This document shows, one piece after another, positions 1 through 64,000 of a DNA stretch of 64,000 bases (within the stretch, counting starts at the first letter, position 1; the number at the start of each line of letters is the position of its first letter). The DNA is from Croceicoccus mobilis (lineage in GTDB: Bacteria > Pseudomonadota > Alphaproteobacteria > Sphingomonadales > Sphingomonadaceae). The stretch is from contig NZ_LYWZ01000025.1 of the NCBI RefSeq assembly GCF_001661965.1, forward strand, positions 1 through 64,000, read 5' to 3'. The notes under the pieces were generated by a model, which was not told the DNA's origin, did not search any database, and worked only from the letters and a program-made list of their open reading frames with translations. A program made the translations under genes and the position numbers.

Positions 1-558
1 CCGATCTATGCGGGCAACGCGATTGCGACCGTTGAATCGACCGATGCGAAGCTGGTCATCACCGTGCGCGGCACCGCCTTCGACAAGGCCGAGGCCGAGG
101 GCGGCAGCGCCGAGATCGAAGCGGTCGCATCGACCGGCGATACCGGCAAATCGAGCTTCGTCAGCGCCGAGATCGCCAAGAGCGAACGCCCGGAACTGAC
201 CAGCGCGAAGATCATCGTGTCGGGCGGCCGCGCGCTGAAGGACAGCGAGACCTTCGAGAGCCTCATCATGCCGCTTGCCGACAAGCTCGGCGCGGGCGTG
301 GGCGCATCGCGCGCCGCCGTGGACGCGGGCTATGTCCCCAACGACTACCAGGTCGGGCAGACGGGCAAGATCGTGGCTCCGGAAGTCTATATCGCGATCG
401 GCATCAGCGGCGCGATCCAGCACCTTGCCGGCATGAAGGATTCCAAGACCATCATCGCCATCAACAAGGACGAGGACGCACCCATCTTCCAGGTCGCAGA
501 CATCGGCCTGGTGGCGGACCTGTACAAGGCCGTGCCGGAACTGATGGAGAAGCTGTAA
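1..558 (+). CDS. etfA: Electron transfer flavoprotein alpha subunit, C-terminal part (5' end outside window)
   Basis: This is the last 185 residues of ETF alpha, which with ETF beta binds FAD and passes electrons from acyl-CoA and other dehydrogenases to ETF-ubiquinone oxidoreductase. The reading frame is open from base 1 ([13 protein letters not shown]) to TAA at 556-558. The C-terminal FAD-binding domain is clear: VSGGRALKD, then [15 protein letters not shown], the [20 protein letters not shown] segment, and the closing [20 protein letters not shown]. These are diagnostic family motifs. The start codon and the N-terminal domain lie upstream of the window; etfB is usually the neighbour there but cannot be seen. 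A hairpin with a T run follows the stop codon. Confidence 0.96.
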
Positions 559-563
559 GATAA

Positions 564-595
564 GCGGGGCGGGCCGAAAGGTTCGCCCCGCTTTT
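564..595 (+). terminator. Rho-independent terminator after etfA
   Basis: GCGGGGCG (564-571) pairs perfectly with CGCCCCGC (584-591), with a 12-nt loop, followed by TTTT. It starts 5 nt after the etfA stop. The convergent MFS gene ends at 595, so the hairpin may serve both strands. Confidence 0.85.
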
Positions 596-1863
596 CAATC
601 GGCGGGGATCGGATCTTCCTCGATCGCCTCGCCCGGGCGGCGGTCCAGCGGTTTCACCCGGATCAGCCGCAGCGATACCAGCAGGCCCAGTGCGATCAGC
701 AGGGCCGCGAACATCGATACGCCCATCCAGCCCCCATGCGTCCACGCATAGCCGCCGACCGAGCCCAGTACGCTCGACCCCATGTAATAGCAGAACAGAT
801 AGCAGGCCGTGGCCTGTGCCCGGTGGTGTCCTGCGCGCCTGCCGACCCATGATGATGCGATGGCATGCGCGCCGAAGAATCCCGCAGTGACCACCGCGAT
901 CCCAACGACGATCACGAACAAGGGTTCAGCCGCCGTCAGCCCGATCCCTGCCAGAAAGATCACGATCGGCGCCCACAGGCTGCGGCGCGGGCCATAGCGT
1001 CCCGATGCAGCGCCGCTGATCGCGGAACTGGCCGAACCGACGAGATAGAGCAGGAAGATCGCACCCACCGCCGATTGCCCCAGCGAATAGGGCGGGGCCA
1101 GCAGGCGAAATCCGACATAATTGTAGATGCTGATAAACCCGCCCATGAACATGAAGGCGAGCAGGAACAGCCATGGCAGGGCGCGATCGGCAAAAACCTC
1201 GCGGAAGCCGCCGACATAGCCGGTCAGCGACACCGGCCGCGGTTCGAACGCGCGCGATGGCGGCAGCGTGCGCCAGAACATCGCGCCCATGGCAAGGCCC
1301 GCCACGCCGGTCAGGCCAAGCGCGGTTCTCCAATCGAGAAAATCGGTCAATAGGCTGACCAGCAGGCGCCCGCTCATGCCGCCCACCGCGCTGCCCGCGA
1401 TATAAAGGCCCATGGCGTGGCTGACCGCGCCATCCTCCACCTCTTCGGAGATATAGGTCATGGCGACCGCCGGAACGCCCGCCAGCGCAAGTCCGCAGGC
1501 AAAGCGCGCGGCAAGCAGGCTGTACCAGCCGGGAAGCGCGGCCAGCAGCGCGGTCATGACCGAGGCCGCCAGCAGCGATGCGATCATGATGGGCCGCCGC
1601 CCCAGACGGTCGGAAAGCACGCCTGCCACCAGCAATACAAAGGCCATCGGCCCTGTCGCCAGCGATACGGCAAGGCTCGATTCCTCTGCGGTAAGGCCGA
1701 ATTCGTCGGCAAAGACGGGCAGCAGCGGCTGCGTGCAATACAGGAGAGCAAAGGTCGACAGGCCCGCCAGCAGCATGGCGAGGCACAGGCGCTTGTAGGC
1801 GGGCGTGCCCCGGGTGATTTTCTGGCTGGTCATCGCCTCGGCTATGGGGAGCGGCCCGGTCAT
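595..1863 (-). CDS. MFS transporter, YnfM-like
   Basis: A 12-segment major facilitator of about 422 residues, probably a proton-driven exporter in the inner membrane. The first half carries the MFS loop 2-3 signature ([18 protein letters not shown]), and [26 protein letters not shown] in TM1-2 is typical of the YnfM group of the DHA1 family. The substrate cannot be told from sequence. I chose ATG at 1863; the frame extends only to a TTG two codons upstream, and ATG at 1833 (MTSQKITRG) is an alternative. No clear ribosome binding site precedes any of them. It diverges from the MFS gene at 1984 across a short spacer, so the two could share regulation. Confidence 0.88.
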
Positions 1864-1945
1864 TGGCAATTGCTTATCGGCGAAGGGCTACTTCGCTGAT
1901 TGCATGCGCCTGTCGCGCTGATCGATTTTCTCGCAAAAGCGCCGC

Positions 1946-1973
1946 TTGTAGCGCGCTGGGTGCTTCATATATT
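1946..1973 (+). promoter_or_regulatory. Possible promoter of the second MFS gene
   Basis: TTGTAG (1946-1951) and TATATT (1968-1973) are 16 bp apart. Transcription would begin near 1980, only a few bases before the ATG at 1984. No Shine-Dalgarno sequence is visible in front of that ATG. The promoter call rests on the hexamers alone. Confidence 0.35.
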
Positions 1974-1983
1974 GCGCCGCAGC

Positions 1984-3192
1984 ATGAACGATATTTCAAC
2001 GACACAGAAGGCCCGCCATCCCGGCCTGGTGCTTTTCGCGCTGGCCGTGGGCGCATTCGCCATCGGCACGACCGAATTCGCGGCGATGAGCCTAGTCCCG
2101 TTTTTTGCCGATGATCTCGGCATTTCCGAGGTCGCGGCGGGCCATGCCATCAGCGCCTATGCGCTGGGCGTGGTGGTCGGCGCGCCGCTGATCGCGATGT
2201 ATGGCGCGCGCCTGCCGCGCCGCACGCTGCTGATCGGGTTGATGGGCTGTTTTGCATTTGCGAACGGGCTTTCCGCATTTTCGCCCGATTACAACTGGCT
2301 GCTGGCCTTCCGTTTCCTTTCGGGCCTGCCGCATGGCGCCTATTTCGGCGTTGCGGCGCTGGTCGCGGCATCTCTGGTCCCGGCCAATCGGCGCGCCACA
2401 TCGGTCGCGCTGGTGATGAGCGGGCTGACGGTCGCCACCATCATCGGTGTGCCTGCCGCGAATTTCATGGGCCAGCTGGTCGGGTGGCGTTCCGGCTTTG
2501 GCGTGGTCGCGGCGCTGGCTTTGCTGACCATGACGCTGGTCGCGTGGCTGGCCCCGCATGGCGGCGCGGACAAGACGACCAGCCCGATGCGCGAATTGAG
2601 CGCGTTGAAGCGCCCGCAGGTGATCCTGACGCTGCTGTCGGGGGTGGTCGGGTTCGGCGGCATGTTCGCTGTCTATACCTATATCGCCTCTACCCTGATC
2701 GACGTGACCGGATCGGGCGAAGGGTCGGTGCCGATCGTGCTGGGTATTTTCGGGATCGGCATGACCATCGGCACGCTGGGCGCGGCGCGCGCGGCAGACC
2801 ATGCGCGCGACAAGACCGCCATCGTGCTGTGGATCTGGAGCGCGATCGCGCTGGCCATCTATCCCTTTACCGTCGGCAATGTCGTGTGGATGGCGCTGGC
2901 CGTCTTCGTCATCGGGCTTGGCAGCGGGATCGGCGGGGTGATCCAGGTGCGGCTGATGGATGTCGCAGGTGAGGCTCAGACGTTGGCTGCCGCTGCTCAT
3001 CACAGTGCTTTCAACATGGCCAATGCGCTGGGCCCGTGGCTGGCCGGGCTTGCCATCACGGCGGGCTATGGGCTGCGTTCGGCAGGCTGGATCGGCTCGG
3101 CGCTGGCGCTGGGCGGGCTGGCCGTGTTCTTGATCGCGGTCATGCTGGAAAAGCGGCAGGGCACAGAGCCGGAGATGCTGCCGGCCGAATGA
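1984..3192 (+). CDS. MFS transporter, DHA1 family (AraJ/YdhP-like)
   Basis: A 402-residue, 12-segment inner-membrane transporter. GAFAIGTTEFAAMSLVPFFADDLGIS in TM1, GARLPRRTLLIGLM in the 2-3 loop and FRFLSGLPHGAYFGVAALVA in TM4 are typical of the AraJ/YdhP/NepI drug and sugar efflux group. ATG 1984 (MNDISTTQKARHPG) is preferred over upstream TTG 1900, because the added residues look like random translation of spacer DNA. It diverges from the MFS gene ending at 1863. Specificity is unknown. Confidence 0.88.
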   Translation: MNDISTTQKARHPGLVLFALAVGAFAIGTTEFAAMSLVPFFADDLGISEVAAGHAISAYALGVVVGAPLIAMYGARLPRRTLLIGLMGCFAFANGLSAFSPDYNWLLAFRFLSGLPHGAYFGVAALVAASLVPANRRATSVALVMSGLTVATIIGVPAANFMGQLVGWRSGFGVVAALALLTMTLVAWLAPHGGADKTTSPMRELSALKRPQVILTLLSGVVGFGGMFAVYTYIASTLIDVTGSGEGSVPIVLGIFGIGMTIGTLGAARAADHARDKTAIVLWIWSAIALAIYPFTVGNVVWMALAVFVIGLGSGIGGVIQVRLMDVAGEAQTLAAAAHHSAFNMANALGPWLAGLAITAGYGLRSAGWIGSALALGGLAVFLIAVMLEKRQGTEPEMLPAE

Positions 3193-3400
3193 TCGCCTGT
3201 TCGATTGCGGGCGGATTAACGGGGGCGGGCAGCGTCCTGCGCCGCTCGCTCGGCTCGTCGCGGCAGGCGAACGCATGCTTTAATTCGCCGCCAGCCGCCT
3301 TCCTTTCGCCGCATTTGCGGGAAGGTTTTGCGGGGGTTGGGGGTTCTCCTTGCAAACGCCCCGGCAACGCGCCGGGCAGCCAATGGAAGGAGTGATCCTC

Positions 3401-3757
3401 ATGAAGAACATCATCAAGGGCAGCATGATCGCCGCCGCTTTCGCCATTCCCGCCGCCGCCATGGCCGCTGCGCCGATCAGCTATGAAGAGCAGATGGCGC
3501 ATCAGGAAGAAGCGCGGGTTCTGACGTCACCGATCGCGGGTATCCATAATTCGAAATGGTATGATTACCGCATCAATGTGACGGAAACGAAGAAGGAACT
3601 GGCCAGCGACCTGCGCCGCGCCAGCGATCTGGAAGACCGCCGCGACGCATGGGGCGAATATGCGAGCGAGCTGAAGGATAATCGCCAGGACTATGTGAAG
3701 GCGATGGCCAAGAAGGGCTATAAATACAATGTGATCGTCGAGCAGCCGGGTTACTGA
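3401..3757 (+). CDS. Small secreted protein of unknown function
   Basis: 118 residues. MKNIIKGSMIAAAFAIPAAAMAAA is a good Sec signal peptide with cleavage after AMA. The mature part is charged and probably helical (DYRINVTETKKELASDLRRASDLEDRRDAWGEYASEL), with many Lys, Arg, Asp and Glu residues and no cysteine. GGAAGGAG at 3385-3392 sits 8 nt before the ATG and fixes the start over an upstream in-frame codon at 3350. I recognise no family. It is followed by a strong terminator, so it is probably a single-gene transcript. Confidence 0.75.
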   Translation: MKNIIKGSMIAAAFAIPAAAMAAAPISYEEQMAHQEEARVLTSPIAGIHNSKWYDYRINVTETKKELASDLRRASDLEDRRDAWGEYASELKDNRQDYVKAMAKKGYKYNVIVEQPGY

Positions 3758-3782
3758 TCCGGCAGCGCCCTCAGGGTCGCAG

Positions 3783-3819
3783 AAAGGAGCGGTTCGCCAT
3801 GGGCGGGCCGCTCCTTTTT
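3783..3819 (+). terminator. Rho-independent terminator of the small secreted protein gene
   Basis: AAAGGAGCGG (3783-3792) pairs perfectly with CCGCTCCTTT (3808-3817), followed by more T residues. It lies 26 nt after the stop codon. Confidence 0.88.
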
Positions 3820-3929
3820 CGTGGGCGGATACGGGGTTTATACTTACCGGGCGAATAACCCTATCGCGACCCGGCACGATCCATATCGCGGCTTTACCGG
3901 CATCATGCCGAAAAGGGGCGCATTCTTAA

Positions 3930-4277
3930 ATGTTCAGATCCGATCCGCGAGAAATCGTCGAGATCCATTGCAGCTTCCGGCAGGGGCTTCAGGCGCTTCA
4001 GCCGATCAAGGTCACCGACCTGACCTGTGCTGGGTGCAAGCTGGACCATGTTCCGATGGAGATCACGCAAGGCGATCGTATCGCCATCAGGATCGACACG
4101 CTGGCACCGATCTATGGCGTGGTGCAGTGGGTGAAATCGGGGATGGGCGCGGGGCTGAAATTCGAAAAGCCGCTGCATCCCGCCGTTTTCAAAAGCATGC
4201 TGGCAAAGCTGCGCAGCGAGAATCAGGCGACCGGCTATACGCCGCGCTCGAACGCCGCGCCCGCCCGGTTCTGCTGA
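3930..4277 (+). CDS. PilZ-domain protein
   Basis: A 115-residue single-domain PilZ protein, the receptor fold for cyclic di-GMP. An RxxxR motif is present at residues 3-7 (RSDPR), followed about 25 residues later by DLTCAGCKL, which matches the D/NxSxxG motif with Thr in place of Ser. The rest (GDRIAIRIDTLAPIYGVVQWVKSGMGAGLKFE) fits the PilZ beta barrel. It converges on fliS at the end of the flagellar cluster, so a role in coupling cyclic di-GMP to motility is plausible but inferred only from position. Confidence 0.75.
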   Translation: MFRSDPREIVEIHCSFRQGLQALQPIKVTDLTCAGCKLDHVPMEITQGDRIAIRIDTLAPIYGVVQWVKSGMGAGLKFEKPLHPAVFKSMLAKLRSENQATGYTPRSNAAPARFC

Positions 4278-4313
4278 ACGCCTATCTGGCTGACTGCCCG
4301 ACCGGCCGATGGC

Positions 4314-4691
4314 CTAACCGGCGCGCATGGCGGCACCGATCTCCTGAAAATCGGCGCGGATCCGCGCCAGCTTTTCCGCTTCGAAACGCGCCGCGCTGTC
4401 CAGAATGGCGCTGCGCGCACGGGCATAGAGGTCGCGCATGGCAGTGACGACGGGGTCATCGCCGATAAGCCCCATTTCCAGCGCCAGAATGCTCGACACC
4501 GCGCGGGAAAGGGAGCTGCTGCGCAGGGCCGGATCGCGGATCGCATCGGCGTGGATCGCGGTGCCCAATGCCCCGACCAGCTGTTCGAAACAGATGGAGA
4601 CCAACTCGCGCCGGTCCGCGCCATCGATGCGCGCGTCGAATTCGACGCTGCGATAGGCTTCGGCAGGGGCGGTTCGGTGCATCATCGCCAT
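4314..4691 (-). CDS. fliS: FliS-like flagellin export chaperone
   Basis: About 125 residues with the all-helical FliS profile: FDARIDGADRRELVSICFEQLVGALGTAI near the N-terminus, SRAVSSILALEMGL in the middle and MRDLYARARSAI later. FliS binds the C-terminal end of flagellin in the cytosol and stops early polymerisation. It follows fliD, the usual partner. ATG 4691 lies 5 nt after the fliD stop; a GTG at 4715 would overlap fliD, and ATGs two and three codons further in are also possible. Divergence from well-known FliS proteins is considerable, so part of the call rests on position. Confidence 0.75.
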   Translation of the reverse strand: MAMMHRTAPAEAYRSVEFDARIDGADRRELVSICFEQLVGALGTAIHADAIRDPALRSSSLSRAVSSILALEMGLIGDDPVVTAMRDLYARARSAILDSAARFEAEKLARIRADFQEIGAAMRAG

Positions 4692-4696
4692 GCCGC

Positions 4697-6142
4697 TCAA
4701 TCCGCCGAATTCCACGCCGCGATCTGCGATTCCAGAAAGGCGAGCGTGGATTGCGAGGCGCTGACGCGGCTGTCGGACGCGGCGAAGCGGGTGACGAGAC
4801 GCTGGCGCAGCGCCTCCTGCTTTTCGGCCAGCGTATCCTGGTCTTCGCCCACGGCGTCGAGCTGGTCGTCATAGCGCGCGATGGAGCCTGCAAGGCTGGA
4901 GGGATTGCCGGTGCTGGAAGCGGCGCGGCTGATCCCGTCCATCGTCGAATAAATGCCATACAGGCCCGTGGTGAACATGGCGGCGGCCCCTTCGGGATCG
5001 CGCGCCAATGTCGCGGCAAGCTGTTCGCTATCCAGCGAAAACGTGCCGTCGCGGTTGATGCCAAGGCCAAGGTCGGACAGCGTGCGCACGCCCCCTTCGG
5101 CGACATTGCCCATGATGACGGTGCCTGCCAGCGTGCGCAGGCTGTTCTTCAACGCGCGCGCGCCCGAATCGCGGGCCAGATCGCCTGTCGCCGGATCGGT
5201 CGCGGTGTTCAGCTCTGCCATGATCTCGTTCAGCGCGGCGGTCAGATCCTCCATCGCGCCCGATATGGATTCAGAAGCATCGGAAAAGCGCAATGTGGTC
5301 GGCGCGCCGATATTGGTCGCGGTCAGTACCATTTTCACGCCGGGCACCACGTCGGTCAGCGTGTTGCTGGCCGATGTGATCGCCATGCCGTCCAGCGTCA
5401 GCGCCGCGTCCTGCGATGCCTGCACCAGCGTTCCGGTCGCGCTGCCCGGCTGCCATGCCAATGCCGAAAGGCCCGGTTCCGCCGCGTCTTCGGTCACGTC
5501 CAGCACGAAACCGTTCTGCGCGCCCTCGGCACCCTTCATCACAAGGCGCGGGCCATTGACCGTGTCGGCGACATAGGCGGTCACGCCGGAATCGGAGCCG
5601 TTGATGGCGGCGGCCACATCGGCCAGCGTCGCGCCGCTGCCGATCGCGATGTCGACAGAGGGCTGGGCCGCATCCTCGGTAAAGCCCGCACCCGTCACCT
5701 GACCGAACCGCAGCGTGATCGTGCCAGCGCCGATGGCCGTGTCGGTGGAGGCGACCGCAGGGCTTGCCAGCACCTGGTTTTGCGCCAGCTGCGTGACCTC
5801 CACGCTATAGCTGCCCGACGGCGTCACCGATTTCGACAGGCTGACCGATGCCACCGCGCCATTGTCCATGGCAGGCGCGGGCGCCAGATCACCGACGCGG
5901 ATGCGATCGCCCAGAGAGGTCGAGAGGCTGAGCACCATGCTCTTGAGATTGGAGGCGGACGAGATCTGCGCCTCCAGCGTTTCCGATCTGGCCGACAGCC
6001 GGTCGATGCGTCCCGCGAATTGCGCCGCGGAAAGCTGGCTGGCCAGCCCGGTCATGTCGATACCGCTGCCAGCCCCCAGCGCGCTGATGATGCTGGAGGT
6101 AGCAGACGTGTTGCTGGTAGTGGTGGAGCTGGTGGTGGTCAT
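4697..6142 (-). CDS. fliD: Flagellar filament cap protein FliD (hook-associated protein 2)
   Basis: 481 residues. FliD caps the growing filament and guides flagellin insertion. The N-terminal domain is typical: SIISALGAGSGIDMTGLASQL is the conserved FliD start, followed by a coiled-coil-prone segment (RIDRLSARSETLEAQISSASNLKSM). The C-terminal FliD domain has LSDLGLGINRDGTFSLD and ends in a second coiled coil (QLDAVGEDQDTLAEKQEALRQRLVTRFAASD). It lies 59 nt downstream of flhB and just upstream of fliS on the same strand, probably read with the late flagellar genes. Confidence 0.95.
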   Translation of the reverse strand: MTTTSSTTTSNTSATSSIISALGAGSGIDMTGLASQLSAAQFAGRIDRLSARSETLEAQISSASNLKSMVLSLSTSLGDRIRVGDLAPAPAMDNGAVASVSLSKSVTPSGSYSVEVTQLAQNQVLASPAVASTDTAIGAGTITLRFGQVTGAGFTEDAAQPSVDIAIGSGATLADVAAAINGSDSGVTAYVADTVNGPRLVMKGAEGAQNGFVLDVTEDAAEPGLSALAWQPGSATGTLVQASQDAALTLDGMAITSASNTLTDVVPGVKMVLTATNIGAPTTLRFSDASESISGAMEDLTAALNEIMAELNTATDPATGDLARDSGARALKNSLRTLAGTVIMGNVAEGGVRTLSDLGLGINRDGTFSLDSEQLAATLARDPEGAAAMFTTGLYGIYSTMDGISRAASSTGNPSSLAGSIARYDDQLDAVGEDQDTLAEKQEALRQRLVTRFAASDSRVSASQSTLAFLESQIAAWNSAD

Positions 6143-6201
6143 GGATCTCAGAACGGCGGATCGCGCCTGCGCTTAAGCCGCGCGCGGGCCGCTTCCTTTC
6201 A

Positions 6202-7344
6202 TCATTCGGGTTTGATTTCCGCCCGGCCATCGGCATCGAAATGCATGGTGACGGGCAGGTTGACGCTGGGCGCGACCGGGCTTTCCCCGCGTTTGAGCGA
6301 CAGGACGAAGCCCAGCACGGCGGCCACGGCGGCATAAAGTTCGTGCCGGATCACCTGCCTTTCCTGCGTCGTGAAATAGAGCGCGCGGGCAAGCGGCGGG
6401 TATTCGAGGACCGGCACCTCGTACTCGGCAGCCAGTTCGCGCATGGCCAGCGCCTTGTCGTCGCGGCCCTTCGCCAGCAGGATCGGGGCATGGGCGCGGT
6501 CGGGGTCATAGACCAGCGCGACGGCGAAATGGCTTGGATTGGTGATGACGAATTGCGCCTCCTTCATCGCCGGGACCAGCGCGCCCGCGGCCATGCGGCG
6601 CTGGCGATCGCGGATCGCGGCCTTGTTTTCGGGGCTGCCTTCGCTCTGCTTGTGTTCGTCGCGCATGTCCTGATGGCTCATCATCAGGCGCTTGTTGCGG
6701 CGGAACATCTGGATCGGCACATCGACCAGCGCGATCAGCAGCAGCCCCGCGCCCAGCGCAAAGAGCAGGGTCACGATGGCATCCCAGCCATAGCCCAGCT
6801 GCTGCCCCATATTGCCCCGGCCCAAAGCGGCAAAGCCCATGATCCGGTCCTTGCCCCAGACCCATGCGATCGCTGCCAAGAGCGCGACCTTGGCCAGACC
6901 CTTGCCCATCTCGATCAGGCCGTTCATCCCGAACATGCGTTTGAGGCCCGAGAGCGGATTGATGCGCGAACCCTTGAACGCGAGATTGCCGCCGACCCAT
7001 ACGCCGGTGCCGAACCCCAGCTGCGAGATCAGCGCCCCTGCCATCATCAACGCGCCCAGCACCAGCACCGGCGGCAGCGCCGCGCCCAGCATGGGGAGAA
7101 GGACGCGTTCGGGCGTAAAGGCATCGAGATCGGCGCGGTCCCACATCAGCCCGTGCCGCATCGCGCCGGTCAGCCTGTCCCACACCCAGCCGCCGCCCAG
7201 CGCCATCCACCCCGCGCCCAGCAGGATCGCGCTTGCCGTCGCCAGTTCCTTCGATCGCAGCACATCGCCGTTCTTCGCCGCGTCCTGCTTGCGCTTGTCG
7301 GTTGGGGCGAGGGTCTTTTCGCCGCTGTCCGATTGCGCGCTCAT
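6202..7344 (-). CDS. flhB: Flagellar export gate protein FlhB
   Basis: 380 residues, with four membrane segments and a C-terminal cytoplasmic domain that switches export from rod/hook to filament substrates. The N-terminus (SGEKTLAPTDKRKQDAAKNGDV) and INPLSGLKRMFGMNGLIE are family hallmarks. The self-cleavage site that is normally Asn-Pro-Thr-His reads Asn-Pro-Ser-His at residues 269-272, in the same position as in Salmonella FlhB. The following HFAVALVYDP...APILLAKGRDDKAL segment is well conserved. It overlaps the end of fliR by 4 nt, which suggests translational coupling. Confidence 0.97.
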   Translation of the reverse strand: MSAQSDSGEKTLAPTDKRKQDAAKNGDVLRSKELATASAILLGAGWMALGGGWVWDRLTGAMRHGLMWDRADLDAFTPERVLLPMLGAALPPVLVLGALMMAGALISQLGFGTGVWVGGNLAFKGSRINPLSGLKRMFGMNGLIEMGKGLAKVALLAAIAWVWGKDRIMGFAALGRGNMGQQLGYGWDAIVTLLFALGAGLLLIALVDVPIQMFRRNKRLMMSHQDMRDEHKQSEGSPENKAAIRDRQRRMAAGALVPAMKEAQFVITNPSHFAVALVYDPDRAHAPILLAKGRDDKALAMRELAAEYEVPVLEYPPLARALYFTTQERQVIRHELYAAVAAVLGFVLSLKRGESPVAPSVNLPVTMHFDADGRAEIKPE

Positions 7345-8126
7345 GGCGTGATCAGCCCTTCGCTGAAGTCGAGGGCGACCCCGATCAGGCCGGTCATCTG
7401 TTCGCCCAGCACCGGGAAGCTGGCGATCAGCGCGGCAAGCCCGGCCAGCACGCCCAGCGGCAGGCCCAGCGCGAACAGGTTCAGCGATGGCGCCGAGCGG
7501 CCCAAGACGCCTGTCACCAATTGCGCCAGCATCAGCACCAGCGTGACCGGCAGCGCGATCAGCACTGCGTTTTCAAAGAGTACCGAGCCAAAAGAGACGA
7601 TCACCTCCATGCGGTCGGCCGAAAACCAGCCGCCGCCGGGCGGAAAGCTGCGGTAGCTTTCCACCAGAAGCGCGATCCAGTGCAGATGCGCGCCCAGCGC
7701 CAGGAACAGCAGCGTCATCACGACGGAAAAATACTGCCCCAGCGCCGGCGACTGCGCGCCGCTGGCCGGATCGACGGCGGTCGCCATCGACATGCCCATC
7801 GCGCCCGATATGACCTCGGCAGCGACGATGGGCGCGGCAAAGGCCAACTGCAGGACGAAGCCCAGCGACAGGCCGATGGCGACTTCGCCCGCGACGGTCA
7901 CCATGCCCGACAGCGATAACAGGTCGGCAGGCGCGGTGACGGCGGGAAACCAGCTGCACACGAATACGGCGATCGCCCCGGTCGCGATCACGCGCACCTG
8001 CGGCGGCACGCCGGCGCTGCCGAACAGCGGCGCGGCCAGCATGGCTCCGCCGATGCGGGTCATGACGAAGACCAGCCGCCAGAATTCGGCTTCGATCCCG
8101 CCAAGGCCGAAGGAAAGCCCGATCAT
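7341..8126 (-). CDS. fliR: Flagellar export gate protein FliR
   Basis: 261 residues with about six hydrophobic segments, the usual size for FliR. FliR forms the membrane export channel with FliP and FliQ. FWRLVFVMTRIGGAMLAAPLFGSAGVPPQVRV is the family start, and AAEVISGAMGMSMATAVDPASGAQSPALGQYF is its central motif. It starts with ATG at 8126, 19 nt after fliQ ends, and overlaps flhB by 4 nt at its end. Confidence 0.97.
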   Translation of the reverse strand: MIGLSFGLGGIEAEFWRLVFVMTRIGGAMLAAPLFGSAGVPPQVRVIATGAIAVFVCSWFPAVTAPADLLSLSGMVTVAGEVAIGLSLGFVLQLAFAAPIVAAEVISGAMGMSMATAVDPASGAQSPALGQYFSVVMTLLFLALGAHLHWIALLVESYRSFPPGGGWFSADRMEVIVSFGSVLFENAVLIALPVTLVLMLAQLVTGVLGRSAPSLNLFALGLPLGVLAGLAALIASFPVLGEQMTGLIGVALDFSEGLITP

Positions 8127-8145
8127 CTTCCGACCATCCTTCCGG

Positions 8146-8418
8146 TCATTGGCCGATCATCGCGATTTCGGCGAACACATCCTGCGCGAAATCGGCGACC
8201 AGCCCCATCATCGCCCCGCCCAGCAGCACCAGCACCAATGCGGTGACCGCCAGTTTCGGCACAAAGGTCAAGGTCTGTTCATTGACCGAGGTCGCCGCCT
8301 GGATGATCCCGACGATCAGGCCCACCGCCAGCGCCGCCAGCAGCACGGGCGCTGCCACCAGCGCGGTCGTCCACAGCATCCGGTCGGCCAGCGCCAGAAG
8401 GGCGTTGCTTTCATCCAT
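8146..8418 (-). CDS. fliQ: Flagellar export gate protein FliQ
   Basis: 90 residues with two membrane segments, normal for FliQ. The conserved core VGLIVGIIQAATSVNEQTLTFVPKL is intact. ATG 8418 is chosen; the codon before it (8421) is GTG and in frame. GAGGGG lies a few bases upstream and could serve either. It lies between fliP and fliR in the export-gate block. Confidence 0.96.
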   Translation of the reverse strand: MDESNALLALADRMLWTTALVAAPVLLAALAVGLIVGIIQAATSVNEQTLTFVPKLAVTALVLVLLGGAMMGLVADFAQDVFAEIAMIGQ

Positions 8419-8428
8419 CACGAACCCC

Positions 8429-9178
8429 TCACACGAAGCTTTGCGCCAGCGATCCCATCAGCAAGGCCCAGCCATCGACCATGACGAAGAGCAGCAGCTT
8501 GAAGGGGAGCGAGACGATCATCGGGCTCATCATCATCATGCCAAGGCTCATCAGCACGCTGGAGACGACAAGATCGATGACGAGAAACGGCAGGAATAGC
8601 ATGAAGCCGATCTGGAACGCGGTCTTGAGTTCGCTGGTGACAAAGGCAGGCAGCAGGATCGAAAAAGGCACGGCCTTGCGGCTTTCGAATTTCGGCGCAT
8701 CGGCGATGTCGGCGAACATCATCAGGTCTGTCTCGCGCGTCTGGCGCAGCATGAAGGCGTGGAATTCCTCCCCCGCATTGGCGATCGCGGTTTCCGCCGG
8801 AATGTCGCCATCGGAATAGGGGGCGATGGCGCGCGCGTTCACTGCGTCCAGCGTCGGCGCCATCACGAACAGCGAGAGGAACAGCGAAAGGCCGATCAGC
8901 ACCTGATTGGGCGGCGACTGCTGCAATCCCATCGCCTGCCGCAGGATCGCCAGCACGACGAGGATGCGCGTAAAGCTGGTCATCATCAGGATCAGGCTGG
9001 GCAGGATCGTCAACAGCCCCATCACCAGCAATAGCTGGAGCGACAGGCTCAGCGATCCGCCATTGGTCGCCTCCAGCGTGCCCAATGCGCGGTCGAGCGC
9101 GGCGGGCACCGCCTCTTGCGCGAAGGCAGGCGCGGGCAGGAGAAGCAGCGGCAGAGTCAGGGCGAGGAGGCGTTTCAC
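8429..9178 (-). CDS. fliP: Flagellar export gate protein FliP
   Basis: 249 residues, the usual FliP length. It begins with a signal sequence (VKRLLALTLPLLLLPAPAFAQ), as FliP does, then QLLLVMGLLTILPSLILMMTSFTRILVVL, and the conserved RQTRETDLMMFADIA and VPFSILLPAFVTSELKTAFQIGF segments. FliP is the main scaffold of the export channel. The start is GTG at 9178, overlapping the fliO stop by 3 nt (GTGA). Longer in-frame extensions run through fliO and fliN in another frame and are not real. Confidence 0.96.
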   Translation of the reverse strand: MKRLLALTLPLLLLPAPAFAQEAVPAALDRALGTLEATNGGSLSLSLQLLLVMGLLTILPSLILMMTSFTRILVVLAILRQAMGLQQSPPNQVLIGLSLFLSLFVMAPTLDAVNARAIAPYSDGDIPAETAIANAGEEFHAFMLRQTRETDLMMFADIADAPKFESRKAVPFSILLPAFVTSELKTAFQIGFMLFLPFLVIDLVVSSVLMSLGMMMMSPMIVSLPFKLLLFVMVDGWALLMGSLAQSFV

Positions 9179-9453
9179 TCGACCATCTCCGCGAAACTGC
9201 CGCGGGCCGGGGCCTCGGCAAGGCGCGTGAGGCCCGAGCGCGAGGCGGAGACGAGGATCTCTCGCCCATGGAACTCGATCACGGCAAGCTTCATGGTGGG
9301 CGAGAGCATCTGCGTCTCGACGATGCGCACCGCGCGGGCCTGCCCGCCCGCCTGCTGGCGCTGCTGCATGTGCTTGGCGAGTTTCAGCACGCCCCAGATC
9401 AGCCCCGCGATCAGCGGCAGCATGATGGCCAGCTTGAGGAGGTACCAGAGCAT
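9175..9453 (-). CDS. fliO: Flagellar biosynthesis protein FliO
   Basis: 92 residues. One N-terminal membrane segment (MLWYLLKLAIMLPLIAGLIWGVLKLA) is followed by a basic linker and a small cytoplasmic beta domain (VRIVETQMLSPTMKLAVIEFHGREILVSAS), as in FliO, which helps FliP assemble. ATG 9453 overlaps the fliN stop by 1 nt, and the stop overlaps the fliP start. Size, topology and position between fliN and fliP support the call, although FliO is weakly conserved. Confidence 0.88.
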   Translation of the reverse strand: MLWYLLKLAIMLPLIAGLIWGVLKLAKHMQQRQQAGGQARAVRIVETQMLSPTMKLAVIEFHGREILVSASRSGLTRLAEAPARGSFAEMVE

Positions 9454-9770
9454 CAGAGCATGCCCTCTGCCGCAATGGCGGGCGCATCCGCCGCAGCGGG
9501 CGCGGCGCTTGGGGAGAGGGGGGCATGGCCTTCCATCTCCACGATCCGAAGGCCAAAGCGGCCACCCTGCACGACGACTTCGCCGCGCGCGATGCGGCGG
9601 CCATTGACCTGCACGTCCAGCAGCTCGTCGGTCAGCCGGTCCAGCACGATCACGCTCTCCTCGCCCAGCGCCATGACGTCGCGCAAAGGCAGTTGCGTGC
9701 TGCCAAGCTCGATCGAGAGGCGGACGGTGACGTCCTTGAGGAAATTCATCGGGTCGTGTGCGATGGTCAT
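9453..9770 (-). CDS. fliN: Flagellar motor switch protein FliN
   Basis: 105 residues. The SpoA domain is clear: FLKDVTVRLSIELGSTQLPLRDVMALGEESVIVLDRLTDELLDVQVNGRRIARGEVVVQGGRFGLRIVEM. FliN forms the lower part of the C ring with FliM. The N-terminal extension of many FliN proteins is absent, and a short Ala/Pro-rich tail follows the domain. ATG 9770 overlaps the end of fliM by 4 nt. Confidence 0.96.
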   Translation of the reverse strand: MTIAHDPMNFLKDVTVRLSIELGSTQLPLRDVMALGEESVIVLDRLTDELLDVQVNGRRIARGEVVVQGGRFGLRIVEMEGHAPLSPSAAPAAADAPAIAAEGML

Positions 9771-10705
9771 GAAATGTCATCCTTTTTCGGAAGGGCAGGG
9801 GCAGGCGTGCGCGTGCCGAGCTGGAGAGCGACGCGGTCGTCCATCTCACCCACCGTGCCATGCGCGATCAGTTGCTCGCCGATGGTGACGGGGACATGGC
9901 GGGCGATGGAAACCGGCAGGATGTCGCCGGGCTTCAATCCCGAAAGGCGGGCGAGCGGCAGGGCCATATCGACCAGGGTCGCCGTCAGCGTCAGCGGGAT
10001 GTCGGCAAAGGGCCGGTCGGCCGCCGTGCGCGGCGCCGGGGCAGGGGCGGCGCGTGCGGGCGCGGTATTGTCGCCCAGCGCTTCCCACAGCGCCGCAATT
10101 GCGGCGGCGGGCATGGTCAGGCGGATCAGCCATTCCGGCCCCTCGGCAAAGCGGATGGAAAAGCCGATCTGATGCAGCGGGCAATTGGCGGCAAAGGGGC
10201 GCAGCAGCGCGATATCGCCGCCGCCCGCTTCAGCCCTGGGCGCGGCCAGCGCGCCGCCCGCCGCGATGCGCCCGATCAATTCGGCCATGATCGCCTCTAT
10301 CCGGGAAAGCAGCAGTTCGGCGGAAACCGGCAGGCGGGCGGGCAGCGGATCGGGCACGTCGCCATCGCCGCCGAACGCGCGGTCGACCAGTTCGAACAAA
10401 GCGCGGGCATCAGTCGATACCAGCAGGCGGCAGGCATCGGTGCTGCCGGCCAGCACCCGGTGGCAGGCAGGGCCATTGGCTTTTGCCAGCAGCGTGTGGG
10501 CAAAACCGTCGACCGGATCGCCTGCCGTCACGGCGGGCATGATCCCGCCTGCCAGCGGCGCCAGCTCTGCCGGAAGCGCGGCGGCGACGCGGTGGCCCAG
10601 CAGGACCAGCGCCTCGCCGGCGTCGGCCTTTTCGACCTGCCGTTCGACCAGTTCGCGGCAATGGCGCGCCAGTGCCCGTTCGGCCCGTATGGTGTCCTGC
10701 CTCAT
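9767..10705 (-). CDS. fliM: Flagellar motor switch protein FliM, divergent
   Basis: 312 residues. The middle domain is recognisable by ACRLLVSTDARALFELVDRAFGGDGD and LLLSRIEAIMAELIGRI, and the C-terminal SpoA domain by IPLTLTATLVDMALPLARLSGLKPGDILPVSIARHVPVTIG. FliM links FliG to FliN in the C ring and normally binds phosphorylated CheY through an N-terminal EIDALL-type peptide. That peptide is missing here: the protein opens MRQDTIRAERALARHCRELV, and no in-frame start exists upstream. The middle domain is also poorly conserved. ATG 10705 lies 5 nt after fliL. Confidence 0.9.
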   Translation of the reverse strand: MRQDTIRAERALARHCRELVERQVEKADAGEALVLLGHRVAAALPAELAPLAGGIMPAVTAGDPVDGFAHTLLAKANGPACHRVLAGSTDACRLLVSTDARALFELVDRAFGGDGDVPDPLPARLPVSAELLLSRIEAIMAELIGRIAAGGALAAPRAEAGGGDIALLRPFAANCPLHQIGFSIRFAEGPEWLIRLTMPAAAIAALWEALGDNTAPARAAPAPAPRTAADRPFADIPLTLTATLVDMALPLARLSGLKPGDILPVSIARHVPVTIGEQLIAHGTVGEMDDRVALQLGTRTPAPALPKKDDIS

Positions 10706-10710
10706 CGGTT

Positions 10711-11283
10711 CTACTGCACGATGAAGGAGCGGAAATAGACCTCGTCGATCCCGCCAAAGCCTTCGCGCCGCGTCAGCTCTTCATTGATCGCGGCGGCCAG
10801 CCGTTCCTGCAGCGCGCGCTTGCCCTCGATCGAATAGACCTGCTCTTCTTCGGTATCGGCCAGCACCGCCAGCATGGCCGACCGGATGGCCAGCTCATGC
10901 GTTTTCATCCACATCAGCACGCGCCCGTCGCGCTGCGTCGATGCGGCCAGTGACACCTGCACCAGCGCGTCGGAATTCTTGAGGTTGGAGGTGAACTCCT
11001 CGCCGAAAGTGTAATAGGCGGTGCGGAATTCGCTGCCGCCATCGCCATAGACGATGGGCACGGCGTCCTTTTCCTTTTCGGCTGCGGCATAGGGATCGTC
11101 CTCGCCCTTGCGCACCAGTTTCGGGTCATTGACCTCTTCATGGGACGCGCCGATCATGCCCGACTGCATGGCGGCAAAGGCCCCGCCGCCGCCTGCGCCC
11201 ATTAATGCGATCGCGCCGATGATCTTCACCACCATGCCGCCGCCCTTCTTCGGCTTGGGCTGGTCCTTTTCGCTTTTGCTCAT
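10711..11283 (-). CDS. fliL: Flagellar basal-body protein FliL
   Basis: 190 residues. A short basic cytoplasmic tail (MSKSEKDQPKPKKGGG) precedes one membrane segment (MVVKIIGAIALMGAGGGGAFAAM) and a periplasmic domain with the FliL pattern SNLKNSDALVQVSLAAST and MKTHELAIRSAMLAVLA, ending in VYFRSFIVQ. FliL surrounds the stator and stabilises it. The C-terminal FxxFIVQ ending matches the family. It lies between fliK and fliM. Confidence 0.95.
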   Translation of the reverse strand: MSKSEKDQPKPKKGGGMVVKIIGAIALMGAGGGGAFAAMQSGMIGASHEEVNDPKLVRKGEDDPYAAAEKEKDAVPIVYGDGGSEFRTAYYTFGEEFTSNLKNSDALVQVSLAASTQRDGRVLMWMKTHELAIRSAMLAVLADTEEEQVYSIEGKRALQERLAAAINEELTRREGFGGIDEVYFRSFIVQ

Positions 11284-11316
11284 GGATATTCCTTTCGATT
11301 GCTAAGGGCGCGCGGA

Positions 11317-12630
11317 TCAGGCGAGGATGCCGCGACGGCCCGTGAGGTCTGGCTGGCCGGTCTTGCCGACTGCTTCGGGGGCTGTTTCGGCGGCTGCCGC
11401 GCCGTCGGCGCGCGAATGCGCCGGGGCGTCGCTGGCACGGTGCTGCTGGGCGAAGGACTGGCCGCCGTGGGATGGCGCGCCCTGACCTTGTGCATTCTGA
11501 CCGAGGTTATGGCCCTGATTTTGGACCTGATTTTGTCCTTGCCCCTGCTGTGCGTTCGATTGGGCCTGGTCCGGCCCGCTGCGGGTCGCGGCACCGGCCT
11601 GCACGGCGCGGGCGAAATCCGGGTCCGCACTGCTCAGCGTTGCGGCAAGGCCATGGTCCTCGCTCGACAGGCGGAGCGCCACGATACCGAATTCGGCATG
11701 GCCAATGGTCGCGCGCACCGGCTGGCCCGAAGTCTCGCGCGCCCGCGCGATCGCCTCGACCAGCGCGCCCAGTCTTTCGGCGGCCATGGGCCCATCGGCG
11801 GCGGAGAACTGGGCGGCAGGCTGAGGGGCGGGATCGGCGATCGGCGTGGTCATGGCGACCGGCGCGGACGGGGCCGGGCCGACCGTCGCGGGCGCAGGCT
11901 GCGCGCCCTGCGGTGCATGGCGATCCGCCGCCGTGGCCGTGGTCGCCTTTGCAGATTTGGGTCCGACCGGGCGCGGCATGTCGCTATCGTTTGCAGCAGG
12001 CTCGGCGGAATTGATCGGCTCGGCGCTGGCAGCGGCTTGGCCAAGCTTCGTCGGCGTCTCCATGGCCGTGGCAATCGGCTCCGCTGTCACTGGCCCCGAC
12101 ACCGATCCCGGTACAGGTGCGGGTGCGGCGGAAAGGCGCGTTGTAAGCGCGTCGATGCGGATGGGGCGAATCGTCGCGGGGGCTGCGTCGGCATCCGATG
12201 CCGCAGGCAGCACGGCGTTGGCGGGCCGGGCTTCGCGCAGCTGCTCCGCAGGGGCTGCGCCCTTGGCCCTGCCGGTCATGGTGGCGAGCATTGCCGCCAT
12301 GTCGCGCAGGGCGGCAGGCGCTTCGGCTTCGGCGGCAAGCTGCGGCAGCGTAAACGGCAAGCTTTTGCCGCCTGCATTGCCACCGTTGCCGCCTGCATCC
12401 GGCAGGCCCGCGCTATCGCTGCCCGCGACCGGCGCAGTCGCGGGGGCTGGGGGAGCCGCCTGCATCGCGGCCAGCGCCATCAGCAAGGGCCCGAAAAGCT
12501 CCGAATCCAGCGCTTCTTCGCCGGTTTCACCTGGCGATGCGGGTGCGTTGGGCGATTTCGCCATGGAAGACGACAGGCCCTGAAGGGCTGAACTTGCAGA
12601 AGTCGTGGCAATGATCGCAGCGTTCGGCAT
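11317..12630 (-). CDS. fliK: Flagellar hook-length control protein FliK-like
   Basis: 437 residues, Ala/Pro-rich and of low complexity over most of its length, as expected for the FliK ruler. A weakly conserved hook-length domain can be seen near residues 290-345 (LVEAIARARETSGQPVRATIGHAEFGIVALRLSSEDHGLAATLSSADPDFARAV). It is followed by a Gln/Asn/Gly-rich tract with repeated GQxQNQ units at about residues 360-385. FliK measures hook length and signals FlhB to change substrate. Position between fliJ and fliL strengthens the call. ATG 12630 lies 41 nt after fliJ. Confidence 0.82.
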   Translation of the reverse strand: MPNAAIIATTSASSALQGLSSSMAKSPNAPASPGETGEEALDSELFGPLLMALAAMQAAPPAPATAPVAGSDSAGLPDAGGNGGNAGGKSLPFTLPQLAAEAEAPAALRDMAAMLATMTGRAKGAAPAEQLREARPANAVLPAASDADAAPATIRPIRIDALTTRLSAAPAPVPGSVSGPVTAEPIATAMETPTKLGQAAASAEPINSAEPAANDSDMPRPVGPKSAKATTATAADRHAPQGAQPAPATVGPAPSAPVAMTTPIADPAPQPAAQFSAADGPMAAERLGALVEAIARARETSGQPVRATIGHAEFGIVALRLSSEDHGLAATLSSADPDFARAVQAGAATRSGPDQAQSNAQQGQGQNQVQNQGHNLGQNAQGQGAPSHGGQSFAQQHRASDAPAHSRADGAAAAETAPEAVGKTGQPDLTGRRGILA

Positions 12631-12670
12631 GAACCCTCGGTTCGTCGGCGTTGATGACGAACACTGCCTT

Positions 12671-13090
12671 TCAAGTATCGTGCCAGATTGCCTTTCGTCC
12701 CGGTGTCGGCAGGAACTGGCCGCCGCGTTCGATCATGCGGCGGCAATCCTCGGCCCGGTCCTGCGCATGGGCGCGGCGCTTTTCGGCGTGGCGGCGTTCG
12801 TCCTGCCTGCGGTCGGCGGCGGTGCGGGCATTGTCGATATCGGTGTCGGTCTGGGCGGTGATGCGTGACAGCCCCTCACGAAACCGGACCATGTGCAGCA
12901 GCGATGCGCCGTCATCGGCATGACGCGGATCATAGCTGGCCTGAATGTCGACGGTCCGCTCGCGCAGAGCCAGCAGCTGGGCCAGCGTGCCCTCCGCCTC
13001 GGCAGCCTGCGCGGCGGCGGCGTGGCTGGCGATGGCGCGGATCCTCTCGATCCGGCGCAGGCGCAAAAGGCGGTGCCTGTCGGGTTTCAT
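12671..13090 (-). CDS. fliJ: Flagellar export protein FliJ
   Basis: 139 residues, nearly all helical and highly charged (LRLRRIERIRAIASHAAAAQAAEAEGTLAQLLALRERTVD, then ARTAADRRQDERRHAEKRRAHAQDRAED). This matches FliJ, the coiled-coil stalk of the export ATPase. FliJ is poorly conserved, so the call leans on size, coiled-coil character and position directly after fliI. ATG 13090 is 4 nt from the fliI stop; an upstream in-frame codon at 13129 would lie inside fliI. Confidence 0.82.
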   Translation of the reverse strand: MKPDRHRLLRLRRIERIRAIASHAAAAQAAEAEGTLAQLLALRERTVDIQASYDPRHADDGASLLHMVRFREGLSRITAQTDTDIDNARTAADRRQDERRHAEKRRAHAQDRAEDCRRMIERGGQFLPTPGRKAIWHDT

Positions 13091-13094
13091 CGCG

Positions 13095-14426
13095 CTATCG
13101 GGCAGGGGTGGGGGCCAGCAGCGCGGCAAGATCGGCGACCGACTGTTTCAGCGGTGCGATCTGTCCCGTCGGCTGGGCAAGAAAAGCGTTGATCGCCTTT
13201 TCCATCGCCAACGCCCGGTCAAGCTGTACATCCGATCCGGCGCGATACGCGCCCATCAGCACCAGGTCGCGATTGGCATCGAGCGTCGCAATCAGGCTGC
13301 GCAGCTCGCGCCCATGGGCGATATGGTCGGGGGCGGCGACATCGCTCATCACCCGGCTCAATGATGCGGCGATGTCGATGGCGGGATATTGCCCGCGCTG
13401 CGCCAGTGCCCGCGACAGCACGATATGCCCATCGAGGATGGATCGGGCGGTGTCGACCACGGGATCGTTTTCATCATCGCCATCGGCCAGCACCGTATAA
13501 AGGCCGGTAATGGCCCCGCCGCTGCTGGCCGAATTGCCCGCGCGTTCGACCAGCCGGGTGATCGTCGCCAGCGCCGATGGGGGATAGCCGCGCGCCGCGC
13601 CCGGTTCGCCCAGCAGCAGGCCGATTTCGCGCGCGGCGTGGGCGACGCGGGTCAGGCTGTCCATGACAAGGAGGACGCTTTTGCCCTGCGCGCGGAAATA
13701 TTCAGCCATGGATGTCGCCAGCATCGCGCCGCGCAGGCGCAGGTTCGGCGCATGGTCGGCGGGCACGGCAATGGTGATGGTGCGCGCGCGTTCGGGGCCT
13801 GCCATGTGCCGCTCGACAAAGCCGGACACTTCGCGGGCGCGTTCGCCGATCAGGGCGAAGATCACGATATCGGCCGTGCTGCCATGCGCGATCATGTCGA
13901 TCAGCACCGACTTGCCGACCCCCGATCCGGCCATCACGCCGATCCGCTGCCCTTCGCCGAACGTGGTCAGCGCATTCAGCGCCCGGACCCCGCAATCGAA
14001 TGGCAGGCGCACGCTGGATCGTTCAAGCGCGCCAGTGCGCACGCCGACTGCGGGCCAGTGTTCGCATCGTTCGGTTGGGCCAAGCCCGTCGATCGGCCTG
14101 GCCTCTCCATCCACCGCGCGGCCCAGAAAGGCATCGCCCACCGGCACCATGCCCGGCGTTCCTTCGGGCAGGACGCGCGCGCCGGGGTGGAGGAGGGCGC
14201 TTTCGCCCAGCGGCATCATCAGGGTCAGGCCATTCTGGAAACCGATGACCTCGGCCCCCAGCGTGGCGCCGCTGTCCTGTTCGATCCGGCACAGGCATCC
14301 GACGGGCAGCGACAGGCCGCTGGCCTTGACCAGCCCGTTTTCGCAGGCGCGGACAAGCCCGTGCCGGATCGGCGTCAGCGGTATCGGGGCCAGTTTCAGC
14401 CCGTCCAGAAAAGGATGCTTGCCCAT
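13095..14426 (-). CDS. fliI: Flagellum-specific ATPase FliI
   Basis: 443 residues. FliI is the hexameric ATPase that unloads substrates at the flagellar export gate. Walker A is AGSGVGKS (166-173), Walker B is VLLVMD (251-256) followed by SLTRVAHAAREI, and GRAVDGEARPIDG and LPFDCGVRALNALTTFGEGQRIGVMAG match the F1-ATPase beta-like fold. RSILDGHIVLSRALAQRGQYPAIDI is the conserved region after the nucleotide site. ATG 14426 overlaps the fliH stop by 1 nt. Confidence 0.97.
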   Translation of the reverse strand: MGKHPFLDGLKLAPIPLTPIRHGLVRACENGLVKASGLSLPVGCLCRIEQDSGATLGAEVIGFQNGLTLMMPLGESALLHPGARVLPEGTPGMVPVGDAFLGRAVDGEARPIDGLGPTERCEHWPAVGVRTGALERSSVRLPFDCGVRALNALTTFGEGQRIGVMAGSGVGKSVLIDMIAHGSTADIVIFALIGERAREVSGFVERHMAGPERARTITIAVPADHAPNLRLRGAMLATSMAEYFRAQGKSVLLVMDSLTRVAHAAREIGLLLGEPGAARGYPPSALATITRLVERAGNSASSGGAITGLYTVLADGDDENDPVVDTARSILDGHIVLSRALAQRGQYPAIDIAASLSRVMSDVAAPDHIAHGRELRSLIATLDANRDLVLMGAYRAGSDVQLDRALAMEKAINAFLAQPTGQIAPLKQSVADLAALLAPTPAR

Positions 14427-15034
14427 TACCGGTCCAGCGCCTCTGCGATGCGTTGCCGCCAGCTGGCAGGGCCGTCCTCGATCCCGCCATCAGCCGTCTC
14501 GACGCGCAGCGCGCCGCGTTCCAGCGCGGGGTCGGGGCGAAAGCGCCAGTCGGCAGGCGCATCGTCGGCAACCAGCGCCAGATCAATGGGGTTGAGGCAG
14601 ATGGTGCGCGGCCCGCTTTCCGACAAAAGCGCGAGCGCGGCATCGATGCGCCGGACCAGCGCGTTCTCGTCCATGGCCATGGGGGCCAGCGTCTCTTCGC
14701 AAAGCGCGGCCACGATGTCGCGCAGATCGCGGGAAAGCCCGGCGCGGGCTTCCTCGTCGAGGCGGCGGAAAGTGGGCATCAGCGCCGCGCGCGCGTTCTC
14801 GTCTGCGCCATGGCGCGCCTCCATTTCGGCGCGTGCCTGGGCTATCCCTGCGGCAAAGCCGTCGGCGTAAGCGGTCTGCGCGGCATCGGGTTCGGGCGGC
14901 TGCGGCGCGCAGGCGGGCATGCCGGGGGCAAACCGCCGGTCGGCGCGAAAGCCGAGGCCCTGCGACAGCGAGGCCAGCGATACGGCTGCCGGGACATCAG
15001 ATGCATGACCGGGAAAGTCTTCAAACATATTCAT
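14426..15034 (-). CDS. fliH: Flagellar export regulator FliH
   Basis: 202 residues. FliH binds FliI, represses its ATPase and links it to the C ring. The protein has an Ala/Pro-rich N-terminus, a helical middle (AQTAYADGFAAGIAQARAEMEARHG) and a C-terminal domain (LCEETLAPMAMDENALVRRIDAALALLSESGPRTICLNPIDLALV...ERGALRVETADGGIEDG) resembling the V-ATPase peripheral stalk. ATG 15034 overlaps fliG by 14 nt; ATG 15028, two codons in, is as good. Confidence 0.92.
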   Translation of the reverse strand: MNMFEDFPGHASDVPAAVSLASLSQGLGFRADRRFAPGMPACAPQPPEPDAAQTAYADGFAAGIAQARAEMEARHGADENARAALMPTFRRLDEEARAGLSRDLRDIVAALCEETLAPMAMDENALVRRIDAALALLSESGPRTICLNPIDLALVADDAPADWRFRPDPALERGALRVETADGGIEDGPASWRQRIAEALDR

Positions 15035-16031
15035 CGTCTCCCGATCCGATGATGATGGTGCCTTCGGCGGCAAGACGGCGGGCAACGGCGATGACCGCCC
15101 GCTGGGCCGTGACCACATCCTCCATCTTGAGCCTTCCACGGCCCTCGATCTCGTCCTTCAGCCCGTCGGCGGCGCGCGACGACATGGCGGCGAAGAAGAA
15201 TTCGCGCTCCGTCTCGGCAATGCCCTTCAGCGCGTCGATGAGAATGTCGGAATCCACCTCGCGCAGCAGCGCGCCCATCTGCTGGGCAGGCAGGGCGAAG
15301 AGATGTTCGAAGCGGAACATCTCCTCCTCGATCCGCCTGGCCAGCTTCTTGTCGAATTTGGAGATCGCGGGCATCACCACCTTCTCCACCGCCTTGCCGG
15401 TGCCGTTGATGATGGCAGCGGCCTCTGCCGCGCCGCCCATGGCAAGCGGGGCATGGCCGTGGCATTCGCGGATGCGCCGTTCGAGCATCTGTTCCAGCAC
15501 CTTGAGCGCGCCTGCCTGCACCGTCCCCATGGTGGCGACGCGGCGCATGACCTCACCCTGCACGGCGGGGTCGAGGCTTTTGACGACCTTGGCGGCAGGC
15601 TCGGCCTCTATCTGCAGGAGCAGTAGCGCAATCGCCTGCGGATGTTCGCCGCGCACCAGTATCGAGAGCGATTGCGGCGTGAGCCAGCGCAGCAGTTCGA
15701 GCGGCGAGGGAGGAGCCTCGGGCACGATGCGCTGCATCAGATTGTCGGCCTTGATGTCGCCCACGGCGCGGGTCATCAGCTGGCGCACCTGAACGCTGCG
15801 GTCCTGCGCGGCGAATTCGGCGCTTTCGGCGTGGGAGACGAAGCTGGCGATGGCGCGATTGATCGCATCGGGCGCGACATCGCCCAAGGCGCACATGCTT
15901 TGCCCAAGGCGCTGTAGTTCATCGGGGCCGAGCTGCGAAAGCAGCGACGCGGCCTGCTCTTCATCCAACAGCATGACCATCATTGCCGCCTCTGCCGCAG
16001 GGCTTATCGTCGGGGTGAGCGCATCGTCCAT
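15021..16031 (-). CDS. fliG: Flagellar motor switch protein FliG
   Basis: 336 residues. FliG sits on the MS ring and takes torque from the stator. The middle-domain motif EHPQ is at residues 129-132, and the C-terminal domain ends with the conserved GTIIIGSGDDEYV. In the torque helix the usual LDDR-type sequence is replaced by FALPAQQ (residues 245-251), directly before LLREVD, so the conserved acidic pair is missing. ATG 16031 overlaps the fliF stop (TGATG); GTG one codon upstream is possible. Confidence 0.96.
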   Translation of the reverse strand: MDDALTPTISPAAEAAMMVMLLDEEQAASLLSQLGPDELQRLGQSMCALGDVAPDAINRAIASFVSHAESAEFAAQDRSVQVRQLMTRAVGDIKADNLMQRIVPEAPPSPLELLRWLTPQSLSILVRGEHPQAIALLLLQIEAEPAAKVVKSLDPAVQGEVMRRVATMGTVQAGALKVLEQMLERRIRECHGHAPLAMGGAAEAAAIINGTGKAVEKVVMPAISKFDKKLARRIEEEMFRFEHLFALPAQQMGALLREVDSDILIDALKGIAETEREFFFAAMSSRAADGLKDEIEGRGRLKMEDVVTAQRAVIAVARRLAAEGTIIIGSGDDEYV

Positions 16032-17716
16032 CACGCCGCGCTCATCTGCTGGCCGCCTGCCGGGGCGGGGGCAGGGGCATCCTCGCGCAGCATCTGGCGC
16101 AGGGCGGCGACCGCGCTTTCGGGTTGTTCGCTCACCATCCGGCGAGCAAGCCCGACCTTGCGGTCAAGCTGCTCACGCTCGGCGATATTGCCGACCAGCT
16201 CTGCCGCGCGCGGGGTGATGGCGGCATCGCCGCGCTCCTCGCCATCCTCGCTGTCTCCGGTTTCCAGCGCGGGTACATCGAGCGCGCCGTCCTTTGCAGC
16301 AGGGCGTTTCAGCGCCTTGATCATCGGACGCACCGCCAGCAGCAGAACCAGCAGCACCGCCAGCAACGCCGCGCCATAGCGGACGAGGCGGGCAAACCAG
16401 CTCGTTTCATAAAAGGCCTGCGTCGCCGTGGTGACAGGTTCGAAGCTCCTGACCATGACGGTCAACCGGTCGCCGCGCGCGTCGTCGACGCCCACCGCAG
16501 AGCCGATCAGGGACTTGATCTCGTCGATGTCGGACGCCTTGGCATCCTTCATCGCCTCTGACGACAGGGCGACCGCGACCGACAGGCGCTTCAGCCCGCC
16601 GGGCGCGCTATTGGCGACGGCAACCTCTCGGTCCAGTTCGTAATTGCGGGTGGCGGCAGTTTCACCGTTTTGCACGGGCGCAGCGGCTGCGGCGTTTTCG
16701 GTTCCGGTGGGAGCGCGGTCTTCGGCCGTCGCTTCGGGCGGGGGCGTGTTCGACAAGGCGCCCGGAATGCCCGCGGCGGGCGCGGCGGCGCTGTTGGTCG
16801 CGCTATGCACGCTTTCGCTGCGCAGCGATCCGTCGCGGCCATAGGTTTCGCTGGCGCGCGTCACCTCTTCCATGTCCAGCTCGACCTGGATCTCGCTGGT
16901 GAAATTGCCTTCGCCGAACATGGGGGTGAGGAGATGGGTGAGCTGGCTGCGCAATTTGGCTTCCATGCGCGCCTGCCGGTCGAGCCGGTCGTCATCGGCC
17001 TTTGCCGGATCGGACAAGAGCGTGCCGTGCTGGTCGACGACGCGGACATCATCAATGGCAAGTCCCGGCACCGACGCCGCGACCAGATTGACGATGGCGC
17101 GCACCTGTTCGCCCGACAGAGAGCGTCCGCGCGCCAGCCGCAGCATGACGGAGGCAGATGGCGGCACGCTGTCGCGGACAAAGGCGCTGCGCTCGGCCTC
17201 TGCCAGATGGACGCGCACCGATTCCACTGCGTCGATTTCGCCGATGGTCAGCTGCAATTCGCGCTCGCGCGCGGCGCGCAGGCGCTGGCCTTCCATCGTG
17301 CGGCTTGCGCCCAGCGGCAGGGAATCAAGGAGTTCGGTCCCGCTTTCGGGCGTCCCGATGGAACCGTCCTGCGCGACCAGCATGCGGGCGCGGTAATAAT
17401 CCTCTTCCGTCACGGTCAGCGCGCCGGTGGCATTGTCGATGGCATAGCCGATGCCCGCGCTATCCAGCATCTGCACCACGGCGGCGCGGTCGCTATCGGC
17501 CAGATCGGCATAAAGCATGCGCTGCGACGATGGCGCGAGCTGCGCCCATGCCAGCGCCGCCGCGCCAATGGCCGACAGTGCGAAAAAGGCAGGCAGCGCC
17601 TTCTTCACCGGCTCCTGCGCGGTAAAGCTCTTGATGCGCGTCAGCACCGATCCACCTGCGGGATCGGTAAGCGGGGCAGTCAAAGACTGGCTGGCGGCGG
17701 GGACGAGACCTGACAT
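16031..17716 (-). CDS. fliF: Flagellar MS-ring protein FliF
   Basis: 561 residues. FliF builds the MS ring in the inner membrane. There is a membrane segment near residues 40-60 (ALPAFFALSAIGAAALAWAQL), then the ring-building motifs (MLYADLADSDRAAVVQMLDSAGIGYAID, YYRARMLVAQDGSIGTPESG, RVHLAEAERSAFVRDSVPPSASVML, VRAIVNLVAASVPGLAIDDVRVVDQHGTLL). A second membrane segment lies near residue 450 (YGAALLAVLLVLLLAVRPMIKAL). The C-terminal tail binds FliG. ATG 17716 lies 3 nt after fliE. Confidence 0.97.
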   Translation of the reverse strand: MSGLVPAASQSLTAPLTDPAGGSVLTRIKSFTAQEPVKKALPAFFALSAIGAAALAWAQLAPSSQRMLYADLADSDRAAVVQMLDSAGIGYAIDNATGALTVTEEDYYRARMLVAQDGSIGTPESGTELLDSLPLGASRTMEGQRLRAARERELQLTIGEIDAVESVRVHLAEAERSAFVRDSVPPSASVMLRLARGRSLSGEQVRAIVNLVAASVPGLAIDDVRVVDQHGTLLSDPAKADDDRLDRQARMEAKLRSQLTHLLTPMFGEGNFTSEIQVELDMEEVTRASETYGRDGSLRSESVHSATNSAAAPAAGIPGALSNTPPPEATAEDRAPTGTENAAAAAPVQNGETAATRNYELDREVAVANSAPGGLKRLSVAVALSSEAMKDAKASDIDEIKSLIGSAVGVDDARGDRLTVMVRSFEPVTTATQAFYETSWFARLVRYGAALLAVLLVLLLAVRPMIKALKRPAAKDGALDVPALETGDSEDGEERGDAAITPRAAELVGNIAEREQLDRKVGLARRMVSEQPESAVAALRQMLREDAPAPAPAGGQQMSAA

Positions 17717-17719
17717 GGC

Positions 17720-18073
17720 TTAGACCCCCATCCGCATGATGTCCTGATAGGCGGACAAGAGCTTGTTCCTCACCTGCAGCGTGGCCTCGAAAGCGACGCC
17801 CGCTTCCTGCCGTGCCAGCATGACCTTGGCGACATCGGTCACCTCGCCGCGCTGATAGGCATTGCCTATGTCCTCGGCCTTTACCTGGACGGCGTTCACG
17901 TCCTGCAGCGAATTGTTCAGCGTTTCGGCAAAACCGGGCGTGCCCGCGCTTTGCGTTGATTCCGCCTTTTGCGAGGCGTGCACATCGCGCAGCGCCTGCG
18001 AACGGTCGATGATCTGCTGCCGAAGCGCGATGATCGAGCGCACATCGGCGCCGGTGGGATTTATCGACGACAC
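17720..18073 (-). CDS. fliE: Flagellar hook-basal body protein FliE
   Basis: 117 residues. FliE connects the MS ring with the rod. The C-terminal half is typical: FAETLNNSLQDVNAVQVKAEDIGNAYQRGEVTDVAKVMLARQEAGVAFEATLQVRNKLLSAYQDIMRMGV, with the family motif QVRNKLLxAYQ. The start is GTG at 18073 and overlaps the end of the sigma-54 activator gene by 13 nt. It is the first structural gene of the fli operon. Confidence 0.96.
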   Translation of the reverse strand: MSSINPTGADVRSIIALRQQIIDRSQALRDVHASQKAESTQSAGTPGFAETLNNSLQDVNAVQVKAEDIGNAYQRGEVTDVAKVMLARQEAGVAFEATLQVRNKLLSAYQDIMRMGV

Positions 18074-19380
18074 CGCGCACCCCCTGCCGCATAGCGGCCC
18101 ATCTCGACACCCGCGTCACGCATGGAGGCGAGGCGGTAGCGAAGCGTGCGTTCCGATATGCCCAGCGCCGCTGCCGTGCGAACGCGATTGCCGCCGTGAT
18201 CGTCCAATGCGCGCAGGATCGCCTCGCTCTCCGAATGCTGGACGATATCGTGCAGGCTGGCATCGGAAGCGGCGGCACGAGCCGGGGCGGCAGGGCGCAG
18301 CGGGATCGCGCGCACATTGTCGCCGCCGACAGGGGCGGGCTCGACCAGTATGGCCGGGCGGTCGAAGACGATGTGATCCGCCGCGATCACGCCCTCGCCA
18401 TTGGCAAGGAGCAGGGCGCGGCGAACGACGTTTTCCAGTTCGCGCACATTGCCGGGCCAGCTGTGCGCGGTCAGCATCGCCACCGCATCGTCGCTGAAAA
18501 ACGGGACCTGCTGGCCCGTCGGCACATGGCGCATGGCCAGCGCATAGGCCAGCATGGGAATGTCATTGCGGCGCTGGCGCAGCGCCGAGAGCGTCAGCGG
18601 AAAGACGTTGAGGCGGTAATAGAGATCCTCGCGGAAGCGGCCCTCGGCCACTTCGACGGGCAGGTCGCGGTTGCACGCCGCGATGATGCGCACGTCGATC
18701 TTTACAGGCTTCGACGATCCGATGGGCACGACTTCGCTTTCCTGCAGGGCGCGCAGCAGCTTTGCCTGCAGGTTGATCGGCATCTCCGCGATCTCGTCCA
18801 GCAGCAGCGTGCCGCCGTCGGCTGCGCGGAAAAACCCCTCGCTCGCCGCATTGGCGCCGGTGAATGCGCCTTTCTGATAGCCGAAGAGCATGGCTTCCAG
18901 CATGGTTTCGGGCATGGCCGCGCAATTGACCGCGATGAACGGTCTGTCGGCGCGCGGGCTCCTCATGTGGATGAAGCGCGATAGCACTTCCTTGCCCGTG
19001 CCGGTGGGGCCGTTGATCAACACCGGGATCTCGCTGGCGGCAAGCCTTTGGGCAAGCGCGAAGATCGACAGGCTTTCAGGATCGGCGGCGATGGGATTGT
19101 CATTCCCGCTCATCGCCGCGATCACCTTGCCCAGCGCGGTGTCGGACAGCGGATCGCGATAGGAAACGCGCATGTGGCGCGGCCCCAGCCGGGTCACGCC
19201 CGGCGGGCCGGAACGGTCGAGGTCGATCACGCGGGCCGCAGGCGGCGGCGGCGCGGTGTCGGCGGCATCGCGCATGAACACATTGCTGCCCGCAAGCACC
19301 GTCTCGCAAATGGCAGAAACCCGCTGGCACAAAGCCCCGTGCCGCGATCTGGCCGTATTGGCGAAGAGAACCCCTGTCAT
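18061..19380 (-). CDS. Sigma-54-dependent flagellar transcriptional activator without receiver domain (FlbD/FleQ-like)
   Basis: 439 residues. An AAA+ sigma-54 activation domain is complete: Walker A GPTGTGKE (124-131), the sigma-54 contact loop GAFTGA (171-176), Walker B TLLLDE (191-196), and the VRELENVVRRALLLANGE segment. The C-terminus holds a Fis-type helix-turn-helix (NRVRTAAALGISERTLRYRLASM). The roughly 100-residue N-terminus shows no receiver or other known domain. ATG 19380 is preferred; the frame runs open to 19677 but with non-protein-like sequence. It overlaps fliE, so it is probably co-transcribed with the operon it is expected to control. Confidence 0.9.
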   Translation of the reverse strand: MTGVLFANTARSRHGALCQRVSAICETVLAGSNVFMRDAADTAPPPPAARVIDLDRSGPPGVTRLGPRHMRVSYRDPLSDTALGKVIAAMSGNDNPIAADPESLSIFALAQRLAASEIPVLINGPTGTGKEVLSRFIHMRSPRADRPFIAVNCAAMPETMLEAMLFGYQKGAFTGANAASEGFFRAADGGTLLLDEIAEMPINLQAKLLRALQESEVVPIGSSKPVKIDVRIIAACNRDLPVEVAEGRFREDLYYRLNVFPLTLSALRQRRNDIPMLAYALAMRHVPTGQQVPFFSDDAVAMLTAHSWPGNVRELENVVRRALLLANGEGVIAADHIVFDRPAILVEPAPVGGDNVRAIPLRPAAPARAAASDASLHDIVQHSESEAILRALDDHGGNRVRTAAALGISERTLRYRLASMRDAGVEMGRYAAGGARCRR

Positions 19381-19755
19381 CTGACAACCCCTTGATGGAC
19401 CCCGGCTGGCCCCTGATGAAATCCGGCTGGCCCCGGTGGAGCCATGCCCGCAGGAAAATCCCGCGCAGTCCCGTGCGGGGTCTTTCCGATGGCCCCTTGT
19501 GGCCGTGTGTCCCTCAAGAAGCGGGCAAGGCGAGGCTGCGTAGTTTCCCCTAGTTTCCCTGCAGAAAGCCCCGAAAGCGGCGGGTTTCATCCGATGCCGA
19601 TGAATTTTTGCCCTTAATCCATCCGTTTCGCTGCCGGTCTTGTCCCTGTCAGCCGCACCGGACCAGTCCCGATGCAACCCCCATGGTGCGGCCTGTCGTT
19701 CATTGGCCCGGCATTTTCCGGGCGACCAGGTAAGTCACGAACGGGAGTTTCAATC
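19381..19755. promoter_or_regulatory. Divergent control region between the sigma-54 activator and flagellin
   Basis: A 375-bp gene-free stretch. It holds two copies of CCGGCTGGCCCC at 19402-19413 and 19423-19434, 21 bp apart, close to the activator start. A tandem decamer TAGTTTCCCC/TAGTTTCCCT lies at 19541-19560. GCCGATGA at 19596-19603 is one mismatch from the sigma-28 -10 sequence GCCGATAA, but I see no matching -35. No clean GG-N10-GC sigma-54 promoter was found by eye on either strand. Confidence 0.5.
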
Positions 19756-20580
19756 ATGTCGGTCATCAATACCAATATCTCGGCCATGAAGGCCGCCAAC
19801 GCCTCGATCTCGGCCAACCGCGACCTGGGCACCGCGATGGAGCGCCTGTCGACCGGCAAGCGCATCAACGGCGCCAAGGACGATGCGGCGGGTCTTGCCA
19901 TCGCCACCACCATGACGGCCGATGTGCGCGCCATGAACCAGGGCATCCGCAATGCGAATGACGGCATTTCGCTTGCACAGACGGCCGAAGGCGCGCTGGA
20001 CGAGGTTTCGAACATGCTGCAGCGTGTCCGCGAACTGGCGGTCCAGTCGAAGAACGGCACCTATAGCGCCGATGACCGCAGCTATCTCGATGCCGAGGTG
20101 ACCGAGCTGCAGTCGCAGATCGGCGATATCCTGACCAACACCAAGTTCAACGGCGTCGCGATCTTCAGCCAGACCGCGGGCACCGATGTCGACGTCACCA
20201 TCGCGACCGGCGCTGCCGCCACCGATGTCGTCACGCTGAAGAGCAAGGCGATCGACGGCACCAATGTTTCGGCTGCCGCTCTCGATGTCAGCACCGATGC
20301 GCTGGCCGCGACGACGATCACCAATGTCGATCTGGCGCTGAAGGACGTGAACGCCACCCGCGCCACGCTGGGCGCCGGTCAGAACCGTCTGGAAAGCGCG
20401 GTCAACAATCTCACGACCAACACGACCAACCTGTCCGATGCCCGCTCGCGCATTCAGGACACCGACTATTCGACCGAGACGACCGCTCTCGCCAAGGCCC
20501 AGATCCTGAGCCAGGCGTCGAGCGCGATGCTCGCGCAGGCGAACCAGAGCCAGCAGAACGTGCTGTCGCTGCTGCGTTAA
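19756..20580 (+). CDS. fliC: Flagellin
   Basis: 274 residues, a short flagellin with only the D0 and D1 domains. The N-terminus is canonical ([50 protein letters not shown]), with later [28 protein letters not shown], and the C-terminus has [50 protein letters not shown]. The central variable part is only about 100 residues. GGGAG at 19743-19747 sits 8 nt before the ATG. It is transcribed away from the fli operon and followed by two hairpins. Only one flagellin gene lies in the window. Confidence 0.98.
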
Positions 20581-20641
20581 GCACCGCGTCAAGCAACGAG
20601 AGCCGGTCGGGTGCGATTGTCCCGGCCCGATCGGCAAACGC

Positions 20642-20677
20642 AAGGACCCGGCGGCCAGATCCAGCCGCCGGGTCCTT
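20642..20677 (+). terminator. Strong hairpin after flagellin
   Basis: A perfect 14-bp stem, AAGGACCCGGCGGC (20642-20655) with GCCGCCGGGTCCTT (20664-20677), and an 8-nt loop. No T run follows, so it may stabilise the mRNA 3' end rather than terminate alone. Confidence 0.7.
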
Positions 20678-20722
20678 ATCGTGCGCGCTATCGTGATGCG
20701 CGCTATCGGGATAGGCCAAAGC

Positions 20723-20762
20723 AAAGGGCCGGGCGGACAGCGAATGTCCACCCGGCCCTTTT
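20723..20762. terminator. Bidirectional terminator between flagellin and the OmpA-like gene
   Basis: AAAGGGCCGGG (20723-20733) pairs with CCCGGCCCTTT (20751-20761), followed by T. The loop itself contains GGACA/TGTCC. The A run on one side and T run on the other suit both convergent genes. Confidence 0.85.
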
Positions 20763-20807
20763 GCCGTGCAGTGTGGGGGGCGGGACCGGCCCGCCCCCGG
20801 GGCTGCA

Positions 20808-21677
20808 TCAGATCCCGTCGACGCTCTTGCTGACGAGGATGTTCACCGAAACGCGGCGGTTCTGCGCACGGCCTTCTGCCGTGGTGTTGTCCGCGGTCGG
20901 ATCCGCCTCGGCCATGCCGGTCGGGGTCAGCATGCGATACGGCTTCCAGCCGCACTGCTGCTGCAGATAGTTCACGACGCGCGCGGCGCGCTTTTCCGAC
21001 AGTTCCTGATTGATCTCATAGCTGCCGGTGTTGTCGGTGTAGCCAACGACGAGCAGGAGAGCATTGTCCATCGCATCGGCCTGGCTCGCGGCCGAGCACA
21101 GTTCGGTGCGGGCGTCGTCCGACAGGTTGTAGCGGCCGGTGTCGAAATAGACGTTGGTCACGCCCTTGACGTTGTACTTGTCGATGTCGCCGACGCGGCC
21201 ACGCAGCGCTTCGGTAGCGGCGGCATTGGCGTTGATGGCGTTTTCATTGGCGGTGAAACGCTGGTTGGTGCCGCCGTGGATCATCGCCGCGGTCTTGAGA
21301 TCGTCGTTCTTCATCGTGATCTCGGTGGCGAGCAGGGCGCCGCCGGCCTGAATCGTCTCGACCTTGACGGGAAGGCCGGTGATCAGCGCATCGGTGGCAA
21401 GCTTGCTGCTGCCCAGACCCAGAAAACCGCCCTTGGCCTTGACCTTGGTCTCGGCATCGACGGCAACGGTCATCGGCTGGCCATCGTCGGTCATGATCTG
21501 CAGCTGGTTGCCCGAACGGGCCGAGATGATGCCTTCGACATCGGGGCCGTCTTCACCATAGACGGTCACGTCTTCGTTATCCTGCGCCACGGCCTGCGCG
21601 GGAAGCGCGATGGTCATGGGCGCGGCAAGCGTTGCTGCCAAAAGGAGAGCCTTGGGGCTCTTGGAAAATACACTCAT
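20808..21677 (-). CDS. OmpA-family peptidoglycan-binding envelope protein
   Basis: 289 residues. A signal peptide (LLLAATLAAPMTIALPAQAVAQ) is followed by an N-terminal region of about 70 residues (VEGIISARSGNQLQIMTDDGQPMTVAVDAETKVKA) that resembles a small beta-barrel/DUF5666-like fold rather than an OmpA barrel. The C-terminal OmpA domain has VYFDTGRYNLSDDARTEL, VVGYTDNTGSYEINQELSEKRAARVVNYL and GRAQNRRVSVNI, which bind diaminopimelate in peptidoglycan. The lack of a transmembrane barrel suggests a periplasmic or surface protein held to the wall. AAGGAG lies 7 nt before the ATG. Confidence 0.9.
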   Translation of the reverse strand: MSVFSKSPKALLLAATLAAPMTIALPAQAVAQDNEDVTVYGEDGPDVEGIISARSGNQLQIMTDDGQPMTVAVDAETKVKAKGGFLGLGSSKLATDALITGLPVKVETIQAGGALLATEITMKNDDLKTAAMIHGGTNQRFTANENAINANAAATEALRGRVGDIDKYNVKGVTNVYFDTGRYNLSDDARTELCSAASQADAMDNALLLVVGYTDNTGSYEINQELSEKRAARVVNYLQQQCGWKPYRMLTPTGMAEADPTADNTTAEGRAQNRRVSVNILVSKSVDGI

Positions 21678-22134
21678 CGAAATACTCCTTGCAAACCAAA
21701 CAGCCGACCCTGCTTAATCCCGGTAATTCCCCCGGCCGCCGTTAAATGGCGTGTCCGACTGTCTAAGAACTCAAACCTCGCTTGAAGGTTGCACGACAGG
21801 ACTGCCGCGTCGGAGCCGTGCCTGTTGTTTGCGCCCTTTCTCATTCATGAACATTCACGACAGGATGACCGTTTCTACGGGTGGCTCGTGACCTCTGTGC
21901 GATGAATTGAGGCATTGGACAGCTTTTGCGATCATGATCTGGCCACGAAATCGCCACATTATAATTTTGGCGCGTTCTGCCTGCAACCTTGCGGGCGGGC
22001 CGGGAAAAGCAACCCGCGCTCAGTGACTTGTGGGCGCGAGGGCAGGGCGCGGGGCGGGAAATCGGCCAAATCCGCGATTCGCGATTGTTAACGGGGGAAG
22101 GGCGGATTCGCGGCCGCGCCCGAATCCGGCTCAG
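21678..22134. other. Intergenic region, 457 bp, no gene seen
   Basis: This is the upstream region of the OmpA-like gene and the downstream region of the Hsp70-like gene. It is relatively AT-rich around 21830-21980 and holds the palindrome GATCATGATC near 21930. No convincing coding sequence or promoter hexamers were found. Confidence 0.5.
22102..22127 (-). terminator. Hairpin downstream of the Hsp70-like gene
   Basis: CGGATTCG (22102-22109) pairs with CGAATCCG (22120-22127) around a 10-nt GC-rich loop, just past the stop. No T run follows on the minus strand, so termination activity is uncertain. Confidence 0.35.
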
Positions 22135-23466
22135 CTATTCGGTCGCTTCGGGGGCGATCCATTGCTCCATGTCGTCAGCCAGCCCGATTTGGGCCAACCC
22201 ATGCGCGATCGAGGTCAGTTCCTCGCCAGTGGCCAGCCGGTCATTGCCAAAGCGGTCTGCGAAAATCGCGCGCACGGCAGGGATCAGTGACGATCCGCCG
22301 GTCAGGAACACAAGGTCGATGTCGCCCGCCTCCAGCCGCGCATCGGCCAAAGCGGCATCCAGCGTCGCCGAGATGCGGGTGAGGTCGGGCGCGATCCACT
22401 CCTCGAAGTCGGCGCGGGTGACGGGCTTTTCGATCGACAGGTCATCGCTTTCGAACACGAAATCCGCCTTGTCCTCGCTCGACAGGGCGCGTTTCAGCCG
22501 GCCCACCGCTTCATACAGGCCGTGGCCCAGCTCATGCTCCACCACCGCGATCATGCGGGCGATGGCGGCGGGATCGGTGGCGGCGCGGTGCAGGCGGTGC
22601 AATTCGTCCAGCGTCTTCCTGTTGCGCATCAGCGCCAGCTTCGACCAGTCGCGGAAATCGGCGTAATAATTGGCCGAGATCTCCAGCACCTTGCCGAAAT
22701 TCTCATAGGTCCCGCCCTTGCCGAGCACGGGGAGGACGAGATGGTCGAGGATGCGATAGTCGAACCGGTCGCCCGCGATACCGATGCCGGCGCTGCCCAA
22801 TGGGGTGCAGCGGCGCTCGGCATCGGGCGCTTCGATCCGGACGATGGAAAAATCGCTGGTGCCGCCGCCGAAATCGGCGACCAGCAGCGTGGCGGGCTGG
22901 CTCTGCCGCATGGCAAAGCCATAGGCCGCGCCCAGGGGTTCATAGACATAATGCACGGGCCGACCCAGCAGCGCGAACATCGCGTCATAACGCGCCCGCG
23001 CCAGCGCCGGATCGGGCCGCGCGCCGACATAATGCACCGGGCGGCCAACGACGATGCGTTCGGGCAGGGCCGATGGCCGGGCGCCGCCATGGCGCAGCAG
23101 GTGCGACAGGAAGATCTCGCCCAATTCCTCGAACTTCAGCCGTTTGGTGAACAGGCTGGCGCTGTCGAACGATGGGCTGGCCGCGACCGATTTGAACGAT
23201 TGCAGGAAACGCGATCCCGCCGGAAAGTCGAGGAACTCGGCAATCGCCCACGGCCCCGCCTCATGCCCCAGCCCGCCGCGAACGTCGGGATCTTCCCAAA
23301 AGCACAGGGCGGACCGGAACACGCTGGTATCGCCATCGGGCGCGGCGAAGTTCCACAGGTCCACCGCATGGCCGCTCGCCTGCGCCACCACCGAATTGCT
23401 GGTCCCGAAATCGATGCCGAGGGCGCGGCTTTGCTGCCGGTCGATCTGCGGGTCGTGCGCGGTCAT
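22135..23466 (-). CDS. Hsp70-family ATPase, YegD-like
   Basis: 443 residues. It has the actin/Hsp70 nucleotide-binding fold: phosphate-1 loop LGIDFGTSNSVVA, phosphate-2 loop LLVADFGGGTSDFSIV, and adenosine motif VFLTGGSSLIPAVRAIFADRF. The length and lack of a full substrate-binding domain match YegD rather than DnaK. YegD function is not well established, and no J protein or GrpE lies nearby. ATG 23466 has AGGAAA upstream; ATG 23493 adds nine residues and lacks a ribosome site. The longer frame upstream overlaps the small membrane gene on the other strand. Confidence 0.9.
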   Translation of the reverse strand: MTAHDPQIDRQQSRALGIDFGTSNSVVAQASGHAVDLWNFAAPDGDTSVFRSALCFWEDPDVRGGLGHEAGPWAIAEFLDFPAGSRFLQSFKSVAASPSFDSASLFTKRLKFEELGEIFLSHLLRHGGARPSALPERIVVGRPVHYVGARPDPALARARYDAMFALLGRPVHYVYEPLGAAYGFAMRQSQPATLLVADFGGGTSDFSIVRIEAPDAERRCTPLGSAGIGIAGDRFDYRILDHLVLPVLGKGGTYENFGKVLEISANYYADFRDWSKLALMRNRKTLDELHRLHRAATDPAAIARMIAVVEHELGHGLYEAVGRLKRALSSEDKADFVFESDDLSIEKPVTRADFEEWIAPDLTRISATLDAALADARLEAGDIDLVFLTGGSSLIPAVRAIFADRFGNDRLATGEELTSIAHGLAQIGLADDMEQWIAPEATE

Positions 23467-23647
23467 GTCGAAGGGTTTCCTGCTGGGCCGCATGGGGCTG
23501 TCCGGTGGCTCGGGCCGCGTCCTATGGCAGCAAGGGCGCGGGCTTTCAACGCGCTTGCCCCGATGGCGGATATTGCGGGTCGCCATCGGCGCTTTCCATC
23601 GCTTCAGGCCAATGCCGAATGCCGGGCAGTGCTGGTATGGGCGGGCC

Positions 23648-23878
23648 ATGGCCACGTCGAATTTTCCGGTTGCGCTTCTCGCGCTGGCGCTGGCCGCCGG
23701 ATGCCTGTTCGGCGCATGGCAAAAACTGCGCGAAGGCCGCGTGGGCTGGCGCTGGTCCACGCGCATTTCCGTGCGCAAGGGGCGTAATCCTCACGGCTTC
23801 TGGCTCAGCGTCGGGGCCAATATAGCGATCGCCGCCGCCCTCTTCGTGCTGGCGGTCTATCTCCTGCTCTCGCGCTAA
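23648..23878 (+). CDS. Small membrane protein of unknown function
   Basis: 76 residues with two hydrophobic segments (FPVALLALALAAGCLFGAWQKL and FWLSVGANIAIAAALFVLAVYLLLSR) separated by a basic loop (REGRVGWRWSTRISVRKGRNPHG). I recognise no family. It diverges from the Hsp70-like gene with about 180 bp between them. The hydrophobic pattern and basic loop look like a real inner-membrane protein, but the gene is short and its ribosome site is weak. Confidence 0.6.
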   Translation: MATSNFPVALLALALAAGCLFGAWQKLREGRVGWRWSTRISVRKGRNPHGFWLSVGANIAIAAALFVLAVYLLLSR

Positions 23879-24052
23879 AGCCCGGCCCGCCGGATGTCTG
23901 GCTGACCGACTGGCGGCGTCCTCCATCTTTGGCTAGATGCGGAATGTCTGCAAACGCCCGATTTCACGCCTTCACCATCCATTGGCGCAATCATCAACCC
24001 GGCCTTTTGCGGCTCATTCTGCTTTTTGTTTCCTGCACCGAAGGGGGGGGAT

Positions 24053-24466
24053 ATGTCCGAAAGCCTTGCGAGCCTGAAGGTTCGATACCCCGACGCCGAG
24101 ACCTTTGCGCTCGGAGACAGCCACGCGCTGAGCGAACGGCTCATCCGGCTGATCCGTCAGGGAAGGAAGATGGCGAGCACCGGAGCATATCGCGACTTCG
24201 AGCTTGGCGAAGCAATGCCGGAGCCGGGCCGAGCGGATATCGTACTCGACTGGTCAGGGCATCCGGCGCTCGTCATCAGAACCGTGGAGGTGCGACGCTG
24301 CACTTTCCTGGAAGTCACGGAGGAGATGGCGCTGGCCGAAGGTGAAGACGAATGCCTCGATGGCTGGCGCGAAGGCCATCAGCGGTTTTTCGAACGAAAT
24401 GGCGGCTTCTCTCCCGACATGGAAATCATCTGGGAGCGGTTCGAGCTTATCGAGGATCTCGCCTGA
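24053..24466 (+). CDS. ASCH-domain-like protein
   Basis: 137 residues. RLIRLIRQGRKMASTGAYRDFE, VLDWSGHPALVIRTVEVRRCTFLEVTEEMALAEGEDE and CLDGWREGHQRFFE fit the ASCH fold, a PUA-like beta barrel thought to bind RNA or modified nucleic acid. The GW.EGH.RFF region is typical of the YqfB/ASCH group. A run of eight G residues 3 nt before the ATG at 24053 includes a Shine-Dalgarno-like AGGGGG. The exact substrate is unknown. Confidence 0.82.
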   Translation: MSESLASLKVRYPDAETFALGDSHALSERLIRLIRQGRKMASTGAYRDFELGEAMPEPGRADIVLDWSGHPALVIRTVEVRRCTFLEVTEEMALAEGEDECLDGWREGHQRFFERNGGFSPDMEIIWERFELIEDLA

Positions 24467-24499
24467 GATCGGGCCGCTGCTGGCAGATCGCGATCCCTG

Positions 24500-24625
24500 A
24501 TCTGTCCGCTTCCCACCACATTCGGGTCCTTCCGACCGGTTGGTGATCTTCCCGAAAGCGAACCGGCAGCTTTGCGACACTTCTGGCAAAAAGCGGCATG
24601 TCGGCTAACGACCGTTTGCAGTTGT
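24500..24625 (+). repeat. Dispersed repeat, copy 1 (upstream of the small gene at 24652)
   Basis: This copy aligns with 24963-25087. Shared blocks are CCGCT-CCCACC near the start, CCCGAAAGCG-ACCGGCAGCT (24551-24571) and AAAAGCGG...AACGACCG-TTGC near the end. It lies directly upstream of a small membrane-protein gene, as copy 2 does. Confidence 0.7.
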
Positions 24626-24651
24626 TCATGATGTGACGCTACGACCGATCT

Positions 24652-24969
24652 GTGAACCATCAACGCCATACTCTTGCTTTGCTTTTTGTCGGTGCCTGCG
24701 GGCTCCTCATCTTCCTCGCGCTCAAAATGGAAGTTGGAGGATCGGACAACTGGATGCGCGGAGTAATTTCCGATTTTCGGCCAGTACAGGGCTATACCGG
24801 CAATAGAAGTCAGGCGGTAATACAGTTGAAGGACGGCAAGACAATTCTTCTGAAGGTTCCCGACAGGATTGCATGTGCTGTGGGAGATGAAGTTGAGATA
24901 AGAAGGTTCTCAGTCGTGTTCGGCACAAGGTACCAATGGGGGCCTGCGAGATGCCTTTCGCATCAATGA
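24652..24969 (+). CDS. Small membrane-anchored protein of unknown function
   Basis: 105 residues from GTG at 24652. One N-terminal membrane segment (TLALLFVGACGLLIFLALKM) is followed by a small beta-rich domain (GVISDFRPVQGYTGNRSQAVIQLKDGKTILLKVPDRIACAVGDEVEIRRFSVVFGTRYQW) with two cysteines, probably outside the membrane. I recognise no family with certainty. Base composition is lower in G+C than in neighbouring genes. It is preceded by repeat copy 1. Confidence 0.65.
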   Translation: MNHQRHTLALLFVGACGLLIFLALKMEVGGSDNWMRGVISDFRPVQGYTGNRSQAVIQLKDGKTILLKVPDRIACAVGDEVEIRRFSVVFGTRYQWGPARCLSHQ

Positions 24970-25087
24970 CCGCTACCCACCCCAATTCGGACATTAACCT
25001 GCGCAATGGCTTTGCCCGAAAGCGGACCGGCAGCTATTTGCTTTTTTGTCCAAAAGCGGACTGTCTGCAAACGACCGGTTGCGGACG
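24963..25087 (+). repeat. Dispersed repeat, copy 2 (upstream of the small gene at 25111)
   Basis: An imperfect copy of 24500-24625 in the same orientation, 463 bp away. The best-kept block CCCGAAAGCGGACCGGCAGC is at 25015-25034, and GTCTGCAAACGACCGG follows near 25063. A short related piece (TGTCTGCAAACGCCCG) occurs at about 23945-23960, ahead of the ASCH gene. Confidence 0.7.
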
Positions 25088-25110
25088 TTTGCATAGTATC
25101 TAATCTCTCA

Positions 25111-25317
25111 ATGATGGACTCAGAGAAAAAGACGTCAGGATTCAATTTGTCGCGCCGTTTCTATCTTCCGCAGCTGTTGGGCATGCTCATTTTGACCGGG
25201 GCGTTCCTCGTCGGACCGAGCAGCGAATGGCATATTCCCATGCTCATTGTTTCTGGCATCTTATTTTTTGCTGCAGCCATCACCTTGGTGAAGGAATCCC
25301 GCAAGAACGGCAGCTAA
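25111..25317 (+). CDS. Small two-helix membrane protein
   Basis: 68 residues from ATG 25111 (or 67 from the next ATG). Two hydrophobic segments (LPQLLGMLILTGAFLVGP and PMLIVSGILFFAAAITLV) follow a charged N-terminus and precede a basic tail (KESRKNGS). I recognise no family. The open frame upstream to 25006 runs through repeat copy 2 and is not likely translated. Its similar setting to the gene at 24652 suggests the two loci were copied or share regulation. Confidence 0.55.
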   Translation: MMDSEKKTSGFNLSRRFYLPQLLGMLILTGAFLVGPSSEWHIPMLIVSGILFFAAAITLVKESRKNGS

Positions 25318-25318
25318 C

Positions 25319-25577
25319 CACCCCGTTCCGGTCATAAGCTCATAAATGCCAAACGCCCGAAACCTGCCGCAGCCACGGCAAAGCCGCGGCTGTCACGTTG
25401 AACGGATCGCTGCGGGCTTAGCGCCCTTGCGTCCGCCAGCCGAGGCGCCGCCTCTGGCGATTAGGGCTCCGCTTGCTGCGCAATGCTCGCCCTAATTGCC
25501 GGGCGGCTGCCTTACACCCCGTTCCGGCCATCAGCGCAAAAACCTCAAACGCCCGAAAGCTGCCGCAGCCACCGGCA
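25319..25577. repeat. Pair of direct repeats flanking an imperfect hairpin
   Basis: This fills the gene-free stretch before the CDF gene (25318-25657). Copies at 25319-25380 and 25515-25577 share CACCCCGTTCCGG, CAAACGCCCGAAA and CTGCCGCAGCCAC, about 50 of 62 positions by eye. Between them GGCGATTAGGGC (25457-25468) pairs with GCCCTAATTGCC (25489-25500) with one mismatch. The layout looks like a small non-coding repeat element. Confidence 0.65.
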
Positions 25578-25657
25578 CAAATCACCCGCCCGTGCATTGA
25601 GTGACGCATAGGCCGTGCCGTCCCGGCGCGCCTGATCGCCGTCACAGGAACCGCCCC

Positions 25658-26641
25658 TTGCAAGCCGTCAAATATATCAAGACCAATATCGTCCTGTTCG
25701 GCGCTTTGTTCGCGAATCTGGGCATCGCCATCGCCAAGTTCATCGCGGCCAGCATCACCGGCTCGTCCTCCATGCTGTCCGAGGGGTTTCATTCCGTCGT
25801 CGACAGCCTGAACCAGGTGCTGCTCCTGTATGGGGAGCACAAGTCGGACCGGAAGCCGGATGAAAACCATCCCTTCGGCTATGGGCGCGAGCTGTATTTC
25901 TGGGCCTTTGTCGTTGCCATCCTGATCTTTGCCGTGGGCGCGGGCATCTCTTTCTACGAAGGCGTGATCCATTACCTGGAGCCCGAGGAACTGCGCGATC
26001 CCACGATCAACTATATCGTGCTGGGCGCAGGGCTGTTGATGGAGGGGACGAGCTGGTTCATCGCGGTCAAGGAATTTGCCGCGACCAAGGGCACGCGCAG
26101 CTGGTGGAGCGCGGTGCGCCGCTCGAAGGACCCATCCGTCTTTATCGTCATGTTCGAGGATTCGGCGGCGATGATGGGCCTGATCGTCGCAGGCATCGGC
26201 GTGTGGGCCAGCCATTATTTCAATTCGCCGCAACTCGATGGCGTCGCCTCCATGGTGATCGGCGTGATCCTCGCGCTCGTCGCGGTGCTGCTGGCGCGCG
26301 AAGCAAAGGGCCTGCTGATCGGCGAAAGCGCGGATGAGGACGTGGTGAAGCAGGTGCGCGCCATCGTGTCGCGCAAGGAATGGGTGACGGCGGTGAACCA
26401 TGTCCGCACGATCCATACCTCTCCCAACGAGATTTTCGTCGCGATCAGCGCCGATCTGGTCGACAGCACCCCGATGGGTGAGGGCGAGCGCCTGATCGAG
26501 GAAGTGGAGGCCGAACTGCGCGCCGCGATCCCCGATCTCGCTTCCATCTACATCCGCCCCGAAAAGGCGGAGGATGCGGTGAGTTTTGCCGAACCGGGGT
26601 ACGGGGTTTCACTGGGGGTGCAGCCGTTACCGAGTGAATAA
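25658..26641 (+). CDS. Cation diffusion facilitator (CDF) metal exporter
   Basis: 327 residues with six membrane segments and a C-terminal cytoplasmic domain. TNIVLFGALFANLGIAIAKFIAASITGSSSMLSEGFHSVVDSLNQVLLL is the CDF start, with the HxxxD metal site in TM2 (HSVVD). HPFGYGRELYFWAF follows, and in TM5 the second half of the site reads FEDSAAM, where many Zn exporters have HxxxD. Metal choice is therefore uncertain. The start is TTG 25658, with AGGAA 7 nt upstream and homology beginning exactly there; the GTG at 25601 adds 19 residues of repeat-derived sequence. Confidence 0.92.
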   Translation: MQAVKYIKTNIVLFGALFANLGIAIAKFIAASITGSSSMLSEGFHSVVDSLNQVLLLYGEHKSDRKPDENHPFGYGRELYFWAFVVAILIFAVGAGISFYEGVIHYLEPEELRDPTINYIVLGAGLLMEGTSWFIAVKEFAATKGTRSWWSAVRRSKDPSVFIVMFEDSAAMMGLIVAGIGVWASHYFNSPQLDGVASMVIGVILALVAVLLAREAKGLLIGESADEDVVKQVRAIVSRKEWVTAVNHVRTIHTSPNEIFVAISADLVDSTPMGEGERLIEEVEAELRAAIPDLASIYIRPEKAEDAVSFAEPGYGVSLGVQPLPSE

Positions 26642-26752
26642 ACGATATAGGTGTAAAAACCGCCGGCTTCGGGGCGGGGCTTAATCCTCTGTCATCAATT
26701 TTCGCCATAGTCGGGCAGCCATCCGGGTCGCGTCGGAAGGAATGGGGTCCCT

Positions 26753-27217
26753 ATGTCGATTATCCGCCTGCGCAATGCCTTTTTCGGTACTGCGATCGCT
26801 GCCACTGCCATTTTCGCTGTCACCAGCTTCGTGCCCGCGCCTGTCGCTCTGGCGCAAGACGAGGCCGCTGCCGTTGGGGAAGCCGCCGAGAGTGAGGCGA
26901 GCGGGGCACAAGCTCAGGGCCCCTCGCTCTACGCCGTGTGCAAGACCTATAACCGCGGCACGAAGACCACCGCTGCCTGCATCGGCTATCACCGCACAAG
27001 CGAGACCACGGCCTGCACGACTTATGGCGATTGCGGAACCGATATCGCCGAATTGTGCCGCAAGGTCGGCGTGCGGCACGAGGTCGATCTGAAGGAATTC
27101 TCCTCGGGCCTTGGCACTTTTGCGAGCCAGGGCGAATGCGAAGCGAAATGCGAGCATTCCTATGGCGAGGCGAACTGGGGCAAGTATGGGCGCAAATGCC
27201 TTGGCACGCTGGATTGA
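26753..27217 (+). CDS. Secreted cysteine-rich protein of unknown function
   Basis: 154 residues. A signal peptide (FFGTAIAATAIFAVTSFVPAPVALAQ) is followed by an acidic Ala/Glu spacer and a domain with eight cysteines (VCKTY, ACIG, ACTTYGDC, LCRKVG, ECEAKCEH, KCLG). The even number suggests four disulphides in the periplasm or outside the cell. No family is recognised. It stands alone between the CDF gene and a LysR gene on the same strand. Confidence 0.75.
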   Translation: MSIIRLRNAFFGTAIAATAIFAVTSFVPAPVALAQDEAAAVGEAAESEASGAQAQGPSLYAVCKTYNRGTKTTAACIGYHRTSETTACTTYGDCGTDIAELCRKVGVRHEVDLKEFSSGLGTFASQGECEAKCEHSYGEANWGKYGRKCLGTLD

Positions 27218-27288
27218 GGTAAAGGGGTAAGCGGCGGGCAAGCCGCGCGTTGCCCATCGGGCCACTTCGCATTATCAGCGGGTCCACA

Positions 27289-28107
27289 ATGAAGCGTACT
27301 CACTTGCCCCTGAACGGTTTGCGCGTGCTCGATGCGGCGGCGCGGCACCTGTCCTTCACCCGCGCCGCGGACGAGCTGGCGGTGACGCCTGCCGCCGTGG
27401 GCCAGCAGATCCGCGCCTTGGAGGACCTTCTCGGTGTTGTCCTCTTCCGCCGCACGCCCAAGGGGCTGGAGCTGACCGACGAGGGCGCGGCCGGGCTGGA
27501 TTCGCTCAGGAGCGGGTTCCTGCGCTTCGAGGAAGCGGTCCATGCGATGCAGGCGGGGCAGTCGAGCCATAAATACACTTTTGCCGCGCCGCGTGACTTC
27601 TTTGGCGCGTGGTTTGCGCGCCGGCTTGCCAGCTATCGTGAAACGAACCCCGAAGTGCGCTTCCACATGGCGGGCGGGCACGACACCGATTTCACCGAGG
27701 CGAACCTCGATTTCGCGGTGCGGCTGGCCGATGGGCCGGGCGATCTGGAAGGTGTGCCGCTGGCACCCGGAAAAAGGGTTGAGGTGGCAGCACCCGGCGC
27801 ACCCGATTGCTGGATCAGCTGGCCCGGCGGTCCGCGCCGCGATGGCGACACAGGCGAAGTGGCCGACGATGCCGATACGGGCCTGCGCGTCGGCGCGACG
27901 GGGCAGGCACTGGCGGCGGTGCAGGGCGGCATGGGCCGCGCTTTGCTGCCCTTGCAGCTGGTGGAGGACGATATCGCCGCCGGGCGGCTGATCGCCATGT
28001 CCGATGTGGAGGACACGCGCGCGACCTATTGGCTGGTCGCCCCGCGACCCCAATGGCGGCAAAAGAAAGTGAAGGCGCTGATCGAGTTTCTGTCCGCGAC
28101 CGAGTGA
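27289..28107 (+). CDS. LysR-family transcriptional regulator (GcvA-like)
   Basis: 272 residues. The N-terminal winged helix-turn-helix is textbook: LNGLRVLDAAARHLSFTRAADELAVTPAAVGQQIRALEDLLGVVLFRRTPKGLELTDEG. The effector-binding half is shorter than usual (about 180 residues) and contains GATGQALAAVQGGMGRALLPLQLVEDDIAAGRL, typical of GcvA-type members. ATG 27289 starts the conserved sequence; the frame upstream to 27250 is probably untranslated. No divergent target gene lies next to it, so its regulon is unknown. Confidence 0.93.
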   Translation: MKRTHLPLNGLRVLDAAARHLSFTRAADELAVTPAAVGQQIRALEDLLGVVLFRRTPKGLELTDEGAAGLDSLRSGFLRFEEAVHAMQAGQSSHKYTFAAPRDFFGAWFARRLASYRETNPEVRFHMAGGHDTDFTEANLDFAVRLADGPGDLEGVPLAPGKRVEVAAPGAPDCWISWPGGPRRDGDTGEVADDADTGLRVGATGQALAAVQGGMGRALLPLQLVEDDIAAGRLIAMSDVEDTRATYWLVAPRPQWRQKKVKALIEFLSATE

Positions 28108-28118
28108 GATGTGGGGAT

Positions 28119-28140
28119 GGCGGCGACGCGTAACGCCGCC
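28119..28140. terminator. Hairpin between convergent lysR and tonB genes
   Basis: GGCGGCG (28119-28125) pairs with CGCCGCC (28134-28140) around an 8-nt loop, between two gene ends. It has no T run, so this is a weak call. Confidence 0.4.
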
Positions 28141-28155
28141 GCCTTCGGTTTCACG

Positions 28156-28836
28156 TCAGCGCGGGATCACCCAGCGGACCGAGTTTTCATAGCTACCCTT
28201 GACCCGCACGCCTTCACTGTCGCGCGCGGCGTCGAAACGGGCGCGGCGGGCGATCTGCTTGCAGGCCGCGGCATCCAGCTCGGCATTGCCGCTGGACCGG
28301 GTGATCGTGCAATTATCGACCCGGCCATCCGCGCCGATCGCAAGGCGGAACCCGACCGTCCCCTCGATCCCCTGCCGCAGCGGGCGCGAGGGATAGTCAT
28401 CGGGCGTCACCCATTCGCCGGGCGCATTTCGGGGCGTGGCGCCCATCGGTTCGATCCCCGGCAGTTTCGGCGTCGGCAGCGGCACCTTGCCCAGACCGTC
28501 GCTGGCGGAAGGAAGCGCGATCACCGTCGTGTCGAATTCATTGGTGAAGGTCACGTCGGGCACCGGGCGCGGGACGGGGACCTTGATGATGGGATCGGGC
28601 GCCTGCACGATCGGATCGCTTTTCGGTGCGGCGTCGGGCGTCGGTGGCGGAGGGGGCAATGGCACCGTCACATCAGGCTTTTCGATGAAGCTGGTCTTCA
28701 CATTATCCGTGACCGTATCGATCACCGTCGCCGCGAAACCTGTCAGCAGCGCATATCCCAATGCTGCGTGAATGGCCGCGACCGAAACGATGGTCGCGGT
28801 GCGATGCCTGCTGTTCTGCGTATCCGTATAAGCCAT
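28156..28836 (-). CDS. tonB: TonB-family energy transducer
   Basis: 226 residues. A short cytoplasmic tail and one membrane segment (TATIVSVAAIHAALGYALLTGFAA) are followed by a Pro-rich periplasmic spacer (VPLPPPPPTPDAAPKSDP, IIKVPVPRPVPD) and a C-terminal TonB domain (EGTVGFRLAIGADGRVDNCTITRSSGNAELDAAACKQIARRARFDAARD). TonB passes proton-motive energy to outer-membrane receptors. exbB and exbD are not adjacent. AAGGAGAG lies 9 nt before ATG 28836. The promoter upstream is overlapped by a perfect dyad, suggesting repression. Confidence 0.92.
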   Translation of the reverse strand: MAYTDTQNSRHRTATIVSVAAIHAALGYALLTGFAATVIDTVTDNVKTSFIEKPDVTVPLPPPPPTPDAAPKSDPIVQAPDPIIKVPVPRPVPDVTFTNEFDTTVIALPSASDGLGKVPLPTPKLPGIEPMGATPRNAPGEWVTPDDYPSRPLRQGIEGTVGFRLAIGADGRVDNCTITRSSGNAELDAAACKQIARRARFDAARDSEGVRVKGSYENSVRWVIPR

Positions 28837-28908
28837 CGAGCATCTCTCCTTAAGAGCGCCCGAACAGCCATCATCTTGTTGTTCCGTCGGCGTTTCCGGG
28901 CGCGTTGG

Positions 28909-28943
28909 GAGAGGCATGTTACCATGTAACATGCCAATGTCTA
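28909..28943 (-). promoter_or_regulatory. Predicted tonB promoter with overlapping operator-like dyad
   Basis: On the minus strand TAGACA (28943-28938) and TAACAT (28921-28916) are 16 bp apart, giving a start near 28909. A perfect inverted repeat, GGCATGTTA (28913-28921) and TAACATGCC (28927-28935) with spacer CCATG, covers the -10 and part of the spacer. Such placement suits a dimeric repressor. The regulator is unknown. Confidence 0.6.
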
Positions 28944-28989
28944 CCATTCTACTTTGGTATGGCTTGCTTGCGCCGCAAGCGCCCGAAAA

Positions 28990-29820
28990 TCACTCGCCCG
29001 ATGGCGGAACGATCAGCGTGTCAATCGGCGCGCTGCCCAGCAGGTTTTCCGCCGTGCTGCCAAGGAAGGCACGGTGCATCGCGGTATGACCCTGCGATCC
29101 CAGCACCAGCAGATCGGCCGGCCATTCGGCAATCGCGGCGCGGATCGTCTTTTCGGGGCTTCCCTCCACCAGCATGGCAGTGATGCGGGTCTTGACCTCC
29201 GGCGCGATCAGGTCGCTGGCGATAAAGGCGTCCAGCGATTCCTGCGCGCCTTCCTCGACCTCTTTCGCGACATGCTTCGATTTCTGCCAGCCGGCAAAAG
29301 GCACGCTCCACCCGTGGATCAGCCGGATCGCGGCCTGCGGCAACAGCTGCCCGGCATAGCCCAGGGCCTGCGCCGACGTGCCCGACAGATCGCTGCCCGC
29401 GACAATGCGCGTATAGGGCGCATGCGGGCGCTGTTTCACCACCAGCACGGGCACATGTGCGTGGCGGATGATGAAATCGACCGCCGTCCCCAGGAAATAA
29501 TCGCCGATGTCGTTATAGCGCGCCACGCCGGTCACGATCAGCTGCGCGCCCACCTCGTCGGCCAGCTCGGTGATTTCGTCGGGGGGGTAACCCTCGGGGC
29601 TCAGCAGTTCCACCGTCAGCCCGTCTTCCAGCCCGTCGGGCATCGCGGCGCGCAGGGCTGCTTCGGCTTCATCCGGCTTTCCGGCAAGCCGGCTGCCGGG
29701 GCGCACGGCATGCACCACCACAAGGGTTGCTCCGCGAGAGCGCGCCATCATGGCGGCGCGGTCGATGGCTCGGTCGTCTCGGCCCGAAAGATCGGTGGCG
29801 ACAAGAATTGGTGCGGTCAT
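28990..29820 (-). CDS. Tandem-domain universal stress protein
   Basis: 276 residues with two UspA domains. Both begin with the family strand (ILVATDLSGRDDRAIDRAAMMARSRGATLVVVHAV and RIVAGSDLSGTSAQALGYAGQL). The second carries a full ATP motif GxxG-9x-GS (GSQGHTAMHRAFLGST), and the first only a partial one. ATG 29820 follows the stop of the upstream helix-turn-helix-like gene by 2 nt, so the two are probably translated from one mRNA. The exact stress response is unknown. Confidence 0.92.
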   Translation of the reverse strand: MTAPILVATDLSGRDDRAIDRAAMMARSRGATLVVVHAVRPGSRLAGKPDEAEAALRAAMPDGLEDGLTVELLSPEGYPPDEITELADEVGAQLIVTGVARYNDIGDYFLGTAVDFIIRHAHVPVLVVKQRPHAPYTRIVAGSDLSGTSAQALGYAGQLLPQAAIRLIHGWSVPFAGWQKSKHVAKEVEEGAQESLDAFIASDLIAPEVKTRITAMLVEGSPEKTIRAAIAEWPADLLVLGSQGHTAMHRAFLGSTAENLLGSAPIDTLIVPPSGE

Positions 29821-29822
29821 GC

Positions 29823-30815
29823 CTATAGAGTTATGCCGCCCTCTCGCGCCATTGCAAGATGCTTGGGCGTGGCGATTGGGGAAGGCGGATTGATCTGGCG
29901 CAGTTCGCCGCCACCGCCGGGGGCATCACGCAGAGCCTGCCGCGCCTTCCACTGCGCATGCGCGCGATCGAGCTTTGCATTGATGCTGGCGATCAGCGCG
30001 CGTTCCTGCGCGGCCGGGTTTGGCTGGGCAGCGGCATGGGCCCCGCCGTATCGCTGGCTGCGGCGATGGCGCAAAAGGAACATGACCAGCGCCTCGTTAT
30101 GCTTGCGATATTCGCCGATCACCTCGCCATGCGACACGATGGGCCGCGCCTCGCCCTCCAGCGCGCGGGCAAGCGCTGTATCCTCCAGCCTTGCGATGCC
30201 AAGGTCGATGGCCTTTTCCCACGCCTGCGCAAATTCTTCCGCCCCGTGGCGCGCGCGCAGCTTGTAAAGCGCCTCCATGCTGGCCCCGATGCTGCGCGCC
30301 GCCTGCCGCACCGATCCGCTGGCGGCGAGCGCGGCGATAAAGCCGCGCTGCCGGTCGGGCGTGATCGAGTTGCGGCGCGGGGCTGGGTGGACGAAGGGCG
30401 CAAAGCGCAGCAGCGGATCGTTGGCGTCAGGCTCGGGCGCGGTAAAGGCGGTCCGGCTGGTCCGCTGCGCAGGCCGCGCCGATGCGCAAGCCAGCTGCCC
30501 CTTCGCCGCCGCCGCATGCGTGCGCGCCTTCGCCCGCCAGCGCTCCGCCCGCGCGGCCAGCGCCGTGTCCGACATGCGCGCCGCATCCCAGGCGGCGCGA
30601 AAGCTTTTGCCAGCGGGCGCATTGCGCGCCTTGTAAACAGCCGCCTCGCTCACCCCGCATGCCCGCGCCGCATCCCCCACAAACCCTGTCGCCGCCAGGG
30701 CCGCAATGAAATGCCGCTGCCGCTGCGCAGTGAACTTGCCGTGAGTGGCGCGGGGCAGGGGCGTGAAGGGGAAGGGTGCGGTGTCGGTTGCGGCGGTGTG
30801 GTGGGGTTTCGGCAT
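29823..30815 (-). CDS. Protein with two helix-turn-helix-like modules, unknown function
   Basis: 330 residues. Two similar modules are visible: RQRHFIAALAATGFVGDAARACGVSEAAVYKAR (about residues 32-64) and RQRGFIAALAASGSVRQAARSIGASMEALYKLR (about 155-187), each followed by an AW-containing helix (FRAAWDAA, FAQAWEKA). The pattern resembles homeodomain-like DNA-binding units such as those of phage terminase small subunits. The rest is Ala/Arg-rich. It lies 2 nt upstream of the Usp gene on the same strand, which suggests a two-gene operon. A regulatory role is inferred. Confidence 0.75.
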   Translation of the reverse strand: MPKPHHTAATDTAPFPFTPLPRATHGKFTAQRQRHFIAALAATGFVGDAARACGVSEAAVYKARNAPAGKSFRAAWDAARMSDTALAARAERWRAKARTHAAAAKGQLACASARPAQRTSRTAFTAPEPDANDPLLRFAPFVHPAPRRNSITPDRQRGFIAALAASGSVRQAARSIGASMEALYKLRARHGAEEFAQAWEKAIDLGIARLEDTALARALEGEARPIVSHGEVIGEYRKHNEALVMFLLRHRRSQRYGGAHAAAQPNPAAQERALIASINAKLDRAHAQWKARQALRDAPGGGGELRQINPPSPIATPKHLAMAREGGITL

Positions 30816-30942
30816 GGGGGAGCGCTCCGGTGGGGGATGGAGCGGCGGGGGATATTGGGCCGTGGGGGTGTAGGAAAATAAAACCTGACAAGGTTATCTG
30901 GTGCTAGGTTTAAATTGTGGATTTTACGCGAAGGGAGTTCGA

Positions 30943-32499
30943 GTGAACGCCAACTTGGGGTCGTCTTCCGAGAGAGAAGAAATTGCTAACCGTCTATCAT
31001 ATGACTGGGAATCTTTAAAAAATAAAAAGTCCAAGCAAGGCACATCTTTGCAAGATTTCTGGCGGCGTTCCGGCAATGGGGGTGGTCTTGCAAGTGACGA
31101 TCAGCTTTTAGCAATGGGTCATCTTATAGATGTGCCTGATATCGGCCGATATCATATAGCCTATATCCCTTGGAAATCGTCTCATCCAGCTCTCTCAAAG
31201 CAGAATTGGAAAGACAAAGAGTGGGCTCTTTTAAATCGGGTTTTAAAGATATGCTGTGAACGTAATCCTGTATTTGTTCAAAACTTTGAATGGACCAATC
31301 TGACGGTCAGGTCCGAGTATGCGATCCCCTTCATCAAAGCGAATTTTAACAATTGCCATTTCATTGGTGATATAGATGGAGGTGAATTTCATCCTAATAA
31401 GGTTTTTAGCTGCCGATTTGATGGATATATCAAAAACGCAAAAAGTGAATTTACGGGATGCTTCTGTAATGGAACGGTTATTTTTGACAGTCGAGATGCA
31501 AAAGTAAATCATTGCGAATTTAATGAATTAGTTGCGCACAATCGAAACACGCTACCAAGATCTTTAGAAGTCACAGACAGTAAGATAAATAGAATTGTTA
31601 TCCGTGGCGCAATGAAATCAGTAATTTGTAGGAGAACTGAAAATAATAATCTCGATGCATCTGATGCGCATATTGGGAAAATAAATTTATCTGAAATGGG
31701 CGGTGACGGTATTTTCAATTTTCATCGATCTGTTATAGAAAACTATGCCACTTTCGAAATTGTTTTAATCAATTCTTCAAGTGACTATCGAAATGTATTC
31801 AAAAACTGTCGATTTGATGACAAGGTTGTTTTTTTAAATACCTCTCTGAAATTATCGGAATTTTGCGAGGTGCGTTTGAATCAACCTATTGATATTCGAC
31901 TCTATGCAAAAACGCCCGAGGCCGCCTGCGATGAAGAAATCAAGGAAATAAGGGCTTTATCCAAGTGGGATCGCGACGCTCGCTTGGATGCATTGGAGCG
32001 ATCTTGCCAGATCATTTCAGACCGTCATCGACAGGATGGTCGTCGAGACTTGGAGCACAGGTTTAGGCGGATGGAGATAAAATCCCGATCCTATAAGTCT
32101 AGCAATGTCGGTTTCGCAAAATTTGTGTCAAGATTTTATGGCTTGGTCTCGAACTTTGGCGTGAGCCTATATCGGCCAATTGTCTCCTTATTAGTTTTGC
32201 TTCTTTGTTCGGCCGCTACCTACGCAGCAATTGGTGCATTTGCGCAAGGTTTGACAGAAATTGGCGGAACTCTACGTCCAGAAGTCCTGCTAGACGCGGC
32301 AAAACTATCCTTCCAGCATATCTTTCCTATCGGCATTTCCGTTGATGGTTCAAATTTGTTCGACGGAAAATTAATAGGTGAGGACTCGGGTGCATACGGT
32401 CTCGTCGTGGGAGTGCTGGCAACGTGCCAAACGATCCTGTCCGGCATCCTCATTTTCTTGTTCGGTCTAGCGGTTCGGGCAAAGCTCCTAATTGGCTGA
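30943..32499 (+). CDS. Pentapeptide-repeat-like protein with C-terminal two-segment membrane domain; AT-rich, probably acquired
   Basis: 518 residues from GTG 30943, with AGGGAG 5 nt upstream (GTG 30901 is the alternative). Residues about 130-310 have an irregular quadrilateral beta-helix pattern with recurring Phe and Cys (NNCHFIGD, VFSCRFDG, SEFTGCFCNG, VNHCEFNEL, FKNCRFDDKVVF). A charged linker (ERSCQIISDRHRQDGRRDLEHRFRRMEIKSR) leads to two membrane segments, at about 409-435 and 484-515, with a loop between (AKLSFQHIFPIGI) that lacks a TVGYG potassium filter. A sampled stretch is only about 35% G+C in an otherwise GC-rich window, which suggests transfer. It may be a membrane sensor or effector; that is inference. 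Confidence 0.8.
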   Translation: MNANLGSSSEREEIANRLSYDWESLKNKKSKQGTSLQDFWRRSGNGGGLASDDQLLAMGHLIDVPDIGRYHIAYIPWKSSHPALSKQNWKDKEWALLNRVLKICCERNPVFVQNFEWTNLTVRSEYAIPFIKANFNNCHFIGDIDGGEFHPNKVFSCRFDGYIKNAKSEFTGCFCNGTVIFDSRDAKVNHCEFNELVAHNRNTLPRSLEVTDSKINRIVIRGAMKSVICRRTENNNLDASDAHIGKINLSEMGGDGIFNFHRSVIENYATFEIVLINSSSDYRNVFKNCRFDDKVVFLNTSLKLSEFCEVRLNQPIDIRLYAKTPEAACDEEIKEIRALSKWDRDARLDALERSCQIISDRHRQDGRRDLEHRFRRMEIKSRSYKSSNVGFAKFVSRFYGLVSNFGVSLYRPIVSLLVLLLCSAATYAAIGAFAQGLTEIGGTLRPEVLLDAAKLSFQHIFPIGISVDGSNLFDGKLIGEDSGAYGLVVGVLATCQTILSGILIFLFGLAVRAKLLIG

Positions 32500-32959
32500 G
32501 CCACTTGACCCCGCCCCCGAATCCCCCTAAGGGCCGCGCCAACCGCAGGTAGGCCATCCTTCAAGCAAGGATTCCCTCACGCGGATAGAGCTGAACATTG
32601 CCGGTGAGTGGGGCGGTCCTGAATGGTCCGGGCCTCGTTATCCGTCAAAGTAACCCGGCTGGACCCGGGTGGAGCGTTTCGGTTCGTGCGATCTTCGCCT
32701 CCGGCGGCCTTTATATGTAGGCCTGCCGCCATGGCGGTTTCGGCACGTCCTTTCCTCCATCTCCCGGACAATCCGAACGGCGGCTCGCGAATGAGTTTTT
32801 CGCCGCTCTCACCCATTCACTCTGGTGCGGGGGAGAGCGGAACCTCATCGGGGAGGGCGGTAATCGCTCTCCCGCCCGGATGAGGTGACCCCGGACGGGA
32901 AACCTCCCGTTCGGAAAAGTGACGCCGGGCCATCCGGCCCGGAAACAAGGAACGTATAA
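32500..32959 (+). promoter_or_regulatory. Long structured leader upstream of rpsL (460 bp, no gene)
   Basis: Several stems lie close to rpsL. CCGCTCTC (32803-32810) pairs with GAGAGCGG (32833-32840), but GGAGAGCG (32832-32839) can instead pair with CGCTCTCC (32865-32872). A nested stem uses CCTCATC (32843-32849) with GATGAGG (32879-32885) and GGGCGG (32855-32860) with CCGCCC (32872-32877). A 10-bp stem covers 32891-32914, and CCGGGC/GCCCGG covers 32925-32942. No strong -35/-10 pair was found by eye. Confidence 0.6.
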
Positions 32960-33331
32960 ATGCCTACGATTAACCAGCTGGTCCGCAAGGGCCGCGAGCC
33001 GCAGAAGGCCAAGAGCAAGGTTCCTGCGATGGAGCAGAACCCGCAGAAGCGCGGCGTCTGCACCCGCGTGTACACCACCACGCCTAAGAAGCCGAACTCG
33101 GCACTTCGCAAGGTGGCCAAGGTGCGCCTGACCAACGGCCGTGAAGTCATCAGCTACATCCCGGGCGAAGGCCACAACCTTCAGGAGCACTCGGTCGTGC
33201 TGATCCGCGGCGGTCGTGTTCGCGACCTTCCCGGTGTGCGTTACCACGTGCTGCGCGGCGTTCTGGATACGCAGGGCGTGAAAGACCGCAAGCAGTCGCG
33301 TTCGAAGTACGGCGCCAAGCGTCCGAAGTAA
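32960..33331 (+). CDS. rpsL: Ribosomal protein S12
   Basis: 123 residues, full length. S12 lies at the decoding centre of the 30S subunit. [39 protein letters not shown] and [11 protein letters not shown] are family signatures. Lys43 is present, but residue 88 is Arg (codon CGC at 33221-33223), where E. coli and Mycobacterium have Lys; K88R elsewhere gives streptomycin resistance. AAGG is 9 nt before the ATG. First gene of the str operon. Confidence 0.99.
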
Positions 33332-33379
33332 GAAGCTTTTTTTGGGGGTGCGGATCGGCCATCCGGCCGCTCCTCGGTA

Positions 33380-33456
33380 CCAGCCCGTCTCCCCCACCCA
33401 ACCACCCGATGATCACCGATAACTTATCGGGTGGTTGGGTGGGGGAGACGGGCTGG
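33380..33456 (+). repeat. Perfect 31-bp inverted repeat between rpsL and rpsG
   Basis: Bases 33380-33410 are fully complementary to 33426-33456, with a 15-nt loop. The left arm begins CCAGCCCGTCTCCCCC and ends ACCACCCGAT. The loop region can form a smaller competing hairpin, CCGATA (33416-33421) with TATCGG (33425-33430). The right arm ends 34 nt before the rpsG ATG and has no T run after it. Possible roles are RNase III processing, mRNA stability or attenuation. Confidence 0.9.
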
Positions 33457-33490
33457 AGCCGCCCCTGAACTCCAAAGGAGTACGGATAAA

Positions 33491-33961
33491 ATGTCACGTC
33501 GTCGTCGCCCCGAAAAGCGCGTCATCCTGCCGGATCCCAAGTATGGTGATCAGGTCCTGTCGAAGTTCATGAACAACCTCATGCTCGACGGCAAGAAGTC
33601 GGCTGCCGAGAAGATCGTCTATGGCGCCCTCGAAACCGTCGAGGCTCGCGCCAAGGCCGATCCGGTGCAGCTGTTCCACGATGCCCTTGGCAACGTGATG
33701 CCGCAGATCGAAGTCCGCAGCCGCCGCGTCGGTGGTGCGACCTACCAAGTTCCGGTCGAGGTTCGCCCCGAGCGTGCGCAGGCTCTGGCCATTCGCTGGC
33801 TGATCACCGCGGCCCGCAACCGCCCCGAGACCACCATGGCCGCCCGCCTGTCGGGTGAGCTGATGGATGCTTCGAACAACCGCGGCAACGCCGTGAAGAA
33901 GCGCGAAGACACCCACCGCATGGCCGACGCCAACCGCGCGTTCAGCCACTACCGCTGGTAA
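33491..33961 (+). CDS. rpsG: Ribosomal protein S7
   Basis: 156 residues, the standard length. S7 organises the head of the 30S subunit and often represses the str operon. [48 protein letters not shown] is the conserved start, and the protein ends in AFSHYRW. AAAGGAG at 33474-33480 lies 10 nt before ATG 33491, which overrules the in-frame codon at 33431 inside the hairpin. Confidence 0.99.
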
Positions 33962-33970
33962 GACTTGTGG

Positions 33971-34014
33971 AAAGACGCGGTCGTCCGGGCTAAAAGCAGG
34001 GCGGCCGTGTCTTT
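33971..34014 (+). other. Hairpin between rpsG and fusA
   Basis: AAAGACGCGGTCGTCC and GGGCGGCCGTGTCTTT can form a 16-bp stem counting G-U pairs. It starts 9 nt after rpsG and has no T run. It is probably a processing or attenuation element rather than a full terminator. Confidence 0.55.
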
Positions 34015-34137
34015 CACCGGTCACATTTATCACTATATGGGGCGCATTCGGCTCCGTTGAGAGTCGACAGCAGAGCGAAGGCCGGGATCGGCACGCCACG
34101 CTGTTTAAAGCTTCATACTCACCCCGAGGAATTTTCC

Positions 34138-36231
34138 ATGGCCCGCGAATATCCGCTGGAACGCTACCGCAATATCGGCATCATGGCTCACATCGATGCT
34201 GGCAAGACCACCACGACCGAGCGGATCCTGTACTACACCGGCAAGTCCTACAAGATCGGCGAAGTCCACGACGGCGCCGCCACGATGGACTGGATGGAGC
34301 AGGAGCAGGAACGCGGCATCACGATCACGTCGGCTGCGACCACGACCTTCTGGGCCGCCGAAGATGGCCAGGGTCCGAAGCACCGCATCAACATCATCGA
34401 CACGCCCGGCCACGTCGACTTCACCATCGAAGTCGAGCGTTCGCTGCGCGTGCTGGACGGCGCGGTTGCGGTGTTCGACGGCGTTGCCGGTGTTGAGCCG
34501 CAGTCGGAAACCGTGTGGCGTCAGGCTGACAAGTATGGCGTTCCGCGCATGTGCTTCATCAACAAGCTGGATCGTACTGGCGCGGATTTCTATTACTGCG
34601 TGCAGTCGATTATCGATCGTCTCGGCGCAACCCCGCTGGTCCTCTATCTCCCGATCGGCGCGGAAAGCGACCTGCAGGGTGTTGTCGATCTGGTGAACAA
34701 CCGTGGTATCGTCTGGGAAAATGACGGTCTGGGCGCGACGTTCAATTACGTCGACATTCCGGAAGACCTTGCCGATAAGGCTGCTGAATACCGTGAGAAG
34801 CTGATCGAGACCGCCGTCGAACAGGACGATGCGATCATGGAAGCCTACCTCGAAGGCGAAGAGCCTGATGCGGCGACGCTGAAGAAGCTGATCCGCAAGG
34901 GCACCATGGCGCGTGATTTCGTTCCCGTGCTGTGCGGTTCGGCCTTCAAGAACAAGGGCGTCCAGCCCCTCCTCGACGCGGTGGTTGACTACATGCCGTC
35001 GCCGCTCGACGTTCCGGCCATCGAAGGCGTTCTGCCCGACAGCGACGAGAAGGACACGCGTCCTTCATCGGACGATGCTCCCTTCGCCGCACTTGCGTTC
35101 AAGATCATGAACGACCCGTTCGTCGGTTCGCTCACCTTCACCCGCATCTATTCGGGCAAGCTCACCAAGGGTTCGGTTCTGAACTCGGTGAAGGAGAAGA
35201 AGGAAAAGGTCGGCCGCATGCTGCTGATGCACTCCAACAATCGTGAGGACATCGAAGAAGCTTACGCTGGCGACATCGTCGCTCTGGCAGGCATGAAGGA
35301 CACGACCACCGGCGACACGCTGTGTGATCCTGCGAAGCCGATCATCCTCGAGCGCATGGAGTTCCCCGAGCCGGTCATCGAACTGTCGGTGGAGCCGAAG
35401 ACCAAGGCCGACCAGGAAAAGATGGGCGTTGCCCTCAACCGCCTGGCTGCTGAGGATCCTTCGTTCCGCGTTTCAACCGACCACGAGTCGGGTCAGACCA
35501 TCATCAAGGGCATGGGCGAGCTTCACCTCGACATTCTCGTCGATCGCATGAAGCGCGAGTTCAAGGTCGAAGCGAATGTTGGTGCGCCGCAGGTGGCTTA
35601 CCGCGAATATCTCGCGAAGCCGGTTGACGTTGACTACACCCACAAGAAGCAGTCGGGTGGATCGGGTCAGTTCGGCCGCGTCAAGGTCAAGGTCACCCCC
35701 GGTGAGCGCGGTCAGGGCTTTGTCTTCGAAGACAACATCAAAGGCGGTAACATTCCGAAGGAATATATCCCCGCGATCGAAAAGGGTCTTCGTGAGCAGG
35801 CCGAAGGCGGCTATCTGGTCGGCTTCCCGATTATTGACTTCACCGTCGAGCTTTACGACGGCGCTTACCACGACGTCGACTCGAGCGCGATCGCATTCGA
35901 AATCGCCGGTCGCGGTGCGATGCGCGAGATCGCGCAAAAGTCGGGTATCAAGCTGCTCGAACCGATCATGAAGGTGGAAGTCATTACCCCCGAGGATTAC
36001 CTCGGCGACGTGATCGGTGACATCAACAGCCGTCGTGGTCAGATCCAGGGCACCGATACGCGCGGTAACGCGCAGGCCGTTGAAGCCAACGTGCCGCTGG
36101 CGAACATGTTCGGGTACGTGAATGAGCTGCGTTCCTTCACTCAGGGCCGTGCGCAGTACACGATGCAGTTCAGCCACTATGACGAGGTTCCGGCAAATGT
36201 CGCAGCCGAGGTCAAGGAGAAGCTTGCGTAA
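34138..36231 (+). CDS. fusA: Translation elongation factor G
   Basis: 697 residues, full length. EF-G drives translocation on the ribosome by GTP hydrolysis. GTPase motifs are present: [13 protein letters not shown] (G1), GITITSAA (G2), DTPGHVDF (G3), [13 protein letters not shown] (G4) and [10 protein letters not shown] (G5). Domain IV contains YRE...[19 protein letters not shown] 34138 follows CGAGGA; the longer frame from 34057 covers untranslated leader. It lies between rpsG and tuf as in the canonical str operon. Confidence 0.99.
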
Positions 36232-36336
36232 GCAATCCTAACGGTCTAGGGGCGGCGCCTGATTCAGCGGGTGCCGTCTCTGTCCCGCCTACAATCAAAC
36301 ACGATCAATAGATCCAGACGAACAGAGGTTTTTAAA

Positions 36337-37527
36337 ATGGCGAAAGCTAAGTTTGAGCGGAACAAGCCGCACTGCAACATCGGCACCATCGGTCACGTCG
36401 ACCACGGCAAGACCACGCTGACCGCAGCGATCACCAAGGTGCTTGCTGAAGAATTCGGCGGCGCCGCCGTTGACTTCGCAAACATCGACAAGGCTCCCGA
36501 AGAGCGTGAGCGCGGCATCACCATCTCGACCGCACACGTCGAGTATGAGACCGACGCACGTCACTACGCGCACGTCGACTGCCCGGGGCACGCCGACTAT
36601 GTGAAGAACATGATCACCGGTGCCGCCCAGATGGACGGCGCGATCCTCGTGGTGAACGCAGCGGACGGCCCGATGCCCCAGACCCGTGAGCACATCCTGC
36701 TCGCTCGTCAGGTCGGTGTTCCCGCTCTCGTCGTGTTCATGAACAAGGTCGACCAGGTCGACGATCCGGAACTGCTCGAGCTCGTTGAGCTGGAGATCCG
36801 TGAGCTTCTCTCGAGCTACGACTTCCCGGGCGACGATATTCCGATCGTTGCAGGTTCGGCTCTCGCAGCTCTCGAAGGCCGCGACGACGAAATCGGCAAG
36901 AACAAGATCCTCGAGCTGATGAAGGCCGTGGATGACTACATCCCGCAGCCCGCGCGTCCGGTCGACAAGCCGTTCCTGATGCCCGTGGAAGACGTGTTCT
37001 CGATCTCGGGTCGTGGTACGGTTGTGACCGGCCGCGTCGAAACCGGCATCGTGAAGGTCGGCGAGGAAGTCGAGATCGTTGGCCTCAAGGATACCCGCAA
37101 GACCACAGTCACCGGTGTGGAAATGTTCCGCAAGCTGCTCGACCAGGGCGAAGCTGGCGACAACATCGGCGCACTGGTTCGCGGCGTTGCCCGTGAAGAC
37201 GTCGAGCGTGGCCAGGTTCTCTGCAAGCCCGGTTCGGTCAACCCGCACACCGAGTTCAGCGCAGAAGTCTACGTCCTGTCGAAGGACGAAGGTGGCCGTC
37301 ACACGCCGTTCTTCGCGAACTATCGTCCGCAGTTCTACTTCCGCACCACCGACGTGACCGGCGAAGTGATCCTTCCCGAAGGCACCGAGATGGTCATGCC
37401 CGGTGACAACGTCACCATCGGCGTGAAGCTGATCGCTCCGATCGCGATGGACGAAGGTCTGCGCTTCGCAATCCGTGAAGGTGGCCGTACCGTCGGTTCG
37501 GGGGTTGTCAGCACCATCACGAAGTAA
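36337..37527 (+). CDS. tuf: Translation elongation factor Tu
   Basis: 396 residues, full length. EF-Tu brings aminoacyl-tRNA to the ribosome. GTPase motifs are [38 protein letters not shown] and GSALAALEG; domains 2 and 3 follow, with the C-terminal [20 protein letters not shown] lies before ATG 36337. Only one tuf copy is in the window; many proteobacteria have a second. Confidence 0.99.
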
Positions 37528-37540
37528 TATAGGCCTGCTC

Positions 37541-37567
37541 GCCGGCAGGGAGTGATTCCCTGCCGGC
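37541..37567 (+). other. Perfect hairpin after tuf
   Basis: GCCGGCAGGGA (37541-37551) pairs with TCCCTGCCGGC (37557-37567) around a 5-nt loop, 13 nt after the tuf stop. It lacks a T run of its own and precedes a second hairpin that has one. Confidence 0.65.
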
Positions 37568-37605
37568 CAGGTTTCGCCGGTTCGCCGGCAACGAATTTTC
37601 GGGGG

Positions 37606-37654
37606 CCGCCCCTTTTCCTGGCAACAGGCAAGGTGGGGCGGACCTTCTTTTTTT
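37606..37654 (+). terminator. Probable terminator between the str and S10 blocks
   Basis: CCGCCCC (37606-37612) pairs with GGGGCGG (37635-37641) across a 22-nt loop, followed by CTTTTTTT at 37647-37654. Read-through or a promoter in the short gap would be needed for rpsJ, whose ATG is 50 nt further on. Confidence 0.6.
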
Positions 37655-37703
37655 AGAGGTTGCTGAAAAGTGATCTCACGGCTCTTTCGCATCGGTATTG
37701 GAC

Positions 37704-38015
37704 ATGGAAGCTCAGAATATCCGCATTCGCCTTAAGGCGTTCGACCATCGCGTTCTCGACACCGCAACCGGTGAGATCGCCGAAACCGCCCGTCGCACGG
37801 GCGCGCTGATCCGGGGCCCCATTCCGCTGCCGACGCGTATTGAGAAGTTCACCGTGAACCGCGGTCCGCACATCGACAAGAAGTCGCGCGAGCAGTTCGA
37901 GGTCCGTACCTATAAGCGTCTGCTCGATATCGTGCAGCCGAATGCCCAGACGGTCGATGCCCTGATGAAGCTCGACCTTGCTGCTGGCGTCAATGTCGAG
38001 ATCAAGCTGGCCTGA
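37704..38015 (+). CDS. rpsJ: Ribosomal protein S10
   Basis: 103 residues, full length. S10 belongs to the 30S head and, as NusE, also to antitermination complexes. [58 protein letters not shown] and [17 protein letters not shown] are family hallmarks. ATG 37704 matches the family start; a TTG two codons upstream is in frame but unneeded. First gene of the S10 block, then a 297-nt gap to rplC. Confidence 0.99.
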
Positions 38016-38194
38016 TAGGCCGCGGGTCTCGCGGAAGGCCTGAGAGGGCTTTCGCAGACATCGGGATACCGCCGGAGTGTCGTTTTTCGAAGCGACATTA
38101 TGCTCCGGGCCGCGTCCCCCGTCTTGCTTCCACCTTCTGGGGTGAGAGCATCCAGCCCGGACGGGGCGACGTTTCGAAATATCGGGCTGAGAAT

Positions 38195-38222
38195 AGCCGT
38201 GGCGGCATATGTCTCCACGGCT
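38195..38222 (+). other. Hairpin in the rpsJ-rplC gap
   Basis: AGCCGTGG (38195-38202) pairs with CCACGGCT (38215-38222), loop 12 nt. The gap of 297 nt is unusually long for this gene pair and holds no coding sequence, so this may be a control point; no promoter was identified. Confidence 0.45.
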
Positions 38223-38312
38223 CTTCACGCACCAGGGGGATGGTCCCTCGAGTGCCTCTGTCACCGGGCCTATGGCGAATGGTCGCTATGCCCATGTTTA
38301 GGAGTTTTGATC

Positions 38313-39167
38313 ATGCGCACCGGCGTGATCGCCAAGAAAGTCGGGATGACCCGCCTGTTCCAGGAGGACGGTCGGCACGTGCCCGTTACCGTTCTGGCGC
38401 TGGAAGATTGTCAGGTCGTTTCGCACCGCACCCTGGACCGCGACGGATACGTCGCCGTGCAGCTCGGTGCTGGTGAGGCGAAGCAGAAGAACGTGGCCAA
38501 GCCGCAGCGTGAGCATTTTGCGAAGGCTGAGGTTGCACTCAAGATGAAGGTGGCGGAATTCCGCCTTGAGGACGAAGAGGGTCTCCTTCCCGTCGGCTCG
38601 TCGATCTCGGCTGAGCATTTCATCGCGGGCCAAAAGGTGGACATCACCGGCCACACCCAGGGTAAGGGCTTTGCCGGCGCCATGAAGCGTTGGGGCTTCG
38701 GCGGTCTGCGTGCCACCCACGGCGTTTCGCTCTCGCACCGTTCGCACGGTTCGACGGGTAACCGCCAGGATCCGGGTCGCGTGTTCAAGAACAAGAAGAT
38801 GGCCGGCCACATGGGCGACCGTCAGCGCACCCAGCAGAACCTGGAAGTCGTGCGCACCGACGCCGACCGCGGCCTGATTTTCGTCAAGGGCTCGGTCCCG
38901 GGTGCGAAGAATGCATGGCTGCTCGTCTCCGACGCCGTGAAGCTGCCGCTTCCCGAGGGTGTTCCGTTCCCCGGTGCAGTTCTCGAGAAGAAGGGCACTG
39001 CTCCCGAGCATGATGAAGCGCCGGCCGGTATGGTCGAAGGTGCTGCAGAGCATGAAGTGCAGACGGAAGTTTCGGCCGAGCAGCAGGAAACCCTGCTGAA
39101 CGAGCAGGAAGCCGGTGCCGACACCGAAAACAACGCTGCCGATGGCGGCGAGAACAAGGAGGGCTGA
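38313..39167 (+). CDS. rplC: Ribosomal protein L3 with acidic C-terminal extension
   Basis: 284 residues, against about 210 in E. coli. L3 reaches the peptidyl transferase centre. The core is standard ([79 protein letters not shown]). After about residue 230 comes an Ala/Glu-rich tail ([21 protein letters not shown]...) rich in acidic residues and probably disordered. TAGGAG lies upstream of ATG 38313. Confidence 0.98.
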
Positions 39168-39170
39168 TCC

Positions 39171-39797
39171 GTGAAGGTGAAGGTCCAGAAACTCGACGGC
39201 AAGGCGTCGGGCGACATCGAGCTGAACGACGACGTCTTCGGTCTCGAACCGCGTGAGGATATCCTCCATCGCGTTGTCACCTGGCAGCTTTGGAACCGTC
39301 GCGCCACGGCCCGCCCGACGCGTGAGCGTTCGGACGTTGCCCGTACCGGCAAGAAGTGGGGTCGCCAGAAGGGCGGCGGCACGGCTCGTCACGGTGACCG
39401 CGCTGCTCCGATTTTCATCGGTGGTGGTAAGGCTCACGGTGCTCGCAAGCGCGATTTCGACATGTCGCTGAACAAGAAGGTCCGCTCGCTGGGTCTGCGT
39501 ATGGCGCTCTCGAGCAAGGCGAAGAACGACAATCTGTTTGTTCTCGACACGCTTGAGATGGCCGATGCCAAGACCAAGGCGCTGGCCGCCGACTTCGCCA
39601 AGCTGGGCTTCGGCAAGAAGGTTCTTGTGATCGACGGTGAGCAGGTCGAGGGCGGTTTCGCCAAGGCAGCCGGCAACCTCGTCGGCGTGGATGTGCTCCC
39701 CGCCGTGGGCGCCAATGTCTACGACATTCTCAACCACGACACGCTGGTGCTTACCCGCGCCGCTGTCGAAAAGCTGGAGGCACGTTTCAATGGCTAA
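39171..39797 (+). CDS. rplD: Ribosomal protein L4
   Basis: 208 residues. L4 lines the peptide exit tunnel; in E. coli it also represses the S10 operon. [57 protein letters not shown] is the conserved tunnel loop. The start is GTG 39171, 3 nt after the rplC stop, with AAGGAGG just upstream inside rplC. Confidence 0.98.
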
Positions 39798-40104
39798 GGC
39801 TAAGGAAATCGACGTCCGGCATTACGACGTGATCGTTGCGCCGCACATCACCGAGAAGGCCACGCTTCTCTCGGAGAATAACGCGGTCGTCTTCAAGGTC
39901 GCCAATGACGCTACCAAGCCGCAGATCAAGGCTGCGGTCGAAGCGTTGTTCGACGTGAAGGTCACGGGCGTGAACACCATCGTCCAGAAGGGCAAGACCA
40001 AGCGCTGGAAGGGTGCACCCTACAAGCGCACCGATGTGAAGAAGGCGATCGTAACCCTGGCCGAAGGCCAGTCGATCGATGTCACCGAAGGCGTACGGGG
40101 CTAA
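39790..40104 (+). CDS. rplW: Ribosomal protein L23
   Basis: 104 residues. L23 sits at the tunnel exit and docks trigger factor and [83 protein letters not shown] is typical. ATG 39790 overlaps the end of rplD by 8 nt. Confidence 0.98.
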
Positions 40105-40106
40105 TC

Positions 40107-40943
40107 ATGGCACTCAAGAACTATAAACCGACGAGCCCGGCCCGCCGCGGCCTCGTGCTGGTCGACAAGTCGGGGCTCTACAAGGGCAAGCCCGTCAAGT
40201 CGCTCACCGAGGGTAAGCGCAAGACCGGTGGCCGTAACAACAAGGGTCATGTCACCTCGCGTGGCATTGGCGGCGGTCACAAGCAGAAGTACCGCTACAT
40301 CGACTTCAAGCGCCGGAAGTGGGACATGCCCGCTACCGTCGAGCGCATGGAGTATGACCCCAACCGCACCGCGTTCATCGCGCTGATCAAGTATGAGGAT
40401 GGCGAACAGGCCTATATCCTCGCACCTCAGCGTCTTGCCGTGGGTGACACTGTCGTGGCAGCCGAGAAGGCCGACACCAAGCCTGGCAATGCCATGCTGC
40501 TGTCGACCATGCCGGTCGGTACGATCTGTCACAACCTCGAGATGAAGCCGGGCAAGGGCGGCCAGATCGCTCGTTCGGCAGGTGCCTATGCGCAGATCGT
40601 CGGTCGTGACCGCGGTCTTGTGATCGTGCGCCTCAACTCGGGCGAGCAGCGCTACCTGCGTGGCGATTGCATGGGTACGGTTGGCGCGGTCTCGAACCCC
40701 GACAACTCGAACCAGACCCTCGCCAAGGCCGGTCGTCGTCGCTGGATGGGCAAGCGCCCGCTGACCCGCGGCGTCGCCAAGAACCCGGTCGACCACCCGC
40801 ACGGTGGTGGTGAAGGCCGCACCTCGGGTGGCCGTCATCCGGTTACCCCGTGGGGCAAGCCGACCAAGGGTGCCCGCACGCGTAACAACAAGCAGACGGA
40901 CAAGATGATCATCCGGTCCCGTCACGCGAAGAAGAAGAGGTAA
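40107..40943 (+). CDS. rplB: Ribosomal protein L2
   Basis: 278 residues, full length. L2 is needed for subunit joining and peptidyl transfer. [54 protein letters not shown] and [30 protein letters not shown] (with the conserved His in HPHGGGEG) are present. It starts 2 nt after rplW. Confidence 0.99.
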
Positions 40944-40948
40944 GACCC

Positions 40949-41224
40949 ATGGCACGTTCGCTTCGCAAGGGTCCGTTCGTCGAGCTGTCGCTGCTTAAGA
41001 AAGCAGAAGACGCGCAGGAAAAGAATAGCCACGCGCCGATCAAGACCTGGTCGCGCCGCTCGACGGTCCTGCCGCAGTTCGTTGGTCTGACGTTCAACGT
41101 CTACAACGGTCAGAAGTTCATCCCCGTGTCCGTCAATGAGGACATGGTCGGCCACAAGCTCGGCGAGTTCGCACCCACGCGCAACTTCCCGGGTCACGCC
41201 GCAGACAAGAAGGGCAAGCGCTGA
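40949..41224 (+). CDS. rpsS: Ribosomal protein S19
   Basis: 91 residues. S19 lies in the 30S head near S13. [77 protein letters not shown] is the family sequence. It starts 5 nt after rplB, and its stop overlaps the rplV start by 1 nt. Confidence 0.99.
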
Positions 41225-41601
41225 TGAGCAAGCAGAAAGCTCCGCGCCGCGTTGCCGATAACGAGGCTCTGGCAGTCGGGACCACGATCCGTGGCTCGGC
41301 ACAGAAGCTGAACCTCGTTGCTGGTCTTATCCGCGGCAAGAAGGCCGAGGAGGCGATGAACATCCTCGCTTTCTCGAGCAAGGCAATGGCTGTCGACGCA
41401 CGCAAGGTGCTCGCTAGCGCAATCGCCAACGCCGAGAACAACCACAACCTGGACGTCGATGCCCTGGTCGTTGCTGAGGCATCGGTCGGCAAGTCGATCA
41501 CCATGAAGCGTTTCCACACGCGGGGCCGTGGCAAGTCCACGCGCATCTTGAAGCCGTTCAGCCGGCTGCGCATTGTGGTTCGTGAAGTCGAGGAGGCCTG
41601 A
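41224..41601 (+). CDS. rplV: Ribosomal protein L22
   Basis: 125 residues. L22 forms part of the exit tunnel and its beta hairpin is a macrolide resistance site. [51 protein letters not shown] and [25 protein letters not shown] are conserved. A 1-nt overlap with rpsS suggests translational coupling. Confidence 0.98.
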
Positions 41602-41603
41602 TC

Positions 41604-42299
41604 ATGGGTCATAAATCCAATCCGATCGGTCTGCGTCTTCAGATCAACCGCACTTGGGAAAGCCGCTGGTACGCCGAAGGGCGCGACTATGCCGGCCTGC
41701 TCAAGGAAGACATCGAGATCCGCAAGTTCATCATCGACTCGCTGCCGCAGGCCGCGATCTCGAAGGTGGTCATCGAGCGTCCGGCCAAGCTGTGCCGCAT
41801 CTCGATTTACGCGGCTCGCCCCGGTGTCATCATCGGCAAGAAGGGTGCGGACATCGAAAAGCTGCGCTCGAAGCTGGCCAAGATGACCGACAGCGAAGTG
41901 AAGCTGAACATCGTTGAGATCCGCAAGCCGGAAATCGACGCCAAGCTCGTCGCTCAGGGCATCGCCGATCAGCTGATCCGCCGCGTGGCTTTCCGCCGCG
42001 CGATGAAGCGCGCGATGCAGTCCGCCATGCGTCTGGGTGCCGATGGCATCAAGATCATGTGCGGTGGCCGTCTCGGCGGCGCTGAAATCGCCCGCGTCGA
42101 GCAGTATCGTGAAGGCCGCGTGCCGCTTCACACGCTGCGCGCCAACATCGACTATGCCGAAGCCGAGGCGCTGACCGCTTATGGCATCATCGGCATCAAG
42201 GTGTGGATCTTCAAGGGAGAGATCCTTGGCCATGACCCCATGGCTCAGGACCGTCTGATGATGGAGGCCCAGACCTCCGGCGTGCGTCCGGCGCGCTGA
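41604..42299 (+). CDS. rpsC: Ribosomal protein S3
   Basis: 231 residues. S3 lines the mRNA entry channel. [25 protein letters not shown] is the start, the KH domain has [20 protein letters not shown], and the C-terminal half has [35 protein letters not shown]. It starts 2 nt after rplV. Confidence 0.99.
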
Positions 42300-42322
42300 G
42301 ATAGGGACTTAAGGTAAGAGCA

Positions 42323-42757
42323 ATGCTGCAACCGAAAAAAACCAAGTTCCGCAAGGCGTTCAAGGGCAAGATCCATGGCAACGCCAAGGGCGGCTCGGAT
42401 CTGAACTTCGGCTCGTACGGGCTGAAGGCGATGGAGCCGGAGCGGATCACCGCACGCCAGATCGAGGCGGCTCGCCGCGCGATCACGCGTCACATCAAGC
42501 GCCAGGGTCGTCTCTGGATCCGCGTCTTCCCGGACGTGCCGGTTTCGAAGAAGCCTGCCGAAGTCCGTCAGGGTAAGGGCAAGGGTTCGGTCGAATACTG
42601 GGCAGCCCGCGTGAAGCCCGGCCGCATCCTGTTCGAGCTGGACGGCGTTGCCGGTCCGCTTGCTGCAGAAGCGTTCGAGCGTGCTGCGATGAAGCTGCCG
42701 ATCAAGACGAAGGTCGTTGCCCGTCTCGGCGACACCTCGCACCTCGGAGGCGAATAA
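42323..42757 (+). CDS. rplP: Ribosomal protein L16
   Basis: 144 residues. L16 helps position A-site t[93 protein letters not shown] is canonical. Its stop overlaps the rpmC start by 1 nt. Confidence 0.99.
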
Positions 42758-42960
42758 TGGCGAACAAGACTGAAGACCTGCGCGCCAAGAGCGACGATCA
42801 GCTGACCGCTGATCTCACCGATCTCAAGCGTGAGGCGTTCAACCTGCGCTTCCAGGCTGCGACCAACCAGATCGAGCGTCCCGCTCGCATCAAGGAAGTC
42901 CGCCGCGAGATTGCGCGCATCAAGACGCTGCAGGGCGAACGCGCCCGCGCAGCGAACTAA
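42757..42960 (+). CDS. rpmC: Ribosomal protein L29
   Basis: 67 residues. L29 is a small helical protein near the tunnel exit. [54 protein letters not shown] matches the family. Read between rplP and rpsQ. Confidence 0.97.
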
Positions 42961-42971
42961 GGAGCAACCAC

Positions 42972-43262
42972 ATGCCCAAGCGTATCCTGATCGGGACGGT
43001 TGTTTCCGACAAGACCGACAAGACCGTGGTCGTGAAGGTCGAGCGCAAGGTGAGGCACCCGCTTTACGGGAAGATCATCCGCCGCTCGAAGAAGTATCAC
43101 GCTCACGATGAAGAGAATGCCTACCGCCCCGGCGAGTGGGTTCGCATCGAAGAGACGAAGCCGATCTCGAAGCTGAAGACGTGGAAGGTCATCGACCGCG
43201 TCGGTGGACAGGCGGACGTTGCAATCGAAGCAGATCTCGACGTCGAGGCCGCAGGCAACTAA
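42972..43262 (+). CDS. rpsQ: Ribosomal protein S17
   Basis: 96 residues. S17 binds the 5' domain of 16S r[51 protein letters not shown]...[24 protein letters not shown] is characteristic, and the acidic tail ([10 protein letters not shown]) is slightly longer than usual. AAGGAG lies just upstream. Confidence 0.98.
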
Positions 43263-43331
43263 GGGCGCCTGCAGTAGAGTTTTGGAACTGCCGGACATGT
43301 TCCGGCAAGCCGAGTAGAAGGAACCGGATCC

Positions 43332-43700
43332 ATGATCCAGATGCAGTCAAACCTTGACGTTGCTGACAACAGCGGCGCCAAGCGCGTCCAGTGCATCAAG
43401 GTGCTGGGCGGATCGAAGCGCCGCACCGCGAGCGTTGGCGACGTGATCGTCGTTTCCGTCAAGGAGGCGCAGCCCCGTGCCAAGGTGAAGAAGGGCGACG
43501 TGCACCGTGCCGTCATCGTCCGCACCAAGAAGGACGTTCGTCGTCCCGATGGCAGCGTCATTCGTTTCGATTCGAACGCCGCCGTTCTCGTTAACAAGAG
43601 CGAGGAGCCGATCGGCACCCGTATCTTCGGCCCCGTCGTCCGCGAACTGCGCGGCAAGGGTTTCATGAAGATCATCTCGCTTGCGCCGGAGGTGCTGTAA
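43332..43700 (+). CDS. rplN: Ribosomal protein L14
   Basis: 122 residues, exact family length. L14 forms part of the inter-subunit bridge. [46 protein letters not shown] and [28 protein letters not shown] are canonical. The 69-nt gap before it contains a hairpin, TGCCGGA (43289-43295) with TCCGGCA (43301-43307). First gene of the spc block. Confidence 0.99.
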
Positions 43701-44020
43701 TGGCTGCCGCGAAGATCAAGAAGGGCGATAGCGTCGTCGTGCTTTCGGGCAAGGACAAGGGCAAGACCGGTACGGTCGCCCAGGTCATGCCCAAGGACGG
43801 CAAGGTCGTGGTGGAAGGCGTCAACGTCATCACCCGTCACCGCAAGCCGACCCAGATGAACCCGCAGGGCGGCATCGACCGCGCTCCTGCACCGATGGCG
43901 ATCAGCAAGGTCGCCGTTGCCGATCCCAAGGACGGCAAGCCCACCCGTGTCCGCTTCGAAACGAAGGACGGCAAGAAGGTGCGCGTTGCCGTCAAGTCCG
44001 GGGAGACGATTGATGGCTGA
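43700..44020 (+). CDS. rplX: Ribosomal protein L24
   Basis: 106 residues. L24 starts 50S assembly. [55 protein letters not shown] contains the KOW motif. It overlaps rplN by 1 nt and rplE by 8 nt. Confidence 0.98.
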
Positions 44021-44591
44021 TTATACTCCGCGTCTTCGCACGAAGTACGACGAGGAAATCGTCAAGGCGATGACCGAGAAGTTCGGTTACGCCAACCGTT
44101 ACGAAGTTCCGAAGCTCGAGAAGATCACGCTTAACATGGGCGTGGGTGAAGCGAGCCAGGACAAGAAAAAGGTCCAGACCGCTGCGGCGGAAATGGAGCT
44201 GATCGCTGGCCAGAAGCCAGTGATCACCAAGGCGAAGAAGTCGATCGCGCAGTTTAAGCTGCGTGAAGGCATGCCGATCGGCTGCAAGGTTACCCTGCGC
44301 CGCGAACGCATGTTCGAATTCCTCGACCGTCTCGTCACGATCGCGATGCCCCGCATCCGAGACTTCCGCGGCCTCAACCCGAAGTCGTTCGACGGCCGTG
44401 GCAACTATGCCATGGGCCTGAAGGAGCAGATCATCTTTCCTGAGATCAGCTACGACCAGATCGACAAGGTGCGCGGCATGGACATCATCGTGACGACCAC
44501 CGCAAAGACCGATGACGAGGCGCGCGAACTGCTGCGTCTGTTCGGTTTCCCGTTCCCGGCTGAAGAGTCGGCAGAGAAGGAAGCGGCGTGA
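44013..44591 (+). CDS. rplE: Ribosomal protein L5
   Basis: 192 residues. L5 carries 5S rRNA into the 50S subunit. [66 protein letters not shown] and [30 protein letters not shown] are family motifs. ATG 44013 has GGGGAGA upstream; longer frames reach into rplX and are shadows. Confidence 0.99.
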
Positions 44592-44617
44592 GCCGCTGAG
44601 AAAGAGAGCTTAAGTCC

Positions 44618-44923
44618 ATGGCGAAACTGAGTTCCGTGAACAAGAACGAGCGTCGCAAGAAGCTGGTTAAGCAGTACGCTAACCGCATTGCGAAGCTGAA
44701 GGCGATTGCTGACGACGAGTCGCTTGATGATGGCGAGCGTTGGCTTGCGCGTCTCAAGCTGGCCGAGGTTCCCCGTAATGCGAACCCGACCCGCGTGCGC
44801 AACCGTTGCACCACCACCGGCCGCCCGCGCGGCTATTACCGCAAGTTCGGCCTCAACCGTATCGAACTGCGTGACCTCGGCAACAAGGGCCTGATCCCGG
44901 GCCTGACCAAGTCGAGCTGGTGA
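44618..44923 (+). CDS. rpsN: Ribosomal protein S14
   Basis: 101 residues, the zinc-free long form of S14. [82 protein letters not shown] is typical; the CxxC pairs of the short zinc form are absent. Confidence 0.99.
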
Positions 44924-44934
44924 GGAATTAACCT

Positions 44935-45330
44935 ATGGCGATGACCGATCCCCTGGGTGACATGCTCACCCGTATCCGCAACGGCCAGCAGGCGAAGAAG
45001 GATTCCGTCCTTTCGCCCGCGTCGAAGCTGCGTGCGAATGTTCTCGAAGTGCTCCAGCGCGAAGGCTACATCCGTGGCTACAGCGAAGACGCTTCGGGCA
45101 AGCACCCCGCGCTGCGGATTGAACTGAAGTATTACGAGGGCGAACCCGCGATCAAGCTGATCGCCCGCGTCTCCAAGCCCGGTCGCCGGGTCTATTCGGG
45201 CTCAAAGGAGCTTCCGAATGTCCGTGGCGGTCTTGGCATCACCATCGTCTCGACGCCCAAGGGCGTGCTCTCGGATGCCGAGGCACGTGCCGAGAACGTC
45301 GGCGGCGAAGTGCTGGCGGAGGTGTTCTGA
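44935..45330 (+). CDS. rpsH: Ribosomal protein S8
   Basis: 131 residues. S8 binds central 16S rRNA and in E. coli represses spc translation. [44 protein letters not shown] and [33 protein letters not shown] are conserved. Its stop overlaps the rplF start by 1 nt. Confidence 0.99.
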
Positions 45331-45863
45331 TGAGCCGCATCGGTAAAAAGCCGGTTGCGATCCCCAGCGGCGTCGAGGCGAAGATCGCCGACGGCACGCT
45401 TTCGGTGAAGGGCCCGAAGGGCACTCTCACCATGGGGCTGACCGACCTGGTCACCTATGAAGTCAAGGACGGCGCGATCGCCGTCCAGCCTGTCAATGAC
45501 ACCAAGAAGGCCCGTTCCTTCTGGGGCATGCAGCGTACGCTGGTCTCGAACCTTATCGAGGGCGTGACCGAGGGTTACACCAAGACGCTCGAGATCAAGG
45601 GTGTTGGCTATCGTGCGTCGGTGCAGGGCAAGAAGCTCAAGCTTCAGCTCGGCTTCAGCCACGATGTCGACCTCGACATTCCCGAAGGTCTTGAGGTGAA
45701 GACGCCTGATCAGACTACCGTGCTGGTGTCGGGCATCGACAAGCAGGCCGTTGGTCAGTTCGCTGCAGAAGTTCGCCAGTGGCGCAAGCCTGAGCCTTAC
45801 AAGGGCAAGGGTATCAAGTACCAGGGCGAGTATATCTTCCGCAAGGAAGGGAAGAAGAAGTAA
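45330..45863 (+). CDS. rplF: Ribosomal protein L6
   Basis: 177 residues. L6 lies near the factor-binding site. [33 protein letters not shown], the signature [21 protein letters not shown], and [23 protein letters not shown] are present. Standard length and position. Confidence 0.99.
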
Positions 45864-45864
45864 G

Positions 45865-46209
45865 ATGGCTAAGCTTTCTCTTTTTGAACGCCGCCGTCGC
45901 CGCGTGCGCACTGCGCTCCGCGCTCGTTCGGGTGGCAAGCCCCGCCTGTCGGTGCACCGCACCGGCAAGCACATCTATGCGCAGATCATCGACGATGCAG
46001 AGGGCCGCACCGTGGCTGCTGCCTCGACCCTCGGCCAAAAGGCTTCGGGCGCGAATGTCGATGCCGCTTCGCAGGTTGGCAAGGACATCGCCGCTGCTGC
46101 CAAGAAGGCGGGCGTGACCACCGTCGTGTTCGATCGTGGCGGCTTCCTGTTCCATGGCCGCGTCAAGGCGCTGGCTGATGCCGCGCGTGAAGGCGGGCTG
46201 GAGTTCTGA
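45865..46209 (+). CDS. rplR: Ribosomal protein L18
   Basis: 114 residues. L18 binds 5S r[51 protein letters not shown] and [28 protein letters not shown] are canonical. ATG 45865 is 1 nt after the rplF stop; its stop overlaps the rpsE start. Confidence 0.99.
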
Positions 46210-46994
46210 TGATGGCAGACGAAAACAACACCGAAAACACCCCCGTGGTGGATAACGCGGGTTCGACCCCGACCCCGACCGTGGCGAGCACTGAGGCTGC
46301 CGACAACCAGTCGACCGCAGCGGGTGATCCGTCGCAGCCGGCAGAGCGCGAGGGCCGTGGCGGCCGTCGTGAGCGCGGCGAACGTGGTGGCCGTGGCCGT
46401 GGCCGTGGCGGTCGTGACGACCGTCGTGGTGGCCGTGGTGGCAACCGCGAGGATGATGGTGAGGAGCTGATCGAAAAGCTCGTCCACATCAACCGTGTAT
46501 CGAAGACCGTTAAGGGCGGTAAGCGCTTCGGTTTCGCAGCACTCGTCGTTGTTGGTGACGGCAAGGGCCGCGTTGGCTTCGGCCATGGCAAGGCTCGCGA
46601 AGTTCCCGAGGCGATCAACAAGGCCACTGCTTCTGCCAAGAAGAAGATGGTTCGCGTACCGCTCAAGGATGGCCGCACGCTGCACCACGACGGCAAGGGC
46701 CGTTTCGGCGCTGGCAAGGTCAATGTTCGTACGGCGCCTCCGGGTACCGGCATCATCGCCGGTGGTCCGATGCGCGCTGTCTTCGAAGCACTTGGCGTTG
46801 CTGACGTCGTGACCAAGTCGGTCGGCACTTCGAACCCCTACAACATGATCCGCGCCACTTTCGACTCGCTGACCAACCAGACTTCGCCGAAGTCGGTTGC
46901 GCAGCGTCGTGGCAAGAAGGTTGCTGACCTTCTGGGCCGCGGTGGCGCGAGCGAGGCCGAGGCGGAAGCCGAAGCCGCCGCCCTGGTGGAGTAA
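46209..46994 (+). CDS. rpsE: Ribosomal protein S5 with long Arg/Gly-rich N-terminal extension
   Basis: 261 residues, against about 167 in E. coli. S5 acts in decoding and mRNA unwinding. The core from about residue 86 is standard ([53 protein letters not shown]). In front are about 80 extra residues: an acidic/Thr-rich part followed at 48-80 by RGG-type repeats ([21 protein letters not shown]). A short Ala/Glu tail follows the core. ATG 46209 overlaps the rplR stop. Confidence 0.98.
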
Positions 46995-47000
46995 GCGATC

Positions 47001-47186
47001 ATGGCAAAGGCAAAGACCATCAAGATCAAGCAGATCGGTTCGCCGATCCGTCGCCCGGAAAGCCAGAAGAAGATCCTGGTTGGCCTGGGTCTTGGCAAGA
47101 TGCATCGCATCGTGGAAGTGCAGGACACTCCCGAAGTGCGTGGCGCCATCGCCAAGCTGCCGCACATGGTGGCCGTGGTCGACTGA
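47001..47186 (+). CDS. rpmD: Ribosomal protein L30
   Basis: 61 residues, the usual short bacterial L30. [57 protein letters not shown] fits the family. Between rpsE and rplO as expected. Confidence 0.98.
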
Positions 47187-47235
47187 TCGCTTCGGCGACT
47201 GAGACTGCGCCTCATGGCAGGCGATACTTGACATG

Positions 47236-47264
47236 AGGCGGCCCGGGCGCGTACCGGGCCGCCT
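47236..47264 (+). other. Hairpin between rpmD and rplO
   Basis: AGGCGGCCCGG (47236-47246) pairs with CCGGGCCGCCT (47254-47264) around a 7-nt loop, 50 nt after rpmD. It is followed by TTCATTT, so partial termination is possible inside the spc block. Confidence 0.6.
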
Positions 47265-47329
47265 TCATTTGCGGATTGGGTGACCGATCCATTTGTTCAG
47301 CGCGAAGAAAAGCGAAAGCGAGTGCAATT

Positions 47330-47809
47330 ATGAAACTGACTGACATCCGCGACAATGAAGGTGCCCGGCACCGTCGCATGCGCATCGGCCGTGGTATCGG
47401 TTCGGGCAAGGGCAAGACCGGTGGACGTGGCCAGAAGGGCGCGAAGAGCCGTTCGGGCGTCTCGATTGGTGGGTTCGAAGGCGGTCAGATGCCGCTTCAC
47501 ATGCGTCTGCCGAAGCGCGGTTTCAACAACCCGTTCGGCAAGGATTACGCTGAAGTGAACCTGGGCATGATCCAGAAGTTCATCGACGCGGGCAAGCTGG
47601 ATGCTGGCAACACCATCGATCACGACGCGCTCAAGGCTGCTGGTCTTGCGCGTGGCGGCAAGGATGGAGTGCGCCTCCTGGCCAAGGGTGAACTGACCAC
47701 CAAGGCAAGCTTCAAGGTTGCTGGCGCCTCCAAGGGTGCTGTTGCGCAGGTCGAAAAGGCCGGCGGTTCGGTGGAAACCACCGTTGCGCCCAAGGCAGCG
47801 GCTGAATAA
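47330..47809 (+). CDS. rplO: Ribosomal protein L15
   Basis: 159 residues. L15 is a late 50S assembly protein. [65 protein letters not shown] is canonical. ATG 47330 matches the family start. The gap from rpmD (143 nt) is larger than usual. Confidence 0.99.
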
Positions 47810-47823
47810 TCCGCAAGACTTTT

Positions 47824-47855
47824 ACGGGCGGGGGTGTTCGCATTCCCGCCCGTTT
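47824..47855 (+). terminator. Hairpin between rplO and secY
   Basis: ACGGGCGGGGGTG (47824-47836) pairs with CATTCCCGCCCGT (47841-47853) over 13 bp including two G-U pairs, with a TTCG loop, followed by TT. It has terminator shape with a short T run and may separate ribosomal genes from secY-adk in part. Confidence 0.6.
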
Positions 47856-47971
47856 CCTATATGCGCGGGCGAGAGGGGCCCTTTGGCCTTGAAGCGAGAG
47901 CGTGGTGTCTATAGCCCGTTCTGCATTCCCGATGGGGACAGCCCGTCACCGGCATAGGCATTTGATTATCC

Positions 47972-49336
47972 ATGGCATCACGCGCCGATAACGTAGCGAG
48001 CTCGCTGAGCCTCGCCAATTTCTCGAAAGCAAGCGAGCTCAAGCAGCGCATCTGGTTCACGCTGGGCGCTCTTATCGTGTTCCGCTTTTTGAGCTTTGTA
48101 CCACTGCCGGGCGTGAACCCGCTGATCCTTCAGGATCTTTATGCACAGACCCGCGGGGGTGTGCTCGATCTCTTCAATACCTTCTCGGGCGGGAGCCTTG
48201 AGCGCATGAGTCTCATCGCGCTCGGTGTCATGCCTTACATCACCGCCTCGATCGTCGTGCAGCTTGGTGCAGCGCTTCATCCTGCACTTGCGGCTCTTAA
48301 GAAAGAGGGTGAGAGCGGGCGCAAGAAGCTGAACCAATATACACGCTATGGCACTGTCGGTCTTACGGCAGTGCAGGGCTACTTCCTTGCCGTTGGCCTT
48401 GAAACTTATGCGGCCTCCAGCGGTCTTCAGGCTGTCGTGGATCCTGGCGTCATGTTCCGCATCGGCGCCGTCATCAGCCTCGTCGGTGGTACGATGTTCC
48501 TGCTGTGGCTGGGTGAGCAGATCACGTCGCGCGGTATCGGCAATGGTGTTTCGCTGATTATTATGGCGGGCATTATCGCCCAGTTCCCGACCGTGGGTGC
48601 GCAGCTCATGGAAGGTGGGCGCTCCGGCTCGATTCCGGCTTATCTGATTGTCATGCTCTTCGTGACCATCATCGGCTTGATTCTTTTCATCTCCTTTATG
48701 GAGCGTGCACAGCGGCGCCTTTTGATCCAATATCCGAAGCGTGCGCAGCAGCGTGGCGGGATGCAGGCTGACCGGTCGCACCTCCCGCTCAAGCTAAACA
48801 CTGCTGGGGTCATTCCTCCGATCTTTGCGAGCTCGTTGCTGCTGTTGCCGCTGACGATTACGCAATTCGCTGGCAATTCGGTTACGCCTGACAGCACGAT
48901 GGGCGGCGTTCTGGTGGCTTTGAACCAGTACCTTCAGCACGGCGCGCCGCTTTACATGCTGCTTTATGCCGTGGGCATCATCTTCTTCTGCTTCTTCTAC
49001 ACGGCCGTTGTGTTCAACCCCGAGGAAACGGCGGAAAACCTGAAGCGTGGCGGCGGTTTCATCCCCGGGATCCGTCCCGGCCGCAACACGGCTAATTATC
49101 TGGATTATGTGCTGACGCGTATTACGGTGATTGGCGCGATTTATCTCACATTGGTCTGCGTCCTGCCAGAATATGTCATCGCACAGACGGGACTCCCGTT
49201 TTTCCTGGGCGGAACGAGTCTTCTCATCGTTGTCAACGTAACCGTTGATACTATCGCGCAGATCCAGAGCCATCTGCTAGCGCATCAGTACGGCGATCTT
49301 ATCAAGAAAGCCAAGTTCAAGGGTCGCATGCGCTAA
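47972..49336 (+). CDS. secY: Protein translocase channel subunit SecY
   Basis: 454 residues with ten membrane segments. SecY forms the Sec translocation pore. LKQRIWFTLGALIVFRFLSFVPLPGVNP (TM1), GGSLERMSLIALGVMPYITASIVVQL (plug and TM2), GIGNGVSLIIMAGIIAQFP, NTAGVIPPIFASSLLLLP and FNPEETAENLKRGGGFIPGIRPG (SecA-contacting loop) are family motifs. It is followed by adk, as in many bacteria. Confidence 0.99.
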   Translation: MASRADNVASSLSLANFSKASELKQRIWFTLGALIVFRFLSFVPLPGVNPLILQDLYAQTRGGVLDLFNTFSGGSLERMSLIALGVMPYITASIVVQLGAALHPALAALKKEGESGRKKLNQYTRYGTVGLTAVQGYFLAVGLETYAASSGLQAVVDPGVMFRIGAVISLVGGTMFLLWLGEQITSRGIGNGVSLIIMAGIIAQFPTVGAQLMEGGRSGSIPAYLIVMLFVTIIGLILFISFMERAQRRLLIQYPKRAQQRGGMQADRSHLPLKLNTAGVIPPIFASSLLLLPLTITQFAGNSVTPDSTMGGVLVALNQYLQHGAPLYMLLYAVGIIFFCFFYTAVVFNPEETAENLKRGGGFIPGIRPGRNTANYLDYVLTRITVIGAIYLTLVCVLPEYVIAQTGLPFFLGGTSLLIVVNVTVDTIAQIQSHLLAHQYGDLIKKAKFKGRMR

Positions 49337-49384
49337 TCAGAACGTGCATGAGGGGCGGCCTATCAAGGCGGGAGGAAGCGCACA

Positions 49385-50029
49385 GTGAATATCATCCTTC
49401 TCGGGCCTCCGGGCGCTGGTAAGGGGACACAGTCCCAGCGGCTCGTGACAAAGCATGGCATGCGCCAGCTTTCGACCGGGGACATGCTGCGGGCTGCGGT
49501 AAAGGCCCAGACCCCGGTTGGCTTGCAGGCCAAGGCGGTAATGGATGCCGGACAGCTGGTGTCCGACGAAATTGTCTCGGCGCTCATTTCAGCCGAATTG
49601 GAAGCGATGGACGATTCCACCGGGGCAATTTTCGATGGTTATCCGCGTACCGCCGAACAGGCGCACTCGCTCGATGACATTCTGAAATCCCACGGCCGCA
49701 GCCTCGATCACGTGATCGAGTTGGAAGTTGACGAAGACGCGCTCGTCGAGCGCATCACCGGACGCTATACCTGCGCCAATTGTGGCAAGGGTTATCATGA
49801 CAAGTTCGAACAACCTCGTGAGCTTGGCACGTGCGACAAATGCGGTTCGACCGAGTTTAAACGCCGACCGGACGACAATGAGGAGACCGTGCGCACGCGC
49901 ATGGCGGAATATCGCGCAAAGACTGCACCTATTCTGCCGGTATATGAGGCGCGCGGAATTGTATCTCGCGTCAACGGCATGTCCGATATCGACGAGGTCA
50001 CGGCGGCGATCGAGAAGATTCTGTTTTAA
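49385..50029 (+). CDS. adk: Adenylate kinase with zinc-binding LID
   Basis: 214 residues. It interconverts AMP + ATP and 2 ADP. The P-loop is GPPGAGKGT (7-15), then STGDMLRAAV and FDGYPRT for AMP. The LID carries four cysteines, C130, C133, C150 and C153 (CANC, CDKC), the structural zinc-site pattern found in many bacteria but absent in E. coli. The start is GTG 49385 with GGAGGAAGC upstream. A terminator follows. Confidence 0.98.
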   Translation: MNIILLGPPGAGKGTQSQRLVTKHGMRQLSTGDMLRAAVKAQTPVGLQAKAVMDAGQLVSDEIVSALISAELEAMDDSTGAIFDGYPRTAEQAHSLDDILKSHGRSLDHVIELEVDEDALVERITGRYTCANCGKGYHDKFEQPRELGTCDKCGSTEFKRRPDDNEETVRTRMAEYRAKTAPILPVYEARGIVSRVNGMSDIDEVTAAIEKILF

Positions 50030-50082
50030 CTAGCCAGATATTGGTGGGGAAGGGCGCTTGCGTTTCCCCTTAGTTGCATCCT

Positions 50083-50119
50083 AACCCTTTCCCTCTCGCT
50101 TTGGGGGAAAGGGTTTTTT
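50083..50119 (+). terminator. Rho-independent terminator after adk, overlapping the next gene's ribosome site
   Basis: AACCCTTTCCC (50083-50093) pairs with GGGAAAGGGTT (50105-50115), followed by T to 50119. The next gene's ATG is at 50121, and its only Shine-Dalgarno-like sequence, GAAAGGG (50107-50113), is the right arm of this stem. Confidence 0.85.
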
Positions 50120-50120
50120 A

Positions 50121-50948
50121 ATGTCCTACTTCGATGGCCTACGCGGCCATGCACTACTCGCGGTCGTTGCATTTGCTGCGATTACGCGCCCCCAGCCATC
50201 TCACGCCGAGGTCGCGCTCCTGACTGACGATATGTTTGTCGTGAGGCACACGGGTATCGTCGGCGCTGACGTGCGGGTGAGTTGGGACGCCCTGCTTTCG
50301 CCTGCAGATTGGTGGAGCGGTGCACATTCCTTTTCCGGAGATGCCGCGAATTTCGTGCTCGATCCACGGGCTGGTGGTTGCTTCTGCGAAGTTTTACCTG
50401 TCGATGGCGAACGAGCCGAGCCTGGTAGCGTCAAGCACCTCGAAGTTGTGTTTGTGGATCCGGGCAAGGCAATGCGGCTCGTAGGGGCGCTTGGGCCCCT
50501 TCAGTCAGAGCCGGTGCGCGGCGTATTGACCGTCACGCTGAAACCGGTGGAAAATGGAACGCGCATCCTTTTCGAATATGCCGTGGGTGGCCCTTCACGT
50601 TTCGACCAGAACACTATCGCGCCAGCAGTGGATAGGGTGATTGCGGATCAAATGAGCCGCCTTGTAGATCGGCTTGGTGAAGCTGGGGCCGACATCGATG
50701 CCCGCGCGATCCCGAGTTTTGAACCTGAGCCTTCGGTGCCCGCGTCGGCGGACACGGGCGGATCTGCGGTGGCGCCTTCGGGCGAGCAGTCGGAGACGAG
50801 GGCTTTTGGGGCCGAGACACGCGCCATCCCGGCTATCATCGAGGAAAGGGAGACTCCAATAGATGGGGCGGGCGATGATACCCAGGCCGACGCCGCGACG
50901 CCAGATGATGAAGCTGGGGGGATTGGCTCCGATTTCCTTTCGCGCTGA
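50121..50948 (+). CDS. Secreted SRPBCC-like protein inserted between adk and rpsM
   Basis: 275 residues. The signal peptide (ALLAVVAFAAITRPQPSHA) is followed by a helix-grip domain resembling the polyketide cyclase/START family: VRVSWDALLSPADWWSGAHSFSGDAANFVLDPRAGGCFCE, KAMRLVGALGPLQSEPVRGVLTVTLKPVENGTRILFEYAVGG. The last 80 residues are Ala/Pro/acidic-rich and probably disordered. The ligand is unknown. It lies within the ribosomal cluster but has its own composition. ATG 50121 directly follows the adk terminator. Confidence 0.82.
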   Translation: MSYFDGLRGHALLAVVAFAAITRPQPSHAEVALLTDDMFVVRHTGIVGADVRVSWDALLSPADWWSGAHSFSGDAANFVLDPRAGGCFCEVLPVDGERAEPGSVKHLEVVFVDPGKAMRLVGALGPLQSEPVRGVLTVTLKPVENGTRILFEYAVGGPSRFDQNTIAPAVDRVIADQMSRLVDRLGEAGADIDARAIPSFEPEPSVPASADTGGSAVAPSGEQSETRAFGAETRAIPAIIEERETPIDGAGDDTQADAATPDDEAGGIGSDFLSR

Positions 50949-51285
50949 ATTTGATCTGCAGATGGTGAACGCTTTTTTGACGATTCGAGCGCTCTGATCT
51001 ATCATTTTAATTCATGACGCATCGCATCAGTTTCGCACGGTCTTTGACAACCCGTGCGCGTCATTTCCTATCGGGCGTTGACAGCAGCTGCGAATCTACG
51101 TATGCGCGCCCCTCGCTCGTCCTTGTTAGTGAGTGGTCCGGCCGGATCGTGCAAAGCGCGTTCCTTTCCGGGCTTTTGCCGTTTGAGGCAGCCATTCAAC
51201 CACGGGCGGGTTGAACGCGATGAGATAGGGGCCGTCACCGCGGTATTGCGGGTTTGGCGTAACCCCTGTGGAGCAGGAGATTTTT
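50949..51285 (+). promoter_or_regulatory. Upstream region of the alpha operon with two promoter-like sites
   Basis: A 337-bp gene-free stretch. TTGACA at 51078-51083 and TATGCG at 51101-51106 are 17 bp apart, a good vegetative promoter for rpsM-rpsK-rpoA-rplQ. A second TTGACA at 51044-51049 has only a weak -10 (CTATCG or TATCGG) near 51068. CAGGAGA at 51274-51280 is the rpsM ribosome site. The leader is about 170 nt, long enough for S4-type control, which I cannot confirm. Confidence 0.6.
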
Positions 51286-51654
51286 GTGGCTCGTATTGCC
51301 GGGGTCAACATCCCCACCAACAAGCGCGTTATCATCGCGCTTACCTATATTCACGGTATCGGTCCGAAGTCGGCCGTGGACATCGCCGACAAGCTTGGCA
51401 TCGATCACACCCGCCGCGTGCAGGACCTGACCGACGCAGAAGTGCTTCAGATCCGTGAAACGATCGACGCCGACTATCTGGTCGAGGGTGACCTCCGCCG
51501 TGAAACCGCGATGAATATCAAGCGTCTGATGGACCTGGCCTGCTATCGCGGCCTGCGTCACCGTAAGGGCCTTCCGGTCCGCGGTCAGCGCACCCACACG
51601 AATGCCCGCACCCGCAAGGGCAAGGCCAAGCCGATCGCCGGCAAGAAGAAGTAA
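51286..51654 (+). CDS. rpsM: Ribosomal protein S13
   Basis: 122 residues. S13 contacts tRNA and the 50S subunit from the 30S head. [82 protein letters not shown] is canonical. The start is GTG 51286, where homology begins; six upstream codons (51268) are unnecessary and lie over the ribosome site. Confidence 0.98.
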
Positions 51655-51705
51655 TCAGCGCCTTTTCGGCAGCGGATTATTTCACAGTAAGCAGGATACG
51701 AGACA

Positions 51706-52095
51706 ATGGCACGCGAACCTCAGCGCATTAAGCGGCGCGAGCGCAAAAACATCTCCAGCGGCGTCGCGCACGTGAACGCCAGCTTCAACAACACGATGAT
51801 CACCATCACCGACGCGCAGGGCAATGCTATCAGCTGGTCCTCGGCAGGCATGATGGGCTTCAAGGGCAGCCGCAAGTCGACTCCCTATGCGGCTCAGGTT
51901 GCAGCCGACGATGCGGGCAAGAAGGCCGCCGAACACGGCGTGCGTACCCTGGAAGTGGAAGTGAAGGGTCCGGGTTCGGGTCGCGAAAGCGCATTGCGCG
52001 CTCTGCAGGCGGTGGGTTTCACCATCACCTCGATCCGCGACGTGACCCCGATCCCGCATAACGGCGTTCGTCCTTCGAAGCGTCGTCGCGTCTGA
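51706..52095 (+). CDS. rpsK: Ribosomal protein S11
   Basis: 129 residues. S11 lies on the 30S platform. [61 protein letters not shown] and [42 protein letters not shown] are canonical. Confidence 0.99.
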
Positions 52096-52099
52096 TCCC

Positions 52100-52139
52100 G
52101 GTCGGCGGGGCGTTGGATCCACGCCCCGCCCGTCCGACC
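52100..52139 (+). other. Hairpin between rpsK and rpoA
   Basis: GGCGGGGCGT (52104-52113) pairs with ACGCCCCGCC (52121-52130), and GGTCG/CGACC outside can extend it with a bulge. It lacks a T run. It lies 5 nt after rpsK and may adjust the ratio of rpoA to ribosomal genes. Confidence 0.6.
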
Positions 52140-52209
52140 TGCCCTAGGCCCGAAACTGCGCCCTCACGCAGCCTGAAGGCCGCCCAAGAACAAATTCCAG
52201 GGGAAGCCC

Positions 52210-53265
52210 ATGTCCGTCAATATGAAGAACTGGCAGGAACTGAAGAAACCCAATAATCTCGAAATCAAGGGTCAGGGCGATGCCAAGCGTCGCGCTACCT
52301 TTGTCGCAGAGCCCCTGGAGCGCGGCTTCGGCCTGACGCTCGGTAATGCGCTGCGTCGTGTGCTGCTGTCCTCGCTGCAGGGCGCCGCCATCACCTCGAT
52401 CAAGATCGATAACGTCCTTCACGAGTTCTCGTCGCTGGCTGGCGTGCGTGAAGATATCACCGATATCGTCCTCAACGTTAAGCAGGTCGCGCTGAAGATG
52501 GAAGGCGAGGGCGTGAAGCGCCTCAACCTGTCCGTTACCGGTCCAGCCGAAGTGACCGCGGGCGACATTCAGGTGACTGGCGACATCGAAGTCCTGAACA
52601 AGGATCTCGTGATCTGCCACCTCGACGATGGTGCGACGCTCAACATGGAGCTGACCGCTGACACCGGCAAGGGTTACACCCCGGCCGTTGCCAACCGTCC
52701 GGCTGATGCGCCGATCGGCCTGATCCCGGTCGATTCGCTGTATTCGCCGGTTCGCCAGGTGAGCTACAAGGTTGAGAACGCCCGCGTCGGTCAGGAACTG
52801 GACTATGACAAGCTGTCGCTGACCGTCGAGACCGACGGTACGGTGACACCTGAGGACGCAGTGGCTTACGCTGCGCGCATCCTGCAGGACCAGTTGGCTC
52901 TGTTCGTCCACTTCGAGGAAGGCATTCCGCAGGGCGCTCCGCAGACCGCGGGCGTTGCAGCGGCTCCCGAGGAATCGGATGCCAACCAGCTCAACCGCTA
53001 CCTTCTCAAGAAGGTCGACGAACTGGAGCTTTCGGTCCGTTCGGCCAACTGCCTCAAGAACGACAACATCATCTATATCGGTGATCTGGTCCAGAAGACT
53101 GAGGCCGAGATGCTGCGCACGCCGAATTTCGGACGCAAGTCGCTCAATGAGATCAAGGAAGTTCTCTCCTCGATGGGTCTGCGCCTTGGCATGGACATCC
53201 CGGGCTGGCCGCCCGAGAACATCGAGGAAATGGCCAAGAAGCTCGAACAGGAGCTGCTGGGCTAA
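52210..53265 (+). CDS. rpoA: RNA polymerase alpha subunit
   Basis: 351 residues. The N-terminal domain ([61 protein letters not shown]) dimerises and nucleates polymerase assembly. The C-terminal domain ([57 protein letters not shown]) binds UP elements and activators. Standard length and motifs. Confidence 0.99.
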
Positions 53266-53273
53266 TACCAGAA

Positions 53274-53303
53274 TTCCCGCCGTGGCGACGGCTGCGGCGG
53301 GAA
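53274..53303 (+). other. Hairpin between rpoA and rplQ
   Basis: TTCCCGCCG (53274-53282) pairs with CGGCGGGAA (53295-53303) around a 12-nt loop, 8 nt after rpoA. No T run follows. Confidence 0.55.
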
Positions 53304-53383
53304 ACCGGGTTTCGGGCTGAACCCTTTAATCAGCCAGCTTTGGGCTACCTGAAACGGGCCCTCATCGAACGAAGGAACGAGAT

Positions 53384-53803
53384 ATGCGTCACAAGATTTC
53401 GGGGCGGAAGCTCCAGCGTAAGACCGGTCACCGTAATGCGCTTTTGCGCAATATGGCTGCGGCGCTGATCAAGCATGAGCAGATCAAGACCACCACGCCC
53501 AAGGCTCGCGAATTGCGCCCCTATGTCGAAAAGCTGATCACGCTGGCAAAGCGTGGCGGACTGTCGAACCGTCGTCTGGCGCATAGCCGGCTGCTCGACG
53601 ATGCGCAGCTGGCCAAGCTCTTCGACGTTCTGGCCGCGCGTTATAGCGACCGTGAAGGCGGTTACACTCGTATCATCAAGGCCGGCATCCGCGCTTCGGA
53701 CTCCGCGCCGGTCGCGATCATCGAACTGGTCGACCGCGATGTCGAGGCCAAGGGCCAGGACAGCGGTCCTGTGATGAACGAAGACGAGTACGAAGACGCC
53801 TGA
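53384..53803 (+). CDS. rplQ: Ribosomal protein L17
   Basis: 139 residues. L17 lies at the tunnel exit. [58 protein letters not shown] is the family signature. A short acidic tail ends the protein. Last gene of the alpha operon, with a terminator after it. Confidence 0.99.
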
Positions 53804-53827
53804 TCAAGGTTTCTTCTTGATAATTCG

Positions 53828-53864
53828 AAAAGGGGCGTCGGCATTTCGTGCCGGCGCCCTTTTT
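53828..53864 (+). terminator. Rho-independent terminator of the alpha operon
   Basis: AAAAGGGGCGTCGGC (53828-53842) pairs with GCCGGCGCCCTTTTT (53850-53864) with G-U pairs, loop ATTTCGT, and the T run forms its end. It lies 24 nt after rplQ. Confidence 0.9.
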
Positions 53865-53933
53865 CGTTGTGGTCGCTTGTACTTCCGTTTTGATGAAGCT
53901 TGCATGGCAAGATCTGGCTGCTAGCAAGCTGGA

Positions 53934-56129
53934 ATGATTGAAAAATATATCGGCGCTCTGGTGTTCGCATTCGTTTCTGCCGGAATTCCCTTGGTTGCAA
54001 ATGGACAGGAGTTGGAGATGATGAAGCAAGGCCAATATCGCCAGCCGCTACCGCCATATCCTGCAACGCGGCGTGAAGACCGGGTCGAAAAGATGCACGG
54101 TGTCGAAGTTTCCGACCCATATCGCTGGCTCGAAGAAGACGTCCGCAACAGTGCTGAGGTCGCGGCCTGGGTTGCGAAAGAGCAGGCATATACCGAGGCC
54201 TTTTTGGGCACTTTGCCAGAGCGTGCTACATTTGAGCGCAGCCTTACGAGCTTGCTGAATTACGAGATATATGGATCGCCGGTCGAACGCGGGGGCAAAA
54301 TCTTTTACACCTATAATCCCGGCCTTGCGGACCAGGATGTTCTGATGATGACCTCGGCTGGTGCTGCCAGCTTCGATGGCTCAGGCACTGTTCTGCTCGA
54401 TCCGAATGGATTATCGGAGGATGGGACAACTGCTCTTGCATCCTGGGAAGTCTCACCCTCGGGGCGCTATCTGGCATATATGACCGCGCAAGCCGGCAGC
54501 GACTGGACTACCTTGCGGATTTTGGACATCGGCAGTGGCGAATTGCTTGAAGACAGGCTCGAATGGCTAAAGGGCGGTGCCATCAGCTGGGTCGATGACG
54601 ACAGCTTTTTCTATTCCCGCTTTCCCGAACCTGCCGAGGGGCAGGATTTTCAGGTGGCTGCACTGAATATGAAAATCTATCGCCATCAGCTTGGCGATAA
54701 GCAAAGTTCCGATGTAGTTTTCTATGAAACTGCTGAACAACCTGATTTGATGCATGGTTCGACCATTAGTGCGAACAAACGCTGGCTCATCGTGACAAGC
54801 AGTAAGGCTGGCGCGTTGGGCAATCAATTGAGAGTCTTCGACCTTCATTCGCCTGCAAGTCCTGCTTTAACCGTGGCGAGCGGCAATGACACAATCTGGG
54901 TTCCTGCGGGCACGATTGCTGACCGGCTCTATGTAAAGACCGACAGTGATGCGCCTCGGTATCGGTTGATGGCAATTGATCTGAATGCGGATCAACCGCA
55001 TTTGCGTGAAGTGATCCCGCAATCCGATGATGCGATTGAGAATGTCGCGGTGGTCGATGGGCATATCGCGATCGACTTTCTCGATGACGTTAAGTCCCGC
55101 ATGCAGCTTTACGATGCCGAAGGACGCCCTACCGCAGAGGTGGACTTGCCCGGTATCGGGGCCATTGGCGCTTTCCATGTCGAGCCCCAAGGCAGTCGCG
55201 CCTGGTTCAGCTTTTCTTCGTTCAATCGGCCATCGGAATTATTCGCCTTTGACCCGAAGACCGGAGAAAGTCATTCTGTCGTTGACCGGAAACTCGCATT
55301 CGACCCCGCTGATATCAGGATCGAGCAGGTGTTCTATCCGTCTGCGGATGGAACGCAGATTCCGATGTTCATCGTAAAGCGAGCGGATTCGACAGGACCT
55401 GCACCGACCCTCCTTTACGCTTATGGCGGCTTTAACATCACCATGTCGCCTGCTTACAGCAGCACGCGTATGGCCTGGGTTCAGGCAGGTGGAACCTATG
55501 CCTTGGCCAATATTCGTGGCGGGGGTGAATATGGTAGCGCATGGCATCAGGCCGCTGTCGGGCCAAAGCGTGAAAATGCGTTTGAGGATTTCATAGCTGC
55601 GGGTGAATGGCTCAAGGCGAATGGGGTGACAGGCAGCGGGCAACTGGCGATCCAAGGCGGATCAAATGGCGGTCTATTGATGGGGGTTGTCACCAACCGT
55701 CGACCCGATTTGTTCGATGCCGTCAATCCGCAAGTCGGGGTCATGGATATGTTGCGTTTTGACCGGTGGGGTTACGGGAAATACTGGACTTCAGATTATG
55801 GCGATCCAGCAGACGAACAGGATTTCGCTGTGCTTCGCGGGTATTCCCCCTATCACAATATACCCTCGCATGGCGTCTATCCGCCGATACTCGTGACGAC
55901 GGCAGACACTGACGATCGCGTGATCCCCGGGCATAGCTTCAAATATACGGCCGCCTTGCAGGCCGCAGATCTTGGGTCTGCACCGCATCTGATCAGGATC
56001 GAGGCGAAGGCAGGGCATGGCGCGGGCATGCCGGTTTCGAAAGTGATCGCCGCCTATGCCGACATTATGGGGTTCCTTGCGCACTTCACTGGCTTGGACG
56101 CGCATGGAGCAGAACAGCAAGGTTCATGA
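53934..56129 (+). CDS. Secreted prolyl oligopeptidase (peptidase family S9A)
   Basis: 731 residues. After a signal peptide (MIEKYIGALVFAFVSAGIPLVANGQ) comes the S9A seven-bladed propeller (YRWLEEDVRNSAEVAAWV at its start) and the C-terminal hydrolase. The catalytic Ser is S577 in GGSNGG, Asp is D660 or D661 in TDDRV, and His is H695 in AGHGAG. Spacing matches prolyl oligopeptidases, which cut short peptides after proline. Periplasmic export is predicted. It stands alone after the alpha operon terminator. Confidence 0.96.
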   Translation: MIEKYIGALVFAFVSAGIPLVANGQELEMMKQGQYRQPLPPYPATRREDRVEKMHGVEVSDPYRWLEEDVRNSAEVAAWVAKEQAYTEAFLGTLPERATFERSLTSLLNYEIYGSPVERGGKIFYTYNPGLADQDVLMMTSAGAASFDGSGTVLLDPNGLSEDGTTALASWEVSPSGRYLAYMTAQAGSDWTTLRILDIGSGELLEDRLEWLKGGAISWVDDDSFFYSRFPEPAEGQDFQVAALNMKIYRHQLGDKQSSDVVFYETAEQPDLMHGSTISANKRWLIVTSSKAGALGNQLRVFDLHSPASPALTVASGNDTIWVPAGTIADRLYVKTDSDAPRYRLMAIDLNADQPHLREVIPQSDDAIENVAVVDGHIAIDFLDDVKSRMQLYDAEGRPTAEVDLPGIGAIGAFHVEPQGSRAWFSFSSFNRPSELFAFDPKTGESHSVVDRKLAFDPADIRIEQVFYPSADGTQIPMFIVKRADSTGPAPTLLYAYGGFNITMSPAYSSTRMAWVQAGGTYALANIRGGGEYGSAWHQAAVGPKRENAFEDFIAAGEWLKANGVTGSGQLAIQGGSNGGLLMGVVTNRRPDLFDAVNPQVGVMDMLRFDRWGYGKYWTSDYGDPADEQDFAVLRGYSPYHNIPSHGVYPPILVTTADTDDRVIPGHSFKYTAALQAADLGSAPHLIRIEAKAGHGAGMPVSKVIAAYADIMGFLAHFTGLDAHGAEQQGS

Positions 56130-56245
56130 AACTGCGAAGTTAAATGAATATTGGCTGTCCGCTGAGTTCAGCATCATCTCATGGCCGATCTTTTAAAAGG
56201 GCCTCAATCGGGACATTCCGCCCGCTTATGAGGAAGGATCGCACC

Positions 56246-56803
56246 ATGAAACCCATTACAAAGACACTTATCGGGACTGCTGCAATCGGAGCCATGACAC
56301 TGGCGGGCGCCGCTCCTGCTGTTGCTGCTGATCGCTATCGTGATCGTGACGGCATTGATGCCGGGGACGTGATTGCGGGCGCTCTCATTATTGGCGGAAT
56401 AGCCGCAGTGGCCGGTGCATTCGATGACGACGACAATTATCGCTATCGCGACCGCTACGACAACCGACGCTACAACGATCGTTACTACAACCGTAGGAGC
56501 GCCCGCAGCGCCGTCGAGCAATGCGTGCGCATTGCCGAACGTCAGGCCTATCGCGCCGGTTACAGGCGTGTGAAGGTGACTGACATCCGCGATGTTGATC
56601 GCAAGAGCTATGGCTACAAGATCAAGGGCCGCATCGCAGTCGACAATGGCTATCGCGGCGGCCGCTATGGCCGCGGTTGGGGTGGCGATTATCGTGGATG
56701 GAACCGTTCCATGAACGGGTGGGACAGCGGCAAGTTCAGCTGCAAGATTGATCGTCGCGGCGTCCGCGATCTTGACTACAGCGGCATTCGCGGGCTGCGC
56801 TGA
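56246..56803 (+). CDS. Secreted glycine-zipper-like protein, paralog 1
   Basis: 185 residues. Signal peptide (TLIGTAAIGAMTLAGAAPAVAA), then a glycine-rich hydrophobic segment (DAGDVIAGALIIGGIAAVAGAF), a Tyr/Arg/Asp-rich low-complexity stretch (YRYRDRYDNRRYNDRYYNRR) and a C-terminal domain with two cysteines (AVEQCVRIAERQ and KFSCKIDRRG). AGGAAGGA lies upstream of ATG 56246. Unknown function, probably an envelope protein. The next gene is a paralog. Confidence 0.8.
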   Translation: MKPITKTLIGTAAIGAMTLAGAAPAVAADRYRDRDGIDAGDVIAGALIIGGIAAVAGAFDDDDNYRYRDRYDNRRYNDRYYNRRSARSAVEQCVRIAERQAYRAGYRRVKVTDIRDVDRKSYGYKIKGRIAVDNGYRGGRYGRGWGGDYRGWNRSMNGWDSGKFSCKIDRRGVRDLDYSGIRGLR

Positions 56804-57020
56804 TCTGTCTAGCCAAGGCGTTCCTTCCTCGCGCCCGGTCGCAGTCCCTGTGACCGGGCACCTTACGGAAATGCCTGGATTTACGGTACCTGCTTCGGTT
56901 CAGATTTCGGTAAGCGGAAGAACGGTAATGCTTTGGACTAAGGCGCATTACGATTCGAGTTGGCGAGGTTAGATTTACCTTTGCCTTATAGCTGGGCGCC
57001 TGTTGAGGGGTTGTGACGAG

Positions 57021-57872
57021 ATGACCAAATTCACGCGACTGTGCTCTATTCCCGCTGTAGTCGCAGCCATGGGGATGGCTATGCCGGCTTCGGCTGCAGC
57101 CATGCCGGTGTACAGCGCTGGCTCTCCTGCCGCGGAGGGGCTTGGGACTGCATTGCAGGGCGATGTCGCAGGCTGGGACCGTTATCGTCGCCATCGGCAT
57201 CGTCGTGGCAGCGATGCAGGGGACATTCTGGCCGGTGTGATCGTCTTGGGCGGTGCGTTGGCGATTGCCAATGCGATCAAGAGCAAGCGCGAGGATGAGC
57301 GTTACCGGAACGACTATCCGCAGCCCTATCCTGACAATGATTATCGCCGCGAACGCAGTGATGATCGCTATGATGCATATCCCAGCCGCGAGGCATACGA
57401 CTCTCGCCGCGGTATAAACGGCGCGATCGAGCAATGCGTGGGAGAGGTTGAACGTCAAGGCCGGGTCGATTCAGTCGATGATGCGTCCCGAGGTGCAGAT
57501 GGCTGGATCGTCGAGGGAGATCTTTACGAGGGCGGCCGTTATCGCTGTGAGATCGACAATGCCGGGCGCATCCGTGAAGTGGATGTCGAGATGACCCGCG
57601 CCGGCTATGGGCAGGCACCTCAAGCACCCTCATATGGAAGCCGCGATGAGGATTTTTATGCGTCTGCGCGCGCACGCCAAGGCGTGGGCGAGCCGGACGA
57701 GCGGGATTGGATCGAGGTCCCGGCTCAGGAGGAATGGCGCAATGACGGGCCGGAATACGCAGAGCCTCTCGAAAGCGCCCCTGACGATGACGGTGAACAG
57801 AACTGGGAGCGTGGTGACGAAGACGATCGCTATCAGACCTCGGACGGGCCGATAGTCGCCATGGCGAGATGA
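57021..57872 (+). CDS. Secreted glycine-zipper-like protein, paralog 2
   Basis: 283 residues. It shares its layout with the previous gene: signal peptide, DAGDILAGVIVLGGALAIANAIK, an Arg/Asp/Tyr-rich stretch, then AIEQCVGEVERQG and YRCEIDNAGRIREVDV. It adds about 90 acidic C-terminal residues (EEWRNDGPEYAEPLESAPDDDGEQ). Function is unknown. ATG 57021 begins the signal peptide; the in-frame codon at 57003 is less likely. It is followed by a bidirectional terminator. Confidence 0.8.
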   Translation: MTKFTRLCSIPAVVAAMGMAMPASAAAMPVYSAGSPAAEGLGTALQGDVAGWDRYRRHRHRRGSDAGDILAGVIVLGGALAIANAIKSKREDERYRNDYPQPYPDNDYRRERSDDRYDAYPSREAYDSRRGINGAIEQCVGEVERQGRVDSVDDASRGADGWIVEGDLYEGGRYRCEIDNAGRIREVDVEMTRAGYGQAPQAPSYGSRDEDFYASARARQGVGEPDERDWIEVPAQEEWRNDGPEYAEPLESAPDDDGEQNWERGDEDDRYQTSDGPIVAMAR

Positions 57873-58505
57873 TCAGGAAGGCGGGCCGTCACGGCCCGCT
57901 TTTTTATTTCCATAGGACGGGAGTTCGATACTCCACACAAGCGCAGCACCGCGAAGCGCAAAGCCGGCTGCACTGGCGATCAGAAGCGCGGGCAAGCGTG
58001 GCAGGTCTGTCGCCAGCGCGGCCAGTGCCAATATCGATGTGAGGGCTGCGGCTGTGACGTATAGTTCCGGACGCATGAGTATCGAGGGCTGACCGGCAAG
58101 GACATCGCGGATAATTCCCCCCACGCATCCCGATGCCACGCCAAGGACCACGGCAGGGATTGGCGCGACACCGAACTCCAGTGCCTTGGCCGTGCCAAGT
58201 GCCGCAAAGGCGCTGAGACCGGCGGCATCGGCCCATTCCAGCAATTGTCCGCGCCACCAGCGTTCCGGCGTGAACCAGACCAGTAGGGCCGATGCAAGGA
58301 TCACGGCGCTTACCCATGGATCGCTGAGCCACTCCGCCTGCGTGCCCAACAATATGTCACGAAGCGACCCGCCCCCGACCCCCGTTACGAGGGCGAAAAA
58401 GCATACCGTTACCAAGGTTTGCCCCAAACGCGCGGCCACGAGTGCGCCGGAAAGCGCAAATACGGCAACGCCCGCCAATTCCAGGATCATGACCGGGGTA
58501 ATCAT
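57873..58505 (-). CDS. TRIC/YadS (UPF0126) family membrane channel
   Basis: 210 residues with about seven membrane segments arranged as two repeats. Each repeat holds the family glycine motif: VTGVGGGSLRDILLG in the first and GCVGGIIRDVLAG in the second. Prokaryotic TRIC proteins form trimeric potassium-permeable channels, but the role in this organism is unknown. ATG 58505 (MITPVMILELAG) is chosen over an upstream codon at 58541 that lies inside the lpd terminator. Confidence 0.9.
   Translation of the reverse strand: MITPVMILELAGVAVFALSGALVAARLGQTLVTVCFFALVTGVGGGSLRDILLGTQAEWLSDPWVSAVILASALLVWFTPERWWRGQLLEWADAAGLSAFAALGTAKALEFGVAPIPAVVLGVASGCVGGIIRDVLAGQPSILMRPELYVTAAALTSILALAALATDLPRLPALLIASAAGFALRGAALVWSIELPSYGNKKAGRDGPPS
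57879..57906. terminator. Bidirectional terminator between paralog 2 and the TRIC-type gene
   Basis: GCGGGCCG (57881-57888) pairs with CGGCCCGC (57892-57899) with a 3-nt loop, followed by a run of T residues to 57906. The stem lies just inside the 3' end of the opposite-strand gene. Confidence 0.85.
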
Positions 58506-58515
58506 AAGCAATTGC

Positions 58516-58560
58516 TCAAAAAGGAAGCCCTCCACCCGCATTTACCGCGGGGGAGGGCTT
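58516..58560 (-). terminator. Rho-independent terminator after lpd
   Basis: On the minus strand AAGCCCTCC (58560-58552) pairs with GGAGGGCTT (58533-58525), extended inside by CCCGC/GCGGG, then CCTTTTTG. It stops the sucA-odhB-lpd transcript before the TRIC-type gene. Confidence 0.85.
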
Positions 58561-58595
58561 GCCTGTCAATCATTCGCGCCTTTACGCGCAAGCGA

Positions 58596-59996
58596 TCAGA
58601 TGTGGATAGGCAGGCCTTTCACGCCCATCGCCGCTTCCTTCACCGCTTCCGCATGGGTCGGATGCGCGTGGCAGGTATAGGCGATGTCTTCGCTGGTGGC
58701 GCCGAATTCCATGGCCTGCGCGACCTGTGCGACCATGGTGCCCGCGACACTTGCGATCATCCATGCGCCCAGCACGCGGTCAGTTTCGGCGTCTGCGATC
58801 ACCTTTACGAAGCCGTCGGGCTCGCGATTGGTCTTGGCGCGGCTATTGGCCATCATCGGGAACTTGAAAGACTTGACCGTGTGGCCCGCCTCCTTCGCGC
58901 CCGCCTCGGTCATGCCGACGCCGGCGATTTCAGGCATGGTGTAGACGACGCTGGGGATGACGGCATGGTTCACGATGCCGACTTCGCCAGCGATGTTCTC
59001 TGCCACGGCCAGGCCCTCGTCCTCGGCCTTGTGCGCAAGCATCGGGCCGGGGACGCAGTCGCCGATGGCCCACACGCCTTCGACCTTGGTGGCGAAGTCA
59101 TGGTCGATCTCGACCTGACCGCGCTGGTTAGTTTCAAGACCGATAGCCTCAAGGTTCAGCCCGTCGGTGTTAGGACGACGACCGATGGCGACGAGGACCG
59201 CATCGGCCTCGATCGTCTCGGCATCACCGCCCGCGGCGGGTTCGATGGTGAGGGTGGCCTTGCCATCCTTGACCTCGGCGCCCGTGACCTTGGTCGAAAG
59301 CTTGAGCTCCATGCCCTGCTTCTTGAAGATCTTGGCCGATTCCTTGCGGATGTCGTCGTCCATGCCGGGCAGCAATTTGTCGAGGAATTCGACCACGGTG
59401 ACCTTTGCGCCCAGACGGCGCCACACGCTGCCCAGTTCCAGACCGATCACGCCGCCGCCAATGACGACCATGTGCTCGGGCACTTTGGGAAGCTTCAGCG
59501 CCCCGGTGCTGTCGACGATCACGCCGCCGTCATTGTCGACGTCGACGCCCGGAAGCGGGGTGACCGACGAGCCGGTGGCAATGACGATATCCTTGGCAGT
59601 ATAGTCCTTGCCATCGACCTTGACGGTGCTGGCATCGACGAAGCTGCCCTTGCCCTTGAGCCATGTGACCTTGTTCTTCTTGAACAGGTACTCGATGCCG
59701 CCGGTCAGTTCCTTGACCGCCGTATCCTTCTCGCCCAACATCGCGCTGAGATCGAGGCTGACCTCTTTGGCGATCACGCCGAACTTGGCCATGCCGTGAT
59801 TGGCTTCCTCGAACAGCTCTGAGCCGTGGAGAAGGGCCTTCGATGGGATGCAACCGACGTTGAGGCAGGTACCGCCAAGCGTCTCGCGGCTTTCCACGCA
59901 AGCGGTCTTGAGCCCCAGCTGCGCGGCGCGGATCGCTGCCACATAGCCGCCGGGGCCGGCGCCGATCACGATAACGTCGAAGTCTGTTTCAGCCAT
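58596..59996 (-). CDS. lpd: Dihydrolipoamide dehydrogenase (E3)
   Basis: 466 residues. E3 reoxidises lipoyl groups of 2-oxoglutarate dehydrogenase and passes electrons to NAD+. FAD-binding GAGPGGYVAAIRAAQLG, the redox-active disulphide C44-C49 in GGTCLNVGCIPSKALL, NAD-binding GGGVIGLELGSVWRRLG and the C-terminal His/Glu motif CHAHPTHAE are intact. Last gene of the sucA-odhB-lpd operon; ATG 59996 lies 27 nt after odhB. Confidence 0.98.
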   Translation of the reverse strand: MAETDFDVIVIGAGPGGYVAAIRAAQLGLKTACVESRETLGGTCLNVGCIPSKALLHGSELFEEANHGMAKFGVIAKEVSLDLSAMLGEKDTAVKELTGGIEYLFKKNKVTWLKGKGSFVDASTVKVDGKDYTAKDIVIATGSSVTPLPGVDVDNDGGVIVDSTGALKLPKVPEHMVVIGGGVIGLELGSVWRRLGAKVTVVEFLDKLLPGMDDDIRKESAKIFKKQGMELKLSTKVTGAEVKDGKATLTIEPAAGGDAETIEADAVLVAIGRRPNTDGLNLEAIGLETNQRGQVEIDHDFATKVEGVWAIGDCVPGPMLAHKAEDEGLAVAENIAGEVGIVNHAVIPSVVYTMPEIAGVGMTEAGAKEAGHTVKSFKFPMMANSRAKTNREPDGFVKVIADAETDRVLGAWMIASVAGTMVAQVAQAMEFGATSEDIAYTCHAHPTHAEAVKEAAMGVKGLPIHI

Positions 59997-60023
59997 GATT
60001 TCGTTACTCTTTTATCGTCAGGC

Positions 60024-61256
60024 TCAAAGGTCGATCAGGAGGCGAGCGGGATCCTCGATCGCTTCCTTGATGATCTTCAATGCCGTAACCGCCTCGCGTC
60101 CGTCGATAATCCGATGGTCGTAGGACAGTGCAATGTACATCATCGGGCGGATTTCAACCTTCCCGTTGATGGCGACGGGGCGTTCCTCGATACGGTGAAG
60201 GCCCAGCACGGCGGACTGCGGAGGGTTGATGATCGGGGTCGACATCAGCGAACCGAACACGCCGCCGTTGGAAATGGTGAAGGTGCCGCCCTTCATGTCT
60301 TCCATCGTCAGCGAACCGTCCTTCGCACGGCTGCCGAAATCGGCGATGTCCTTTTCGATCTGGGCAAAACTCTTCTTGTCGGCATCGCGCAGCACGGGAA
60401 CGACAAGGCCGTTCGGGGCAGAAACGGCAACCGAAACATCGACATAGTCGTGGTAGAGGATCTCGTCCCCTTCCATCTGCGCGTTGACGCTGGGCACGTC
60501 CTTCAGCGCAAGGCACGCCGCCTTGGTAAAGAAGCCCATGAAGCCCAGGCGCACATCATGCTTCTTGGCAAAGAGGTCCTTGTATTTCGCGCGCGTTTCC
60601 ATGACCGCGGTCATGTCGACATCGTTGAAGGTCGTCAGAAGCGCAGCCGTGTCCTGCGCGCTCTTCAAACGCTTGGCGATGGTCTGGCGCAGGCGGGTCA
60701 TCTTCACCCGCTCGATGTTGCGGCCACCGGCTGCCGGAGCCGCGCCTGCCGGGGCAGGGGCGCTGGTCGATGCAGCGGGAGCGTCTTTCTTTGCCTTCGC
60801 GGCGGCGAGGACGTCTTCCTTGGTCAGGCGGCCATCCTTGCCGGTGCCCTTGATGCTGGCAGGGTCGATGCCATGCTCAAGCACTGCGCGGCGAACTGCG
60901 GGCGACAGCACGACGGCATCGCTGCCGCCTTCCGCCGAAGCCTCTTCCTTCGCGGCCGGAGCCGGGGCAGGCGAGGGGGCTGCATCGGCTTTGGGCGCGG
61001 GCTTGGCAGCGCCGCCCGATCCTTCCTCGATGGTAGCGATCAGCGCGCCAACTTCGACATTGTCGCCAGGCTGGACGAGGTGCTCGCCCATGACGCCTGC
61101 TGCCGGGGCGTTGACGTCGATCGCGACCTTATCGGTCTCGAGGCTGCAGATCGGTTCGTCGGCTGCAACCGCCTCACCGGGCTGCTTCAGCCATTCGCCA
61201 ACAGTGGCTTCGGTGATCGATTCGCCCAGTACGGGAACCTTGACTTCGGTGCTCAT
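60024..61256 (-). CDS. odhB: 2-oxoglutarate dehydrogenase E2, dihydrolipoamide succinyltransferase
   Basis: 410 residues. E2 transfers the succinyl group from E1 to CoA. An N-terminal lipoyl domain has the modified Lys43 in ETDKVAI, followed by an Ala/Pro linker, the E1/E3-binding domain ([34 protein letters not shown]), a second linker and the catalytic domain ending in [13 protein letters not shown], with catalytic His381 and Asp385. Only one lipoyl domain is present, normal for OdhB. Confidence 0.98.
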
Positions 61257-61295
61257 TTCAATGCCGTCCTTATGTGTTTCTGACGGGGCTGCGGA

Positions 61296-64000
61296 TCATT
61301 TGTCCGCGGCGATCATGTCTTCGATGGAAAGGCCCAGCGCATCGGCGACCAGCGCCTGCTGCTGCGCAATATGGCGCGAGGCAAGGCCGGTTGCCGGCGA
61401 TGCGGCCGGTTCGCGGCCAGCATAACGGGGACGCGAAACCGGAGCCTCCGCCTCGGCCAGCGCCTGCTCGATCTGGCTTTCGACAAAGAACCATGCGCCG
61501 TTATTCTTGGGCTCTTCCTGACACCAGACGACCTTCTTCAGGTTCTTCATCCGGCTGATGCGAAGCGCCAGCGGCTCGCCCGGGAAGGGATAGAGCTGCT
61601 CGATACGAACGATGCTGGTGTTGTCGAGCCCGGCCTTGTCGCGCGCTTCGATCAGGTCATAGGCGACCTTGCCCGAGCACAGCACGAGGCGTTCGACCTT
61701 CTCGTCCGGGATCTCGGTCGTGTCCGAAACGATCCGGCGGAAATGGCTTTCGCCCAGGAACTCCTCCTTCGACGACTTGGCCATCGGGTGGCGCAGAAGC
61801 GATTTCGGCGTCATGATGATTAGCGGCTTGCGGAAGTTGCGGTGCATCTGGCGGCGAAGCACGTGGTAATAATTCGCCGGCACGGTGATATTGCACACCT
61901 GCATGTTATCGCCTGCGCAAAGCTGCAGGAAACGCTCAAGTCGGGCCGAAGAGTGTTCCGGACCCTGACCTTCATAGCCGTGCGGCAGCAGCATCACGAG
62001 GCCGTTGGCGCGCAGCCACTTGGCTTCGCCCGCGGCAATGAACTGATCGATCATGATCTGGGCGCCATTGGCAAAGTCGCCGAACTGCGCTTCCCACAGG
62101 ACCAGCGATTTCGGATCTGCCAGCGCATAACCATATTCAAAGCCAAGAACGCCATACTCGCTCAGCGGGCTGTCATAGACCTCGAAGTGGCCATGTGGAA
62201 CCGTGTAGAGCGGGATGTACTTCTTCTCGGTTTCCTGATCGACCCAGACCGCGTGACGCTGCGAAAACGTGCCGCGTCCCGAATCCTGCCCCGAAAGGCG
62301 GACAGCGAAGCCCTCTGCCAGAAGCGAGCCGAAACCCAGCGCCTCTGCCGTGGCCCAGTCGAAGCCTTCGCCTTCCTCGAACATCTTGCGCTTGGCATCG
62401 AGGACGCGGTTCAGCGTCTTGTGGATCTTCACGTCTTCGGGGACGGTGGTCAGCGTGCGGCCAAGACTGTCAAACAGCTTGGTTTCGATCCCAGTGATCG
62501 AATTGCGACGCGCGGTTTCGGGATCTGCCGGCTTGTTGAGGCCGGTCCAGCGACCGCCGAACCAGTCGGCCTCGTTTGCCTTATAGGTCTTGCCTGCCTC
62601 GAATTCTTCTTCAAGCTCGTGGTTGAAGGCGTCTTCCTGGCCCTTCAGATAGCCCGGCTCGATCACACCTTCCTGCTCCAGACGCTCGGCATAAAGCTTG
62701 GAGACGCCCGGATGCCCCCGGATCTGCTTGTACATCAGCGGCTGCGTGAAGCTGGGCTCGTCGCCTTCGTTATGGCCGAAGCGGCGGTAGCACCACATGT
62801 CGATGACGATGTCGCGGCCGAACTTCTGGCGATACTCGATGGCGAGCTTGCAGCAGAAGGTCACCGCTTCCGGATCGTCGCCGTTCACGTGCAGGATCGG
62901 CGCCTGAACACCCTTCGCCACGTCGGACGGATAAGGCGAGGAGCGCGCGAACTGCGGGCTGGTGGTGAAACCGATCTGGTTGTTGATGACGAAATGGATG
63001 CAGCCGCCGGTATTGTAGCCACGGATGCCCGAGAAGCCGAGGCATTCCCAGACGATGCCCTGTCCTGCGAAAGCCGCGTCGCCATGAATCAGGACGGGCA
63101 GGACCTGCTTGTGCTTCGCTTCGCCCTTGTCGTCATAGCCGATGTCGTCGTGGAAACGCTGCTGCGCGCGCACCTTGCCGAGCACGACCGGGTCCACCGC
63201 CTCGAGATGTGAGGGGTTGGGGACAAGGCTCATGTGAACCTTCTGGCCGTCGAACTCGCGATCGGTGCTGGTGCCGAGATGGTACTTAACGTCGCCCGAT
63301 CCCCCCACGTCTTCAGGGTTGGCCGAGCCGCCCGAGAATTCGTGGAAGATGACCTTGTATGGCTTGCCCATAACATTGGCGAGAATGTTGAGGCGGCCGC
63401 GGTGGGCCATGCCATAGACGATCTCGCGAACGCCCATTGCGCCGCCGTACTTGATCACGGATTCCAGCGCCGGGATCATGGATTCGCCGCCATCAAGGCC
63501 AAAGCGCTTGGTGCCGACATATTTCTTGGCGAGGAACTTCTCGTACTGCTCGCCGCGGATGACCGCGCCCAGGATCGCCTTCTTGCCCATGATGGTGAAG
63601 TCGATCGACTTGTCGGCGCCTTCCATGCGTTCCTGGAGGAAACGGCGTTCCTCGACATCGGAGATGTGCATGTATTCAAGGCCGACCTTGCCGCAATAGT
63701 TTGCGCGCAGGATTTCGACCAGCTCGCGAACTGTCGTCCATTCGAGGCCGAGATTGCCGCCGATATAGACCTTGCGATCAAGATCGCCCGGACCGAAGCC
63801 GTGCCATTCGGGCGTCATGTCCTTGGGCAGTTCGTGGTGCGACAGGCCCAGCGGGTCCAAATCCGCCGCCAGATGGCCGCGCACGCGATATGTGCGGATC
63901 AGCATCATGGCGCGAACGGAATCGCTCGCCGCAGCCTCGATCGCCTTCTCGTCGACCGGCGCGCCTTTCTTCTTTGCGGCATCCTTCAACGCCGCCTTCA
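61296..64000 (-). CDS. sucA: 2-oxoglutarate dehydrogenase E1 (5' end outside window)
   Basis: At least 900 residues; the frame is open to the window edge, where KAALKDAAKKKG continues upstream. E1 decarboxylates 2-oxoglutarate with thiamine diphosphate. IVYGMAHRGRLNILANVMGKP, HGDAAFAGQGIVWECLGFSGIRGYNTGGCIHFVINNQIGF (cofactor site) and LVLWEAQFGDFANGAQIMIDQFI are family motifs. An apparent start near 63989 is a TTG inside the conserved sequence and is not taken as the start. First gene of the operon in view. Confidence 0.98.
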   Translation of the reverse strand, partial: KAALKDAAKKKGAPVDEKAIEAAASDSVRAMMLIRTYRVRGHLAADLDPLGLSHHELPKDMTPEWHGFGPGDLDRKVYIGGNLGLEWTTVRELVEILRANYCGKVGLEYMHISDVEERRFLQERMEGADKSIDFTIMGKKAILGAVIRGEQYEKFLAKKYVGTKRFGLDGGESMIPALESVIKYGGAMGVREIVYGMAHRGRLNILANVMGKPYKVIFHEFSGGSANPEDVGGSGDVKYHLGTSTDREFDGQKVHMSLVPNPSHLEAVDPVVLGKVRAQQRFHDDIGYDDKGEAKHKQVLPVLIHGDAAFAGQGIVWECLGFSGIRGYNTGGCIHFVINNQIGFTTSPQFARSSPYPSDVAKGVQAPILHVNGDDPEAVTFCCKLAIEYRQKFGRDIVIDMWCYRRFGHNEGDEPSFTQPLMYKQIRGHPGVSKLYAERLEQEGVIEPGYLKGQEDAFNHELEEEFEAGKTYKANEADWFGGRWTGLNKPADPETARRNSITGIETKLFDSLGRTLTTVPEDVKIHKTLNRVLDAKRKMFEEGEGFDWATAEALGFGSLLAEGFAVRLSGQDSGRGTFSQRHAVWVDQETEKKYIPLYTVPHGHFEVYDSPLSEYGVLGFEYGYALADPKSLVLWEAQFGDFANGAQIMIDQFIAAGEAKWLRANGLVMLLPHGYEGQGPEHSSARLERFLQLCAGDNMQVCNITVPANYYHVLRRQMHRNFRKPLIIMTPKSLLRHPMAKSSKEEFLGESHFRRIVSDTTEIPDEKVERLVLCSGKVAYDLIEARDKAGLDNTSIVRIEQLYPFPGEPLALRISRMKNLKKVVWCQEEPKNNGAWFFVESQIEQALAEAEAPVSRPRYAGREPAASPATGLASRHIAQQQALVADALGLSIEDMIAADK

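Follow-up and report, generated by a model that had tools for sequence, protein, structure and literature searches.

Our study revealed that the perfect inverted repeat lying between rpsL and rpsG in the str operon of Croceicoccus mobilis belongs to a dispersed family of palindromes, an identity that is well supported by sequence comparison. We hold with moderate confidence that this copy is an old MITE-like palindrome insertion, retained in the rpsL–rpsG leader, where it would act as an mRNA processing or stability hairpin. The comparison likewise supports the dispersal of the family, its presence/absence polymorphism at one site, its recurrence in this spacer and its linkage to a hairpin that pairs the Shine–Dalgarno sequence of rpsG. 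Elements of this kind, palindromic, MITE/REP-like and dispersed, are already known from operon spacers, and the open-licence literature that was searched described neither this family nor its linkage to a Shine–Dalgarno hairpin before rpsG. In bacteria, REP- and MITE-like repeats are usually treated as selfish, scattered DNA; in the present case a single family can be traced at one site of an essential operon across 152 loci, through gain, loss, replacement and a linked Shine–Dalgarno hairpin, and paired changes in its stem of approximately 33 bp are seen in several orders of the Alphaproteobacteria. With natural alleles of one operon on offer that carry the element, another repeat or a short linker, the question of selfish insertion or recruited regulator becomes directly testable.

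Results

The window is the whole stretch of DNA that was analysed, 64 000 nt (64 kb) in length. Within it, rpsL (S12, 123 aa, the upstream cistron) was called as an ORF at 32960..33331 on the + strand, and a homologue was found in 142 of 149 genomes of the family at E ≤1e-50. The downstream cistron, rpsG (S7), lies at 33491..33961 on the + strand, as given by its ORF frame and an RpsG protein match; it was the protein match that placed the start at ATG 33491, the frame in the ORF list being longer, with its start at a GTG further upstream. The next gene is fusA. As the preliminary description had reported, the rpsL–rpsG spacer contains a perfect inverted repeat of 31 bp, with arms at 33380–33410 and 33426–33456 and a 15 nt loop (33411–33425). 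When mismatches are allowed the stem reaches 33375–33461, with 36 nt arms that are 94 % complementary. A scan for perfect inverted repeats of ≥12 bp with loops of 3–60 found two in the 64 kb window, of 31 bp and 14 bp. The RNA fold of 33340–33500 was estimated at −112.2 kcal/mol (z=−11.5), a value reached by 0 of 200 dinucleotide shuffles, and the full hairpin (33375–33461) folded alone at −81.0 kcal/mol. The description had also held that the repeat has no T-run and is not a plain terminator, and this was borne out: no T-run was found 3′ of the long stem on the + strand and the hairpin is absent from the terminator scan list, and an intrinsic terminator was rejected. Rfam gave only matches below the gathering score in the window, mostly to miRNA hairpins, as any long hairpin may give.

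Two small hairpins flank the long one, both additional to the features first described. The upstream hairpin, at 33352..33373 on the + strand, folds with eight pairs and one mismatch and carries the tetraloop ATCC at 33361–33364. The downstream one is a Shine–Dalgarno hairpin before rpsG (ACTCC-AAA-GGAGT, 33469..33481, + strand), with a fold of −5.1 kcal/mol. Between them the long family hairpin (33375..33461, + strand) was recovered by the fold and by our covariance model, R1, with a match value of 6.8e-12, to be read in light of this copy being one of the 33 in the model. A T-tract followed by GGGGGTGC at 33337..33351 on the + strand is probably the degenerate left boundary of the element, judging from copies compared by eye, several of which have TTTGTTGGGTGCG or TTTGTTGCGTGCG at this position. 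The element would then comprise a small hairpin, a long hairpin, a second small hairpin and short outer repeats, with the inverted repeat as its central hairpin of 31–36 bp.

Similar copies in many genomes ruled out a one-off palindrome. The spacer query matched 19 of 60 genomes by BLAST (E ≤1e-4); in 12 of these, that of the window included, the hairpin itself was matched, in some at many places, and in the other seven only the end of rpsL. R1 had matches in 109 of the 249 genomes examined from the window's family, in 57 of 96 genera, and several of these genomes had at least 18 R1 matches, i.e. at least about nine places. The preliminary description had proposed a search for other copies of the arms, and these proved numerous in some relatives but not in the window's own genome, where R1 found a single place (150 candidates scored) and the other BLAST matches were partial, of 17–22 nt (E ≤10). 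A two-arm pattern recovered at least 119 stretches in named genomes, also outside the Sphingomonadales. Among the 80 loci listed, 43 were Sphingomonadales, 15 Rhodospirillales, four Minwuiales, three Kordiimonadales, two Acetobacterales and one Maricaulales, with 11 unplaced and one filed as Bacillus. The last, L107, has the hairpin on a record labelled Bacillus sp. 2B10, which is possibly a misnamed or contaminated contig. Among plasmid records, a separate search found three.

The copies share the long hairpin, frequently flanked by small hairpins (on one side or on both), between lineage-specific outer sequences; the repeats at the outer ends were seen by eye only and are degenerate in the window's copy. 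Among 20 stretches taken from the surroundings of copies at other sites, the hairpin was found in 17, and four copies elsewhere in one genome (L347–L350) have flanks of the same kind as the rpsL–rpsG copies. By a rough ORF rule, 31 of 82 copies lie between tandem genes, 12 between convergent and six between divergent ones, 10 within an ORF, and 23 too near an end. In L124, L105, L098 and L103, from other orders or genera, the long hairpin was seen between ends such as CTAGAGC..GCTCTAG; these resemble the ends of IS630-type MITEs, which habitually target TA/CTAG.

The family stem of ~33 bp covaries. In the alignment of 33 copies (A1) 96.1 % of the cells are paired, and 96 double-changed cells were counted against 29.9 in shuffles and 4–18 in slid controls; the inner stem has many more double changes than G-U pairs. 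Copies in A1 and R1 were picked by similarity, 13 of the 33 rows by a pattern fixing part of the stem, and the stem conservation is therefore partly built in, whereas the pair swaps are not.

Evidence of mobility came from one site. A copy in genome G232, at a site other than this spacer, is absent from the same site in its congeners G181 and G114, where the flanks adjoin, in G181 by coordinates and in G114 by coordinates and sequence; G272 has an insert of other length there. Presence/absence polymorphism at orthologous sites is thus documented for the one site examined, and the family is, as expected of MITEs, short, dispersed and present in several copies per genome, with one copy in the window's genome. 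The G232 copy is flanked by a 19 bp direct repeat with two mismatches, and over 101 copies there was no clear sign of a general target-site duplication, long direct repeats being scarcely more frequent than in the control (score of ≥10 in a fraction of 0.09 compared to 0.08).

The rpsL–rpsG spacer was compared across 152 loci, 13 of them from the window's genus (its own included), after the duplicate L318 had been dropped. Labels were assigned by hand from folds and hairpin lists, after the spacer ends had been seen, and gave 33 loci with the family hairpin (F), 20 with a CGTC-like repeat (R) and 99 with neither. Two unrelated repeat classes therefore occupy this spacer. Six F loci hold two long hairpins. 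Within the genus there were five F, four R and four loci with neither, and the element is dispensable, since eight of the 13 are without it. The comparison of relatives' spacers proposed in the preliminary description thus had a divided outcome, with absence in eight of 13 congeneric loci, yet strong covariation. R1 alone matched 31 of the 152 spacers, at least seven of them rows of the model itself, and all inside the hand-labelled 33; the other two (L205 and L244) are degenerate and had no R1 match in the spacer. Named loci with the hairpin in the spacer include Qipengyuania flava, Pontixanthobacter sp. CEM42 and an uncultured Altererythrobacter, all Erythrobacteraceae. Among the R loci, the repeats of L013, L014, L015, L016 and others resemble CGTC-type REPs, that of L015 having CGTC, a ATCCCCGC/GCGGGGAT stem, a 5 nt loop and a CCA tail.

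A tree of rpsL and rpsG, built by a quick method, placed all 33 F loci inside one clade of 72 loci, probably the Erythrobacteraceae. The F state required 19 changes on this tree, at least 10 of them on starred branches, compared to a shuffled mean of 29.8 (0 of 500 as low), and the R state required 16. These numbers indicate that changes of spacer type are frequent within the clade and that descent alone does not explain the distribution of the element. Whole genomes with few copies were also informative. Thirty genomes with a known rpsL locus had one or two R1 matches, which were counted as a single place read on both strands, and in 15 of them the place was the rpsL–rpsG spacer; coordinates were checked for these 15, one of which (G124) has a second weak place as well. 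The whole-genome R1 search was run on the F genomes with few copies, 26 of the 33, and 24 of these matched in the spacer, 16 without any other match; G100 and G165 have two R1 matches each, both in the spacer. The remaining two, G077 and G136, are hand-labelled F and had no R1 match in the spacer, G077 having none in its whole genome and G136 two elsewhere.

Within the spacer, the left small hairpin mostly has the loop ATCC or GTCC and the right one GGAT or GGAG. The right GGAN hairpin was present in 21 of 33 F loci (≥7 of 9 Watson–Crick pairs), was weaker in L252 and L279 and is absent from the window's copy (5 of 9 pairs), in which the left one is present. A Shine–Dalgarno hairpin of 5–7 bp, the 3′ arm of which is the Shine–Dalgarno sequence of rpsG, ends all 33 F spacers but only one of the 119 others; with labels from the model only, the counts are 31/31 and 3/121. 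It reads ACTCC-GAA/AAA/AGA-GGAGT in 31 F spacers and occurs in compensated form in two, as TTTCC-GAA-GGAAA and ATTCC-GAA-GGAAT. The sole non-F spacer with this hairpin, L243, also keeps the small hairpins and is an apparent F remnant. The motif ACTCC-nnn-GGAGT was found in 0 of 20 stretches around copies at other sites, and the 14-mer CACTCCGAAGGAGT occurs 20 times in 149 genomes, by coordinates 19 times at the rpsL–rpsG spacer and once elsewhere (G105). The Shine–Dalgarno hairpin therefore belongs to the locus and not to the dispersed element. The predicted median unpaired probability of the Shine–Dalgarno core was 0.21 in the 33 F loci and 0.44 in 117 others (Mann–Whitney p=2e-12, among related loci and uncorrected for kinship).

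Discussion

The reading we prefer, an old insertion retained as a processing or stability hairpin, takes up an earlier suggestion of a recently inserted palindrome in part. Insertion is upheld by the dispersed family and the polymorphic site; recency is contradicted, because five of 13 congeneric loci and 33 of all 152 carry the element and the stems have diverged much yet remain paired. In one clade, probably the Erythrobacteraceae, the spacer copy appears to have been kept as part of a structured intercistronic leader, of which the hairpin pairing the rpsG Shine–Dalgarno sequence would form the last piece. The long duplex in the str mRNA would offer a target for RNase III and a block to 3′ exonucleases, and the transcript would split into an rpsL part and an rpsG–fusA part, with a stable hairpin at the end of the one and at the start of the other. 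Translation of rpsG would then start from its own weakly masked Shine–Dalgarno sequence, and not by direct coupling to rpsL. All 10 genomes examined, that of the window included, encode RNase III, an enzyme that requires some 20 bp of duplex, and the uninterrupted duplex would lie in the transcript on the assumption that transcription crosses the spacer, which makes an RNase III or stability function plausible. An analogy may be drawn with the REP between malE and malF of Escherichia coli, likewise a palindromic repeat between cistrons of one operon and thought to protect the upstream mRNA. A precedent is found in Neisseria, where duplexes formed in transcripts by the Correia/nemis MITEs can be cut by RNase III (PMC10969869). 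Those elements are likewise short, dispersed and bear inverted repeats; they differ from the present family, which occurs in other hosts and has one central hairpin of 31–36 bp with small flanking hairpins, and for which RNase III cutting is only putative. Given a 31 bp duplex, an encoded RNase III and the Neisseria precedent, we put transcript splitting at the head of the readings, followed by neutral tolerance.

As a rival, neutral tolerance has to be taken seriously, and we regard it as a possible account: a selfish palindrome would have landed in a permissive spacer, its arms kept alike by quasi-palindrome correction at replication, and would play no role in expression. It accords with the polymorphism of the copy at the other site and with a spacer that, among 152 loci, is occupied by the unrelated R repeat in 20 and free of both repeats in 99. 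It also accords with the way in which the long stem changes. Selection for RNA pairing should favour GU over AC mismatches; long stems at the locus have the two in balance (42:34, p=0.42), and so the long stem bears no mark of RNA selection. This, with the excess of double changes over G-U pairs in the inner stem, suggests that the long stem may be kept only by correction at the DNA level, from arm to arm. Against neutral tolerance stand the 15 of 30 single-place genomes that keep the element exactly in this spacer, the Shine–Dalgarno hairpin that accompanies it (33/33 against 1/119), and the right small hairpin. The right GGAN hairpins have double-sided changes at nine of nine pairs and a GU:AC ratio of 8:0 (p=0.008; 20 distinct but related rows, and a second cut of overlapping data), which suggests from sequence comparison that this hairpin acts as RNA. 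The set consists of rows with ≥7 of 9 pairs, a selection that inflates its pairing figures but has no preference between GU and AC; of 34 rows 22 qualified, one of which (L243) was left out. When all small hairpins that a single rule detected were counted, the ratio was 7:1 (p=0.07). Compaction of the spacer does not count as evidence, because shuffled F spacers fold more compactly: exterior unpaired nucleotides numbered 15 in F spacers, seven in shuffled F spacers and 10 in R spacers, and we dropped the idea of a spacer collapse that holds the stop and the start near each other.

A tentative extension of the preferred reading, no more than possible at present, joins these patterns. A mobile palindrome may have been domesticated, within a single clade of bacteria, as the core of a ribosomal-operon leader, in which the long, the GGAN-loop and the Shine–Dalgarno-masking hairpins would set the output of S12 separately from that of S7 and EF-G, the long stem being corrected between its arms and the small hairpins evolving as RNA.

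The preliminary description had proposed that a smaller hairpin competes for the upper stem and forms a switch responsive to S7, in the style of the E. coli str operon. Such a hairpin exists on the loop side (33411–33436), but at −8.8 kcal/mol against −81.0 kcal/mol it is about 72 kcal/mol weaker than the full hairpin, and the proposed switch is not supported. The position speaks for it: S7 control in E. coli works through coupled translation in the same rpsL–rpsG spacer, with structured RNA before rpsG (PMC10931766), and a Shine–Dalgarno hairpin is present here as well. The structure of the E. coli S7 site is described as not obviously conserved elsewhere (PMC10931766). In the present case the leader is built on a dispersed element that is missing from 119 of 152 loci, the long stem shares its sequence family with copies at unrelated sites, and searches of 11 related loci, including six with spacers of this kind, gave no Rfam match at the gathering score. 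We consider an S7 switch improbable.

Slightly more doubtful again is a REP element mobilized by a REP-associated tyrosine transposase (RAYT). The family is palindromic, lies mostly outside genes (by rough gene calls) and occurs in many genomes, in which it resembles GTAG and CGTC REPs, and the window's genome encodes one Y1 transposase. Among 12 high-copy genomes, however, PF01797 was matched in three (G064, G190 and G068) and in the other nine there was no match at E ≤1e-5. The stem of 31–36 bp is much longer than the 6–13 bp of GTAG and 8–9 bp of CGTC REPs given in PMC3733652, and neither tag stands at the foot of the window's hairpin. In the text examined, the GTAG/CGTC-family paper does not contain the names Sphingo-, Novosphingobium, Erythrobacter or Caulobacter. 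The Y1 gene of the window's genome is IS200-like (G000:C12:227555-227911); Y1 was found in five of 24 genomes, most relatives being without it.

The least probable reading, a CsrA/RsmA target in which a hairpin loop bearing GGA precedes a masked Shine–Dalgarno sequence, drew on the likeness of the GGAN tetraloop and the Shine–Dalgarno GGAG to paired CsrA sites, which have GGA-type motifs, and was rejected for the genomes examined, unless a diverged CsrA exists, as PF02599 was matched in 0 of 28 genomes (three of 14 control genomes match) and the window's copy is without the GGAN hairpin.

Further observations were made in and around the operon. The G-rich arm of the inverted repeat, GGGTGGTTGGGTGGGGGAGACGGG (33429–33452), fits a canonical four-tract G-quadruplex motif; its G-tracts are mostly constant among the aligned copies and the bases between them change in pairs, a pattern partly forced by the selection of copies. 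The rpsG–fusA spacer (33962–34137) has a hairpin of its own and a block, GGTCACATTTATCACTATATGGGGC, the last part of which (ACTATATGGGGC) is identical in the nine loci of the genus compared; this is possibly an internal promoter or a leader of fusA. Upstream of rpsL, at 32843–32885, lies a CCTCATC..GATGAGG hairpin with a variable inner stem, common to G000, G004, G009 and G011 and to L186 from another genus, which could represent a leader of str or a further dispersed palindrome.
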